Below, one piece after another: positions 1-64,000 of a stretch of 64,000 bases of DNA (positions are counted from its first letter, which is position 1; each line of letters opens with the position of its first letter). The notes under the pieces were generated by a model, which was not told the DNA's origin, searched no databases, and saw nothing but the letters and a program-made list of their open reading frames with translations. The stretch is taken from contig JAVTLE010000005.1 of NCBI GenBank assembly GCA_033439295.1, positions 2,034,501-2,098,500 of the forward strand, given 5' to 3'. Both the position numbers and the translations under genes were made by a program. Source of the stretch: Deuterostichococcus epilithicus (taxonomy: Eukaryota; Chlorophyta; Trebouxiophyceae; Prasiolales; Stichococcaceae).

Positions 1-139
1 AAATCACTCCAGAATACCACACATGCGGTCAGGCCGTATTGCCTGCGGCAGCTGATATCACTCGATCGGCGCATGAGGGATCGGTCTTGCCTTGGTCTCG
101 AGAGGACCGTTTCAATTTGAGACCGTCTGCGCTGCGCAG

Positions 140-2163
140 ATATGTTACCATCTGGATCGCCCTCAGCGCTACCGGTGAGTGAAGTGCAACCCACTGCACA
201 CTGCACATTCGATGCTGTTGCCGCACTGCTACGCCCAGTGCGCCACATCCATTCCACCAAACCAGTAGGCGATAGCAGTCAACACCGAGACGGTGCCGAC
301 ATGTTGACCGCGCTGTGCTTTTTCCGCAGTCATCCTGTACAACAAGTACATCCTGACATGGGGCAACTTTCCCTACCCGGTGGCGCTGACGCTGTGGCAC
401 ATGGCCTTCTGCTCGACGCTCGCCTTTGCGATCGTAAAGCTGGGCTACGTGCAGTCCATCAACATGAGCACGGAAATGTACTTGAAGTGAGTGTTCTTGG
501 CACACCGCAACCGGCGCCGGAAATGCATTGCTGATGAGCATGGCTGGGTTGTGCGTGCAGGTTTGCCTGATGCTCTGGAGCTCCAGAACAGTAGACGGTG
601 TGAATGCGGTCTCGAACGGGGTGTGTGGTCTGCCTCCGTAGGACGATCGTCCCGATCGGCGCGCTGTACTCCGGGACGCTGTGGCTGGGCAATGCAGCGT
701 ATCTTTTCCTCAGCGTTTCCTTCATCCAGATGCTCAAGGTGGGTGCCTGGAGTGGGCTTGCACACCAGGCTGCTGAAGACAGCGCACACAGTGTCTGCCA
801 ACTCCGTGGCTGACGTCGAGTGCCGCCCGACTGCCTGGTTACAGGCGTTGATGCCCGTGGCGGTGTTCTGTGTGGGCTGCGTCTTTGCCACGGAGAAGTT
901 CAGCATGGGCACCTTCGGCAACATGATGATTGTCAGTTTGGGAGTGGCCATCGCCTCGTATGGTGCGTGTGCTCCATGTGCACAGCAACTGCACACTGCC
1001 CTGCTGCACCCTGATGTCCAGCTCCGCTGACAGCGAGTGCTTTGCCATCCGACTGCTCCATGATGCGGCATCACTGGCCTCAAGGCTGAGGTGATGCAGT
1101 CAAGCCCCTCAGAAACATCGTGCGCCTCCATGCAGGCGAACTGAACTTTGTGGTGATCGGCGTGGTGCTGCAGTTGTTGTCGATTGTCACGGAGTCCACG
1201 CGGCTGGTGCTTGTGCAGATCCTTCTGCAGCGGTGAGCTGTGTGGAAGTTCAAGTCTGCTGCACCTGGGGCTCTCAACCGCTGCGGCGGCACATCGCGCT
1301 GGTGTCGTGTGACACGCGGCGCGCAGTGCAGCACCCTGTGCTGTGGGCTGCAAATGCGCAGATGTCTCATGCAACCAGTGCATCTGTGCAGGCGGGGGCT
1401 GAAGCTGAACCCCATTACATCGCTCTACTACATCTCGCCCGCCTGCTTCTGCTTCCTGCTGCTGCCGTTCCTGATGTTTGAGCTGCCAAAGATCCGCAAC
1501 GACCCCAGCGTGGTGATCAGCCCGGCAATCTTGTTCAGCAATGCCGCCGCCGCCTTTGGTGAGTCGGCGCCATTCGAAATGCCATGGACTAGGCAGTTTC
1601 ATCGTGCAGCTTGCCTTGCCCGCAACGTCACTGTTTGGACAGTGTGTGCAGCACGCCCTGACGCCTGAGTTCAGTTGTCTTACTTCACGCGCAGCTTTGA
1701 ACATGGCGGTCTTCCTGCTGATTGGAAAGACATCGGCGCTGACGATGAACATCGCCGGCGTCGTCAAGGACTGGCTCCTGATCGGCCTGTCAGTCATGCT
1801 GTACAAGTGCGCTCCTGCCCCTCGAGGCATCTTGCGACACCTGCTGTCGGAGTTGAGGCCTACAGTTTTGTCGATGCTGTGCGAATGTTCTCAGGGTGGT
1901 GGCAGGCTTGACCGTTGCTGGCGGCAGACTTGCTGTCTTGTCCGGGAGCAGCAGCTTGGCTCATCACGTGCGGTTGGACAACCTGCAGGTCGCCAGTGTC
2001 ACCATTGAACCTGGGAGGATATGTGGTGGCCTTCCTGGCGGTGTGCCTGTACAATTACCGGAAGCTGAAGGAGATGCAGCGGGCCAAGGATGCCGCAGCA
2101 TTGCAACCGAAGCCGGCCGCGCCGCCCGCGGTGCCAGAGACAGAGCCGCTGCTGAAGCGATGA
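140..2163 (+). CDS. Sugar-phosphate/phosphate translocator, 5' partial
   Basis: Membrane antiporter of the TPT/nucleotide-sugar transporter (DMT) superfamily, closest in my memory to the plant family that includes Arabidopsis At3g14410. Substrate and membrane cannot be told from sequence. Exons: 140-174, 330-486, 642-738, 845-962, 1136-1232, 1392-1558, 1695-1806, 1989-2163. All joints keep frame and give 318 residues to the stop. Family motifs occur in order: [81 protein letters not shown] and SPLNLGGY. The pattern is hydrophobic throughout, as for about ten membrane helices. The C-terminus is Ala/Pro-rich and ends ETEPLLKR, an acidic-dileucine-like tail. The first exon(s) with the initiator Met must lie left of the window or in an unrecognised short exon before 140. 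Convergent with the next gene. Confidence 0.9.
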
Positions 2164-2686
2164 GGGGGGGCTTTGTACTGTACAGTCGTTGCTTGTCTCA
2201 TTGTGCTCAGTCGGTGAAGTGGAGGCAGTCACTAGAGCGAACCAACATCTGATGCCGCTGTAGACAGTCCGCTCATCCCGCAAGCCCCCACTGGTCGTCA
2301 GAATGCATTGTCCTGATTGGAAGAGAAGCAAGGTAGTTGCCGAAGTGCTGACCAGAGGTATGGATGCAGAACAGTGACTTCGAGATTGACCCTGAGGTTG
2401 AAATGATACTCCAGCTCGAACATTCCGATCGAGCATGCAGAACTGTTGCGCCACTGCTGGGTTAGCCGCACATGATGTCCAGTGAGCACCTCCTGCCGCC
2501 ATCACGCAGCAACACCTGCAGACCTCAGTGCTGGCCATGCCTCTGCAGCATTGTTGAAGGAGCGCTGCTTCGCAGACTGTTCCGAGTGGCGCTGCCAGGA
2601 CCAGACGCTTGTGCCGAGAGCTCGCAACCGCTGTGCCGCTGGCCCAACCAGCCCGCCATCGGCGCCTCTGCAGCCATGAATTTGCG
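2164..2686. other. Convergent intergenic region, 3' flanks
   Basis: About 520 bases between two convergent genes, so it should hold both 3' untranslated regions. I see no coding signal, RNA gene or repeat. A 10-base palindrome (ACTGTACAGT) lies just after the translocator stop. Confidence 0.4.
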
Positions 2687-5600
2687 TCAAAAGGCAGCTG
2701 TGGGAACAAGCAGGCGCATTTCTCGCAGCATCTGCACATCATGAGACGGAACGCTTCCAGCATGTGCGCCTGCAACGTGGCAGACCGACAGCGGAGGGGG
2801 CCTTGGCGCGCGCTGTGCGCCGCACCCCGCTTGCAAGGCGGCGTCATCGCACAGCTGCCGCAGCACCGCGTGCAGGGCGGCGACAGCCGAGGCGCCGCTC
2901 CCGGCGGCGGCGGCGTCAGCGCCTCCCTCGCAGCCGGCGAGCGGCGCAGCTGGAATCGCCTCTGGCCAGGCGTCGAGGGCGGCCGCCAGGCTGGGCAGCA
3001 AGGTCTGGCCGCGATCCCGAGACCCGGTCATCAGGATGTCGTACACAAAGACTCGTGCCGCCTGCGAAATTGCAGCCATGAGCTCAAGGTGATACAGCTG
3101 TGATCGGAGGCGGGGTCCGACAGAATGGCAAGCAGCATAGCCAGTCGTCCAGGACGAGCAGCCTCCCTGCAAGTCCTGCCGCCTCCCTGACGGCGGTACA
3201 CTGCTGTGCTCCTCGCGCTGGAGCTGGGTTTCGGTGTGGCAGACACCATGCTCGCCAGCCATGCGCAGCATCGCCGGCTGAGAGCAGTCAATAGCGGCCG
3301 GGGAGCCCTGGATCCTGGCGCGAGAACGATCCGTCGAGTGGTCGGTTGCTCGCATCCCAATCCCACCTGCAGGTCGCCCAGCATGCGTGCCAGCAGCATG
3401 GCGGCGGCGCACACAGCGCATGCCTCCGTCTCGTAGTACCTCGGGTGCTTGGACCCCGCCCGTCCGCCCTGGTCACGAGGGCAGCGCACAGGTGTGAGGT
3501 GCACGCCTGCGACTGGAAGCAGGTAGTGCACGGTGCGTGGTCCCCGCGTGCTTGGCGAGGGGTTCTCTGTGGCCACCTAGCTCCACCTCAGTCCACGTCG
3601 ACTGCGGCGGCTCGCCAGGAGCAGCGAGGGCGAAGCAGCGCAGTCAGCAGCCTGGGCGGCGGAGAGGGGCTGGTGCCGCATTGTCGACTCTGCTTGGTCC
3701 GAGCGCAAACACCGGGTGCCCGCCGAGTGCTTGACGTCCAAACCCACCTGCGCCGTCGCGCCGCGGTGCAGGTGCGCCCTCAGGTCCTCCAGGAAGCTGC
3801 CCCGCTGCGCGGCAGCGCCGTCGCCGTCACCTGGGCGGCCGCCCGGGCCGCCGTCACCGCCGCCGCTGTCCACGCCGCCATCGCCCAGCGCCGCCTGCAG
3901 ACGAGCCGACAGCGCGGCGGCGCAGCGCAGCACCAGCGCGAGCGTGCGCGGCCAGCGGGCGCCCGGCGAGCACCACACCGGCAACAGCGCAAGGTCCGCC
4001 ACCGACGCGCCGCCAGGCCCTGGACGCGCGCGTGTGAGAGCGGACCTTGAAAGGCGCACAGCCGTGGAGCTGCACCAGCCTGGCACCAGTGGACAAAGAT
4101 GCTGCTGCGCTCGTTCAAACAGCAATGCTGTGCGCCCCCAGGCACGGTCACTCCCCATCGCCTGTCGCAAGCTCAGCTGGGCAGGCATGGCGCAATGCCG
4201 CAGCTTTTGACAAGGGATGAGGACAGAGGCCCACGTGTGGGTACAGCCGCAGGTTCCTCGGGCAGGCCGTCTGCCATTTCGTCGTCCGGGGCGTCCAGCC
4301 GGTGCGGCGGCGCGGCGCACTCCAGCAGCGCGGTCTCAAATCCCTGCAGTCATGAGGGGACCAGCAGTCGGGAGGGGCTCGATGTCAGCTTTGCAAGCGT
4401 GCGTCAGCGCACTCCGGCGCGTTCCAGCAGCGCGGCCTCGAAGCCTTGCCGTCAAGAGGACCTGCGGTTCATCCGGCAACCTGCGACCACCATGGGCCTG
4501 TTCATTCGTTTGTGGCCTGGAGGCACTGCACACGGTCCTTTCATCAAATCCGTCCACAGCCAGCCAGCTTAAACCACTCCCACTGAGGTCCCTCCGCACT
4601 GACGCGCGGCGGTGGCGAAGTGCTGCCATACACATCACAGCCGGCCGCATCACATCATGAACTATCGCACCGTAGCGACGGAGGTCAGTGGCGCGGCGCC
4701 TTCCAGTACTGCTTCCTGCAGGGCCTGGGCCACCTCGTCGGCCGTGGCCGCCGACGCCGGCCCCTCGCCCCGCGTGAGCCGCGCCAGTGCCGCCTGCACC
4801 ACGTCCGCCGCCGTGTCGCCCTCCTCACCGCCTGCTGCCAGGCGCAAAGTTTAGAAGCTGCCCTGTGCAACCCCAAACTTGGGGGCACCAACACAAGTTA
4901 ACCGTCAGGACACAATGCAGGCAGCCTCTGCAATGACCCCGTGAGGGCTGTGCGCAGGTATTCGCGCATCGGACGCTTTGCTTGAAGGACAGTCTGCCAA
5001 TGGTCCGCCGGTGCGTCATGCTCACTGCAGGCCGTCGCCTGCGCCAGACGGCGTGCGCGCCTGCCAGGGAGCCCTCGGTGCCCTCGCTGGGGCTGCCGGC
5101 GTCGCCTGCAGCGGCATAGTCCTCAAGGCGCTGCCGCTTGGCGCGGGGCGCCACCATCGCGAGCACCCGCTGCCGCCTGGCCGCGCCCTCCTCAGAGCCG
5201 TTCGCCGAGGCTGCCGCCTGGTGCGCACAGGCCGCTGCTGCCGCTGTCGCCCCCGTCCGGTGCCTGAGAACAGCCTCCAGTGTGAGCCGCTTCGTGATCT
5301 GTGTCGCTCAGAGGGCGCAAGAGCCAGGCTGAACGTGGATCTGCATGCAGCTGGTAGACGCGGGTGCAGGAGCATCGCAATAAATTGCGAACGGGCTGCT
5401 CGCGAGTAGCAGGGCTCCCCAGTCCACTGCAAGCTTGCACGCGGCACTTTTCGCTGCTGTGGCAAAGGCGCATGCCCGTGGGCTTGGCCATGATCCCATC
5501 AGTGCGCAGCATTTGCGGGATAGCATCACCCATCATCAGCACCTGCGGTCGCCACTGACGCCCTCGTCGCTGCCGCCACGCCCCACTAGCTCCAGTGCTG

Positions 5601-6978
5601 CAGCGCCTGGCCGCTGCTGCTTCCCTGCCGCTGCAGCCGCTGCCGCCGCACCCCCGCCATGCCCGCCGCGCCTTGCCGCGGCCCCCACGGCTGGCAGGTT
5701 GCTGGCGATGCGCGGCAGCGGCGCCGTCGACGGCAGCAGGTTCGAACCCTCTCGCACCGAGGCGTCGTGCATGAGCTCTGACGGGGACGCTGCCAGCCAG
5801 TCGGCGGCGGCGGCGGCGGTGCCGTGGGTAGTTGCTGCAGGCGGCCCCGCCAGGGCGCCCATCGCGCTGCGCCAGCGCGCCATCTCCGCCGCCATGCGCT
5901 GCACCTCCCCTCGCTGCGCTGCCACCTGCGCCGCAAGAGACCGCACCCTGGCAGAGAGCCAGCCTGTGCTCAAGGTCGTGTGGCTCGGACGCACGCCCAG
6001 GCCATGTCAAAGGTGTCTTTAGCTGGCAAAAGCAGCTGAACCGGCCATGTACGTTTAACACCTCCAGGCAGAGAGGCAACCAGTTGACGTGCTCATCATC
6101 TTCAAGCGTGACCGACCTGCTGCTTCAGCTGCTGGAGATCCGACAGATTGCCATCGCCTTTGCGCCGCTCCTGCTGCATGGCCGCCACCTGCGTCTGCAG
6201 CTGCCGCATGTCCGCCCGGAGCGCCGGCAACGCCGGGTCAGACGCCGCTACCGAGTGCTGCGCCGTGTTTGGCTGCTGCAGCCGGCGTCGCAGCTCTGCT
6301 ACCTGGCTCTGCAGGCCAGCGATGTCCGAGGCGCTGCCGGCGTGAGCCCTCTGCGACGTCGCCGCCGCTTCAGCGGCGGCCTTCCTGGCCGCCGTGGCCT
6401 GCGCCTTGCAGGCGCGGAACTGCTCCTCCAGCGCCTTGATCCTCCTGTGAACAAATCCTTAAAATTTGTCGCATGGCGTCCATGGTCGCCAGGCGAGCGC
6501 CCTAATGCTCGGCGCCGCTCCACCATACATCTGCATGGCAGTAAACGTGGACATGCCATCGTCGTAGGTCCGCAGAAGGCTCAGGCACCACAGGGTAACC
6601 CAGCGTCATGCGCTCCCGTGGACTCACGTGTTGGTCATGGCGGCCGCCTGCTTTGTGGCCTGCACCTCCGCGGCCGCCTCCTTGCGAGCCGCCTTTTCCC
6701 GCGTCAGCTCCTCCTGCGTGACCTGGTGCCTGTGCTGCAGGTCCTTGTGCTGCCGCAGCAGCTCTCCGGTGTTGAGCGCCTTCTCCCGCAGCAGGCCCTG
6801 CGGTCCAGCACCGAGCCATGCGTCGCGGCGGCGTATGGCATGTTCCTGACAGTGGTGTTATCACCGCATACAGTCGCAAGCTCACCAGGCTTTCTCTGAG
6901 CTTAGCCCTGCCGGACTCGCTCTTCTTCAGCTGCTCCCTAAGCTGCTCGACCGACAGAGTGGCGAGATCGGCAGCCAT
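2687..6978 (-). CDS. Large nuclear coiled-coil protein, family not recognised
   Basis: Start chosen at 6978 (MAADLATLSVEQLREQLKKS). Clear first exons are 6978-6896, 6797-6628 and 6444-6117. They encode an almost continuous heptad coiled coil rich in Ala, Gln, Lys and Glu. A further coiled-coil exon (about 5940-5540: VRSLAAQVAAQRGEVQRMAA) is followed by Ala/Gly-rich linker. A basic cluster PRAKRQRLEDY near 5140 looks like a nuclear localisation signal. The downstream half (about 4850-2687) is Leu/Ala-rich and probably helical, for example RVFVYDILMTGSRDRGQTLL near 3040. The joint after the third exon and several later ones are unresolved, and the stop at 2687 is tentative. The layout (N-terminal coiled coil, basic middle, helical C-terminus) could fit an ATRIP-like or other chromatin-linked scaffold, but no diagnostic motif supports that, so I leave it unnamed. 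The next gene diverges from it. Confidence 0.55.
4313..4472 (-). repeat. Diverged tandem duplication inside the coiled-coil gene
   Basis: Two neighbouring segments (about 4313-4377 and 4407-4472) share the core CCAGCAGCGCGG followed by closely similar sequence. On the minus strand they read FETALLECA and FEAALLERA. Only the downstream copy seems to sit in a well-formed exon, so this is probably a partial exon duplication. Confidence 0.5.
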
Positions 6979-7634
6979 GCTTCGGATTAGCAGGACTTTC
7001 GTATTGCAGCATACATTGCCGGAAACAAGGTAGTTGTTGCAGGCTGCTTGTGATTCAAGTGGGTCTCTGGAATGGAGTTGCAAATGAGGCCTGCAGTACA
7101 GGAATGCGGGTGCACATGCGGCGTGCACTGGTGCACATGCCGCGGTGCGCTCAATTGCAGTTTGCATCAGCAGCGGCGTTCTCATTGCAACTCTGCAGTG
7201 CTGCTGCTGACGAGTGTAGCCAGTCACAGCAGCATCACCTTGGTCACCACTTCACCTCGTGGATCTTGCGCACTGCTTCACGGTTCACAGGCCTTACACC
7301 CACGTAAGCAAGAGGTGCGTGCATGTCCGAACGTTACTGTGCTTCCTGCTCACACATGTCGTGTATCTCTAGTATAATCGAAACTGTGGATGTTGATGAT
7401 GTGCAGCAACAGCTGCGCATGGGGGTGTTGCCGCACAAGCGACACTGCGAGCATTCTTCAAGCCTGACCCGATCTGTGACTGCCTGCAGCACTCATCGCA
7501 AGGCGACTTTTGGGAGAGCTGCGCGTTGGGTGCTTCCGGATTGCACATCTGAGTTGCCGACGTTGCCAACAACGGCAACCTGACGGCACCCCTTTTGGCC
7601 GGCTTGACAGCACCGCCACCCAGAGAAGAGCACC
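6979..7634. promoter_or_regulatory. Shared upstream region of divergent genes
   Basis: A 656-base gap separates the start codons of the coiled-coil gene (-) and ZOP1 (+). It must hold both promoters and 5' leaders. No TATA box at a convincing distance and no coding signal were found. The role is inferred from position only. Confidence 0.45.
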
Positions 7635-9036
7635 ATGACCGAATTTTGGAAGTCAAATGCCAATTACTGGTGCGACATCTGCAAAGTATGGATGACCGAC
7701 AACACCGCGACGCGGGCGACGCACGAGAAGGGCATCAAGCACCAGGAGAATGTGGCCAAGAGTGAGCCCCTTTTAGACCTTGACTCCCAAGCAGCTGCTG
7801 TCCGCATCACCTGCTTTACACCATCTCCATCGCTCTCCTCACTGACGCTTGGTGCACTGGCACCAACATCGCTCGACCTGACATCGCGTTGCTTGCGGCA
7901 ACATCCTGTTAGGGTGATGCCCGGCCAGCATTGTGCACGCAGAGCTGCGGTCGATGCGGCAGAATGCGGAGGCGGAGAAGAGCCAGGCGCGGCTGGCGGA
8001 ATCAAGCATGACTGCTATCGAGGCCAAGGCGGCGGCGCAGTATGCAAAGGACCAGGCGGCGGCGGAGCGGCATCAGAAAGAAACCCTCGGCAGCTGGGAG
8101 CCGGACGGGGGGTCGGGCTACCTGTACAATGCGGTGCACCGGCACTATTTCGAGCCGAAGACAGGCGAGTGTCGTGATGGCGCACCAGTTACAAAGCTTG
8201 TTTGCAAAGCCGCTTCAGGGACAGGTTCTGGACCGATCCCCGGTTGCTTTGATCTGGGACATCAGGAACCGTGCTGAATTTGAGCAATTGTGAGCTTCAC
8301 AGTGATGCACAACCAAGCATGATGCTATTGGTCCGCAGGCATGTACTACGGAGGGGATCCGCCAGCGTGGACCACCAAACCCGGCATCCCGGCAGAGGCG
8401 CTGTACTCCACCAGCAGCAAACGCGACCAAGGTGCACTGCGCTGTCAGAAGTTTCGCCTGCTCATAGAGGCCCTGATTGCTTGAAATGCTTGCTCCTGTC
8501 GCAATTGCTGGTGCCTCGAGTGTGGGATGCTCGCAAGTCGCATGACCCTGACCCGGGTCGCCTTGTCTTCTCTGGTGCAGGGGACGCGGCAGCAGCCAAG
8601 GCGCCCACCATGAAGGTGGCGCGCATCAGCCAGGCGCATCCAGCGCTGTCGTCGGTAGGCGGCCACCAGATGCCAAGTACCGGCACCGTTGGCGCCCTAA
8701 AGGGCGTGGGCGGCGCCGCGGCGGCAGCGGCGGCGGCGGCGGCGGCAGCGCTCAGGGTGAGCCATGCACAGCCTGGATGCTTGGCTCTCGTTTCCTGCGC
8801 TGCAGCTTGCCATTGTGGCAGTGTTCTGGCTCTGCCTGCGACCTCAAGCGGCGTGTTAATGTGAGGCTCGTCCTGATTGAGTTGTTTTGTTTCTGCAGCC
8901 AAAGGCAGCAGGAGTGACAAAGCCGAAGGCGGCTGCAAAAAGGCTGTCAAAGGAAGACGAGGAGGCGATTGCCAAGCGTGAGGCAGCCCGGGCACGCGTG
9001 CAGAAACGGACGATGAGCAGCTTCGGCCTCGCATGA
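7635..9036 (+). CDS. ZOP1/WBP4-like splicing factor (U1-type zinc finger)
   Basis: Nuclear pre-mRNA splicing protein of the WBP4/ZOP1 family. In Arabidopsis ZOP1 also assists RNA-directed DNA methylation. Exons 7635-7761, 7943-8164, 8339-8431, 8581-8756 and 8899-9036 sum to 251 residues plus stop. Residues 1-42 are the matrin/U1-type finger: MTEFWKSNANYWCDICKVWM, then two His about 16 residues later (H.. KGIKH). A helical segment follows (AEAEKSQARLAESSMTAIEA), then an OCRE-like aromatic patch (GSWEPDGGSGYLYNAVHRHY). An Ala run encoded by a GCG tract comes next, and the hallmark C-terminus KRLSKEDEEAIAKREAAR ends in SFGLA. The second intron starts with GC rather than GT (8165-8166); frame requires it. 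ZOP1 identity is strong; only the OCRE part looks abbreviated. Confidence 0.9.
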
Positions 9037-9441
9037 ACACGTCCGCATAAGCAAGCAAAGTTGGTTGTGCATTGACATGTGCTGGAGCATGCTTTGTGCA
9101 ACGGTTTTGGGACCCCCTGTACCAGTCTAGGGTAGATCGCAACCCTAAGCCTGGCACTGGCTGCTCACATCAACAACCAGGTGGGGCTTGAGCAGCAGTC
9201 CAGCTGTGTGCCGTGCAACTGATGAAAGCGCAGGAATCGAGCGGGCAAGGGTGGGGAAGCGTGCAGCAATCGACTCGGGAGTCATGTCGGGCGCTTTGGC
9301 ATGTTACATTGGGGCTTGCTGCCAACAGCAGGTGTTTGCGCATTGGGACTGCTGCCACACCGAAGCAGACATGCTCCCCACATCGATGCCGGGTGCAGGC
9401 GGCAGCCCGTCACGCGCCGAGCCATTTCAGGGCGCAGCACT
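9037..9441. other. Convergent 3' flanks with a possible poly(A) signal
   Basis: About 400 bases between the convergent ZOP1 and L13a stops. A minus-strand TGTAA (plus-strand 9304-9308) lies about 135 bases past the L13a stop and could be its polyadenylation signal, since TGTAA is the usual green-algal signal. Nothing else was recognised. Confidence 0.4.
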
Positions 9442-11122
9442 TCACGCCTCGGAGGAGGCCTTGATGCGCAGCGCGTTGATCTTCTTCTTGGTCTGGTAGT
9501 ATGCTGCCGCCTTGACCTTGCGCCGTGCCTCCAGGGTCGCGACTGCATCCTGGTGCTTCCAGCCCACCTACAGCGCAGGAAGTCAACAATTGGGTTCTGA
9601 AACGCTTGAGGCACGCAAGGGAAGCGCTCGACGCGAACCTCGCCTGCAGAGGTGCAAGCGCCTTGGCAGGCTGTCAATTCTGGCTGTATAATGGCAGGCG
9701 CCGCAGCAAGCTTTTGCTGCACAGCGACAGAAGGGTGCCCGCTCTGTAGCGCTGCCCGCCAGTACCAGCCAGCAGCCAGTGTGTCCGTACACATGGCGCC
9801 GGAAGGCCCATGCAAGCGGCGGCGGGCAGCGGCCGCAGCAACGGCAGAGGCAGCACCGAGAGCAGCGGAGGTTTATGCTCGGGCAAGGGGGGACAGCGCG
9901 CACCGTGGTGGCCAGGTCGCCGAGCTTGACGGACTTGTGGCCATGCTGGAGGCGCAGCACCTTGAGCGCATCGGGCACCACCAGGCGCTTGACCGTGTCG
10001 AACGGCGCCGGCACACCCTCGTACACCTTCAGCCGCTCCATGGCCGCCGCGCCCCGCTTCGTCTTGTGCGGGATCATGCTGCGCGCAGGGAGCAGGCACG
10101 GCGTCGGATGCCTGACTTGGCGGAGGGGGATGGCCACTGTTCACCAGGCCGAAGGCCTCGGCTCGGCTCGCAACTCCGAGGCGCAAGTATGTGCTGACCC
10201 ATGCTGAAAAGCGCCGCTGGCTCCTTCGAAAAGTCCTTTCCAGTGGAGCCATGCCAGCATGCGTCCCAGCTCGCAAACCTACTGCAGCTGCTGGTTCGCG
10301 GCGATGCCTGGCAGTCACTGCCTCGGCGCGCACTACTCGCGTGCGCAGCCCAGGCCGCGAGTTCGCTAGTAGGCCAAGAGAAGCCCCGCCCAGCACCAGC
10401 ATCATTGCATTCCCGAAATGCACTAGGGGGTCGCAGCCATGGATTGCATGATCTTGGATCCACAGCCATGGCCTGCTTGGCAGGTATTCGCCCAGAATAA
10501 TTCGAGCGACGATGCAGTCGCGTGACTCGCCCAGTGCCAAAGCCGCCAGCAAAGTCGGCACTGCCGCCATGCGGCATGTTCCTGAAATTTCCGCTGGCAT
10601 GCGCGCCAGATGTGCCAGCTGTCGACAGCGAGCCCTCACCCGCGGATGGTCCTCCACAGGATGCGCGACGGCGCGCGGAAGTGGATGGGACCCTTCTGCG
10701 GCGCTGTCAGCATGCGCTTGCGCAGGAAGCGCTCGTACTTTGCCTTCTGCCGCACCAGGCCGCCGCTGATGTCAACCTCCTCGCATCGGACCGCCACCTG
10801 CCATGCGGTAGCAGCATTCATTTCGTCTACGCGCAGAGCATGACCGGCCGCTGGCAGAGAGGCAACTGGCCCTGCTGTGGCAGCACATCAGTCACGAGGA
10901 GAGCACTCACCACGTACTGTCCCGACAGCAGCTGCTTGGCCAGGACCGACGCCAGACGGCCCAGCATGTGCCCACGGCAGTCGATAACCACCGGCTGCAA
11001 GTACAACGAGACCAGACATGAGTTGCCTCTCGAGCAATTGGCAAAGCCTCCCATCCTCAGGAACGGCGGCTGCACACGCAGGGCGGTGTGCACTGTGCAC
11101 GGGTCTGGCCTACCTTCACCAT
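9442..11122 (-). CDS. RPL13A: 60S ribosomal protein L13a (uL13)
   Basis: Cytosolic large-subunit ribosomal protein. Exons 11122-11120, 10994-10911, 10797-10640, 10078-9904 and 9567-9442 give 181 residues in frame. Conserved blocks are [78 protein letters not shown] and [16 protein letters not shown]. The start is inferred: exon 2 enters in phase 0 directly at PVVIDC, and the only suitable upstream codon is an ATG followed at once by a GTGAAG donor, so the first coding exon would be the start codon alone. The C-terminus stops about 20 residues earlier than the Arabidopsis protein. Divergent from the SCAB1-like gene, with which it shares an upstream region of about 360 bases. Confidence 0.92.
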
Positions 11123-11481
11123 CGTGGCTGGCCTCCCCACACGCAGCCTGTGTCTTCCCCAAAAGGCCGAGCTTTGCCTGCCGCCCCTGCTCTGGTGCAG
11201 GCCGGGACCCGATCATTGCACTTCGAGTCCCATTGCGCACTGTTCAGGGTTTACCTGCAAAGTTCCGACAGCTCTGCCTTGTACGTTGCTGCAAAAACGT
11301 CGTTGCACATCATCCTCGGCTGTCTCCGCTCTCAGGTACTGTGCTCAGTTCGTCGCGTGTTCAGTTCGTTTGTTGTAAGGCCGGTGCAGTCATCCAGTTC
11401 CAAGCTGCTGCTCTCTCGAGTTAACACCCGCAAGTTTGAGCAGGTGATTTGAATACTGCGGTTCTGTGAACCACAGCGGCA
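11123..11481. promoter_or_regulatory. Shared upstream region, L13a / SCAB1-like
   Basis: A 359-base divergent interval holding both 5' leaders. Pyrimidine-rich stretches occur near 11320-11420. No further element could be assigned with confidence. Confidence 0.4.
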
Positions 11482-14400
11482 ATGGACGACGTTTCTCCCC
11501 TGCCGGTCAAGAAGCTAAGCTTGAAAGAAGTGGCGCGCCGCTTCGAACAGGGCGATGACACGGCCCTGGAAGACTACAGGTTGCTAGCCTTCACTCGTTG
11601 AGGCAATGCACTACACAGACCTTCGTGCCGATGCTGATGTGCCTCTGCAGCGGCAAACACGCGGCAAGCATCTGATTCCTCTCATGGCTCTCGTTGCACA
11701 ACGATCCCGGATGTGACATTCTCGCCATATGCGCAGGGTCCTCAACCTCAAAGAGTCTTCCGAACAGCTTCAGCAGACTCTCCTTCAGAGCATGCCAAAA
11801 GGTGGCTTGGAACCGGCAGTCGTGCCGTGTGCTTCCCGGAGATCCTTGAGGCGGCACGAGCCATGCTGCTGCGGCAGCATTTGCGCACGGCACAACTGGT
11901 GCATTATGCTCAAATCTGTGTCCCAATCGTGCACGCAGGCAAGCTGCTCATGAAGGAGCTCGTCAAGCTCGTTGAGGTGCGTTTCTAGCCTTGCGCTGCG
12001 GCCGGCTGCCCAGCGTCGCTGCTTGCTGCTGGCACCACTAGGCTCGAGCCTGCCTGCATCTGAATCCCTGCATTGCGGTGGGTTCAGGAGCTGCAGGGGC
12101 GTGTCGCCGGACGCAATAGCGAGGACGCATCCCAGATCAAGCAGGGTCTGATTGACCTTCAAGCCCAATGGAAGAGCATCGAACAGAGCGCCAAGCAGGT
12201 GAGGCGGACGCCGCAAGCAGCAATGCGCATCTAGAGTATGACTCGGGAAAATTTCTGAATTCCGATTGTTCGGCGGCCCAGTCGCTCGGACAGACCTGAT
12301 TGCTCATTGCAAAGGCAGAGCACGATGTAGCGGCAATGGCGCCCGCCGCGGACCTCGCAGGGAGAAAGAGAAGGGGGGGTGGCAAGCGAGACACGCCACC
12401 ACCCGGCACGCCTGCCCTGGGGAGACTTTCAGCCCATGTCACCTGCGTCTGTGAAGGTCTCGGCTTCTTCACAGGCCGCAAAGGAACTGACCGAGAGCGC
12501 AGCGGCAACAGCAGCAACCAACGATGCGCACTTTCAGGCCCGCATTGAGCAGGTGCGCCGTTTCAGGCAGCGGAGTATTTGGGTCATTGTGCCTCAGCGC
12601 TTCCCCGGCCTGGACGTGATGCATGATCGGCTGGGCGATTGACCTCGATCACTGACGGCAGCCTGTCGTGGAACGGCGCAGCTGGACGATGAGTGTGCGA
12701 CGCTGCGGAGCCAGGTAAGCGCGGCTCCATCTGAGCGGACTTGGACCATTGTGGCATACCTTTTTATTTGTGTCAAGTTCCATCAGGCGAACACGGCAAG
12801 AGAAGTTGCCGTGCACGGATGCAGGTGGCTGAGCGCAATTCCATGATTCAGCAGCTGCAGCAGCAATTGGATGCTGGCCGCAGCCCGCCATCGGACCAGA
12901 AGGTGGGTCGGCTCTCTGATCTGGGCCCTGATCAAAAGGGGGGTTGGGAGAATCCTCAGTGCGACAACCCGGCGCGAACGCTGCCACAGCATCAACATAC
13001 GTTTTCGAGCGCCCTGGTCAGCGGAGGCTTCATGTTGTTCACTCTGTGCCGCAGGAGAATCACTCGCCCATGCGAGACAGCAGCAACCTTGGCGGCGCAG
13101 AGCAGGCGGCGTCGCCACTCGTGTCGCCTGCGAGGCGGTCGCCCGTCAAGCGCTTCCCCACGCTGTCGACGCTCAGCGAGGAGGCGGCGTCGCCCGCGCT
13201 GATGCGCACCCTGTCGATCGGCGGCAGGTGAGGAGCAGCGGGTGTTGCAACTACATGCAACAGGGCATCTCCTTCTCCAGGGTCCTGTATAAGGCTAGAG
13301 GCACACTTTGGCGGCATTTGGCTGTGAATCTCACACGACCTTCTGGCGAGCTCTGCAGCCCGCGGGTGGGGCAGACGCTGTCGGTGGTCGCTGGCGGCAG
13401 GGCGGCTCCAGACAACCTGCCACTGCAGTGGCTGCGTGCCTGCCCCGCCAACGGCCAGCTGTCCGTCATCAGCGGCGCCGTGCGCCACCAGGCAAGGCAT
13501 TCCGTGCTCCCGCGCTGTGATAGGCATATTGTAAGATTGTGTATTCAAGCTTGTCTTTGCCAAGTCGCGCCGCAGCATTGCAGCATGCCGGTGCACAGAT
13601 GTTCAAAATTTCTCCTGTCGCCGCCCCCCGCTGAAGCACGAGCCTAAACCACTGTGCTCTTTGGCTGCAGTACTCGCCAGAGGTGGCGGATGTGGGCTGC
13701 ACGATCCTCTGCCGCGTGGGTTCGGGGCGGGATGTGGCCGCCGATGGGGACAGCAATGTGCTGCAGGCAGCATCGCCGGTAACGGCAGAAGCAGGTGTGC
13801 AGCCGCCTATGCCACACTGACGGGGGTTGGGCCTTGCCTGTGGTCGCCGCCACACCCTGCGAGTTTTTGTTACCATTTCTTACCCTTGTTGCACTAATCC
13901 GAGCTGCTCTCGCCAGCGTCACCTGGCCGATTTCGCACGTGACCTCATCCTCTGGCGTCAAAACCGGCGGTGCCGCGCTCCTCTTCTGACGGGCATCCTT
14001 GCGGCCGCACAGGCGTGAACAAGGAGGCTGCTCAGCTGGAGGCAGCCGGCGGCGCCAGCTTCTTCGTGGTGGGCTCTACGACCCGCCCTCACCTGCACTG
14101 CTGTCCCCTGCCCAAGACGCTGGAAGACTGCCCACAGCACAGCCGGCCCCGCCGCGGCAGGCTGTCGCAGCAGGCGCAACCAGATGCAGCGACTGGCTGC
14201 AGGAAGGCTGCGGCTAGACAGCAGCAAGACCCGCCAGCAGCGCTCCCTCCCACCAGCCGACAGCCCTGGGAGGCTGATGCTGACGCTGTGATGCAGTACG
14301 AAGGAGCTCGCAGCAGCGCCTCCGCACTACTTGCAGTCACACCCTGATCAGAGCACCCCACTCAAAAAAACTAAGACCGTCAGATCCATCCCGCCCCCAG

Positions 14401-15113
14401 GTGCCGGTGCAGCACAATGGCATCGTCCAGCGCAAGCGCACCGTGGCTGCGCTGCGCATCGACGCCGACGGCTTGGCGGTGTCAGCGGGCGGCAAGGACA
14501 TCGCGGCCTCGGGCTACCATGCAGAGATGCAGGTTGGCACAGACGTATCAGCGGGAGTGAATGGCAACCTGACTTCGAAGGGCTTCCGGCATGCGTGTAC
14601 CAGGAAGTGATCCGCATGTCGGCTGCAGCAGTCCCCGAGGTTAAAAACACGACCGCATCAGCACCCGCCGCGTGCTGAAGGCCGGTGGCAGCATGCGGCA
14701 GGTGTGCGGCGCGCGCGGCGGCGGCGACGGCGCGGCACAGGGCATGTTCCTGGCGATGAACGCGAACCACGTCTTCATGCTGGCGCTGGAGACGCCGCTG
14801 AAGCGCAACGTCTGCATCTCCCTCGTGCGCAAGGTGGGACGCCGCTGCACAAACCGGAGCAGAGACACGAGGCCTGATGAGGCGGGCTGCTGCCATGTCG
14901 CATGTGCAGGGAGCCCACCTCGTCCAAAACCCGGAGATATGTGTGCCGCGGGAAGGGGGTCCCGTTACTTGGCCATCATCATGCAGCAGGACGGAGGTCC
15001 TGCAAAAGTTGCTGAGCTGCTCTGCTGACACCTGGGTCTGACGCCTGCCACAACGATTGCAGATGGCGGTAAAGCATGGGCTGAGCCTGGAGGGCCCACA
15101 GGAGGGCCCGTGA
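11482..15113 (+). CDS. SCAB1-like coiled-coil/Ig-PH protein
   Basis: Homologue of plant STOMATAL CLOSURE-RELATED ACTIN BINDING PROTEIN 1, which binds, bundles and stabilises actin filaments in guard cells. Fourteen exons: 11482-11579, 11737-11801, 11939-11976, 12088-12198, 12475-12552, 12682-12714, 12825-12902, 13055-13227, 13359-13491, 13671-13794, 14013-14068, 14401-14532, 14702-14833, 15063-15113. They sum to 433 residues plus stop. Matches in order: KKLSLKEVARRFEQG and ELQGRVAGRNSEDASQ in the actin-binding/coiled-coil part; further coiled coil (SMIQQLQQQLD); a Ser/Pro linker (SPARRSPVKRF). The Ig-like half has VGQTLSVVAGG, LQWLR, ISGAVRHQYSPEVADVG. The PH half has VPVQHNGIVQRKRTVAALRI, GYHAEMQVCGARGGGDGAAQ, FMLALETPLKRN. 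The first ~60 residues of the Arabidopsis protein are absent. Intron 9 is GC-AG (13492-13493). Confidence 0.88.
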
Positions 15114-15625
15114 TGCAGCAAGGCTGTTACATTCGATTCATAGAGTTGAATGGCCGGCTGCGGCCATTGTTGTGCGCCAGCGAGCTTGTCAGCAGCTCTG
15201 CTTTGTTTTGATACTGTACTGTCATTTTGCTCCGAGCTGGATGTTGAACAAACCGCTATTTAAATTCCTGCACTCTATCATGAGGCTGGCCGCTGCAGGA
15301 ACATGACGCATGCATATAGCTTTGCGCACAACCACAGGTGTTTGTGACCCTCAACATCGATCGAGGTGCCTCGAGACAAGCCTGATTCAATCGGTACACC
15401 ACGCACCAGACAGGACATGGAAGGCATCAACCGACAGCGGACATGACTTTCAGTCCTCGCAAAATTGGATTTCGACAAGACTGACAACAGAACCAGACAT
15501 CAAAGCACAACTATCCTACACCTGAGCATTACTCAAGTACCTAGTATCCAAACATCGACCTTGCCGCTGCCGTCACAACCGGTGGTACAGAAGCCAAAAC
15601 CATGCACAGATCCTCGTCGCCGCCG
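15114..15625. other. Convergent 3' flanks with duplicated DET1 tail
   Basis: About 510 bases between two convergent stops. It holds the 3' untranslated regions and, at about 15562-15590, a second copy of the last codons and stop of DET1 (see the repeat entry). No gene was recognised. Confidence 0.4.
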
Positions 15626-15642
15626 TCACAGCCGGTGGTAAA
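15562..15642 (-). repeat. Tandem duplication of the DET1 3' end
   Basis: Segments near 15562-15590 and 15614-15642 share GCCGTCACA-CCGGTGGTA (one base varies). Both read YHRL-stop on the minus strand, 53 bases apart. The upstream copy is the frame-consistent DET1 end; the other lies in the 3' untranslated region. Confidence 0.6.
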
Positions 15643-18600
15643 TGACCGCTTGCGGCGGCGCGTTGGTGGTCTGCAGCACACCCAGCACGAAAGGCAACGC
15701 CGGGTGGAAGTGCCACGTCACGAGCTGCTTCTGTGGGCGCGCCGACGGCGCCGGCGATTCGAAGGCGCCGCCACTGATCTTGAGGCGCACCGTCTCCCGC
15801 CGCCCTCGCGACGCAAACTTCAGCGGCACCTGGATCGGCATACGAACCCCTCGACACTGGAATCCAGCTCATTACAAGCTGGGCGGCTTCTGATGAGGTT
15901 GCGGTCTGAGGAGCAGGAGCATGTAAGTGTCAGCCGGGTGCTGCATCGCTGGCTGTGCCTGGAGCCCGCAAACTAGCTTTCAACTAAGGAGGGGCAGCAT
16001 GCCGGCTCCACAACAGTTTCACCAACTATCGAAAGGCGGCTGCCATGCCTCCAGATACTTCACTAGTCATGACACGAGGCGATCCCGCACCTCAGCCAGG
16101 GCGCGCGGGCGGATGATCGGCGAGATGAGTTTCTCGTCGTACTGAAACAGGCACGCGTCCAGAAACGGCGAGGCACACAGCACCTGGCTGGTGGGCGGGA
16201 TCGCTGCCAACACCCGCCGCGTCACCTGTGAGTTCACTGCCACCCGTCCAGCATGTGCCAGCTTTCTCGACTCGCCCAGGACGGCTATTCGCAGGCATTG
16301 CCGCCAAGGACACCACGTGCGCAGACTGTGTGGGTTTCGCAGGTGCGAGAGCCGACGGATCACCGCGGGTCACCGCAGGGGCCCACCTGCTGGGGGGTCC
16401 AGTACTGGTGTGCCATCTGCCGGTCGATTGCCGCCCGCGCGTGCGCCGGCGCGCCGCCCGGCGTCAGGAACCTGCCGCAGCAAGGGGCGCCACCTTCATG
16501 CACAGTGCAGGGCGTGCATGCGGCAGTCATCACACTTCAAGCCCTGAGCATGCGGATGCCTGATGTCCAGGCGTCCCTGCAGCCGCAGGGCCGGCAACGA
16601 GCGGACACAGTTGCGGCAGCCAGCGTATTCCCTGATGAATAAACTGACCGCTGCCAGGCGCTGGTGACGGCGGGCGCGCTGAAGTGTCCGGCATGGCGCA
16701 GGTACATCTCCAGCAGCGCCGGGCTGCTGTTGGGCAGCACCGCGCCCACCAGGCCGTCCGCCAGGGACAGCACCGCCAGGAAGGCGGCCTGCTGCTGCGA
16801 CTCGGCGTGGCGCAGCGCCGACGCGTCCGGCGGCCCGAGCGCCAGCAGCAGGTGCTGCTCGTCCAGGAACTGCGCCTGGGACCCGAGGAGCAGGAGCACA
16901 AAGATTAGGACGAAGGTGGTTCGCTCCGTTGCTTGATGTTCATCGACCAGAGTGCACAGGCAACAGATCTGGCAGGCACAGATCTGGCAGGAAATGCCAA
17001 CAGCTAGTGGGAGCAACGCGTACCTGTTGTGATCGTAATGGTAACCGTGCTACCCGTAACCCTATTACACCTGGCAGGGTGAGAACATGCCGCTGCCTGA
17101 ACAGCCTGATGGGGCCTGCACCCTCAGAGAGCGAGGCTCAGCCTCCGTCCGTCAGCTTCCAGACGCCACACCTTCCAGACGACCAGGCTGTTGAAGGAGT
17201 CGAAGTGCAGGATGAAGCGGTCCCGCGGCGGACGCTGCCCACCGGAGGCCTCGGCGGCGGCGGCGCCGCCACCGCTCCTGCCGTCCAGGGCCACCGAGTG
17301 CGCTCGCTGCACCTCGATGCCGCCGCCGCCGCCGCCGCTGTCGCCTCCAGCTTCCAGCAGCCGTCCTGCCACAGGGTCGCGCAGCGCACGGCACAGGTAG
17401 GCCAGGATGCGCTGCCGCAGCCCCGTGATCATGCCGCCGCCGCCGCCGCCGCCGCCGCTCCTGTCGCGCACTGTGCCCGCCTCCGCCTCTGCAGTTGCAA
17501 AGCCCATATACTTGCTGGCACTCTGGCAGCAGATGTTGGTTTCCGACAAGTACTAATGAAAATTTGCAAACACGAAACCACTTGCCTCATCGCGGACAGG
17601 CAAATCGCGAATGCCGAGTGTCGGATACAGAGGAATGTCACCTGCTGGTGCATCGGCACGCACCAAGCGCTGTTGAGATGCAGAGCGCTCACCCATGTGC
17701 ACACCCTCGAAACCCTGCAAGACGCACCTGTGGAGCTGGCCATGGAGTTGGGGGCATGCAGCAGCTGCCCCAGCACCGCATTGTTTGGCCGCTGCATGCC
17801 AGAGACCATCTGCAGCTGTGCGCCACGCGCGCCGCCCACGCCGGCGCCACCGCCAAAGATGCCGCCCCCGCCGAACGCGCCGGCGCCACCGCTGCCGCTG
17901 TGCCCAAGGCCGTGTGAGCCGGACCGCCGCATCGGGGCCAGGCCGCCGCCGGCCGGCAAGGCAGTGGCGCTGCTGGTTGCGGCCTCGAGCTGGCTCACCC
18001 GCTGTTCTATCTGACGCGCCGCCTGCAGGGCGCAACTTTCTTGGTCAGTCTCACGTGCAGCCAGCACAACTCAAGACGGTCACAGAAAGCCGCGGAGGGC
18101 CAACAATAGATGCAATGGTATTATCGATCTTACAACGAAAGAATTTATGAACGTTACAATGCGATAACTTCAAACAGCATCCGCGCCTGGGGCTGGGAAG
18201 CGCGCCAGCGGGCTTCGTCGGCAGCGGCTTGCGCGAGCATGAGCTCGTCGTCAGGTGCCAGGTGCGGCCCTAGCTGCGCCAGCGGCGAGAACCGGCCGTC
18301 CGGCAGCACCTGCCGCGCAGCAGGCTGTGGAATCAACAACCCGTCTCAGCGTATCAGGCACGACTTCCCGTCAGACCGTCCTGACAGCCCGTCCTCATCT
18401 CGAAGCAGAGCGACATGCTGTGGATGCTCTGTCTGGAGATCACCCTTCTTGCCTCTTTGCCAAGCAAGAAGACCGCAGGATGCGGCACATGCAAATTGGT
18501 GGCCTCCGAGGTCTTGCAGAAGCCTGTGGCCATGTCGCAGGAGCCAGCGCTCAGAGAGGCCGGCTGGCGGCGCGCAGATACCTGCAGCAGGTGGATGGTC

Positions 18601-20058
18601 TGGGAGCGCAGGCCGAGCACCGCGAGGCGGTCGCCGCAGGCGGCAATGCCCGCATTGTGGCTCAGGTGGACAAAGTCCGCCGCCAGCACCAGCCTGTCCG
18701 TCACCTCCCCGTCGCTCGCGCGCACCTGCGACCGTGTGTTGACCCCGCTCGTTGCTGCCGACACTCTGCACTGTACATGGCGTTGAGCACCTTCTGCTTG
18801 CACGCACCCCAAACGGCAGCGCATTGGTAAAGAGGGCAGCCATGCCCCCTGTGCACCTGTTGGGCACTGGGTGCCAGCCCCCGGGGTGGGGGGACTGCAG
18901 GCTGCGACNGGTCCTGCAGGCTTGGGGCTGCGGCCAGCTTCACAGGACCGAAGCTGGGGAAGGCCAGAGGGAGCACGCCCACCAGGAAGATGGTGGTGGT
19001 GGCAACGAGCGGCAGCGCGGCGGGACCGCCGCCGGGCGGGCTGCCGCGGCCGCTGGACGGCGGGGACTGCGCCGCCACCACCAGGACGGTTTCCTTGTGC
19101 AGCGCCTGCCGGCAAACAGGCTTGCCCATCAGCGAGATAGGATGCTGCGCCATCTGACGTGTGTCCGGCCAATCACCGGCCGGCACTTGCGCATTGGCTA
19201 CGGCTTTGATCCCCAGAGGTACGACTGTTCCCGAAATTGGCCCCTCCCAGGCAACTCGTGCACTCTGTCCAGCTGGCGCGTCGCGGTCGCCGTGGGTCAG
19301 GTGTGTCGGCCAGTCTTCTGCTTCCCGTCAGCAGTCGCAGGCTCACCACGCAGGCGTCCTTGCACAGCATGTGCGGCGCGGCCACCAGGTGCCGCCGCCA
19401 CTCCAGCTGGAAGTGGCTGCTGAAGGCCGCCGCATGCTCCGGCAGCGGCGGTGGCTGCCCGCCGCCGTCCCCCGTGCTGGAGAAGTGCAGGCCCGTGAAG
19501 CTGAACAGCAGCAGCTCGTGCTGCAGCGCGCTGAAACAGACCTGTACACAGTCACATTACACTTGGCTCTGGTTCACGCATGCAGGTTGGTGTCGCCATG
19601 CTGCTGTTGCCACAGGAAGAGTCTGGCACTCAAATGCCGCAGAAAAGTCTACTGTCCTGGCTTCTCTGCCTTTCCACGCACCAGGTATCTGCCGCTGGGC
19701 GTGAATCTGCACACATGGCAGTCTGCGAGCTGGATGTTGTGGACCTGCGCACATCAGCGGCAGCGTGTGAACCTGTAGCATGCTACAGCTCGCGGCATTG
19801 AGATGGGTAATCGAAAGCACATGTGTAGATTCAACGCATGCGACGGAGCATTCACCACGGATGAAGGCGTGACGACCTCTGAGAATCGTCGCACATAGTT
19901 GATCTGCGGCATCAAGCAGATTTTCAGCAGCGAGCATGGCAGCGGGAGGACCATGTACCAGTCATGTGTGCTCTTCTTACCTCTGTGCACGGCTTTGCGG
20001 CAAACGTTTCCCGATGTCTCAGACGGAAGAACAGGTTGTGAGCTGGCTTCCGTCTCAT
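15626..20058 (-). CDS. DET1: DET1 (DE-ETIOLATED 1), light-signalling component of the CUL4-DDB1 ligase
   Basis: Nuclear DDB1-binding protein of the COP10-DDB1-DET1 complex. In plants it represses light responses, and in Chlamydomonas the CUL4-DDB1-DET1 ligase has been linked to photoprotection genes. First exons: 20058-19981 (MRRKPAHNLFFRLRHRETFA), 19903-19856, 19744-19682, 19541-19347, then one from 19105. Matches to plant DET1: INYVRRFSEVVTPS, DCHVCRFTPSGRYL, DFVHLSHNAGIAACGDRLAV, LRSQTIHLLQ, FSPLAQLGPHLAPDDELM, GLRQRILAYLCRALRD, RFILHFDSFNSLVVWK, AQFLDEQHLLLALG, FLDACLFQYDEKLISP, KQLVTWHFHPALPFVLGVLQ. The C-terminus YHRL matches the plant end. Gly/Ala-rich insertions, one from a GCC tract (17433-17458), enlarge loops. 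Base 18909 is undetermined and obscures one donor. The middle exon joints are approximate. THA lies upstream on the same strand, 337 bases away. Confidence 0.9.
17433..17458 (+). repeat. GCC microsatellite (polyglycine in DET1)
   Basis: Uninterrupted GCC triplets on the plus strand read as a run of glycines in the minus-strand DET1 frame, just before MITGLRQRILAY. A second shorter Gly run from the same exon lies near 17320. Confidence 0.8.
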
Positions 20059-20395
20059 ACTTTCATAGAGAGAGACAGGGAGGCATGGTCGGATCGTCGC
20101 GACATGTCTGGTTTGTTTCACCCTGCAGTTGACACTCTTTTGAGAAGTCAGCGGTCTAAGGATGGCGACATCTGCAACAGAACAGCCACGTAGGACAGTA
20201 CGAGCCGTCAGACAGATGGCCTGTCATGTGTCTGTCAGATAGCAGCACAACCCTATTATAACACACAGCCACCCTCCATACACAATGAAATTCGATCAGA
20301 AGTTGAACCATTCATTGCTCATGTCGCCAGACTGCTGCTCTCCATGGAGATCGTCTCCTTTGTTGGACAAATTTGATGCAGCCGCCGAGCGGCGC
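20059..20395. other. Intergenic, between the DET1 start and threonine aldolase stop
   Basis: A 337-base gap between two minus-strand genes: DET1 promoter and 5' leader plus the aldolase 3' region. An AT-rich patch near 20250-20290 is the only compositional feature. Confidence 0.35.
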
Positions 20396-22817
20396 CTAGC
20401 CTGTCTTCAGCGCCCCCCGCAGAGCTTTCGTGAAGCTCAGGCAGTCCCCCTTCGTGACGTCAAAGTGCGTCACAACACGAATGCCACCTGCACGTAAAAC
20501 ATGTGCCTTTCGTCGGCGATCTTGACGACAGCGCTTAGTGCAGGACACCGCTCGGAATCTGGCGGCAGAGGTGGCAACGTGCAGTGAGGGTGTCTATACA
20601 CTTGCATCAGCGCAGCACACAAACTTTCTTAAGTCAGCAGGCAGCGGGGGCCGAGAGACCGACCCTTCATGCCGCTGACGAGGATGCCCGCATCCTTGAG
20701 GTGCGCCAGCACCTTGACGACGGACGGGGCCTCCGGCTTCAGGTGGAACAGCACAATGTTGGACTCGACAGCGGCTTCATCGACGTCCACGAGGTCCATC
20801 CGTGCCAGCTCTGCAGTGGTTTCCAAGGAGCAATTGTCTTGCTTTGCACCCGATGCCTCGGGCATCCAGCCCAAAGGAGCGGGTGACGAGAACAGCTCTC
20901 AGCGCCGCTACTGGCTGCGGCTCAGAACACTGCACTGCCACATCGCGACTCCTGTGTTGCACATCCAAAGAGTGATAAGAGAGCGGCAACAGAAGGAGTT
21001 TCACCCTTCGCGATGAGCTTCGCATTTGCGTGGTCTGCAGCCAGGAGCGGCGGCGTGTTGCGCAGGGCCACCAGGCCGGGCGCTGCCAGCACCGCCACCT
21101 AGACACCGAGTGACTGACGTGCTTCACCAAGTGAGAGAGGAACTCGACAGAATAGACGACACTGCATGCTGCATATTGCACGTCTGCAGTGATGCCAAGT
21201 GCATGAGGCTGACCTGGCGCATGCCGCCGCCGAGCTGCTTCCTGATCTTGTGCGCCCTGTGGATGAACGCCGCCGGCCCGACGATAACAGATCCGACTGG
21301 CGCCCCCAGTCCCTGGAGCCACCACACCTTCACATCTCATGCTTGAAGCATGTGAATATGCGCTTGCGTTGGCAGAAGGAATTGGTGTTAGACATGTCCA
21401 TTTGCTGACACCCACCTTGGACAAGCAGAAGGTGAGTGTGTCTGTCTGAGCCGCAATGTCCTTCACAGCGACGCCTGCACAGCCACAACTCATGACGACT
21501 GTGAACCCCCAGATCACACTGGTCGCTCCAAATCTAGTTCCAAGGGGGTGGCCGACATTCTGCAGGAGCTTCCACACAAAACAAACGCAGCGCTGACAAG
21601 CGCACCGAGCGCCAGGACGGCATCGAGCATGCGGGCGCGGTCCATGTTGCTATGCAGCCAGCGGCACTTGTGGACAGAGGACGACCAGCAGGCACACTGC
21701 AGGTGCGTATCGTGTCCGCCACGAGCAGGAAGCAGGGACAACAACATACCGAGCGCGGCGGCGGCGTTGAAGATGCGGGCGCCATCCATGTGGACCGCCA
21801 GCCGGTGAGCCTCCGCCCACCCCTTTAGGGAGGTCAGGTAGTTCATGGACAGCACGCGGCCACCGGCGCGGTTGTGCGTCTGCTCGACGGCCACCACGAC
21901 CGGCCGCGCCGAGTGCTGGTCGTCAGGCCGGTTCCTGTGCGCCAATGGGCATGTTGGCTCTCTCTCTTCATTCATGTTGTTGCCAAAAATCGCTGGGAAA
22001 CCGCCTCGGGCGGCAGGTCACGACATGGCAGTCATTCTTGACAGGGAGCCGCGCACTGTGGCAGAGCTGGCCGGGTGAGAGTCCCAGATCAGTCCTCCCA
22101 CCTGAGGGCCTCGTCGAGCGACGTCAGCGGGATCTCGCCATTCGCCAGCGACGGCAGCAGGTGCATGATGACCCCGCCGAGCGCGGATACGCCGCCGCCC
22201 TCGTAATGGAAGATGTGGCTGTCAGAGCCCAGCAGCACCTCGTCGCCACGGCCGCAGTGCGCCAGCAGCGATGCCAGGTTGCCCATCGTCCCAGTCGGCA
22301 CAAACAGGGCCTGCGTGAGCGACCACACAGGTGCTTTCGCCGTAATTTCAGACAACCCTGCCAGGGGTGGGTTCGAACTGTCCAAGACGATCCTGTAACA
22401 GTCCCTTGCTCCACTTGCGGTCATGGATTCGTCTGCATGCTGGCACGCAGCAAGCCTCTGCAGAACCAGCGACCGTTTGACAGAAGGCGCACCGCTTCCT
22501 TGCCCATCAGCTGCGCCGCCTCTTCTTGCAGCGCATTCACCGTTGGGTCCTCGGCTGCGCAAAGCAGATTTGGACATGGTCGGGCGACAGATGTGACGGA
22601 TTGGTTTGCAATCAGACTCAAGGACAAGCTGAGAGGCCACAGTGCTGACCAGCAAGCATTGTTCCTCAAGCTGCTCACCGTACACATCGTCTCCAAAATC
22701 ATCGGATGTCAGTGCTGCAAGCGCCATCATCATGCCTGCGGTTGGCTTCGTCACCGTGTCTGACCGCAGGTCGATCATGCGCCGTGGTCCATTGGCCGTG
22801 GCCATCTGCGAGAGCAT
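20396..22817 (-). CDS. L-threonine (low-specificity) aldolase, PLP-dependent
   Basis: Cleaves L-threonine or allo-threonine to glycine and acetaldehyde. Exons 22817-22679, 22554-22493, 22310-22102, 21934-21750, 21474-21416, 21312-21214, 21098-21005, 20810-20664 and 20487-20396 give 361 residues in frame. Family signatures: MIDLRSDTVTKPTAGM, DDVYGAEDPTVNALQE (joined across intron 1), ALFVPTGTMGNLASLLAHCG, DSHIFHYEGGGVSALGG, LAVHMDGARIFNAAAALG (the Asp that holds the pyridine nitrogen) and TLTFCLSKGLGAPVGSVIVG (Schiff-base Lys, then the Gly-rich turn). The end reads KGGIRVVTHFDVTKGDCL. Start at 22817; an in-frame Met four codons later (22805) is an alternative. No transit peptide is evident, so it is probably cytosolic. 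Confidence 0.93.
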
Positions 22818-23496
22818 GCGAAGTATCAGATGATTGCATCAGGTGGGCGGACGGCATGCAAGTATGTGCAAGGGGTGTTGAACTTCCTTGGTTTATGGAG
22901 CCGCCACAACCCGTCAGGGAGGGCCTCAGATTACGACCGTTTAAAGTTCTGATGTATTCCCACGTGCGTTCAAACAAAGATACACCATGGGGTCTTGGCT
23001 CTTACCTTGCAAGGGATGGATTTGAGGAATGCTGTTTCTTTGGCAGAAGGTGACGGGTGTGCGATGGCGTTCCTGATGTTTTGCACAAGGAAAGGCACAG
23101 CACAGGATCGCAGCCTGGAAAGGCCCTTATCGAGAGTGCGCTTTCAGTTGGCTTTGGTCTGGATAGTAGCACTCAGGCAGCACTGCGCAAATTTCAGGAA
23201 GGCTGCATCATATTATGTTATGTAAAGTTGAATATAATATACTAGATGCATCTTTATCGATAAGTACATGATTTATGATTTGCTGATAGTTTTACAAATG
23301 TATGTGTTACAAATGTAACGCGTGAGTCACAATTGAGATGCCAGTGGGTCGGGGATTCAGCTTGCCAAATCCATGCTGGCGCTACAGTTTTCCTAGCTAA
23401 GGTCTTACCAGATCACGAACACCAACGAGGCCACAATGCAATGCGCATTCAACAGCCCGGCGTCACCACAGATAAATTAAAATGCACCTGGCCCTT
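22818..23496. other. AT-rich intergenic with sortilin 3' region
   Basis: A 679-base gap: the aldolase promoter on the right-hand side of its start, and the 3' region of the minus-strand receptor gene. The stretch 23215-23330 is strikingly AT-rich for this locus. It holds two minus-strand TGTAA motifs (plus-strand 23292-23296 and 23307-23311), good candidates for the receptor's poly(A) signal, and the palindrome GTTACAAATGTAAC. No gene was seen. Confidence 0.45.
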
Positions 23497-26400
23497 TCAA
23501 GGAGGTGCGACCTCCATCAGTATCTGAAGACAGGCGCACTCCGTGTGTCCTCCGCATTCGGGAAGTCGTCCAGAGGACCTTCGCCTCCTGGGAGCAGTGC
23601 TCAGACTGGGTGATTGGGCCATTGTGAACAGTTCGGCGTCGAATGCACACGGCTCGATGCATAGTCGATTCAGCCTCGGGCAGGGGGAGAGGATGAGAAG
23701 CTTGCCTGCAAGAGGCTGGAAGAAGGCTTCTGACGCGTCTGAAGCTGCTGAGCGCCCTGCAAGTTGGCAAAGGCGCACTGGTCAGACGACACTGCAGGGC
23801 AGTGCCATGACAGCGACGTCATCACAGGCATCCCATCTGTACAGTGCCAGAACTGGTCCGACTGCTTTGCGGCATTGGGGCAGACCATGGCACACCTGAG
23901 AACTTCTCCCGGCCCCACAGGATGATGGCGCCGATGATGCCGACGACGGCCTCAAAAGCTGGCGACAGGATTTCCTCAATCTTCGCCTTTGTGTCCTCCG
24001 CCGCATACTGCACGAGCATAAGGCACCTTCTTTGCTGTCCTTGTCCTCAAATTTCGCTTCTCAGCACTGCTGGTCGCGCTGGACGGGAGGGGCTTTCCAA
24101 GTCGGAGACATCTGCATGGAGTCAAGGACGCTGCAACTACCTGGGACCACCAGACGCCGAGGCCGATGGTGGTGACGCCTGCCAGCAGCAGGAACAGGAA
24201 GAAGTGCGCCACGCCAGAGTAGCCGCCACCCTTCGGCAGCCCGCCTGTGGACAAATACCTTTCCACAATCAGACAGGCAAGCACTTCAACTGAAGAGGTT
24301 TGCAGTCGCAGGCCGCCTATGTGTCGCTCAAGAACTGCCGGCGCAGCAGTGCAAAGGTTGAGCGAGTGTGCCTGTGAGCTCAGCCTGACGCGAGGCCTGC
24401 AGTGGGCCTGCGGAAAAGGTGTGGAAAAAAACAAACCGTTGGGGACTCCAGCGCCATTGGTGTCAGGGATGACGCGCCCGATGCCGGTGCACTGGTCCTC
24501 GTGGATCAGCCGCCGGTGCGTCTCGCTGCCAAAGTACTTCTTCTGCTTCACCAGCTGCGGCGAATGCGTAGGCATTGCAATTCAGCCAGAAAGAGGTTCA
24601 GAGAGTGGCTGGATGAGGTCGTAACATTGAAGGCTTGGACACTCGCTCCCGAATTGGTGCTTTCAACGACCGCGCAAACATCATTGCACAGGAGGCAGGT
24701 TGCGACGCTTTGCAAAGGGGTAGATCGCGCCGCTGCGCGCTGCTCGCACCTGGCACTGGTTGAGCTCAACGTCTGGCAGCTTCTTGCACTCGTGCGCTGC
24801 AGCAGACCACAGCTTGTCAATCACGGGCGCCGCCAGGCCAGTAAGAGGTCTTTGACAGCAAGCACGTGGTGCTCTGTCTGTTGACGCATCTCAGGCAGTA
24901 CGCAAACCGCCCTCAGACCGTGACGGGGAACCGCTGACAACACGGGGACCTCAGACAGCACAGGGAAGCGCTGCCTAACTGCTGCCGGAGTTTTAAATGA
25001 AGCACTGCGAATAATGAGGATGGTGACCCACCTATGTGGTTGTATTCGTAGCCAAACTCGCACTCGGTGTCGGCAAGGGCGCAGGGGCACGGCTCCGACT
25101 TTGTGTCGTCGTCAAAATTGTAGCTGTTGAAGCAGCGCGCCTCTGGTTTGCGCCGCTTCATTGTAAAGTTGCGGCCCAGCAGGCAGGCGTCCGGCCGTGG
25201 CGGCGACCACACCTCGTAGTCTGTCATCTTGCACTCCTGCTGGAGGGAAGCGCAAGATGAAACGCGCGCACACTGAGGGGTGTCGACACCTGGGTGACAC
25301 ATCCCTGTCGAGAGACGCAAGCCACAGCCGCCTGTGGAGCTGCAATGTGCCAGAAGCTGGTGGTCTTGGGTTTCAGGCCGGGCCCCAACTGGAGGCGGAC
25401 CGTCAGGCGGCAGGTGCGGTGCTGCATTTCCCGGGAGGGTTCAGTTCCATTTCTGACCCAGTCCCCAGTATATAGGCTACATAGAACGGATCTGCCTCCC
25501 CCCAGGACTCGGACAAACAAGAAGCAGCCCGCAGGCCGTTTGCCACTGTCGCAGGACTTTGGGAAAGACCCTCACCGCCAGGTCTGGGCCCATCAGATCG
25601 GTGATGTCGATGGTGTAGGTGCGGCCGCCGGCCGGCGCCTTGGAGCGCGCATCGTGCGTGCAGCTGGGGTGCGCATCCGAGGGCGTGCACGCCTGCCCAT
25701 GCACTATGAAGGTGTCGCTCTCGCCCTTCGGCTCCACCCTGCACGTACAACGAGATGCCAATCGCTGCAAGCGTGTTAGTCACAGTGCCGCCACACAGAC
25801 ACGTCTGCGCGGACGCTCGTTTACCCGCTCTGCTGGCTGGCGGCACACTCAAATGATGTGCTGGAAGCATGAGGCACCATACAAAGCAGAGCAAGTCGGA
25901 GCTCGTGGGCACTGTAGCAATGCATGCTGCGACAACACGTACGACAGGAGCAAGCTGGGGAGTCCGCCCAGGACGCTGTGATGCAGCTGCGGTTGCGCGG
26001 GCAGCAAGCCCGCATGCTTGGGTGAGTCGCACACCGGATATTCTGAATGCTGATGGCCTCAGCCAGCTGCACAGTGTGCCAGCAGCCGCCAGTGTCCAGG
26101 CTGAAGTACACCTCCTCCGCTGGCGCCGCCGACCCATGCACCGCCATGATGATGATGCCGCCATGGTCGCCCACCTGCAGCAACGACGCATGCAGGCTCA
26201 AGGTTAGGAGGCGACTGCACGTTCTCCCTTTTCTTGGCCGTGCACCGCCATGATGATGATGATGATGCCGCCGTGGTCGCCCACCACCAGCAGTGGTGCA
26301 TCTCAAGTTTGGATGCGTCTACATCATTTGCGATTCTTAACATAGTGGGAGGTTGCTGCGAGGTTGCTGGGAAACCAGGCAGAAGATGATTGCATCAGAG

Positions 26401-29400
26401 CCGGATTCTACATGATTGCATCAGAGCCGATTCCTAAATGCTTGTGGAACCTGGAGGACAAGGGGTCCCCAAAGCACCTCGTAGATAGCGGCAGTCGGCA
26501 GCACGTCGCGCCAGGTGCTGCCGCCGTCAGGCGAGATCCAGGTGCACGTGGTGTCAGCTGCTTCATCGAGGTACTCCCCTGAAAGTGCAGGTTCGCGGTT
26601 TGATACAGTGCGCAGGGCACCTTGACAGGTGTCGCAACAGAGCCGAATGAGGCACAGCCACGAAGCGGCAGCACACTCACGAACAGGTTTCAGGTGGTCA
26701 AAGATACGCCGGCAGCTTGAAAGCGAAGGGCAGCAGACGCACCCGTGTTGCCGACTGCCATGACAATTCCTGGCGCCGACTTGTGCGAGTAGAAGCTCGG
26801 CCGCGCATCTGCGAATGACAAGCAGAGCAGGCAAGAATCAGGTCAGTACACATGCCGATGTGCATCCAGGAGACGCAGGCCTGTCCAAAAATCCGGTCCA
26901 AGCGCTTTGGTATGCTCAGCGCTCATGCAGCAGTTCGAGAATCGGAAAGGGAAGTCAAGAGCTTGCACCTGCGCCGTAGTGCCAGGAGGAGGGCCCATGC
27001 AGGTGCAGCTTGCAGGTGTCGGAGGGGCGGCATGTAGAGCACTCTGGGAAGGTGAGATGCTCCGGCGGCGTCAGCTCCACCCAGTTCTCCGCGCCATTGA
27101 GGGAGATCTGCGTGCAGCGTTTTCAAGGCCGATAGGTATGCGGCGCAAGGAGTTTGACCCTTGTCCGAAGCAATGTCCGCCTGGTGAAACTGAGCTGGAT
27201 TGGCTCTGTGTGGGCTGCGAGCAGTCTGGCAAGATGGGGACGCCGCCGTGTTCTCAATGTGAAATGTCTGTCGCCATGTGGCTGCCCCGTGTGGCTGCCG
27301 GCATCTTCAGGGCGACCATGAGGAAGAAGGAACCACCTTGGTCTGCACGAACTGACCGTACGCCGTGCGGGACGGCAGCAGGCTCGGGTCCTTGAAAATC
27401 TTGCCGTCCAGCTGGTTGGCCAGGTAAATGCCTGAAAACAGAAATGCAGTACAGTACAGTGGAACTGATGAGGCCCCCAGACGGAAGCCGTGAAGTTGGC
27501 AGCTGCTGCGCAGCACTGCTGCGCGTGGACGATGGTTCAACTGATGGAGCCAGAGCGCGGATCCAGCTCAGCAGCTAATCACCCCGTGCAAGAATAGTGG
27601 ATGCAGCTGCATGTCCATCAAATCACCTGGCAGGCCCTCCACACGGGCAAAGTCGGTGACGTAGCCGCGGCGGAAGTTGCGGCGCATGCCGATGCTGTAG
27701 ATGGTGGAGTTGGGCCCGGGTGAGTAAATGATGGAGATGGGCGCCCGTGCCTGGAAGTCGTCCTTCTCGTCGTGGTCCACGATGATAAAGGCGCCGTCGC
27801 CCTCGTGCGTCTTGACCAAATTGTACCCCTGGCAGCATATACAGGGGCGCGTGTCAGACTCCGCAACATGTGTATGATTTATCTGGCCGTCGACGACGGC
27901 GAGTCCGGGCTCAAAGGTCAAAGAGGCGCCGTTGTACTCGTGCAGCTTCACCAGGTTGTACCTGTGCGCACCCTTGAAAGACAGGCTGAAAACGAAACTT
28001 CTGTTCCCGGCTGTTCACGTGATGAGACCCACACCTCGTAACGAGCCCAATGCGCCATCCGCTGGTCCACCGAGGCTAAGCCGCAGCAGGCAGCTCCTCA
28101 CAGCACATGACGACAACTCTCTAGGCCGAAGACCCTCATGCGGAAACAGCCACATCATCGCTCAGGTCGGGGCGGCGCGCCTGGTCCAGCCACTTGATGG
28201 GGATGCAGGCCTCCTCGAAGGTGAGGCCCTCGTCGGCGGAGACGAGCAGCGACACGGTGCGCGAGCGGCCGCCGCCGCCGCCGCCGCCGCGCTTTTTGCT
28301 GCCGTCCGGGTGCAGCGGGCAGTCTGACGGCGCCGCCAGGAAGATCTGGTCCTTGATGATCTGCGCAGGGAGTGTGCACAACGTCTTCGGGCAAGCCTGC
28401 TAATAAGCATGAAAGCCGGCCAAATGGCATCACATGTACTGGCTGCCCAAGCCGGAGGACAATATTCATGCATCGCCACTGGCACGGTCGCCACTGGTCA
28501 GCGGTCTGGAGGCCAGCAGTGGGGAGCGGGCAGGTTGACAGCCAGCGCACCTCGAACTGGTTGCCGCAGGGCACCAGAGCGTGCGGCTTGGACTTGAAAA
28601 AGTCCTTGGAAACCACGAAGTGCATGTCCTTGTCCCAGCCTGGGTACGGCCCCTTCAGCTTGGCGGTGCTCTCGTACACGGTCGCCAGGATAGTTTGGTC
28701 GGGGAAGGGGTCCGCCTGCGTTGCGTGGAATGGCAGGCAGGTTGCACGCTGCAGGGCTGCTCCGACAGGTCCTGTCCTCATGCTCGTCGCCTGGTGCTGG
28801 CAGTCACACAGTGACCTTCCATTGCGCAGCTGTGCGTGTAGTGACTCCCACTGACGAGGGTCCAGGCAGGGGGAGGATCAAGGCGTTGGCTTCAGGGCAC
28901 TCCTCACCTTTCGGCGCTCTAGGCTGGCGCCCCACTCGAAGTCCCAGAAGCTGGCGATGATGCCGTTGGACTCCGCCGTCAGGTTCTTCCAGCTGCGCGC
29001 AAAGTCTTGCGACAGGAACAGGTCGAAGGCGCACCACTTGCTGATGGCCGACTCCTCCTGGATTGAGCACATGACTGGGTTTCAAGATACCCAATGTTCA
29101 GCCACACCCAGAAGTTAAATTGCACATTGTGGGTAGACAAGGTGCAACACATTGTGTGGATGTTCAGATTTGCAAATGTTACCAGTGTCCACAGGTCAGG
29201 TGCATGAAAAAGCAGCGCAGTATTGTACAAAGTAGGTCGATGCTCTGCCAGCGACTGTTGCTTGTGAACCGTGGGAAGGTGCCGACCTTGAGGCATTCAT
29301 TGCGGCGCACGCGCGCCAGCACCCAGTCAGGCCGTGTCGGATGGATTTTGATTTCGCTGCAGGCACACGTATTGAACTGGTCATGATGCTCTGCTGTGAT

Positions 29401-30506
29401 TTCATTGCTTGAAGCTATGACAGACATGCCCAGCTGACAGCTCAACGAGAACTCCAAAGCCGCATCCTGCCAGCCCCACCTGCCATAGCCGAGCGTGCCG
29501 CCGGGCGTCGGCACCCCCGCGTACGTCTTGCCGTAGTCCTCGCTGATCCAGTGCAGGTGCCCTGGGCCCTGGAACAGGATGTGGCCCGGGTGCTCTGGCG
29601 GGAAGTGGATGTCCACGACGCCCACCAGGGCATCCTTGCGGTCTTTCTCATCCAGCGCGTCTGCACAGAGTCGCAACTGCCTTTACAGCATTAAGCGGCC
29701 CCAGCTGGAAGCAGCACACGGTCCTCGCGGTCGTTTTTCTACCTTGCCGTGTCAGGAGTGTGAATTGGGGCGCAATCAATTTTCAGTCTCAACTGTGAAC
29801 GGTGCATGGTGCCGGGGAGGTCGTGTCACTGCAGCAGGGCAGAAATACTGCGCTACAACCTGGTGCTGCGCCTGCAGCACAGCAGGTTCGGCTGCCCCAC
29901 AGGCAGCATGCAGCGGCAAGCCATGCCATGCGGTGCACGTGACGCTGCCCAGCCGGAAAGGTAGCCGCTGAGGACTCGCCTTCCATCTCATTCGTGCGGT
30001 CATCCCATGTGTCCGCCTTGCCATAGTAGTCGGACCGGAAGAGACGGCCACCCACCAGGCCGTCCGCTCCCCGCGTCAGCGCAAACACATACTGCACGGC
30101 AGCGCCGACACAGCATCAAACCGGAAGGTTGACGGTTGGCTCGCAATGAGACAGCTTCCACAATTATATTTCCATCCGTGACTGTGCAGACGGAATGGCG
30201 GAGCAGCAGCAGCACATAGGTCATGCACACCTTGTCGACATCGGCGTCCCTGCCCGCCCAGCGGACATTCACCACCGGAGTGGGCATCTCCTGCGGCTTC
30301 AGCCGACCCTCAACGGGGTACGTCTTCGTGCCTCTGCACTCCTTTGGCCGCTGCCCTGCCGCTGCATGGACTGCGCCCAGCAGGCCAGCTGCCTTGGCTC
30401 GACCGTGCTGCTCGTCACAGTTGTGACCGTAACACGTCCCCCTGCTGTCACGCACGGCTGCAAGTAGCAGCAGCGCGCACAGCAGTGGCGCTGCTACGCC
30501 CCTCAT
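23497..30506 (-). CDS. VPS10-domain (sortilin-type) sorting receptor
   Basis: Type I membrane receptor that would sort luminal cargo between Golgi and endosome/vacuole. It starts at 30506 with a signal peptide (MRGVAAPLLCALLLLAAV). A long beta-propeller follows with VPS10 hallmarks: YVFALTRGADG.. GGRLFRSDYYGK, HLHWISEDYGKTYAG, IKIHPTRPDWVLARVRR, DLFLSQDFARSWKNL, FVVSKDFFKS, SIIYSPGPNSTIYSI, TWISPDGGSTWRDVLP and VGDHGGIIIMAVHG (exon start 26174), then VYFSLDTGGCW. The Cys-rich 10CC-type segment has DYEVWSPPRPDACLLGRNF, CPCALADTECEFGYEYNH and GSETHRRLIHEDQC. A transmembrane helix lies near 24230-24160 (FFLFLLLAGVTTIGLGVWW). A second hydrophobic stretch (VVGIIGAIILWGREKF) follows. The last exon and stop (23497) are the least certain part. 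Confidence 0.85.
26241..26285 (-). repeat. Abortive copy of a VPS10 exon edge in the preceding intron
   Basis: This segment repeats the first ~40 bases of the exon that starts at 26174 (plus-strand 26137-26175), with an expanded ATG triplet tract. At the equivalent splice position the copy lacks the AG acceptor, so it should not be spliced in. Confidence 0.7.
26386..26435 (+). repeat. Two-copy 24-bp tandem repeat
   Basis: ATGATTGCATCAGAGCCG and following bases occur twice (26386-26409, 26412-26435) within a presumed intron of the receptor gene. Confidence 0.75.
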
Positions 30507-30845
30507 CGCTGATGACTTAGGAGGGCATCTGGATTGACGTAGTTGTGACGTGCAGCAACGGCTCGTAAACCCGCTCGCCACTGTCGGCCCGCGAATCTGG
30601 CACTGAGCAGCAAGTTTGCGCATACAGTTGTGAGTTGCAATTGTGAGTACGTTTAAGCGAAGCGGACTTCTCCGAGTACAGTACACACGAGCGAGGCATG
30701 CACGACTCACGCCCCTTATGCATTTACACAGCGGCCCGAGCCAACAAAATCACAGATTTGTGACGGCCAGCTTGATCGCATCACGCTCGACCTCGTCGCT
30801 TTCTGATCGGACAGCTGGTCGCCGTTTCCCTGACCAGCAGACCCA
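30507..30845. promoter_or_regulatory. Shared upstream region, sortilin / bL25
   Basis: A 339-base divergent gap that must contain both promoters. No specific element can be named. Confidence 0.4.
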
Positions 30846-32377
30846 ATGCTAGCCTCCCTCCTGAAGCAGTCGCGGCTACTGAGGAGCTCGCAACGCCTCG
30901 CACAAGCGACTCCTTCGCTTTGCAGACAGTTTGCTCAAGCAGCGCTCCAGGAAGCGGGCCCTGCAGGTGACTGCGGCGCCGCCGCATGCGTGCATGAGAG
31001 TTAGCGGCTCATCAACAAGAGAGCTGATCAATCGGTGACGATGGCGCGCAGAAGATGCTGCGGCGGTGATAATCGAACCAGCTGAGGTCGACCCGAACAC
31101 CATCAAGGCTGTGCCGCGGGAGGCATCCGGCACAACAGCCTCCGAGCGGCTGCGGCAGGTGTGTCGGCCTGGCAGCAGTAGCACGCAACCTTTTCAGACC
31201 TGAACGTCCTGAGCTCTCTAAACCTGAATATAGCTGCTCCCTGCTTTACGCACTCTTGCACTACACCTGACGGGCCGGATTCATGCATGCGCAGACTGGC
31301 AAGACGCCAGCGATCCTCTTTTCGCTGCCGGGAAACTTGTCACAGCTGCTGGCTCTGGACTCGAGGGAGATCGGCCGACTGGTAGGCCGGCTGTGAGCTC
31401 ACACCTGGGCCTGTGGTGGCGAAGCTGAGAATACCTAGTGACCCAATGGCACACAGTTGATTGGGGCTGCACGGCACTGCAGGTGAAGCGGCATGGAAGG
31501 CAGCCGTTTCATTGTCAGATCTTCAATCTGGAGGTGCATGGGGAAGAAGACGCACCACAGTCGTACCGCGTTGTGGTGAGAAATCTCGATCTCGTGTGCC
31601 TGCCGTTGATATGGTGTCAGCGCTTGCCCGCACATGTAATTGCTGCTTCCCAAATGCTGACGGAGCTTGTTATGTACCTGGGTGCAGCCGCGGTTGGTGC
31701 ACATGAACGCGGTGACGGGCGTGGTGGAAAACGTGACTTTCATGCACATGCCGCCGGAACGGCGAGCAGTCTTCGATGTGCCCCTATCGGTGCGCTCGTG
31801 CCAGAGGCACCGACCGTGCCAGAGGCACCGACCGCCTATCCCGCACTTTCAGTCGTATTGTGTGTTTTCAATCGGGGAATGCCTTCATGATCAACCGAGC
31901 AGCCTTCGTCAAGGCGTTTTCTGTTCAACAGCATGCCGGTTAACTGTCAGAAACACAGCATCGTATTGTTTCTGGACACAGGTGACGGGCGAGGACATGT
32001 CGCCGGGCCTGAAGCGCGGCGGCTTCGTCAACCTGGTGCAGCGGACGGTGTCGGTGTCCTGCTCGGGGGACGCTGTGCTGCCCCACATCGAGGTATGTGC
32101 TGTGCTGCGCTTGGATGCCTGCTTCGTCCTGTCCGAGACACCGTAACCATGCGCCCGCTGCTGGCTGTACATGCAGCCGTCAGCAGGCTGGGTGGCGATG
32201 GTCACAAATGCTGTAGCGCTGCCACTTCTTCTGTCGCAGGTGGACGTGTCGGCAATGGACCTGAATGCCAAGCTGTCGCTGGGGCAGCTCGCGAGCATGC
32301 TGCCGGAGGGTGCAAGCCTGATCGCCAAGGACCTAAAGCACCCAGTGGTGAAGATCAGCGGTCGCGGCAACCGGTGA
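30846..32377 (+). CDS. Organellar ribosomal protein bL25 (TL5/CTC family), probably mitochondrial
   Basis: Large-subunit 5S rRNA-binding protein of the L25/TL5 family. Exons 30846-30966, 31052-31158, 31295-31381, 31483-31575, 31688-31789, 31982-32092 and 32240-32377 sum to 252 residues. The N-terminus MLASLLKQSRLLRSSQRLAQ is a basic amphipathic presequence typical of mitochondrial import. The body matches plant homologues: TGKTPAILFSLPGN, VKRHGRQPFHCQIFNLEV, PRLVHMNAVTGVVENVTFMH, GEDMSPGLKRGGFVNLVQRT, DAVLPHIEVDVSAMDL and LPEGASLIAKDLKHPVVKIS. A plus-strand TGTAA at 32483-32487, about 105 bases past the stop, may be the poly(A) signal. Convergent with the methyltransferase gene. Confidence 0.88.
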
Positions 32378-32598
32378 CATCAGCGGGCTCTGCCACGTGA
32401 TGCGGTAGCACGCTTATTGCAATGGGGTGTCAGAATGGCTGGATGTCAGAAAGAGGGGATCGTCGCATCCTGGCCATCCACATGTAAGCGAGGCCCTGAA
32501 CGCGGACGAGGTATGCTATCATACAGCCGCTCCCCTGGACGACTCTCTCAGACTTACAATTGGTCAGCCGTGAGGCAGCACTACTGTCAGGATGTCCA

Positions 32599-34789
32599 TC
32601 ACCGTGGCTTGATCGCTACGACAGTCTTGTGCCTCGGCGAATTTGATGCAGTCTTTGGCGGCAGAAACCCTGCAGCTGTAATTGCGCCGGGCATGTCGAG
32701 TGACAGATACTCCATGAGCCACGGCTCCGTCGCCTTGAAGGCGACATATGCCGGCGGGTTTGAAAAGATTCGCCTCCAGATGGGCGATGCTGGGTCCATC
32801 TGCACGTGCAGCAGACAGGCACAGCTGTGAAACACACACATCATCGTCTACTTGAATCGCGATGGAACATGCCAGCAGCAACCAACTTACTATCCACAGG
32901 CACCCCACACTCCACAGGGTGGGGCACGACCTGAGACGTTGGCAGCTGACGCTGCTGCTGATGTTCACTCGCACCCACCTCCATGACAGCCAGTGTGCCG
33001 CCAGGCCGCAGCAGCCGATGCGCCTCCCTAAAGATGGCGGCCGATGCCTCCGCTGGGAGCTCGTGCGCCACCAGGCACAGGGTGACCAGGTCCGCACTCT
33101 CGGCCGACAGCCCGGTCGCCTCCGCATTGGCGTGCACGAACTGCAGCGCCTTGGCGCCGTTCAGCTCTTCCTGCCCAATGCAGATGTACGATCAGGGTCC
33201 CAGATTTGTCGTAACCTGCAGCTATCTGCTCCAGGAGCATCCGAGTCCATGCCAGCTCCCCCCACAATGAGGGCCGCAACTCCCAGTCGACTTTTCTGGG
33301 GAGGCGGGGCACGGGATTGGATCAAATCCAACACGCTTGCGTCTCTGCAAACATCTTCGACCTGGCATCCGTCCCATTCCACAGCAAAAAATTCAAAACA
33401 CAGCACGACTCCCACCTGCCGCCGCGCCTGCAGGTGCCTCCCGACTGCCACCATGTGCGGGCTGAGGTCCACGCCTGTGACCTGCGCCCCCTGGAACGCG
33501 CGGCGCACATGCGCCGAGCTGAGGCCCGTGGCGCAGCCCAGGTCCACTGCATTCTCCACCGGCCGTGCGTCAGCCTACGGCGCAGCGACGAGAGGCAGCG
33601 CCTCACACAAAAGAGGTCCGGGAATGAGGTGACGGCTGCAAGGTGACAGCACACTGAGGACGTGCGCATGAAGCAGTTGCAAATCTTGTGTTTGGTACCT
33701 AGTGCTTGGCTGCATCGCAGAGCGCACGTGGACTCCAGTCAGACACAGATGCGATCTCCAATATGCCCTGCGGCTGAGTGCGTCCAGCCGTGGAGGCTGC
33801 AACTCCTCTGAGTGCGCACCTCCGCCATGAAGCGTTTGGCAATGTCCATGAATGCGGCGCGGAACTTGTCGTCGCCCTGCGGGTCAGCCTCGCCAGTTTC
33901 GCCCAGCACCGTCGAGTGTACCGAGCGGCTGGCCACCTCAAACTCCATGGCCGCGCTCCAGCATAGGTTGCCTGCAAAAGCAAGAGGGTACATGCTGCGC
34001 CGGCGTGTGGACGGTGCAATAAGTTGGAAACTTTCGAGCGGGCAATTGGTCAGAAGGCCATTGCCAATTTCTCCTGCTGCTCCAAGGACCTGCAAGAAGT
34101 ATGCACCCACAGGAAGGCTGCGCTGCGCTCGTAGCAGCAGCGATGCCATGAACACGCAGGCCTGTCGCCAGCAGACGCCCCTGCCCACCATCTGGATATG
34201 CATGGAAGGGTTGGGTGTAGTACGACGGCAGCTGCACGTCCGGGTTGGTCGTCTCCGCCAGGCGCGCCTCCCAGTCAGCCTGGGTTTGCAGTGCCGCCAC
34301 CTCGGCTTCAAAGTCCTGCCCAATCAGCTTGCTGCGGTCCACAATCCGCTGGCGGGCCTGCAGAAGTGGAGTTACGATGGTCTGATGCAGGAAGACACAG
34401 CACACGGTAGATGGACAAGCACAAAAGGTTTTGATATCACGAACATTGAAAAAGTGGTGATTTTCTCAATTAACAGACGTATTGAGCCAATTGGTCGGCG
34501 TGGGCAGAGGGCGCATAATATGAGTCAAAGTCCGCACCGCTTTCGAGGCGCGCGCGAAGATGGGCTTGATGCTGAACAGCGCCTCGACTGCCTTGACCAG
34601 CAGCATGTTGCTGGGCTGCAGATCCTCGGCCGTCGGCGCCGTGGTTGGCGATGCGGTGCGTGTCACGCATTGGAGCGGCTGCCTCCGCCGGCACCGCCCC
34701 GAGATGCTATGGTGCCTGACGTTGCTTCCGCTGAATGCCGTTTGAGCCTGTCGAAACTTTTGCACTTCCAGCATGCCAGCAGTCTGCAT
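32599..34789 (-). CDS. SAM-dependent methyltransferase, plant/cyanobacterial type
   Basis: Class I methyltransferase of unknown substrate. The start is taken at 34789 (MQTAGMLEVQKFRQAQTAFS), which gives a Ser/Arg/Ala-rich, acid-poor N-terminus like a plastid transit peptide. Then come VEALFSIKPIFARASKA, ARQRIVDRSKLIG, EVAALQTQADWEARL and SYYTQPFHAY. The SAM fold follows: AVDLGCATGLSSAHVRRA (motif I, about 33550), VTGVDLSPHMVAVGRH (motif II), FVHANAEATGLSAESADLVT, FREAHRLLRPGGTLAVMEV (motif post-III), PWLMEYLSLDMPGAITAAGF and SPRHKTVVAIKP before the stop. The same order of blocks is typical of plant and cyanobacterial proteins annotated only as methyltransferases. Exon joints are approximate except the one joining SKA to ARQR. 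Confidence 0.82.
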
Positions 34790-35333
34790 GGCGGTGCCAG
34801 TCGCCTGGTGCTGATCGCCGAGTGCAGTTGTGTGAATTACAGGCACACGAGAAGCCGTGACTTGGAGGCGGTCGCGGCAAGCAGCTCTCGAGCAAGCAGA
34901 GTTTGGTGCGTGTTCATAGCAAACTTTGCAGCAAACAGATCCGTCGCGATGAAATGTGATGCGTGATGTGGATTTTCACCGCTGGGTGGCCACTAGATGG
35001 ATTGCCCAACTGAGTGTGGAGGCATCGGACGGCTGACGGCTGACTGCTGACAAGTGAGGGTGTAACACTTTCCGTGTTCCACAGCGCAACTAAGGGCAGT
35101 GACCTGCGCCCGGTACAGTGGAGCAGGCTCAGGTTTGCTGCTTCGAAGGCTGAACTCGCTGTGGGTTACGTCGGACGCAGCCCGGAAGGCGACGAACGGA
35201 GCTCAGGCTCCGGCAGCCTGAAGCGAGCGCCACGGGTCCCCTAACGAACACCTCATAAGGCTCGGCTTCCGCTAATTTGTCGGCGGAAAACCTGGCGGCG
35301 GCCGCTGCGCCTCGGGGCGTTCGCTGTCGGTGA
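34790..35333. promoter_or_regulatory. Shared upstream region, methyltransferase / GT34
   Basis: A 544-base divergent interval. No coding signal or repeat was recognised. It must carry both promoters. Confidence 0.4.
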
Positions 35334-38300
35334 ATGCCACGATCCAGCAGACGGGCTCAGCTCCTGCGGCTGTGCAGGTTTCCAGACGCGCTTCGGCGCT
35401 GGAGGATGGATTGGTGCGTACCCTGGACCGTCCACGACAAAGCTGCGTGCACCTATCCTGGGCCTGCGACTCCAGCCTCTTGTCAGCAGCTCTCTCTGAG
35501 TACCAGAAGAGGACAGCAAAAGAGCCATCCGTTGTGTCGCCCCATCACATTTTCACTACTGTGATCAAGCTTGCAGTGTCGAGCTTACAAGCTGCCAGCC
35601 CTTGACAGATTGCAACTGTATTTGACACGCTATTGAGGTAGCGCGGCCGCGCAGGTCCATGGGCAAAATCATCCCGGCGGCCATCTTTCTGGTCACAGCG
35701 TACCAGCTGCTGTCGGACCGGTCCACCTTCTTCGGCAGGCCAGCCCCGGTGGTGTGGAGCCCGCCGAACGACGATGGCGGCGCCGGCAGCGGCGGCGCTG
35801 CACCGGCTCGCGGCGGCGGCATGTTCCACTTCGGCAGCGATACAACTGACGCGGTCAAGCTGCCGAAGAACTTCGTGCCCATCACCGCGGAGGCGTGCAT
35901 CCTCGAGCCGGACACGCCGCTCGACTGGCAGGGCCATGTGCTGGCGAAGCCCGGCGGCCCCGGCAGCAGCCAAAATGTGAAGCATACGGCGCAGGTGCAT
36001 GAGCATACTGGTGACATGCTCCAACACTTTGCATCGTCAGCTGTGCAATTTGCACCAGCTGTCACGACTGTTCACGGCGACGCTTATTCATGAACGGGTC
36101 TCTCCTGCTTGCAGCCACACTAGGCCTCCCCTCGCACCCGCTTGTTCCCACCTCCACTCATGTTGCGCAGGAGTGCTGGGAGAGCTGCCGGGACTGGCCG
36201 GGCTGCCTGTCCTGGTACTGGTGCGACCAGCGGGAGGGGTGCACCGACGCCTACGGGCGACACTTCCCCTTCAAGGGCTGCGAGCTGCGCTCGCGCGAGG
36301 TGGTTCGGGCGCTGGGCTCCGTGCCCGCCTCCTGGCACCTGCCCACCTTCGCCACCGGCTTTATGAAACGTGAGGTTTAGGGTGTCTTTGGGTTCGATAC
36401 TGAAGGCTTTTGGATGATGTGGCTTGAGCAGAAGCAGTCGCGCCAGCTTATCGGCACCATCCTGCCACGTCACCTTGAGTTCTGAGCATCTCACTTAGTC
36501 AGTGCTGACATGCGCAGGGCGGCTGGCTGTCAGGCAGTGCAGCATCTCCTGAGCTGGGTTCGGCTTGGTGTGTGACTTGTGTTTGACAAACACGCTGTGG
36601 TTTGTGCGCAGCAATTGTGCCCGCGGAGCAAGTGGGGGCGTTCACCATGAATAAGCGCGGCAGCAAGATTGTGCCGGTCGCACCGCAAGGCGGCCTCATC
36701 ATGACCACCTCCATCCACCCGGAACCGTGCAAGAAGCAGTATGGCGACCTCATCAACCAGCTGTCTATCATCAACAAGGCGCGCCATCGGCTCCTGCTCC
36801 ACTCATATCCCTGTGCTGCATGACATGCTGGCTCTGCTGGTTCCGATTTGCACTCTGACGTCTGCATATGTCACGCAGGCTGCGTTTCTTGAATTGCATG
36901 CCACTGGGCATCTCACCAAGACGAATCACTGATCGAGCTGCTGCAGCGCATGGCAGAGGCAGCCTAAGCAAGCATCGCACTTGCGCCGTCTCTAACGAGG
37001 GAACATTATTCCCTTACTTGTGCGCTGCAGCTTGACTACGTGCGGCTGCACGGCTACGAGTTCCACCTCTTCACCTCCTTCGTCGACAAGAGCCTCACCA
37101 AGCTGTGCGTCTTCTGCCGCTTGTATGTAGCGCTTGCAGCTATTCAAGGCACTTGAACTTGGCCTCGCAGGAGCTGTCGGCATTGCATCCGACAACTATG
37201 CTAATGTCAAAACTCGGCTTGCCGGCCAGGCGGCAGGCGGGGGCACGATATCGCAAACCAAAAGAGGTGCCTGCAGACATAGCTGTGCGGCAACGGAGGT
37301 TTCGTGCTGTCATGCAGGTACTCGAAGGTGGGGCTGCTGCGCAAGCTGCTAGCGGAGACGTCGCGGGAGCGGGCGGAGTGGATCCTGTGGATTGACGCCG
37401 ACACCATCATCCAGGAGCTGGCCTTCCAGATGCCGCTGCACCTGTACGCCGACTACAGCTTCGTAGTGTGGGGCAACGCCGACTATCTCGTGGCTGGCGA
37501 CCAGCGGCACGGTGCGGCTTTCAGTGCTTAAACAGTTTGGAAGACACCGAATATGTCCTACCTACCGGCATGGCTGCCCGGCCTGTCATGTCGGCACTGC
37601 ACCACTGTGCAGGCCAGCTTATGTGGGCCTCAGATCGAGTCGAGGGCCATAGAGCATTGCAGTGCGGCTGGATGCCAGCACATGGACACGGAGCACGGTT
37701 GCAGTACAATGTGCATCTGGCATGACTCTGACAAGGTGCGCGCAGGCGTCAACACGGGCATCTTGCTGCTGCGCAACGACGAGGACTTCAGCCCTGGGTT
37801 CTGGAAGGACGTCGCGCGCATCAGCCGCATCAACCAGGTCGCCAAGCGCGACTCCACCACGCCCGAGGGCCGCATCAAGGTGGGTGCCCCGTGGGGACCC
37901 TGCATGGGTGCTCCCGCTCGCTGAGGCTGCTGCCATCCGTTTGGCACCCTGTCGACCTCCGAGCGGCTGCGTGGCCCCTTCGTTCCACCAGCGGACCTCA
38001 AGTTGCAGAGCAGCCGACCCAGCATTCGAGGGACCGATGGCCTGGCATCTCTCCAAGGACCTTCGTTGGCCTGTAACAATTGTCGACCAGTTCGCCTGTA
38101 AAGAGTGTCAACCAACTACATGGCTTCCACTGCCGTGCCGCAGGCGGAGCTCGAGGACCAGGTGCAGATCAGCAGCAGCTTCGAGGACCTGTGCGACCAG
38201 AACGTCATCGTGTACCTGCTGCGCGTCAAGGCCGCCGAGTACATGCGGAGGGTGCGCAGCCGCCACCATCCCCTTGACACCTTTGCAAGTTACTGTCGGC

Positions 38301-39425
38301 GGCTCACACATCTCGTCTGGCAGGAGTCGTTCAACACAATGTGCACCGAGGCCGTGCAGAGCTGTCCGAGTTGCCCCGGCAGATTTCATGTCGAGCTTTG
38401 TATATCTCAGAAGTTCCACGGCTGCTGGTGCGCCGCATCTGCTGCCGATGGGCGGCAGGGGCCGGGAGTGGCTCCATGTGCTGATGGTGTTGTGCTGGCC
38501 TGTAGACCCTGCTGGAGGATGGTCGCTACTGCATGAGCTGCTGGTTCAAGGTCGGTCGACTCATTGATTCTGATTCTGCCGCCCAGAATCGAGGAGGGCC
38601 CGCACCCGCGTATGGTCTGTCAAAACCCAGCATGCCATGCCGCAATAAGGATGCTGAGTGTGCAGTGTACCTGCCTGATGATGCAAATGAGCTTCGCCGG
38701 GAGCCTGCAGACTCCATCGTGCCGGAGGACCTCATCGGCGCTGAGCAGCCACTGGCCGTTTCCTGTATGTCACCTGCAGGACGTGCCGCAGACGCAGGCG
38801 CACGCGCCGTTCGTCAACCACTGGGCGGCGTGCCAGATGTGCACCGAGAGCATCCCCATGATGGTGCAAACCATCTTGTGATGGACTGTTTCGAGCTTTC
38901 GTTCGGGTTCATGTCATTACCAGATGGGCGAGGTGGCGAGAAAACCTAGGATGACAACGAGCAAACTCCTAAACACATGATGTCTCAGGTGGAGGACGGT
39001 GGCGCCGACAATGAGTGGAGCAACCGCTGCCGCGACGCCTTCATGGACAACTTTGCCTTCGCAAACCGCACTGTGTCCATGCTGCTCGGCTGCGAGGAGG
39101 TAGACGTGCTTCAAGACGCTGCCATCAAAGCAGGTCCTCGGTGGCCCAGTCAGCAGTTTTCGTCCAGACGCAACTTGCAACAGCCACGATGCACAGGCGG
39201 CATGGCGCTTCCCAAACCTGCTGCTCGTTCTGACCATGATATGTTGCGAGTGCAATGAAACAGGAGATGATACAGTGGGGCCCGCCGCTGGGGCTGCCCC
39301 TCAGCGACTGGTTCGACTGCTCCGGCAAGCGTGGCCAGCCGACCTGCCCCCCGCTGCCGCCGCAGCGCACCACCCCCATTGCCGCTGCCGAGGTGCAGCC
39401 GCAGCCTATGGGTGATGCGAATTGA
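35334..39425 (+). CDS. GT34-type glycosyltransferase with Cys-rich N-terminal module
   Basis: Probable Golgi type II membrane glycosyltransferase of the GT34 (galactosyl/xylosyltransferase, GMA12/MNN10) fold. A short first exon, 35334-35377 (MPRSSRRAQLLRLC plus two bases), joins in frame to 35655. Together they give a basic cytosolic tail before the anchor IIPAAIFLVTAYQLL. A Cys-rich PAN/apple-like segment follows (ECWESCRDWPGCLSWYWC). The catalytic part has QLSIINKARLDYVRLHGYEF, AEWILWIDADTII (DxD motif), ADYSFVVWGNADY, GVNTGILLLRNDEDFSPGFW, DLCDQNVIVYLLRVKA and APFVNHWAACQMC, which corresponds to the FVTHFVGC block of GT34. A C-terminal tail with more Cys (NRCRDAFMDNFAFANRT; DWFDCSGKRGQPTCPP) ends at 39425. 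Acceptor and product are unknown. Internal joints were not all resolved. Confidence 0.78.
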
Positions 39426-39990
39426 TCGACAGCATCGCCGCAGAGGGTCCTTGCACAACCCCTGTTCATACTGCCAGGGCGCGGTCAGTGGCGCAGATGA
39501 GCTGCTTCACGCTCAGCTGGTGTCCATCTGGCATTGGCGTCTCTATCAGCGGCAAGACCGCTGCTCACGCCAGCACCGCTGTTGGGACATCACAGTCGGA
39601 TTGTCGTTAATTTGTTTGGGGCCAGCAAGCCGAGTTGTAGTATCCGCTTTGCGTGCCTGTCACTGCGAATCGCCTGCCAATGGCGCCCAGGAAAACATCA
39701 TGAACAAGACCTTTGGGGACTGGGCTCTGTGTATGTGCAAACTGTCTCTGCGACCAGGATCTGCAAGCCTTGCACTGACGAACAACCGCACACCGATGAA
39801 CAAATGAAATCGCAAATTCACCTCCGTACAATCCCCTCAACACAGAGCCGCCACACAACTAAACCCAGACTGGGCAGACTTTACGACAATCACAGTTGAG
39901 CTCACTCACTGTGACAATGCCTCCCTTGGCATGTCCCACGCACACTGGCAGAAAAACAGGGGTGGCGCATTCCAGCTCGCATCTGGTGAC
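39426..39990. other. Convergent 3' flanks
   Basis: A 565-base interval between two convergent stops. I found no TGTAA signal at a convincing place, no RNA gene and no repeat. Confidence 0.35.
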
Positions 39991-42881
39991 TCATTCGTCA
40001 ACCGCCTCCAAGGCCGCAACCACAGCCGGCAGCAGCGCCGGCAGGTGCGGCAGTTGCGCCAGTGGCACGTGCATGCCGTCAAAGGCGATCATGAGGCGCT
40101 CCGCCTCCGGCCCTGCACCAATTTCAGCTCCTCGTATTGTATTCCATGGCGTGGCAACGTCAGGCAGCCACACCGCACATGCCCAGCTGGACAGCCCTCT
40201 TGCGTGGTGACGACACGTCGACATTTTTGGTGAATTGACGACATTGTTACTAATGCAGTTTCCTTGCACACCAGCAGCTTGTAAGCGCGTGAAGGGGAAT
40301 GAGCACCTGTGGCCGGGACGCCAGCGGGGATCTTGGGGTAGCGCTGGCTGAAGTGCGTGAGTACGGTGCGGTAGGCGCCTGTGGCCGCTGCCACCGCCAG
40401 CGCCTCCTCCGTTGTGCTGTGCCGCCGCTTCAGCGCCTGCCGCACATCATCCCAGGCACAGAGCTCGGACCAAAAACTGACACAGCAACCGTCTCCTCAC
40501 ATAGCAGACGGTGCGGACCAAGCCTTTGCTACAGGCAGAACCGGCACCTGCTCTATGCTGTGAAGTACTCGAGGGCCGTGGCCAGTGCCTGCGGACCAGA
40601 GCGCTTAGCTTCCGCGCAGTGCAGCCCTCACGGAGGCGGGCCAGGTGCCGCCCGCGCGCCGTGCACTTGAAGCCATGTACAGCCATGGCTGTTCAAGGAG
40701 CCCAAAATCCCGGAGCAAGCCTCCTCCGCCGGCGCACCTCCGCATGGAGGCCGGGCTCAAACGTGGCCTCGTGGATGAGGAGGCTGACGCCTTCGGCGGC
40801 GCGCTGCAGCGCCGCGCACGGCCGCGTGTCTCCCGAGTACGCCAGGCTCCAGCCGGCCGCCGCGCGCAGCACCAGGCCCCAGGCGTCCGCGCAGTGCGCG
40901 ACGCGCACCGCCTGCAGCTGTGCCAGCCCTGCGGCAGAGCAGGAAGGCCGCGTCGGACGAAGGTTGCACAATCGCAGAGGGGCGCGCGTTCGCGGTGGGG
41001 CGGCAGGGCGGCAGTGGGAAATCAGCAGGGCAGCAGGGAGGTGCGCACCGCGGGGCGGGCATGGCCTGTCGCCCACAGGGGCTTCTACGAGCACGGCAGT
41101 ACGAGTACCCGGGGAGGGTTGCAGATAATGTACGCGTATTCACACCAGCGCACCCAGGGCGGGGAGCAGCCACTGCTCGTGGGAGCTACCGGCAAAGTCG
41201 GCGCAGTGCACGAAGCAGTGGCGCCACCGCTGCGCGGGCTGCAGCTGCGCCAGCCAATGCTGCGCCGCCTTCGGCCCTGCAGTGCGGCCGCACGCAAGCG
41301 GGATACTGAGTCGAGCAGGTAGAAGCTTGCCGGCACCTTCCCCGGCTCTCAACTGCTCGGGGTTGTGGGGCAGGGAGCCCAGTGCTTGTCGGCTGGATAG
41401 CGGACAGGGACAGCAAAGCGCAGCACATTGCCAACCCGATGCAAAGATACCAGGCATACACCGGCAGGCATCGATCCAAAGAGGCACTGTTCCAGCGAGG
41501 AAATGATCCAAAGCCATCAGAGGAGACGATCGGAGCAGCAGGACCGCACCAATGATGAGCAGCGGCGGCGCCGAGGCGGGGCGCGAGGCCAGCAGCGAAG
41601 GCAGGCCGAGCATGTGGTCCGCATGCCGGTGGCTGACCCACACCGCCGCGAGGGACGCCACCTGCGCCGCGGCGCCGGCGGCGCCGTAGCACCGCACCAG
41701 CTGCGCCGCAGTGCCCTCCCCTGCGTCCATCAGCAGCCCGCCGCCGGAGGCCAGCCTGCGACATGGGTGCGGTTTGCGGCGTCAGTGGAGGGGGTTCATG
41801 GTCAGGCGATCCAATAGCTGAGAACATGGGTCATGCTTGGCGCTGCGATTTCGTGCAGCACCAGCAGCGGGTCCTTGCCATGGGGTGGTTTTGCTTCTGG
41901 TCTATCGGTCCTGCGAGGCAATGTGGCAGGTGCACCACGAAGTTGACTGCACAGTTGCACCCAAGCGACTGAGCTCCGTAGGTCACAGCAACAGCGCCTT
42001 CGAAGACGAGACAGGCACTGCAGCCGCATGGGCCCGCAGCGCACCTCAGGTGGATGGCGCTGGCGCCGCGGTACTTGGACGGCTCCGCAGCGCCGGTGCC
42101 GAGGAACACCACCTGGGTGTCGTCGCCAGCCACTGCCAACCGCCTGAGGCACTCTGGCACAGCATCTCCGTCCTGCTGCTGCTGCTGCTGCTGGTGGGCC
42201 AAGTCACCACTGCGCTGTTGCTGCTGCTCCGCAGCCACGGCTGCCGGGCTGGGCTCCCGCTGCGGCAGGGAGGGCGGCCGGAAAGCGGGAAGCGCCGACG
42301 CTGTCGTCTCACTCGCCGGCGGTGTGGCTGCAGGGCTGACGCGCTCCTGGGCAGTCAAGGCAGCATCCTCCGGCGCCTGTCGGCCCGGCAGCGTCTGGGC
42401 CCCAGCGCCGCACAGGCGCGCACGCATGACACAGGCCGCCGCCTGGTTGGACGCCGGCAGCGAGGCGGCCGCTGGCTCTGTTGTGACGTGACTGCCATCC
42501 AGACGCCGCCTGCTGCGCGAGGGCGCAGCAGACGCATCTGCATCGGTGTCATCCAGCGGCCGCTTCGGCGGCATGGAGCTGAGCTGGTGCTGCAGCGGCG
42601 GCGGGGCTGGAGGTCGAGGGGGAGGGCGCGGCGGCGGCACCGGGCCCGGGACGGACACCGGCTGCGACGGCTGTGGCGCCTGCTGAGACAGCGCTGGCAG
42701 AGGGGTCACGCCCTGCGGCCAGGCGGTGGGCTGCCACTGCTGCTGTGCGGCGGCCGGCGGTGCGCTGACGAGCGGCAGCAGCAGTCCAAGTTGGCCATTC
42801 GGCAGCACCACCTGCATCGGCTGCATGTGCTGCTGCAGCGGCATGACCTGGAACTGTGGCGGCGGCTGCATCGGATTGTGG

Positions 42882-42920
<39 letters not shown>

Positions 42921-43032
42921 ATAGGCTGCACCTGCGCAGAGCCATGCCACTGCCTTGGCTGCCCCTGCTGCTGATGCTGCCCTGGCTGCTGACCCGGCCA
43001 CACAAGCGGGGGCGGCGGCAGCCGCAGATCCG

Positions 43033-43070
<38 letters not shown>

Positions 43071-46000
43071 CTCTGCTCGTGCTGCTGAGCCTGCTGCTGC
43101 TGGCGCCCCGCCCGGCCCGGCAGCCGCCGCGCCGCCCTGCGCTCCTCTTCCAGCTGGTGCGCCCGCCGCGGGTGCCAGGCGCGCTGCCAGGCGGCGGCCC
43201 GCCGGGCCANNNNNGCCGGTTTCGCGCCGCCAGCGAGCAGCTGCCCCAGCTCCTGGCGCGCCCCGAGCGCCGCGAGCGCCTCCTGCAGCGCCGGCCGCCC
43301 TGTAAGCAGCTCCGCCTGTAAAGTCCCTGCTTCAAGCCAAACTCGCCAACGTCAGCGTGCAGCAATGTCAGACCGCCTGCCGCGTTCGGCTATGCATCCA
43401 ACCAGGAGGCGAGTGCCGGTCACTGCCATCTTGTGCGAAGCAAAGACTTCACAACACACATGTGCCCCACTTGCGCCTCCGGACAGCACTGCACGTGTTG
43501 TTTCGGACTGACATCCTTGCCCATACGAGCGGCAAGGGGAGCCGAGCCGTTCCCAGCAGGGCGCGGAAAGCTCGCCAGTTTCGTCGAGGTCCTCGGATGA
43601 GGACGCTGCCTCTGCTGCATCCGAAGCCTCATCTGCCAAATGCGCGTCTGCTTGGGCCAACTTGGCAGCGGGCTGCGGCTCGCTGCTCGCTGGCACATGC
43701 TGCGAGGCGGCTGCTTGCGGCGAAGCGCCAACCTCTCCCGCTGGCGCATCACAGCCGCCTGCTGCTGCAGCAGCATCCACCGCCGCAGGGGCCCCTGGTG
43801 CTGTGTCAACCGCTCGACGCTGGGCCGGCGCAGCGCTCGCTGTCAGCGGCAGCGGGAACACACGGCTGCTGATCAGGCTGAGCTTGGCCAGCGTGCGCGT
43901 GGCGGCGGCAAAGCCCGCCGGTGCGCCCGCGGCGCCGCTGCCTGGCTGCACCTGCTCGCCCGGCAGCGATGCCGCCCAGCGCCTGTACGCCGCACCAGCT
44001 GCCAGCGCTGGCGGCGTCAGGTGCACCACCTGCAGCAGCCTGCAGGCGAGACAGCCTCGGCGTCATGCCGACGGCCTTGCAGGACTCGAGGGCTGCTCAC
44101 CCGATACTTGACCGGAACTGATTCGAAGTCCGACGCAGCTCTGCCATCCAAAAGTCGGCATCAGGGCATGGATGCTTGGGCCGGAAGACCAGATGATTGA
44201 ATTGATGTGGTGCCATGGAAGGTTCCCAGCATGCTGCTGCACCGCACACCTGTCGCGGCTCTGCTGCAGGCCGGCAATCGCTGGGTGCCGCTGCAGCTGA
44301 CCGAGTTGCTGCTCAGTGCTGCAGCTGACGACCGCCACCAGCCGCCCATTAGCTTTCAGGCAGCAGACGAAGGCCAGGATCGTGGCCGCTGCCGCCTCTG
44401 CGCGCTTTCTGCCTGTCGCACGATGGCAAAGTATGGATTTCCTGAGAGCAGATTGATTTGTCTGCCCACGTCTGGCTGCAAGCTCGGGTATCATCGTGCG
44501 ACTGAAAACTCCCATGGGACTTTGAAGAGGGTATGTGAACACATCCAGGATGACAATGATGACCAACCTGGAACTGGGCAGGGGCGGCCGCTGACTGTGA
44601 CTGGATTCTGGTGCTCCGCTCGGGCAGGCGTGCCGGTGCTCTGCTGCCTGCCGCTGTTAGCCTTCTGTGCCCAACGGCTGCCGTCCGAGCTGTTGCGCGC
44701 GCGGCCGCTCGAGCGGCTGTCCAGGCGGCCCGTGCATTGCTGCGGCTGCCGCAGCGACGCAGGTGCCAATGGCTGCTGCCGTGCCGACGGCATCTGCGAC
44801 GTCAGTGGCTGCCGCTGCAGCAGCCGCATCGCATCCAGCCTCAGCGACGAGCCCCTTGCGGCGCCGCCACTCCTGGCACCGGGGGTGCCCTTATTGGCAA
44901 ACAGGGCGTCGAGCTGCCCGAATAGGGCACCTCTCACCGGCTGCTGCTGCGCCGCACATCCATCAGCCTCGCCGCCGGCGCCGGCCCCTTGCGCCTGTGG
45001 GCCATGAGGGCTGCCGCTGCCTGAGGCGCTGCCAGACTCTTCTGACGACGACTTGTCGTCGCTGGAGCCGCTGGATGACGGGCCTGCTGCGGCGGGGGTG
45101 GCCGAGACCACACCCACTGGCCGCTGTGCCCGAGCCTTGGCAGCATCGGCGGGCGCTGTGGCATCGGCGTCGCTGCTGCTGCTGTCCTCGCTGCCGCTGT
45201 CATCCTCGCTGACGAAGCCGCTGCCGCCGCTGTCGCTCCTGCTCCTGTTGGGCGCCTGTGCAGATGGCCGGCCTACCGCGGCTTGTTCGGCAGCTGGAGC
45301 ACTGCCCCCCTTCTCTGTCATTAGCCATGGCGGCGGCTGCCAGGCTGCTGTCGGCTCCCAGAGTGCCACCACTTCCAGCACCTCATCCTGCAGCCAGCCC
45401 AGGCTCAAAGGTCTGAGCAACAAGAATGCAGCTGGATGCTGTCGGCGTTGCTTGCCTTTCCATGTGCACAGTGCCATTACACGGCTGATCTTACCCTGTA
45501 GATGACGGGGATGTCCCAGCGGCCGCACTCCAGCACGTGCACCGCCGGGTGTACCCAGGAGATGAAGTGGGCCACGCTTTCCAGACTTGCCGCGACGCCC
45601 ACCGGGCCAGCCACGCGCAGGGTGCCATGCCCGTCCTGCCGCAGCCTCATGACCAGCCCGGGCAGCCCACCCTGTAGGGTATCCAGCAGCAGCGAAGTTG
45701 CACCGGTGGCGTTAAAGACAGCGCAATTCACGACTGACAATGCAAAGGCACAGGGATCCAGCCACACTGGCGGCGGCGGTACAGTGGGACTGAGCGTCAC
45801 TGGCACACGAAGCAGGATGCCCCTCCGTCTGGAGAGCGTGGCGATCTCACCGTGGCATACGGCTGCGCGCTGCTGCAGAACACACCCCGCAGCAGGCCGC
45901 TGGGGCGCGTCTGGTGTTCCAGCGCCAGCCGCGACAGGCCGTCCGCGGCATTGAACAGCAGCTGCAAGGAGATGAAAAGCATTTCAGCTTGCTCTTGGAT

Positions 46001-46180
46001 GCAGTTTCGTGGCACGGTCGGATGCCGAAGGGTGCCCCAGCATCACAGGATGCGCCCCTGCGGGCCTACCTGGACGCCGGGACTGCCGCTGATTGTCAGC
46101 AGCAGGGCGGGCGGCACGCCCTCTGGCGCCGAGCCGATGAAATCTGCATGCACGGTCGTCATGCAAAGGCGCTTCTGCAT
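39991..46180 (-). CDS. Long-form tRNase Z (ELAC2/RNase Z-L) with polyQ linker
   Basis: Endonuclease that removes 3' trailers of pre-tRNAs. Start at 46180 (MQKRLCMTTVHADFIGSAPE); the next exon supplies LLFNAADGLSRLALEHQ and GLPGLVMRLRQDGHGTLRVA, the degenerate N-terminal metallo-beta-lactamase half. A Ser/Ala/Asp-rich low-complexity stretch follows, then LLQVVHLTPPALAAGAAYRR. A roughly 390-residue tether (about 43300-42150) is dominated by Gln and Pro. The catalytic half has VVFLGTGAAEPSKYRGASAI, LLMDAGEGTAAQLVRCYGAA, VWVSHRHADHMLGLPSLLAS (His/Asp zinc motif), AYSGDTRPC, IHEATFEPGLHAEV and LTHFSQRYPKIP. The end is IAFDGMHVPLAQLPHLPALL. The PxKxRN loop reads PSKYRG here. Five undetermined bases (43210-43214) interrupt the region. 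Divergent from PPD5 by 277 bases. Confidence 0.88.
42173..43069 (+). repeat. CTG/CAG microsatellites in the tRNase Z tether
   Basis: Three pure tracts on the plus strand (42173-42193, 42884-42920, 43034-43069) read as polyglutamine runs of 7 to about 12 residues on the minus strand, separated by Gln/Pro-rich sequence. Confidence 0.85.
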
Positions 46181-46457
46181 TGCCAGGCGGCGCTGGGTGG
46201 ATGGCCTGTCGTCCGTTCCGGCATTTCCGAAACGAAGGATCACAGATCTCTCGCCCAGCGGAAGTCAGGTGCATACAACATCGTTGCAGACGTTGTAAGC
46301 AGCTTGTCAAACATTTACATCATGCTCTCCAGCAGCCAAGCCAATCGGCTGAGGCCCACAGCTGACGCACCAGCCTTCAGACACATCTCGGCGGCTCGAC
46401 GACGTCCTTTCCGGCAAGCGACACGTGAGCGTGCTGACACTATCGTGAAAGCGTAGC
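46181..46457. promoter_or_regulatory. Shared upstream region, tRNase Z / PPD5
   Basis: A 277-base divergent interval. No motif can be named. Confidence 0.4.
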
Positions 46458-47972
46458 ATGAGAATATCGGTTGTCGCCAGTCCGCTGAAGATACCGTTCG
46501 GAGCCCCTGCAGGTGCCGAAGATGGAGACACCTCGACACAGCACCATGCGCAGCATGGCTTCAGCAGGAGGCAGCTGCTGCCCCTGAGTGCTGCAGCGGC
46601 ACTTGCGGCAACCGGGCTTCGGTGGGCGCCACCCGCAGCGGCGGAGCCTGGCGCAAACCCGATCACAGGCACCCGGGGGCCGCTGACGCTTGCCGAGCCG
46701 ACGGACACAGAAGGGGTACGCATGCCGATTGCTGAGGGTCGTCCTTTGGATGGCATACTGTCACTGCGGTCGGAATGTCCCGAAGCAGCATGCAAAAGCA
46801 CTGCGCCAAGGTGCAATGTGCCACACCTGGCAACAGTGCGCCATGCATAGTTTTGACACGGTGTTTCTATTCTGCGCGCGCAGTTCTTAAAGGTTCAAGA
46901 CGATATCCTGGCGTACAAGTTCGCGTACCCGGTGCAGACGGCGTCAGGCAAGCCACTGCCAGTCGTGTTCTCGCGGCGGCCGGAGCGGTACTCTTCAGCA
47001 CCACCGCTGTCGCCCGACGCCCGACAGCGCATCGTGTGCAGCCTCGTCAGCCTGGCAGACAGCGTGACGTACACCGTCACGGTGGGCCCCGTCGCCGGGG
47101 TGCTGAAGGGCGTAGGGCCCGAGCAGTGGCGCCCGCGGGACGTCGCGGAGACCGTGCTCGTCGACAGGTGGCCTGTCTGTTCTGCCGGCCTGGCTGCCTC
47201 TGCGCCTCTAGGTTTTGTGTGTCTTGATACTCATGCGTGACCCCCTGCTGACGACTCTTCACGACATCGCGATGGTGGCGCTGCAGCGATGTCCAACATC
47301 GACCTGCCTGGCTGATCTTGGCACTCAAACCTCGCCTCCAGGTCGACGTCGCGGACGACGTCAGGGCAGCGCGTGGCCCTCAACGCTGTGGAGGCAGTGT
47401 CGCAGAAGGATGTGGATGGGCTGGCGTATTACGTTTACGAGCACCTGTCACAGGTGACCGCCTCACAGATGTCTCCACCCCACGAGCGTAGTACTTCTAT
47501 CCAAATACCACGAGGGTGCTCATGCTGCAGCCCGCAAGCTGTCCAGCTTCACAGACTCTGAACACCCCGGCAGTTCGCAGCCCACTGATTTGTGTTTTCA
47601 TGTCTGCGCAGGGGTCGCCGACAGAGTCAAACTTATCGCAGGAGACGTATAGGCATGCTCTAGCGGCGACCACCACGCGGCCGGCTTCTGATGGCACCCT
47701 GTACCTCTACACGCTGAACTTGTCGTGCCCGGAGAAGCTGTGGACAGAGCTGCAGGCTGAGTTTGAGAAGTCCATTAACTCCTTCAGGCTGGTCGCCACT
47801 ACAAAGGTGATGTGTATTGCTCACACACATCCCCAATTGGCTGCGATGTGAGGTGACATTGCACGGCGGTTGCGCACCAAGCTGTTGGCGTGTTTTGCTG
47901 AGTTTGCTTGCATGTGCCGATATATTGCAGGATTATGTGGCCCCTGATGTGGAGCCATGGCGCTTCTTCTGA
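46458..47972 (+). CDS. PsbP-domain thylakoid lumen protein (PPD5-like)
   Basis: Lumenal relative of the oxygen-evolving complex subunit PsbP. Exons 46458-46715, 46884-47167, 47342-47453, 47612-47806 and 47931-47972 give 296 residues. The N-terminus is a bipartite plastid signal: a transit peptide followed by the twin-arginine motif FSRRQLLPLSAAAALAATG. The PsbP fold shows FLKVQDDILAYKFAYPVQTA, RRPERYSSAPPLSPDARQRI, STSRTTSGQRVALNAVEA, LAYYVYEHLSQ, TLYLYTLNLSCPEKLW and DYVAPDVEPWRFF. The RPERYSSA-PLSPDARQRIV block and the terminal PWRFF are what I recall for the PPD5 subgroup. Its exact role is unsettled even in plants. It runs convergently toward another twin-arginine lumen protein gene. Confidence 0.85.
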
Positions 47973-48283
47973 GATTTGGCATGACAGATGGGCGTGCCAC
48001 AGTATTGACCAGCAGCACCGGGCCGCACTAGGCGAACTTCACAGTTATGACAAAACGATTCCATCAAACAGAGGTTGAGCAAATTTGCGCACAAAACGTT
48101 CGGTTGCAAGGCAGCAGTCTGGACTTACCTAGATTGCATGGCCAGGCCGCCGCGCGCCCCTTCAGATCCTCGTGACTCAATCCTGGATTCCTGCTGTAGC
48201 TGCAGCTGGCTTAGCAGAGGCCGCGGCTGCTGGTGCCAGCTGCGGCTGCTGGGGTCGGCTCTACTATCTGAACCTCGCCACCT
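47973..48283. other. Convergent 3' flanks
   Basis: A 311-base interval between two convergent stops, with no recognised feature. Confidence 0.35.
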
Positions 48284-49299
48284 CTATTGGCTGCCCTCCT
48301 CTTCGGAGTCCTTGGTGCCAAATATCTTCTTCAAAAATCCCGGCGTATTCTGCAGCAAACATGAGTGCAGTGGAGTCAAGAGTCAGGCACCTGTTTATAG
48401 TACATAGGCAGTGCAGCTCAAGAATACATATTGATGACTGTCCAGTTGCACGCATGTTATGCAACATCTTTGCAGGTTTTATGAACGATTGCTAGCATCT
48501 TAAAAACCGTACTTGCTTGCCAGAGCGTGTTTTGCCAGGTATAAGCTGCGAAGGAACACGCGACATCTCAGCAGTCTGCAAGGTCATTTTGACTACATGA
48601 AATGCAGGTGAGCACGCACACCAACTGTAGAAAGTGGCGGTCTTACCCTGAGGCCACTGCAGTCGCCAACGCCGTCCTCCGCCTGTCGATAGCAGTACTT
48701 CTCCGCCAACTCCTTCTTGTAGCGGTCACGGTTCTGCTCTGATCGCTGCAGCAGCGATTTGACCAGCTCCGTGCCCTCCAGGCGAATGTCTTCCTGCAGC
48801 ACCATTCAGCGTGATCGGAACAGATGGCAACAAGGAAAATAGCATGCAGTTTGCACACAAGACTTGCGCTTGCCTCGGTCTTTTCCAGCGTTCCGATGAG
48901 CGCGTCGACAGGGCCCTCGTCTGCGTGGGCTGGCTGCTGGCCTGCTCTCGAAGTGTGCCACACCAGCCATCAGAGGAGGCGCATGCGCAACGTTGGCTTG
49001 GGTTGGCGACCTCTCGAATACATTATGCAGCATGGCAGCATGAACTGCGGCTGAGTCGCAGCACCAATGTGCAAAGCGATAGATGGGTGTGATTTCAGTG
49101 CCGCCATGCAGGCTATCTCCGTTTCTGAGGTAGCCGCACCGCCGAGAAGCAAAGCTCCGGCTCCAAATGATGTGAGGATAGCACGCCTGCGCGTGAGCGC
49201 GCCATTCGAGACTGCCCTCAGTTCCCCTGCCTGCATCCTCACATGCTGGCAGGGCCGCTGCGCCGCGCAAAATGGTCGCATCTGACACGAAGCCATCAT
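48284..49299 (-). CDS. Small twin-arginine thylakoid protein, family unknown
   Basis: Exons 49299-49140, 48920-48874, 48793-48647 and 48349-48284 sum exactly to 139 residues. The start is the first of two consecutive ATGs (MMASCQMRPFCAAQ). The transit peptide is followed by a textbook twin-arginine signal (TRRRAILTSFGAGALLLG), so the mature chain should reach the thylakoid lumen. That chain is about 85 residues: DEGPVDALIGTLEKTEEDIR, ELVKSLLQRSEQNRDRYKKE, KYCYRQAEDGVGDCSGLR, and a Lys-rich then acidic tail (FLKKIFGTKDSEEEG). Two Cys in KYC..GDC could form a disulphide. It is mostly helical and charged. I do not recognise the family, though the core looks like plant plastid proteins of unknown function. 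The second intron is GC-AG (48873-48872). Confidence 0.78.
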
Positions 49300-49656
49300 C
49301 GTGGTAGCCGCTGCTGACGAGCGTGACGAAATTACAGCGCGCTGCTGGCACAGAGAGCGATGCAGATGTGTGAAAACGTCGGAACGCCCAGAAATCTTGC
49401 ACTGCGCTGATGTCTGGAGCCGTGCACCTGCTGTGCGCCCGGTGTGCGCCAGCTGGCAAGAGGGGACTGCCTGCGAAGCTTCGCGATTCCCCAGCATGAA
49501 GCAAGCTTCGCAGACAAGCATTTGACAGCACTTGTAGCGTTGTCGGCTGCATTCATACTAAACATAGATCATTCGAGTAGAGGCTGGCAGTGCCGTTCCC
49601 GCCTGCCGCGCCATCTGTCGCTCACGTTGCAACGCATTGGGCCGCTAAATTCGTTG
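49300..49656. promoter_or_regulatory. Shared upstream region of divergent genes
   Basis: A 357-base gap between the starts of the twin-arginine protein and the ZNF598-like fusion. Nothing specific was recognised. Confidence 0.35.
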
Positions 49657-52348
49657 ATGGCGTCCGGCGCCCTCGTCGGCAGCGGTAATCGCTTCAATAG
49701 TGCCGGTGCGTCGTTATCGCAGCAGCAACATGGCGCCGGGCGTAACCAGCTGCCGCATTCGGCATCCTCCGTGGCCCAGATAGAGGCCTGGGCGTGGGAG
49801 CGGTCGGGGGGAGCACACGAGAACAGTCCACAGGTGGATACACGTGCCAACGGCAGCTCCAGGTCCGAAAGGCCTCGGCGGACGCAGCAGCATCGCCAAC
49901 CTCGCGAGGCAGCCGGCTCAGCGGAGAACAGCTCGGCCGCTGATGACACGGCCGACACGGCGGCAGACCGTGGCAACGGCGGCGCCGCCGACCGGGGAGC
50001 GCCAGGGCGCGTGCAGTTCGCGGAGCCACTGGAGGCTCGCAACCGTGTGCGGTTTGTGGCGCAGCCGCATCACCATGGCGACTTGCACCAGCAGTTTCAC
50101 CCGTCCGGGCAGCTGCTGCAGGCGCGGAGCCAGCATCAGCAGGGACAGCACCCGCAGGACCAGCAGCAGCCTAGTGGTGGCCTACAGCAGCAGCTGCAGC
50201 AGGCGCAGCGCATGTACAGGCAGCGGCAGCAGCGGCTGCAGGGAGGCCTGCTGCCGGCGCAGCGGCCGGCGCTTTCTGCCGCTGCCCCGGAATTCCATCC
50301 TGGCGACGCGTCGGCAGGCGGTGCGGGAGGCGCAGTGGCAGCTGGGAGCGCCGCTACCAGCGGCAGCAGTGGCGGCCTAGAGGCTGAAGCATGCGTCATC
50401 TGCTGCGAGCCTGCTGAGGTGACTGCATATGAGGTTGAGCATGCTGGAAGCGCGCGGCCTGCCTGCTTGATCAGTTGCTGTCGCAAATGAGCTCTAATGC
50501 CTGTTTTCTCATCATTCTGGCGGTGGCGACCCTGCAGGCGGTCGCAGTGGGCAGCTGCCATCATGCAGATGCGCCCATCTGTGCGCGCTGCTGCCTGCGC
50601 CAGCGGCTGTGCTACCAGGTCAACAAATGCCCGCTGTGCAATGCTGCACAGGACGAGGTGGGTCGTGTTCAACGCGTGCTTCAGGATCGTCGTGATCTCA
50701 GTTGGCCTCAGCGTCTGCTGTGAAAAGGTGATGTGCTGATTCACGGCTGCCAAATTGCAGCTGATGCACCAGTGATGCGTCCGCTACCTGCTCGTGCTCC
50801 AGGTGGTAATTGGGCGGTGTCGGTTGGGCACGCCCAGCTTTGCAGAGTACGAGGACCGCCGGCACTCGCTGTGGCAACAGCCCAAGTGGGCACGAGGCGT
50901 GCTGGTGAGCGCCGTTGAGCTTCCAGTTGCAGCGACACATCCTGCCCGCAGTGTGAATCACCAGTGGGGTGTCGACCGCCGCACTGATGGCGCAACACCC
51001 AGCGACACTCCCCGCCCCTGAAACTTCCATGTGGCGCAAGGAGCCACTGAACCTCCACCCGTCACTGGCCGCCTTGCACGAGTCCGGCGAAATGCAATTT
51101 CGCTGTCGCACTCCCCCAGGTGGACGACGCGGAGCCGGCGCCGGGTATGCGCCGGCCACCGCTGCATGTGGAGCTGCAGCGCATGACGGGGTGCGCCTGC
51201 CCGGCGTGTGACGCCGCTGGCCAGGCCAAACCGTTTCCCTCCACCAAGGAGCTGCGGACGCACGTGGAGCGCGTGCACCGCAAGCAGCTCTGCGTCGTCT
51301 GCACGCACGTGAGGAGTCCGACTCAACATCGACCCCTTGTGATTCCTCGTGCCCCTGCTGGTGCCCCGTGACTGCCATGTTGCATCCGCCTCCAACGTCC
51401 GACCTCGAAGAACGTGCGACAGTCTCTCGCAGCTGCCGATATCCCATTCCTGGTTCTGTCATTTGTGCACTCGTCTCCGAGATGAAAAGCATGTGGTGAA
51501 GGCGGCAGGGACGCAGCATATTGACGCAGCCGGCGCCGGTGCACCCCGCAGGCGCGGCGCAACTTCCCCTCAGAGCTGCCACTGTACTCGGGCGCGGAGC
51601 TGGCGGGCCACATGGAGGGCCATCCACGCTGCAAGTTCTGCAAGCAGCACTACTACGGCGCCGACGAGCTGTTTGCGCACATGCGGGCGCGGCACTTTTC
51701 TTGCCAGGTATGCCAGCGGCACACGGGCGCCTTCCACTACTTCCGCGACGCTGCCGGCCTCATCGACCACCTCAGGTGAATGCCCGAGTGTTCTGCGGTG
51801 TCTGCGACCCTGAAGCTTACTCCTGCCTGTGTGACTCGTCGGTTTCCCACATTCCATGCTGCTGGCGCCGCCTGCCTTTCGCTACTCACTGCCCGCAAGC
51901 ATGTCTTCCCTGTCGAGTATTGCTGTCGGGGCTGTGGCAGACTGGCATGCGAGCAGTTGGTTGCATAACATATCAGCAGATCTGCAGCATACAGAGCACG
52001 CTCGTCTGCACTTGACAACTGTGTCTGCTCCCGGCTCAGGTTGCTGATGCGACCCTGCTGCCAGCCCAGTGTCTGTTCGATCAGTGGGCAGCGGCTGATC
52101 AACAGCCTTGCGGCTTGCGCTGCAGGGCGGACCACTTCCTGTGCGAGGAGGACGACTGCCAGAACGCGTTCATGGCGTATGCCACGGATGTGGAGCTGGC
52201 GCAGCACCGCCGGGAGCGCCACAGCCGCGTGATGCCGCGCTTCAACCGGGACCAGGCGCGCCGCGTGGACATCGACTTTGGCTTTGGGGGGCGCGGCCGC
52301 GGGCCCCCGGCACCGGGGGCGGCGGCGGAGGCCCTGCGGCAGCAGCAC

Positions 52349-52383
<35 letters not shown>

Positions 52384-55381
52384 GGCGGCAGCCACTGACC
52401 AGCCGCCGCGCCCGTCGCGGTCAGGTGCGCCGACAATGGTTTGCACTCGAACATCAGGCCGCCTGCTCCCGCTGCCACCTGACGCTGAGACTGGCAAGGG
52501 CTTGGCCGTGCAAAGTGGCCAACCGACCTCCTGCTGAAACGCAGTGTGCGCCTCCAAGGCATTCACCGAGCATCACGCCTCGTGTATGCGCATGGAGCTG
52601 CGTCATTCTCCGTGTGCAGGTTTCGCCCTCATTGATGATGACGTGGGCATGGCAGAGGGTGCCTTCCCGGACCTGCCGCTCGGCCAGCAGCCGGCGCAGG
52701 CAGCGGCGCTGTCGCACTGGGAGGCACAGCGCCTGGCCGCCCAGGCCGCTCGGGTGAGAAAGCACACAGCTTTCGTGGTGGAATGCTGCGCTCGCTCAAT
52801 GAGATGCGCGCAAGTGCATGTAGGGCTGGATGGTCAATGGGCCGCAGGGCAACCAGCGGGCAGATCGAGGCAGGGTCGTGAGATGCGCTGCTGCCGAGCC
52901 TGTGACCTATCTGGTACACCTGAAATGCTTGTTGTGACAGGCCGAGCAGTCGTTTCCCAGCCTGGGCGGCAGGGACAGCCACGGCGGCGCGGCGCCCGCA
53001 GCCGCGGATCAGCGGCCAGGCGCACGCTTTGGCTCACGCAGCGCGACGCAGCCGGGCTCCGGCGGTGGCGGCGCGCAGCGGGCGCCCACCCAGGAGCAGA
53101 TGCTAGCCCGCCAGTTCTTCCCGGACGAGTTCGAGGACGAGGCGGGGGCGGCGCCGCCGCCCGGGGGCCTTTTGCCGGCGCCCGCGCCGGCGGCGCCGCG
53201 CCAGTCCGCTGCGAGCGCCCGCGCTCAGGTCAAGCCGCTGGTGCGGCAGACGGTCAAGTGCCCCTGCGGCCGCCGGTCCTCGCACCAGGTGGTGGAGCAG
53301 GGCTCGACGGCGCCGCCGCTGGGCTGCGACGCCGCCTGCGAACGGGAGCGGCGCCGCAGCCGCCTCGCCGATGCCTTTGGTGTGGACGACCCGCAGGCAT
53401 ACACCGCCGTGCATGATCGCAACAGGTGAAGCATCTTTTTGGAGTTGAGTCTGTCTTCTGTGCAAGCACTTGTCCGAGCGGTCTTCGCCAGGCTTGCATA
53501 CACAAGCACAGTGCGACTGTGCATGGGGCTGAGTCTGGCCTGCTGTCGCTCAAGGCGCGGTTGCTTGCTGTGCAGCCCCGCCGGCACCATGATGTGCTGT
53601 GGACGCTGACACTGCATCACCCTGGCCTGCCCGCGCAGGGTCCCGCTATACGGGCACAGCCTGCTGCTGGCTGCGCGCCGTCACCCCAATTTCCTGACGG
53701 GCGTGGAGCGCCACCTGGCAGCCTTCCTGGCGGAGCCCGCAGCCAAGCGCTACTCGCTGCCGCCCATGCCGCGCGAGGTGCCGTCCTTGCCCTGGTGCTG
53801 AATGCGGGCTCCTGCCTGCACCGGCAGCACCCGCGGCCCTAACCGGCGGCAGCCAGGCCGGTGTTCGTGTGCAGCCACGATGCACTGTGCTGGCATGAGC
53901 AAAGCTGGTCTGGTAGGTCAAACAGCATGCAAGTAGAGTACTCACATTCTTTGAATAAGCTCACAAACATGGTTGTGGCGCCTGCAGGAGCGGAAGTTGG
54001 CGCACGAGCTGGCAGAGCACTACGGGCTGACGACGCAGTCGCTGGGGCAGGAGCCGCAGCGGCACATCGAGCTGTTCAAGACGCCGCGCAGCTCCATCCC
54101 CGGCAGGCGGGCTTGACCGCAAACCTCCCTGCAACCCAGCAGCCAGCAAATCTGTTGCCCGGCATTGCACTGGCACCTCATGCTGCGACCAGAAATCAGC
54201 AGGCTCAGCAGAGAGCTTGATGTCCCCACCCCGTCTCCCAGCTTTGCACCGTCACGTCAGTGATGTAGCAAGCTGTGTCTCCATTGCCATAGGCTGCTGT
54301 TTGGTGTCCGGCCCGTCACACATGTGTGACGCCAATGCTGGGTCAGGTGCTGTCCTCACCATGTGTGTGCGCCACCGCTGAGTTGTGTGACACGTGATGT
54401 GCAGGCTGCTGTCCGAGGCGATCAGCGCACTCAATAGCGAGCAGCTGGGGCAGATGGAGCGGGAGGCGGCCGGCTACCCGCTGCGCCTGCTGGATGTCCA
54501 ACGCGGCTGCGATGTTGGCGCCTACCTCTCCCGCTGGGCCAGCGACTTCACGGTGCGCCCTTCCACCGGACGCACAGCCTGAGCATGGTCACGGTCCCTC
54601 ATGCATGGGGCGATCATACTCCCTCACGGTGCCATGGTGGCCACTTCGGCTGGAAACCTCTGCGGAGATGCGCCTGTCAGGGAGTGGTCAACTGGACAGG
54701 CAAGTATGTTGAGCCTGCTGCGTGCGGGGCCCTGAGGCATCATGAATGCTGAACAACCGCCAAGGCTCACCCGCAGGTGCACCCCCAGCCGGCTGCGGGC
54801 GCGTGCATCGTACGCTTCACCAGCGCCGCGGCGCTGCAAGAGGCACTGCAGCAGCTGGGCGGCGGCGTGCGCGGCAAGTTCCGTGTGGACCCCGCCGCCA
54901 CCCCCGCCTACAAAAGCCTTTTTCAGAGGGCACCAGCTCCAGCGGCAGCGGCGACGGGGGCATCAGGTGAATCTTGCAGATTGCAGGTTGTTGCTCTTTC
55001 TTGTCTTCTCAGATGCCACTTACGCAGCAGGTTCCACTCGAATGTCGCCATGCCGCAGGATCTCTCTTGCCCCACCTGATGTGTGTTGGCATGCGACATT
55101 GGCAGTGCAGCGCCAGATGTGGTTTGCATGCCTCCTCTCGGCCACCTCTTTCGCGGGTTGCTGACCGCTGCCATTGTGCAGCAGGCACCAGGCCTGACGC
55201 CTCTGGCAGTGCATCCAGCCACGGCCCAGCGGCGATGCAGACCGCGGCCACGCCAGCTGCGCAGACCAGGCCAGCGGTGGCTCCGGTGCCGGCACAGCCG
55301 GCAATGCCCAACAAGCGGCGCCCGCCGTACCAGCCGCCCATGCAGCGGGTCGCGGCGCCAGGCGACCCGTGGGATGACTGA
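49657..55381 (+). CDS. ZNF598/Hel2-like RING-C2H2 protein fused to an NFX1-type R3H module
   Basis: Thirteen exons: 49657-50418, 50538-50657, 50803-50904, 51120-51308, 51552-51775, 52126-52424, 52620-52753, 52941-53425, 53639-53777, 53988-54106, 54405-54552, 54777-54966, 55185-55381. They sum to 1,035 residues. A Gln/Gly-rich leader precedes a RING finger (ACVICCEPAE, HADAPICARCC, CPLC; residues ~245-292). C2H2 fingers then match ZNF598/Hel2, the E3 ligase that ubiquitinates collided ribosomes: HVERVHRKQLCVVCTH, CKFCKQHYYGADELFAHM, HFSCQVC and HFLCEEDDCQNAFMAYATD. A polyQ tract follows. The C-terminal third has a Cys motif (KCPCGRRS..GCDAACERERRRSRLADA) and R3H domain (PPMPREERKLAHELAEHYGL, EPQRHIELFKTPRS), as in NFX1 proteins. 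An RRM-like segment (ACIVRFTSAAALQEALQ) and tail PGDPWDD end it. Intron 10 is GC-AG. Confidence 0.85.
52352..52381 (+). repeat. CAG microsatellite (polyQ in the ZNF598-like protein)
   Basis: Ten uninterrupted CAG triplets within exon 52126-52424 encode a glutamine run between the C2H2 fingers and the R3H part. Confidence 0.9.
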
Positions 55382-55889
55382 CAGCATTCCAGCTGAAGCG
55401 TGGTGAATGCAGGGTTCCATATGCAAAGGATCGACTAACTGCAGGTGCAGGTTCCAGAGACGAGTTTTGTGCAGAGCTTGCTCTAGTGCTTGTGCGGCTA
55501 GCAAGGATGTGTGTGGACCGGATGTTGTGCTCCGTGTGCCAAATTTTCAGTTACTTAGTGAAGGCAGGCTGGTGTGAGGAATGGCTCTGTCATGCGACCG
55601 CTCGTCCCGTCGGATCACGCGTTTGTGCTCAACCCGTACAACAGTACACCAGTTTGCCCATATCAGCCCAACACCAATGGGTCCTCAGAGGGACACCAGC
55701 AGCAAAGTTGCTGAAAAGTTGAAACTTCAGTGATTCTGGCGGTTGAAGCGATTTTGATCAACTCAGCAGCCTGCTGGCGGTACCCAATCCCCATTGCAGT
55801 TGAGTGTACTCGACTTCTGCGTGCCTGCCTCCGCAGAGCGCCTTGCCAAGCTGTCTAATACCCAACGTTGATCAAAGCCCCTATCAGAC
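55382..55889. other. Tandem intergenic region
   Basis: A 508-base gap between two plus-strand genes. It should hold the 3' region of the first and the promoter of the second. No feature stands out. Confidence 0.35.
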
Positions 55890-57255
55890 ATGGTCTTTTG
55901 CAGCCGCATCGCCATTGCCTTGATACTGTGCTTGTTACATTTCGGGGCGGCAGCGCGCAGTCTCGACAGAAATTCTGCTCTGATTGGCTACACGGAGGAA
56001 ACTTCGGAGCGCATCGTGATCAAGACAGCGTACGGCGAGGTGAACAGGCCTGAGCTGCAGTTCGTTCATGCCCTCGTTGTGGCAACTGCCATGCGGATCA
56101 GGACCCTGCCGGTGCAGCCGTCTTCTGTAAAGAATTTTTGGCTGCAAAAACCCCACTTGCTTCAACCATATCTAGATCCGCATCCGGGCCTACCACGACG
56201 AGGCCCCACTCGCCGCAAAGCTCGTGACAGACCTGGCAAAGCGTGGCGTGGCGCCGAGCTCGAACTTCTACCGGCACGAGCACGCAGCTCAGGCAAGCTG
56301 CAAGAACCTGCATATCGTGCCGTTGTGCACCTCATCATCATGCTGAATCCGACACCTCGATGTGTGTGGTCGCGCATGATTGCCATACAGTATGCTGCGC
56401 CACCGCGCTCGAGTGCATTCCACCCGCTCGCGCTTTGGGGACGCTCTCCATCATTGCGAGGACAGTATTATGCTGCGCCACCGCAGGGCTGGGGCGTCAA
56501 TGGCTTTTGGGGGCCGCCATACGGGCTCTTGCAAGGCAGTCTGGGTGACATTGATGCTGTGCCGCCCTTTGAAAATGGCATCGACATCAAGTGAGTAGTA
56601 TAAACACGAACGAGTGTTGCAGCTGACACTGTGGCCCAGGTGTGGGCACTACATGCAGATGATCATCCTGATTTTGCGCGCACTTGCCAATGCAGGAAGG
56701 GCCAGGTTGCATTCATTCCCAATTGCAAGGTGAGAAACAAACAGCGCTGGTGTATGGTTAGCAGCGCTTCAACACATGATCTGCCGATCGAGTGGGAACT
56801 ATTTTCAGCAAATTTGGACGAGACGATGCATCACCTTTGTTTCATGTCTCAACCCTAAACAGTTCTGAGTGATTTCGTTACTCTTACTCTCTGCAGGAGT
56901 TCTTTATTGCAACTGTGCCACACCCCGAGTGGAATCGCGGACATGCTGTCTGGGGAGAGGTGAGCCTTTCACGACTCCACTACAGGCTGCGCTCGCATGC
57001 CTGCCTGCGCCACAATAGTAATTCGCCCTGATGTCACACCTGGCGTCACACAGACCGCATGCCGCCGCACGTACTTGCAGCGGCGGCTTCCAGGTCATGC
57101 GTGCATACTCTTTGTGCTTCCAGGTTGACGACCTTGAAACGGTCGACAAGATCCCGTTCGAGCCGTCTTTCACGCGGACTGATTCGTCCAAGCCACCCAT
57201 CATCACCACGTGGCTAAACAGCAGCCTGCCATTCACCATATCGTGGCAACCATGA
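55890..57255 (+). CDS. Secreted cyclophilin-like protein
   Basis: Exons 55890-56039, 56176-56292, 56487-56590, 56696-56729, 56897-56959 and 57124-57255 sum to 199 residues. The N-terminus MVFCSRIAIALILCLLHFGA is a signal peptide or anchor. The body has a cyclophilin-like order: SERIVIKTAYGEV, AAKLVTDLAKRGVAPSSNFY, NGFWGPPYGLLQGSLGDID, KKGQVAFIPNCKEFFIATVP and HPEWNRGHAVWGEVDDLETV, where cyclophilins have a phenylalanine-rich FFIT block and an HVVFG block. The usual catalytic Arg/Phe set of a peptidyl-prolyl isomerase is not obvious, so activity is doubtful. Intron 2 is GC-AG (56293-56294), and its 3' end carries a short duplication. An AATAAA lies at 57332-57337. Related uncharacterised algal and plant proteins exist as far as I recall. 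Confidence 0.7.
56388..56485 (+). repeat. Direct repeat flanking a 3' splice site
   Basis: ACAGTATGCTGCGCCACCGC (near 56388) recurs at about 56463 with a three-base insertion and ends in the CAG acceptor of exon 56487. Only the second copy is used, because only it leads into the GWGVNGFWG reading frame. Confidence 0.65.
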
Positions 57256-57431
57256 GTTCACAGGGACTTTCAGCACCACGAATTTTAGTGCAAATGTTGG
57301 ACGAACCCGTTTCCACTTTTGCTGCGCTCTGAATAAACTGAAGCCGCACTAACGCTTCACTCACAGTGTATGTGGGTTTAGCATTGCACAGAGCATTGCT
57401 CATCACAGGTGCATCTGGCAGGGTTGAAGTC

Positions 57432-57511
57432 TGTTGAAAGAGGGCTTAAGGAGCCGGACAGCATCTTATGCGCATAGGATGCCGTCCGGCTCATTAAGCC
57501 CTCTTTCAACA
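57432..57511. repeat. 80-bp near-perfect palindrome
   Basis: Two 38-base arms (57432-57469 and 57474-57511) are reverse complements with three mismatched pairs. The four-base centre GCGC is itself palindromic (TATGCGCATA). The left arm begins TGTTGAAAGAGGGCTTAA and the right arm ends TTAAGCCCTCTTTCAACA. As RNA it would form one long hairpin, as DNA a cruciform. Confidence 0.92.
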
Positions 57512-57709
57512 AAGACAACAATGCAGTGCACTCAAGCAAGGCAGCCCAGGCAGCGGTGGCGCTGCGGGAGCGCCAGGTCCAACGCACACGGGTCAAGGTC
57601 CGTCTGGTCGAACCAGTGCTCAAGAGCTCCAAGAGATGTCGGGAATTACCGCCTGCATCAAGGGCGACGCGTCTCGGCGGAATCCTTAATGCACGCCACC
57701 ACCATGGTA

Positions 57710-57756
57710 CCCACCGCCGCCGCCGCCGCAAGGCGGCGCCGCCAGGCGGCGGTGGG
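57710..57756. repeat. GC-rich inverted repeat
   Basis: CCCACCGCCGCC (57710-57721) pairs with GGCGGCGGTGGG (57745-57756), and the loop holds a second GCCGCC/GGCGGC pairing. It may reflect a GCC microsatellite rather than a selected structure. Confidence 0.7.
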
Positions 57757-58172
57757 CACTGGCAAGTCCGTCGTTATATTTCGGGTCCAACAGGATGGGG
57801 AACTGGGACAGCGCACACGCCTAGGTCGCCACATGCACGTTTCTCATGAAGGTGCTACTCTTGGCTGACGTACTTGCAAAACCCTGCCAGAATGGTGAAA
57901 CACTCTGTTAGTCATGGCGTCAAGGACCTCCGAGATGCGTTTGATGCAGTGCGACACTTTGCAGCACTGCCACGACGTCGTACGCACAGCCGAGCTTCAG
58001 TACTCGCATTACCGCGCAATAGCAGCAATTGATATCATGCAGATGACGCGCGTGATGCCCGGCGTGATGTCCGGCCGGCTGCTGATGCCCAGCGCGTGAG
58101 TGCTGGTGCATGCTGCGCCGCCTGGCGTGGCTGCTGACTTCGTCTGCCACATGCGCTGACGATTTAAGCATC

Positions 58173-60358
58173 ATGTTGTCTGGCGCGGCCCTAGGCAGGC
58201 GACCTGTGGCATTGGCTCCGACTCCGAGTTGTGTCACGTCGTGCAGTGTGCGTCCCCAGAGGCTCGCCCGCCAGGCGGTCATCCGGGCGGCGATGTCGCA
58301 GCCGACGGATCCGGTGTCCCCCGACGACATGACGCCCTCGGCGGGCGGCTCACAAGAGATTTCGTTCTCCCCGTTCACAGAGGTGACCAGCAGCCGTGTC
58401 ACACCCTGACAAACGTCTCTGCACGCCATTGCACCTTCTCCGCGCATCCGAAACAATCTATCAAGCCATTTCGCATGTTCACCCCAGGTGAAGCCGGAGC
58501 TGGTGCATGTCTCGCAAGCGCCAGTGGGCGAGTCCTACGCGCGTCTCGATTACCACCAGGAGTGCGAGGCGGGCGTCAACGAACAGATCAAGTGAGGCTC
58601 CGTTGGGACACCCCCCTCTCCCGCATCCAGGCTGCCCTCCGGCACCAGGCCTCGTTCCTGACAGCCTGCCACGTTCCGCCTGTCGCAGCCGCAGCGGCCG
58701 CCGCAAGCCCTGGCGTGTCTCATGTTTCATCACCAAGATACTTTGCTTCTGATTCAGCCATGTTGCTCTTCTTGCCCCAGAAATCCGCCAGTACTCTCAT
58801 GGAAATTTAGCGGAACGCCATGTAAACATATACAAACTGATGGTTTCGCGCCCGCCATCGCTCACGTCAGGATTGTCAGGCCACCACTGACGCTCCCGTC
58901 GCCATGCCTGCAGCATCGAGATGACCATCAGCTACGTGTACCTGTCGCTGCACTCATACGCGGACCGCGACAATGTTGGCCTGCCGGGCTTCGCCGAGTG
59001 GTTCAAGGCAGAGAGTGATGCTGAGCGCGAGCATGCGCAGCTGCTGCTGAACTTCCAGGTACTGGCTGACGAAACCTCTGCTCTTGTCTGCTTTGACGAA
59101 GCTGCTCGCTTGCCATGCCTGCTCTCCACATCGGTGCAGCAGTGACTGCTCGCAGCGTTGGTGTCTCCGTTGTAAGTTCGGTTGCATAGAAGTTTAGTGC
59201 TCACTCTGGCTGCGCAGAACAAGCGCGGCGGACGGGTCAAGCTGCACACGCTGGTGGCGCCGGAGATGGAGTGCGTCTTTGCTGCCCGCTGCAATTGCTC
59301 TGTACACCTCTGCACCCAGCGCCGAATGTGCACTCGGTTGGGATGACATGTACTCGGCGGAGATGGGCTGTCTGACGCAATGCACATACGTTGGATGCAC
59401 AGCAGCCTCTTCGTGCTGCTGCCAGTGCAGACACCTGCAGCCTGCCGACCTTCCTGACGGCCGCGGCGGCTGGCTCTCGAACCAGGAGATTCTCTCCTAC
59501 TCTCCCTTAACATCCACGATCATGGTGCTCATCAGAAACCCTGCTGCTGAGCCCTTGTACTGCTGACCCTCTGCTATCCAGGTTTGCCAATGACGTGAAG
59601 GGAGATGCGCTGTACATGATGGAGCTGGTGCTGTCGCTCGAGAAGCTCAACTTCCACAAACTGCGCCTGCTGCACGACATCGCTTGCAAGCACGACGACC
59701 CCGAGATGGCGGACTTCATTGGTGCGCAACGCTTTCCTCCAGAGCCTGCTGCAATGCCTGCCTGGGATCCTGCGAGCCCGCCCCGCGCTGACATGCACGA
59801 TGCAACTTGCACAATGCACGATGCTGTCAGTCTTGACCTCCTGTGCAGCCAGCCGCCTTGGATGGGAACGGGTGTGTCAGAGGGTGATGCCGAGACAGGA
59901 ACAAGGATATGCCATGCTGTACATACGAATGCTGACGCCCGGCTGTGCGGCCGTCCTGCAGAGGGGCAGCTGCTGGCGGACCAGTCGCGGTCGGTGAAGG
60001 AGGTGGCAGAGTACGTGTCACAGCTGCGGCGGGTGGGCCAGGGCCTCGGCGTCTTCGAGGTGAATTGCTAAGTGCCGCTCATGCCTGATTGACATAATGT
60101 ATATGGACACCCGTATGGAGCACCTCAAGCCCTCTTCTGCATCTTGATCACGCCTCAAGTCTGTCCGACACGGTCGCTCTGGCATCTCGCTGCTGCTCGG
60201 TAGTGAGTACATCTGGGTGACTGCACTGGCCCCTCAGTCGGCTGCTGATGCAATCAGAGATTGCACGTCGTTAACCTATTATAAGCGAAGGTGCTAACGC
60301 CTCACTTATGTTGCAGTTCGACAAGTACCTCGCCGCGGGTCTTGCGGCCGCGGCCTGA
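58173..60358 (+). CDS. Ferritin, plant/plastid type
   Basis: Iron-storage 24-mer subunit, probably stromal. Exons 58173-58382, 58488-58591, 58914-59058, 59218-59270, 59582-59721, 59962-60059 and 60317-60358 give 263 residues. The N-terminus (MLSGAALGRRPVALAPTPSC) is a transit peptide; an in-frame ATG at 58110 would extend it by 21 residues. The four-helix fold is clear: ARLDYHQECEAGVNEQIN, IEMTISYVYLSLHSYADRDN, AEWFKAESDAEREHAQLL, NKRGGRVKLHTLVAPEME, KGDALYMMELVLSLEKL and EGQLLADQSRSVKEVAEYVS. Ferroxidase ligands are present: Glu of NIE, Glu and His of ESDAEREH, Glu of SLEKL and Gln of EGQLL. The leading segment (VKPELVHVSQAPVGE) corresponds to the plant extension peptide. The penultimate intron joint uses GA|GTGCGT. 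Confidence 0.93.
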
Positions 60359-60845
60359 GTCCAGGGATCTGGAAGGGGAACGAAGTGTGCCGAAGTTCGC
60401 GGCAAGGTCTCTCACGCAACTGTGTGCATGAGACCACGAGACTGCGCCTACACTAGGTTTGACTTGCTGGCCAATGAGAGCTCGCAATCTGGCAACAGAA
60501 TTCATCGCTTGTAGTGTATTACTTGGTTTCAGCATCGTGAGGACGTCCTCGTCTCATTGAGCGGCGGTTGTTAGGACCGCAATGAGTCTAGGTAGGAGGC
60601 GGCGTCCGCAGACTTTGAGCATGGCCGCAGCCGCTCCATTGTGGAGCCCATGATGCACGTTGTCTGCGGTAGAGAACCTCACGAAGCACACGCCCCGTGC
60701 GCTGCTCAAGCTGCCCCCGCTGAAGCTGCCCATTTCCCAAACATTCAGCAAGCACCACGAAGCATGAATAGCAGAATAGGTATTTGACAGGCTGCCACGT
60801 CACGAAGCTGCTTCCTTGCCATGTCTTTGTCCGCCCGTGAAGAGT
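60359..60845. other. Intergenic, ferritin 3' region to next gene
   Basis: About 490 bases. On the minus strand it contains the RRM-like fragment listed separately. The remainder holds no recognised element. Confidence 0.35.
60554..60733 (-). pseudogene. Orphan RRM-like fragment
   Basis: A 59-codon minus-strand frame (from MGSFSGGSLSSARG) contains RGVCFVRF, an RNP1-like octamer. STADNVHHGLHNG and KVCGRRLLPRL follow, in the positions of helix 2 and the last strand of an RNA-recognition motif. No partner exons with RNP2 were found beside it. It may be a gene relic, a terminal exon of an unseen minus-strand gene, or chance. Confidence 0.35.
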
Positions 60846-63800
60846 ATGTGCACGCCATCTGACCAATTGCGAAAAGGATCTGTTGCACCGATTGGCTTCA
60901 AAACATCCACGGCACGCGAGCTGATGCGCCAGCCCGGCTTCACTCCTCCGCTGCAGATGGGCCCGGCCAAGCAGGGGTGCAGCTGCGTGACCCTGCCCAA
61001 AATCACATGTTTGCGCCACCCACAGCTCCGAAATAGCACGAGCAAACCGTCTGCACGGATACCGCTGGCTGCTAAGCCAGCCGTACATCGCTCAATGCGG
61101 CGCGCGGCCAGCATCGCAGGCAACTCACCGGCGGAGCAGAGCCGTGCAGACTGCGCCGACAACGTCGCGGGTCGTTCTGCGTCTGAGAGCGCCTCAGAAG
61201 CAGCTCGGTCGGATGGCAAGGAGGTGCTGTATGAAAAGGTAGCCGCATTCGGCTCCGCGCTTGCGGCGCAGCAGGAGGCGGCCTTCCTCGCGGCACAGGA
61301 CGAGGTGCGGCAGCGGCGCGAAACGGAAAGGCAACTGCAGGAGGAGCAGCAGGGGCAACAGGCGCCAGCAGCGCCGGCTGCAGTAGAGCAGAGCAGCGAC
61401 CCCGCTGCCACTGGGGGCGCCGGCGCCGCTGCGCCCGCGGCGGCGGCTTTCGTTGCTGGCATTGCACTAGCGGCGCCCGCTCCGCCGGTCGGCCAGCCGG
61501 CCGCCCAGCAGCCGTTTGCCGCAAGTGTGGGCAGCAGTGCCTCGCCGGTTGCCGGCGCCGGTGCCACGGCGGCAGACAGCAGCGAGCCGGCCGCCGGCCT
61601 CGACATGGCGGCGGCCGTACGGGAACGGCTGGCGGCGGCAGCAAAGTACAGACAGGTGGGCCATCAACACAAGATGACTGCATGTGGCGAAACGCATTCA
61701 CGTCAGACCTACTGCGGTGCGATGGCTGAACCGGTGTGCTGCCGGAGGCAAGACTCTTCCTTGGGCTGACGGGCTGTGAGGGTCCCACGAGTCAGGACTT
61801 GCCTGCACCACCAGGGTGGCGCAGCAAAGATTCCAGCGCCTTTGAGCGGATGCAGACGCTCGGAATCGGCATTGCGCAGGAAAAGAAGGAGGCAGAGGCC
61901 AAGCGAGCAGACGAGGGCGACGGCGGCGAAGGGGATGAAGAGCAGGCTGCGCGGCTGGGGCGCGGCAGCGGCAGCGCCGACGTCGCCGCGGGCTTCCTCG
62001 CGAATGTGATGGAAAATGACGCGGCGCCGCCGCCCAGCGCAGTGAACGTCAGCATGGGTGAGCCACAGCATCGGCCTGCTCATGCCCGATTGCCGTAGCT
62101 TGAAGGCTGACGACTTCAAAGCAAATCGCAATAGATCATTGGATCTACCTCCTGACACCCAGAATGGTATGAATCAGACAGGATCTGCCGTCGCATGGTC
62201 CATTCATTGGGAGAGGGGTGTCTGCCTGCAGAGAAGTTCACGCAGCAGAAGGAGGACGAGCGGCGAAGGAACGTGGAGATCATCACGGTCGAGCGGGACT
62301 ATCGACCGGGAGAGCAGGGCGGCTACGCCGACGGCTACAAGCCGAAGGTGGTTCACTTGACTGCCATGACGCTGACAGGGCCTTGCACGCCTGCTCCCCT
62401 GCAGTTGGGACACAACTCCGCCCTGGCGCACCTGGTGGGCCGGCGGAACCCTGCGTCGCCAATTGCGCTCCTGAAGCTCCTCCTGAAGTGCATCGCCGCG
62501 CACTGCCGTGCAGGTGGCCACCTGGGGTATGTTTCCGCGGCCGGAGAACATCTCGAAGGCGTATGGCGGCGGCCGGACGCTGAAGCCGGGGGAGGCGCTG
62601 GAGAGTGAAGATGCCCGCGCTGCCCGCTCCCGCCGCGTCCGTGAGGTGACAATGTAGCATGGGTTTAGGGTTTCAGCTGCGACTCCACTCTCCACCATTC
62701 CCTCCACCATCCTCTCCAGCATTCCTGTTTGCAATGTGCCGGGCACCATTGAATTCCAGGAGTAGCAGGCCCCACTCGCAGCTGTCTTGGATGGCATGAC
62801 GGACGTCGTTTGTGTGTGCGCACAGGCCATGCAGCGGTACAAGCAGACATCGGGCATCGAAGTCGACCCGGCCGTCCAGCAGCAGGCCCAGGTGCAACAT
62901 GTGATTCTGGTGTATTCATGTATTAGAACATCAGTACGAGCAGATGACATTCAGCAACGACCCTGATAACACTCTTTGCGCTGCGCCAGCCACGTGTGTG
63001 TGCCGAGGATCGCCTGCATTTCTGATGGCACTTTGCCGCTGATGGCACTTTGCCGCTGCCCCCTTCCCTGGGGTGTGCAGGAACGAATGGACCAGGGCAT
63101 GACGGTGTTCAGGGCCGGACAGCTCACCGCGGCGCTGGTACACTTCACAGACGCAGCGGCGCTCATGCCGCTGCGCTCACCGGTGCGTCTGGTGGTCAGC
63201 CGGACTGTTCCTCTATCAACTGGGTGCAGGCTGGTCTGGGTGCATGCTGTCACCAGTCGACTCGTGCATCCGGCTGCATTCACTTTTGTTTCTGTGGGTT
63301 TCATGGTCAACCCCCACGTCGACGCCATGTCTTGTGCGGTGGCCAGCTCGGCGGTGAGGCGCGGCTGCAGCAGGCCATCACCCTGGACTCGCTGGGCAAG
63401 GCGCAGGAGGCCAAGGTGCGCACTGATGAGCCGCTCGCCATTGCTCCTTGGTGCCGGACGCAAAGAGACAACACACGGGCGCCACACGCCACAGGCGCCA
63501 GTACGCAGCAGCCAGCCTTTGGGCAGTCTGGGCACTCAAGACTCACATTCAACCCCTGCGCAATGCGCAACTTGCGAGACGTGAATCATGGATGCCTTGG
63601 TGGTGCTGATGCGCTGCTGGCGTGGCACGGCAGGCGGTGTACACCAGCCTGAAGGGGCACCCCACGGGCATCATTGCCAAGCGCGTCAACCAGCTGCTGG
63701 GAGGCTTCGAGGTGCAGCGCCTGGCTCGTTGATATGCGGCACCTGGTGTTCTCTCTGCATCATTTTTGCGCATGCCTTTGTGTGGGTACCAGACTGATGG

Positions 63801-64000
63801 CGCCTGCCCCTGCTAATGCAGGCGATGGCTTTCCTGAAGGCAGACACCATCAGCTATGCGGTGAAACCGAACGAGTATGCCAAGTACTTCAGGTGCGGCA
63901 GCGCATTCCTTAGATCTCGCTCTTTCTTGCGCTAGCAGGCTGGGTCGCAGTTACCGCAGCGGCCGCGCGGGGCCCGCTCGGTGCCGTCGTGCGTGAGCAT
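60846..64000 (+). CDS. Conserved plastid-type protein with TPR-like C-terminus, 3' partial
   Basis: The start is uncertain: in-frame ATGs lie at 60846 and 61095 (MRRAASIAGNSPAEQSRADC). The basic, Ser/Ala-rich N-terminus suits a plastid transit peptide. The first large exon ends at 61655 after a coiled-coil/Gln-rich stretch (DEVRQRRETERQLQEE) and an Ala/Pro-rich region. Later exons: PPGWRSKDSSAFERMQTLGI, KEDERRRNVEIITVERDYRP, ATWGMFPRPENISKAYGGGR with LKPGEALESEDARAARSRRV, MQRYKQTSGIEVDPAVQQQ, then helical hairpins MTVFRAGQLTAALVHFTDA, GGEARLQQAITLDSLGKAQE, AVYTSLKGHPTGIIAKRVNQ and AMAFLKADTISYAVKPNEYA. The GMFPRP-NISK-GGGR-PGE signature and the repeat order recall uncharacterised plant and cyanobacterial plastid proteins. 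The gene continues beyond the right edge. Function unknown. Confidence 0.65.

What the first reader, a model, noticed from the sequence alone, without database searches (positions are those of the whole stretch)
11482..15113. SCAB1-like actin-binding protein in a green alga without stomata
The 14-exon chain closes in frame at 433 residues and follows the Arabidopsis SCAB1 order from the LSVRDLAHKFEKG-like block, through the GRVAGRN coiled-coil block, to the fused Ig-PH domain (VCGARGGGDGAAQ against the plant LCGVRGGGNAAAQ). SCAB1 is known for guard-cell actin reorganisation. A homologue here implies that the Ig-PH module and its coiled coil predate stomata and did another job first. About 60 N-terminal residues, part of the plant actin-binding region, are missing, so actin binding itself may be a later gain or may be weaker here.
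Basis: partly seen in the sequence, partly recalled or inferred. Interest (0 to 1): 0.85.

Follow-up and report, generated by a model that had tools for sequence, protein, structure and literature searches.

The report
Green-alga SCAB1 relative lacking actin domain
A single-celled green alga, which has no stomata, carries a clear relative of a plant protein that bundles actin in stomatal guard cells; it keeps the Ig-PH half and a remnant of the pairing coil but no recognisable actin-binding segment, so the protein's scaffold is probably older than its stomatal job.

Summary
A 14-exon plus-strand chain, 11482-15113, closes in frame at 433 residues. It matches Pfam SCAB-PH (E 2.2e-16) and SCAB-Ig (1.5e-8), both over cut-off, and the solved Arabidopsis SCAB1 Ig-PH chain (2.3e-19). 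The CC1 'GRVAGRN' block exceeds 2000 shuffles but stays under Pfam's cut-off. Plastid gene content and rbcL point to a chlorophyte, though EF-1alpha is unusual there.

The label 'actin-binding' is not supported. No SCAB-ABD match was found in the protein, upstream or in the genome, searched exon by exon. The ABD stretch that the alga keeps by position scores 3e-16 in recalled SCAB1 and nothing in the alga. RxLR and EER motifs are absent. A Ser/Pro-rich linker separates a shortened coiled coil from the Ig domain.

Best reading: a dimeric membrane-side scaffold of the SCAB family. Toxoplasma IMC32, reported with a SCAB1-like Ig-PH and coiled coils (PMC10569561, passages), is a precedent outside plants. 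New variant of a known kind; actin binding open.

The parts
11482..11579 (+). Exon 1: start codon and the KKLSLKEVARRFEQG block, which lines up with KRLSVRDLAHKFEKG of SCAB1; no recognisable ABD
   Evidence: model; one search score 57 against a best of 55 in 2000 shuffles; no SCAB-ABD match
11737..11801 (+). Exon 2
11939..11976 (+). Exon 3: first helix of the CC1-like hairpin (KLLMKELVKLVE)
12088..12198 (+). Exon 4: ELQGRVAGRNSED, turn and start of the second helix of the CC1-like hairpin
   Evidence: 69 against a best of 60 in 2000 shuffles; phmmer 4djg E 0.14; SCAB_CC E 0.012, below cut-off
12475..12552 (+). Exon 5: alanine-rich stretch
12682..12714 (+). Exon 6: part of a CC2-like stretch
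   Evidence: (3 of 2000 shuffles reach the CC2 score)
12825..12902 (+). Exon 7: end of the CC2-like stretch
13055..13227 (+). Exon 8: Ser/Pro-rich linker with [ST]Px[KR] sites at residues 171, 191 and 196
   Evidence: 12 of 20000 shuffles of residues 163-222 reach 3 sites; stretch chosen after the fact
13359..13491 (+). Exon 9: first part of the Ig domain; followed by the GC-AG intron
   Evidence: SCAB-Ig E 1.5e-8 over residues 222-315
13671..13794 (+). Exon 10: Ig domain
14013..14068 (+). Exon 11: Ig to PH junction
14401..14532 (+). Exon 12: PH domain, first part
14702..14833 (+). Exon 13: PH core VCGARGGGDGAAQ; acceptor at 14702 preferred over 14681
   Evidence: the only SCAB-PH place found in the genome at E up to 1
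15063..15113 (+). Exon 14: end of the PH domain and the stop codon
11123..11481 (.). 359 bases between this start codon and that of the divergent uL13-like gene (start by eye); leaves little room for a hidden 5' ABD exon

Best explanation
This is the only detected copy, in a probable chlorophyte alga, of a SCAB-family relative. Shown by sequence: a fused Ig-PH half homologous to Arabidopsis SCAB1, and before it a block like the SCAB1 CC1 hairpin. Inferred: the hairpin pairs two molecules into a dimer. The Ig-PH half then faces a membrane or a partner protein, as the PH of SCAB1 weakly binds inositol phosphates (passage). The serine-proline linker between them allows control by proline-directed kinases. 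With no recognisable ABD and no RxLR or EER motif, the two activities best described for SCAB1, bundling of actin through the ABD and release by PI3P, are not expected in their plant form. Any actin link would go through a diverged N-terminus or a partner. The scaffold is inferred to date at least from the common ancestor of Chlorophyta and Streptophyta, and stomatal actin bundling to be a streptophyte use of it.
For: SCAB-PH 2.2e-16 and SCAB-Ig 1.5e-8 over cut-off, next best model below its cut-off. 4dix 2.3e-19 over residues 219-431. CC1 block 69 against a shuffle maximum of 60. One SCAB-PH place in the genome. SCAB-ABD not found in the protein, in one stop-free upstream stretch per plus-strand frame, or in the genome, with a positive control. 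No RxLR or EER. Linker sites. Chlorophyte signs: rbcL ranking, no ndh- or rpl22-family match on plastid contig C21, tufA, minD-, cysA- and cysT-like genes. Precedent for the mechanism: Toxoplasma IMC32, an essential daughter-bud protein, is reported to hold a domain structurally like the SCAB1 Ig-PH plus five coiled coils, three of which are involved in binding its partner (PMC10569561, passages).
Against: SCAB_CC is below cut-off (E 0.012) and 4djg is E 0.14, so dimerisation by CC1 is an inference. The N-terminal block is marginally above its shuffles, so a diverged ABD that still binds actin is possible. EF-1alpha is unusual for a chlorophyte and usual for a streptophyte. A 43-position domain split by an intron could escape. 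No structure model, transcript or second species was available.
Confidence: 0.6

Rival explanations
1. It is a full functional SCAB: a fast-evolving N-terminus still binds F-actin, CC1 pairs two molecules, and the protein bundles actin in the alga as SCAB1 does in plants.
For: KKLSLKEVARRFEQG lines up with the middle of the SCAB1 ABD in the right place. The alga has actin-family, formin and myosin exons, and neither villin nor fimbrin was seen: 3 of 3 gelsolin-repeat places look like Sec23/24, two with a Sec23_helical match beside them and one with a sub-cut-off Sec23_BS match; the one CH place lies within 10 kb of a Microtub_bd match.
Against: SCAB-ABD finds the same 28 positions of recalled SCAB1 at 3e-16 and nothing in the alga. 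Motif score 57 against a shuffle best of 55. Genome searches are exon by exon, so absence of villin and fimbrin is weak.
Confidence: 0.25
2. The ABD was lost in this lineage: the ancestor had ABD, CC and Ig-PH, and this alga kept only the scaffold. This is compatible with the best explanation of today's protein and differs only in history.
For: The remnant of the motif at the right place fits decay of a former ABD; the upstream gap is short.
Confidence: 0.4
3. The organism is a streptophyte alga, so the find says little about the chlorophyte/streptophyte split.
For: EF-1alpha rather than EFL is the streptophyte norm (PMC2652445, abstract and passages); two EF-1alpha loci by eye.
Against: No ndh- or rpl22-family match on C21; rbcL ranks Chlamydomonas first among chains whose organism I can name (organisms recalled); Coccomyxa C-169 shows that a trebouxiophyte can have EF-1alpha (PMC3446292, passage). 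The use of ndh and rpl22 as markers is recalled.
Confidence: 0.08
4. The chain joins two genes: an unrelated coiled-coil gene (exons 1-8) and an Ig-PH gene (exons 9-14).
For: The N-terminal half has only sub-cut-off Pfam matches.
Against: CC1 block collinear with SCAB1 and above shuffles; in-frame joints; no gap longer than a 332-base intron.
Confidence: 0.06

Closest known systems
Arabidopsis SCAB1 (PDB 4dix/8y47 Ig-PH, 4djg CC1; Pfam SCAB-ABD, SCAB_CC, SCAB-Ig, SCAB-PH)
   Same: Fused Ig-PH (61 of 204 aligned residues identical to the recalled sequence); CC1-like block LLMKELVKLVEELQGRVAGRN; same order of blocks
   Different: No recognisable ABD; about 60 fewer N-terminal residues; no RxLR or EER motif; shorter coiled-coil region followed by a Ser/Pro-rich linker; 433 against 496 residues (recalled)
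Toxoplasma gondii IMC32 (reported Ig-PH domain and five coiled coils)
   Same: By report, an Ig-PH structurally like that of SCAB1 in a coiled-coil scaffold protein outside plants (PMC10569561, passages)
   Different: Coiled coils lie after the Ig-PH, not before it; predicted palmitoylation site at its start; similarity is structural by report, sequence not compared here
AIR9 A9-type Ig domain (Pfam IG_AIR9)
   Same: The Ig half scores 17.9 bits, as the recalled SCAB1 also does (20.9)
   Different: Below the 27.5-bit cut-off and far behind SCAB-Ig
SCAB3 of Arabidopsis
   Same: A SCAB protein with a role outside stomatal closure, in actin changes with light quality (title only, in a reference list)
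   Different: Sequence not compared here

Membership tests
SCAB family | SCAB-type PH domain | tested here: met
   PF17684 E 2.2e-16, 60.5 bits against cut-off 26.4
SCAB family | SCAB-type Ig domain fused directly before the PH | tested here: met
   PF16709 E 1.5e-8, 35.1 bits against cut-off 27.6, residues 222-315; PH from 326
SCAB family | SCAB coiled-coil region (CC1 hairpin and CC2) | tested here: inconclusive
   PF16712 E 0.012, 15.9 bits, cut-off 25; CC1 block reached by 0 of 2000 shuffles, CC2 by 3 of 2000
SCAB family | N-terminal actin-binding domain | tested here: not met
   No PF16711 match in the protein, the N-terminal 54 residues or one stop-free upstream stretch per plus-strand frame, or the genome at E up to 10, exon by exon; truncated recalled control 3e-16
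SCAB family | Binds and bundles F-actin as a dimer | not testable with these tools
   needs purified protein
SCAB family | PI3P binding through RxLR-dEER motifs (reported for SCAB1) | tested here: not met
   No [RK]xLR and no [DE]E[RK] in 433 residues; recalled SCAB1 has both. Motif named in PMC8905143 (passage)
SCAB family | Ig-PH fold in three dimensions | not tested
   A spliced protein falls outside the stated rule of structure prediction; no job was sent
Chlorophyta (host) | Plastid genome without ndh and rpl22, with tufA | tested here: met
   diagnostic value recalled; 16,000 of the first 200,000 plastid bases read N

The most novel reading that the evidence does not exclude
The SCAB scaffold (CC1 dimer plus Ig-PH) arose before the chlorophyte/streptophyte split without an actin-binding domain. 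In unicellular algae it worked as a membrane-side scaffold, possibly switched by cyclin-dependent kinases through its serine-proline linker during cell division, somewhat as Toxoplasma IMC32 with its reported Ig-PH acts in daughter budding; streptophytes later added the actin-binding and PI3P motifs that made it a stomatal actin bundler.
Probability: 0.25. Interest if true: 0.65.

Novelty: new variant of a known kind. Interest (0 to 1): 0.45.

Why it matters
SCAB1 is described in the papers seen here as plant-specific and known for guard cells. A chlorophyte relative without a recognisable actin-binding domain separates the age of the Ig-PH scaffold from the age of its actin function. It makes a clear test possible: does the algal protein bind actin, lipid, both or neither?

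Tried and rejected
My first acceptor for exon 13 (14681) was rejected because it inserts 7 residues and lowers both scores. A hidden 5' exon with the ABD was looked for in one stop-free stretch per plus-strand frame upstream and genome-wide (exon by exon) and not found. Villin or fimbrin as the alga's own bundlers: the gelsolin-repeat places look like Sec23/24, the CH place lies near a microtubule-binding match. Hydrophobic periodicity peaks at 3.6 for residues 53-110, as a helix would, but shows no clear heptad signal further on. The promoter scan uses a bacterial consensus and says nothing here.

Literature: in the held library, searches with SCAB terms and algae, streptophyte, Chlamydomonas or the Pfam/PANTHER names, and SCAB1 with Ig-PH or with SCAB2 and SCAB3, listed no title that reports an algal SCAB. 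I saw listings and abstract starts and opened six of the hits, one in its first half and five as passages; of 44 papers with SCAB1, actin and stomatal 20 were listed. One search shows that CPK3 and CPK6 are reported to phosphorylate SCAB1. The four main SCAB papers tried are not held, and protein databases beyond Pfam and PDB could not be searched, so automatic annotations of algal SCAB proteins may well exist. Two further paper searches returned nothing. The genome contigs, viral and phage collections were not scanned, as they hold no eukaryotic nuclear genomes by their description.

Full report
The gene. The finding's coordinates are exact. The plus-strand chain from ATG 11482 to the TGA at 15111-15113 has 14 exons and 433 residues. 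Twelve introns are GT-AG, one (13492-13670) is GC-AG. My first chain used the acceptor at 14681 and gave 440 residues. Moving it to 14702 gives GYHAEMQVCGARGGG, without the inserted residues, against plant YYSSAMQLCGVRGGG, and raises SCAB-PH from E 6.2e-13 to 2.2e-16 and the 4dix match from 1.6e-16 to 2.3e-19.

What it is. In the scan of 24,736 Pfam models, 32 matched at E up to 10 and 25 were shown; of these only SCAB-PH and SCAB-Ig pass their curated cut-offs, while IG_AIR9 (17.9 bits, cut-off 27.5) and SCAB_CC (15.9, cut-off 25) do not. Three PDB sequences matched at E up to 10: 4dix, the Ig-PH of Arabidopsis SCAB1 (2.3e-19), 4djg, its CC1 (0.14), and a ribosomal protein (0.78). In shuffle tests against recalled SCAB1, Ig-PH scores 226 (best of 2000 shuffles 64), the CC1 block 69 (60), the N-terminal block 57 (55); CC2 is reached by 3 of 2000. 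Over Ig-PH 61 of 204 aligned residues are identical; over the whole end-to-end alignment 115 of 401. SCAB-PH has one place in the genome at E up to 1.

What is missing. The recalled SCAB1 control shows all four SCAB domains, the ABD at residues 54-96. The alga's first exon begins at about SCAB1 residue 60 and carries KKLSLKEVARRFEQG against KRLSVRDLAHKFEKG. Yet the ABD model, which finds positions 16-43 of the control alone at E 3e-16, finds nothing in the algal N-terminus or in one stop-free stretch for each plus-strand frame upstream, nor in the 46.8-Mb genome at E up to 10 (exon by exon, so a split domain could be missed). The upstream neighbour, a uL13-like gene on the minus strand, starts near 11122 by eye (Ribosomal_L13 E 3.5e-4, 21.1 bits against a cut-off of 23.8), leaving 359 bases between the start codons. 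So the actin-binding domain is probably not hidden close by; it is absent or diverged beyond recognition. The RxLR-dEER motifs reported for PI3P binding of SCAB1 (PMC8905143, passage) are also absent.

What is new. Between the coiled coil, which is shorter than that of SCAB1, and the Ig domain lies a serine-proline-rich linker with [ST]Px[KR] sites at residues 171, 191 and 196. A fourth such site, at 404, lies in the PH domain. Twelve of 20,000 shuffles of residues 163-222 reach three sites, but the stretch was chosen after seeing it; recalled SCAB1 has a single SP, at its end. Whether the linker is an insertion or stands in for part of CC2 depends on the alignment: the local one places the CC2 end before it, the end-to-end one lays it over CC2. 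Control by proline-directed kinases is inference only; in Arabidopsis, SCAB1 is reported as a target of CPK3 and CPK6 (PMC11768100, passage).

The host. The window lies in a 46.8-Mb assembly of 21 contigs. C21 (211 kb) is the plastid: rbcL, tufA (by eye), minD-, cysT- and cysA-like genes (one search gives their superfamilies; the names are by eye). The rbcL protein scores highest with 8q04, whose organism I am not sure of, then with Chlamydomonas 1gk8, above pea 4hhh and rice 1wdd (organisms recalled). No Proton_antipo_M (ndh) match, 0 of 5, and no Ribosomal_L22 match, 0 of 6, lies on C21; three strong Proton_antipo_M places lie on C20, presumably the mitochondrion. These point to Chlorophyta; their diagnostic value is recalled, and 16,000 of the first 200,000 plastid bases are N. 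Against this stands EF-1alpha: two loci, recognised by eye. Cocquyt et al. 2009 give EF-1alpha as the streptophyte norm and find it in some ulvophytes (PMC2652445, abstract and passages); Blanc et al. 2012 report it for Coccomyxa C-169 (PMC3446292, passage). A Coccomyxa-like trebouxiophyte would fit all of this.

The actin setting. Actin-family, FH2 and myosin-head exons are present. Three gelsolin-repeat places were found: two lie beside a Sec23_helical match, and the third beside a Sec23_BS match that is below its cut-off (28.1 bits, cut-off 33.5), so all three look like COPII coat genes. One CH place was found, within 10 kb of a Microtub_bd match, as in kinesin-14 (the kinesin reading is recalled). 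No villin or fimbrin was seen, but the searches go exon by exon and are weak evidence of absence.

Mechanism. For SCAB1, the ABD binds actin, coiled coils make a dimer, and PI3P and phosphatidic acid inhibit bundling (PMC10730221, first of two parts read; PMC3426786, passages). Mapped onto the alga, the dimer-forming hairpin and the Ig-PH half are kept and the actin part is not recognisable. I therefore read it as a dimeric, membrane-side scaffold whose partner is unknown, possibly controlled through the linker. There is a precedent outside plants: Toxoplasma IMC32, described as essential for replication, is reported to hold a domain structurally like the SCAB1 Ig-PH, and three of its coiled coils are involved in binding its partner IMC43 (PMC10569561, passages). 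If that similarity is homology, the Ig-PH is older than green plants. Shown here: the Ig-PH homology and the missing ABD signature. Inferred: dimerisation, membrane contact, kinase control.

Verdict. A sound observation with an over-stated name. The homology is firm, the actin-binding label is not, and the evolutionary claim (Ig-PH scaffold older than stomata) is well supported if the alga is a chlorophyte, as seems likely. Whether the ABD was gained in streptophytes or lost here cannot be told from one genome.

Noticed in passing
window 15647-19950, minus strand: Downstream neighbour is a DET1 homologue (Det1 E 2.7e-9 over cut-off at 18585-18722; 1.5e-5, just under cut-off, at 15647-15847; a third piece, 19353-19541, had no match), tail to tail with the SCAB-like gene. 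Outer limits by eye.
   Followed up: partly
window 9900-11122, minus strand: Upstream neighbour looks like ribosomal protein uL13 (Ribosomal_L13 E 3.5e-4, below cut-off, on a 52-residue piece), head to head with the SCAB-like gene over 359 bases. Limits by eye.
   Followed up: partly
L007-L010 (contigs C19 and C9): Two EF-1alpha genes by eye, unusual for a chlorophyte; EFL was not searched for separately.
   Followed up: partly
window 13055-13227: Serine-proline-rich linker with three CDK-type sites that recalled SCAB1 lacks.
   Followed up: partly
contig C21 (L014-L033): Plastid contig of 211 kb; 28.5% GC over the 184,000 readable bases of the first 200,000, the other 16,000 being N; several ORFs look like intron or mobile-element ORFs by eye.
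   Followed up: no
PMC10569561 (paper): Toxoplasma IMC32 is reported to contain a domain structurally like the SCAB1 Ig-PH, so this fused module may be wider than green plants.
   Followed up: partly
window 20400-20830, minus strand: A piece that by eye resembles the C-terminus of an L-threonine aldolase; not tested.
   Followed up: no
window 41822-43351: Long overlapping open frames on both strands, in a 4-kb bin of 69% GC, no Pfam match at E up to 0.01 in either.
   Followed up: partly
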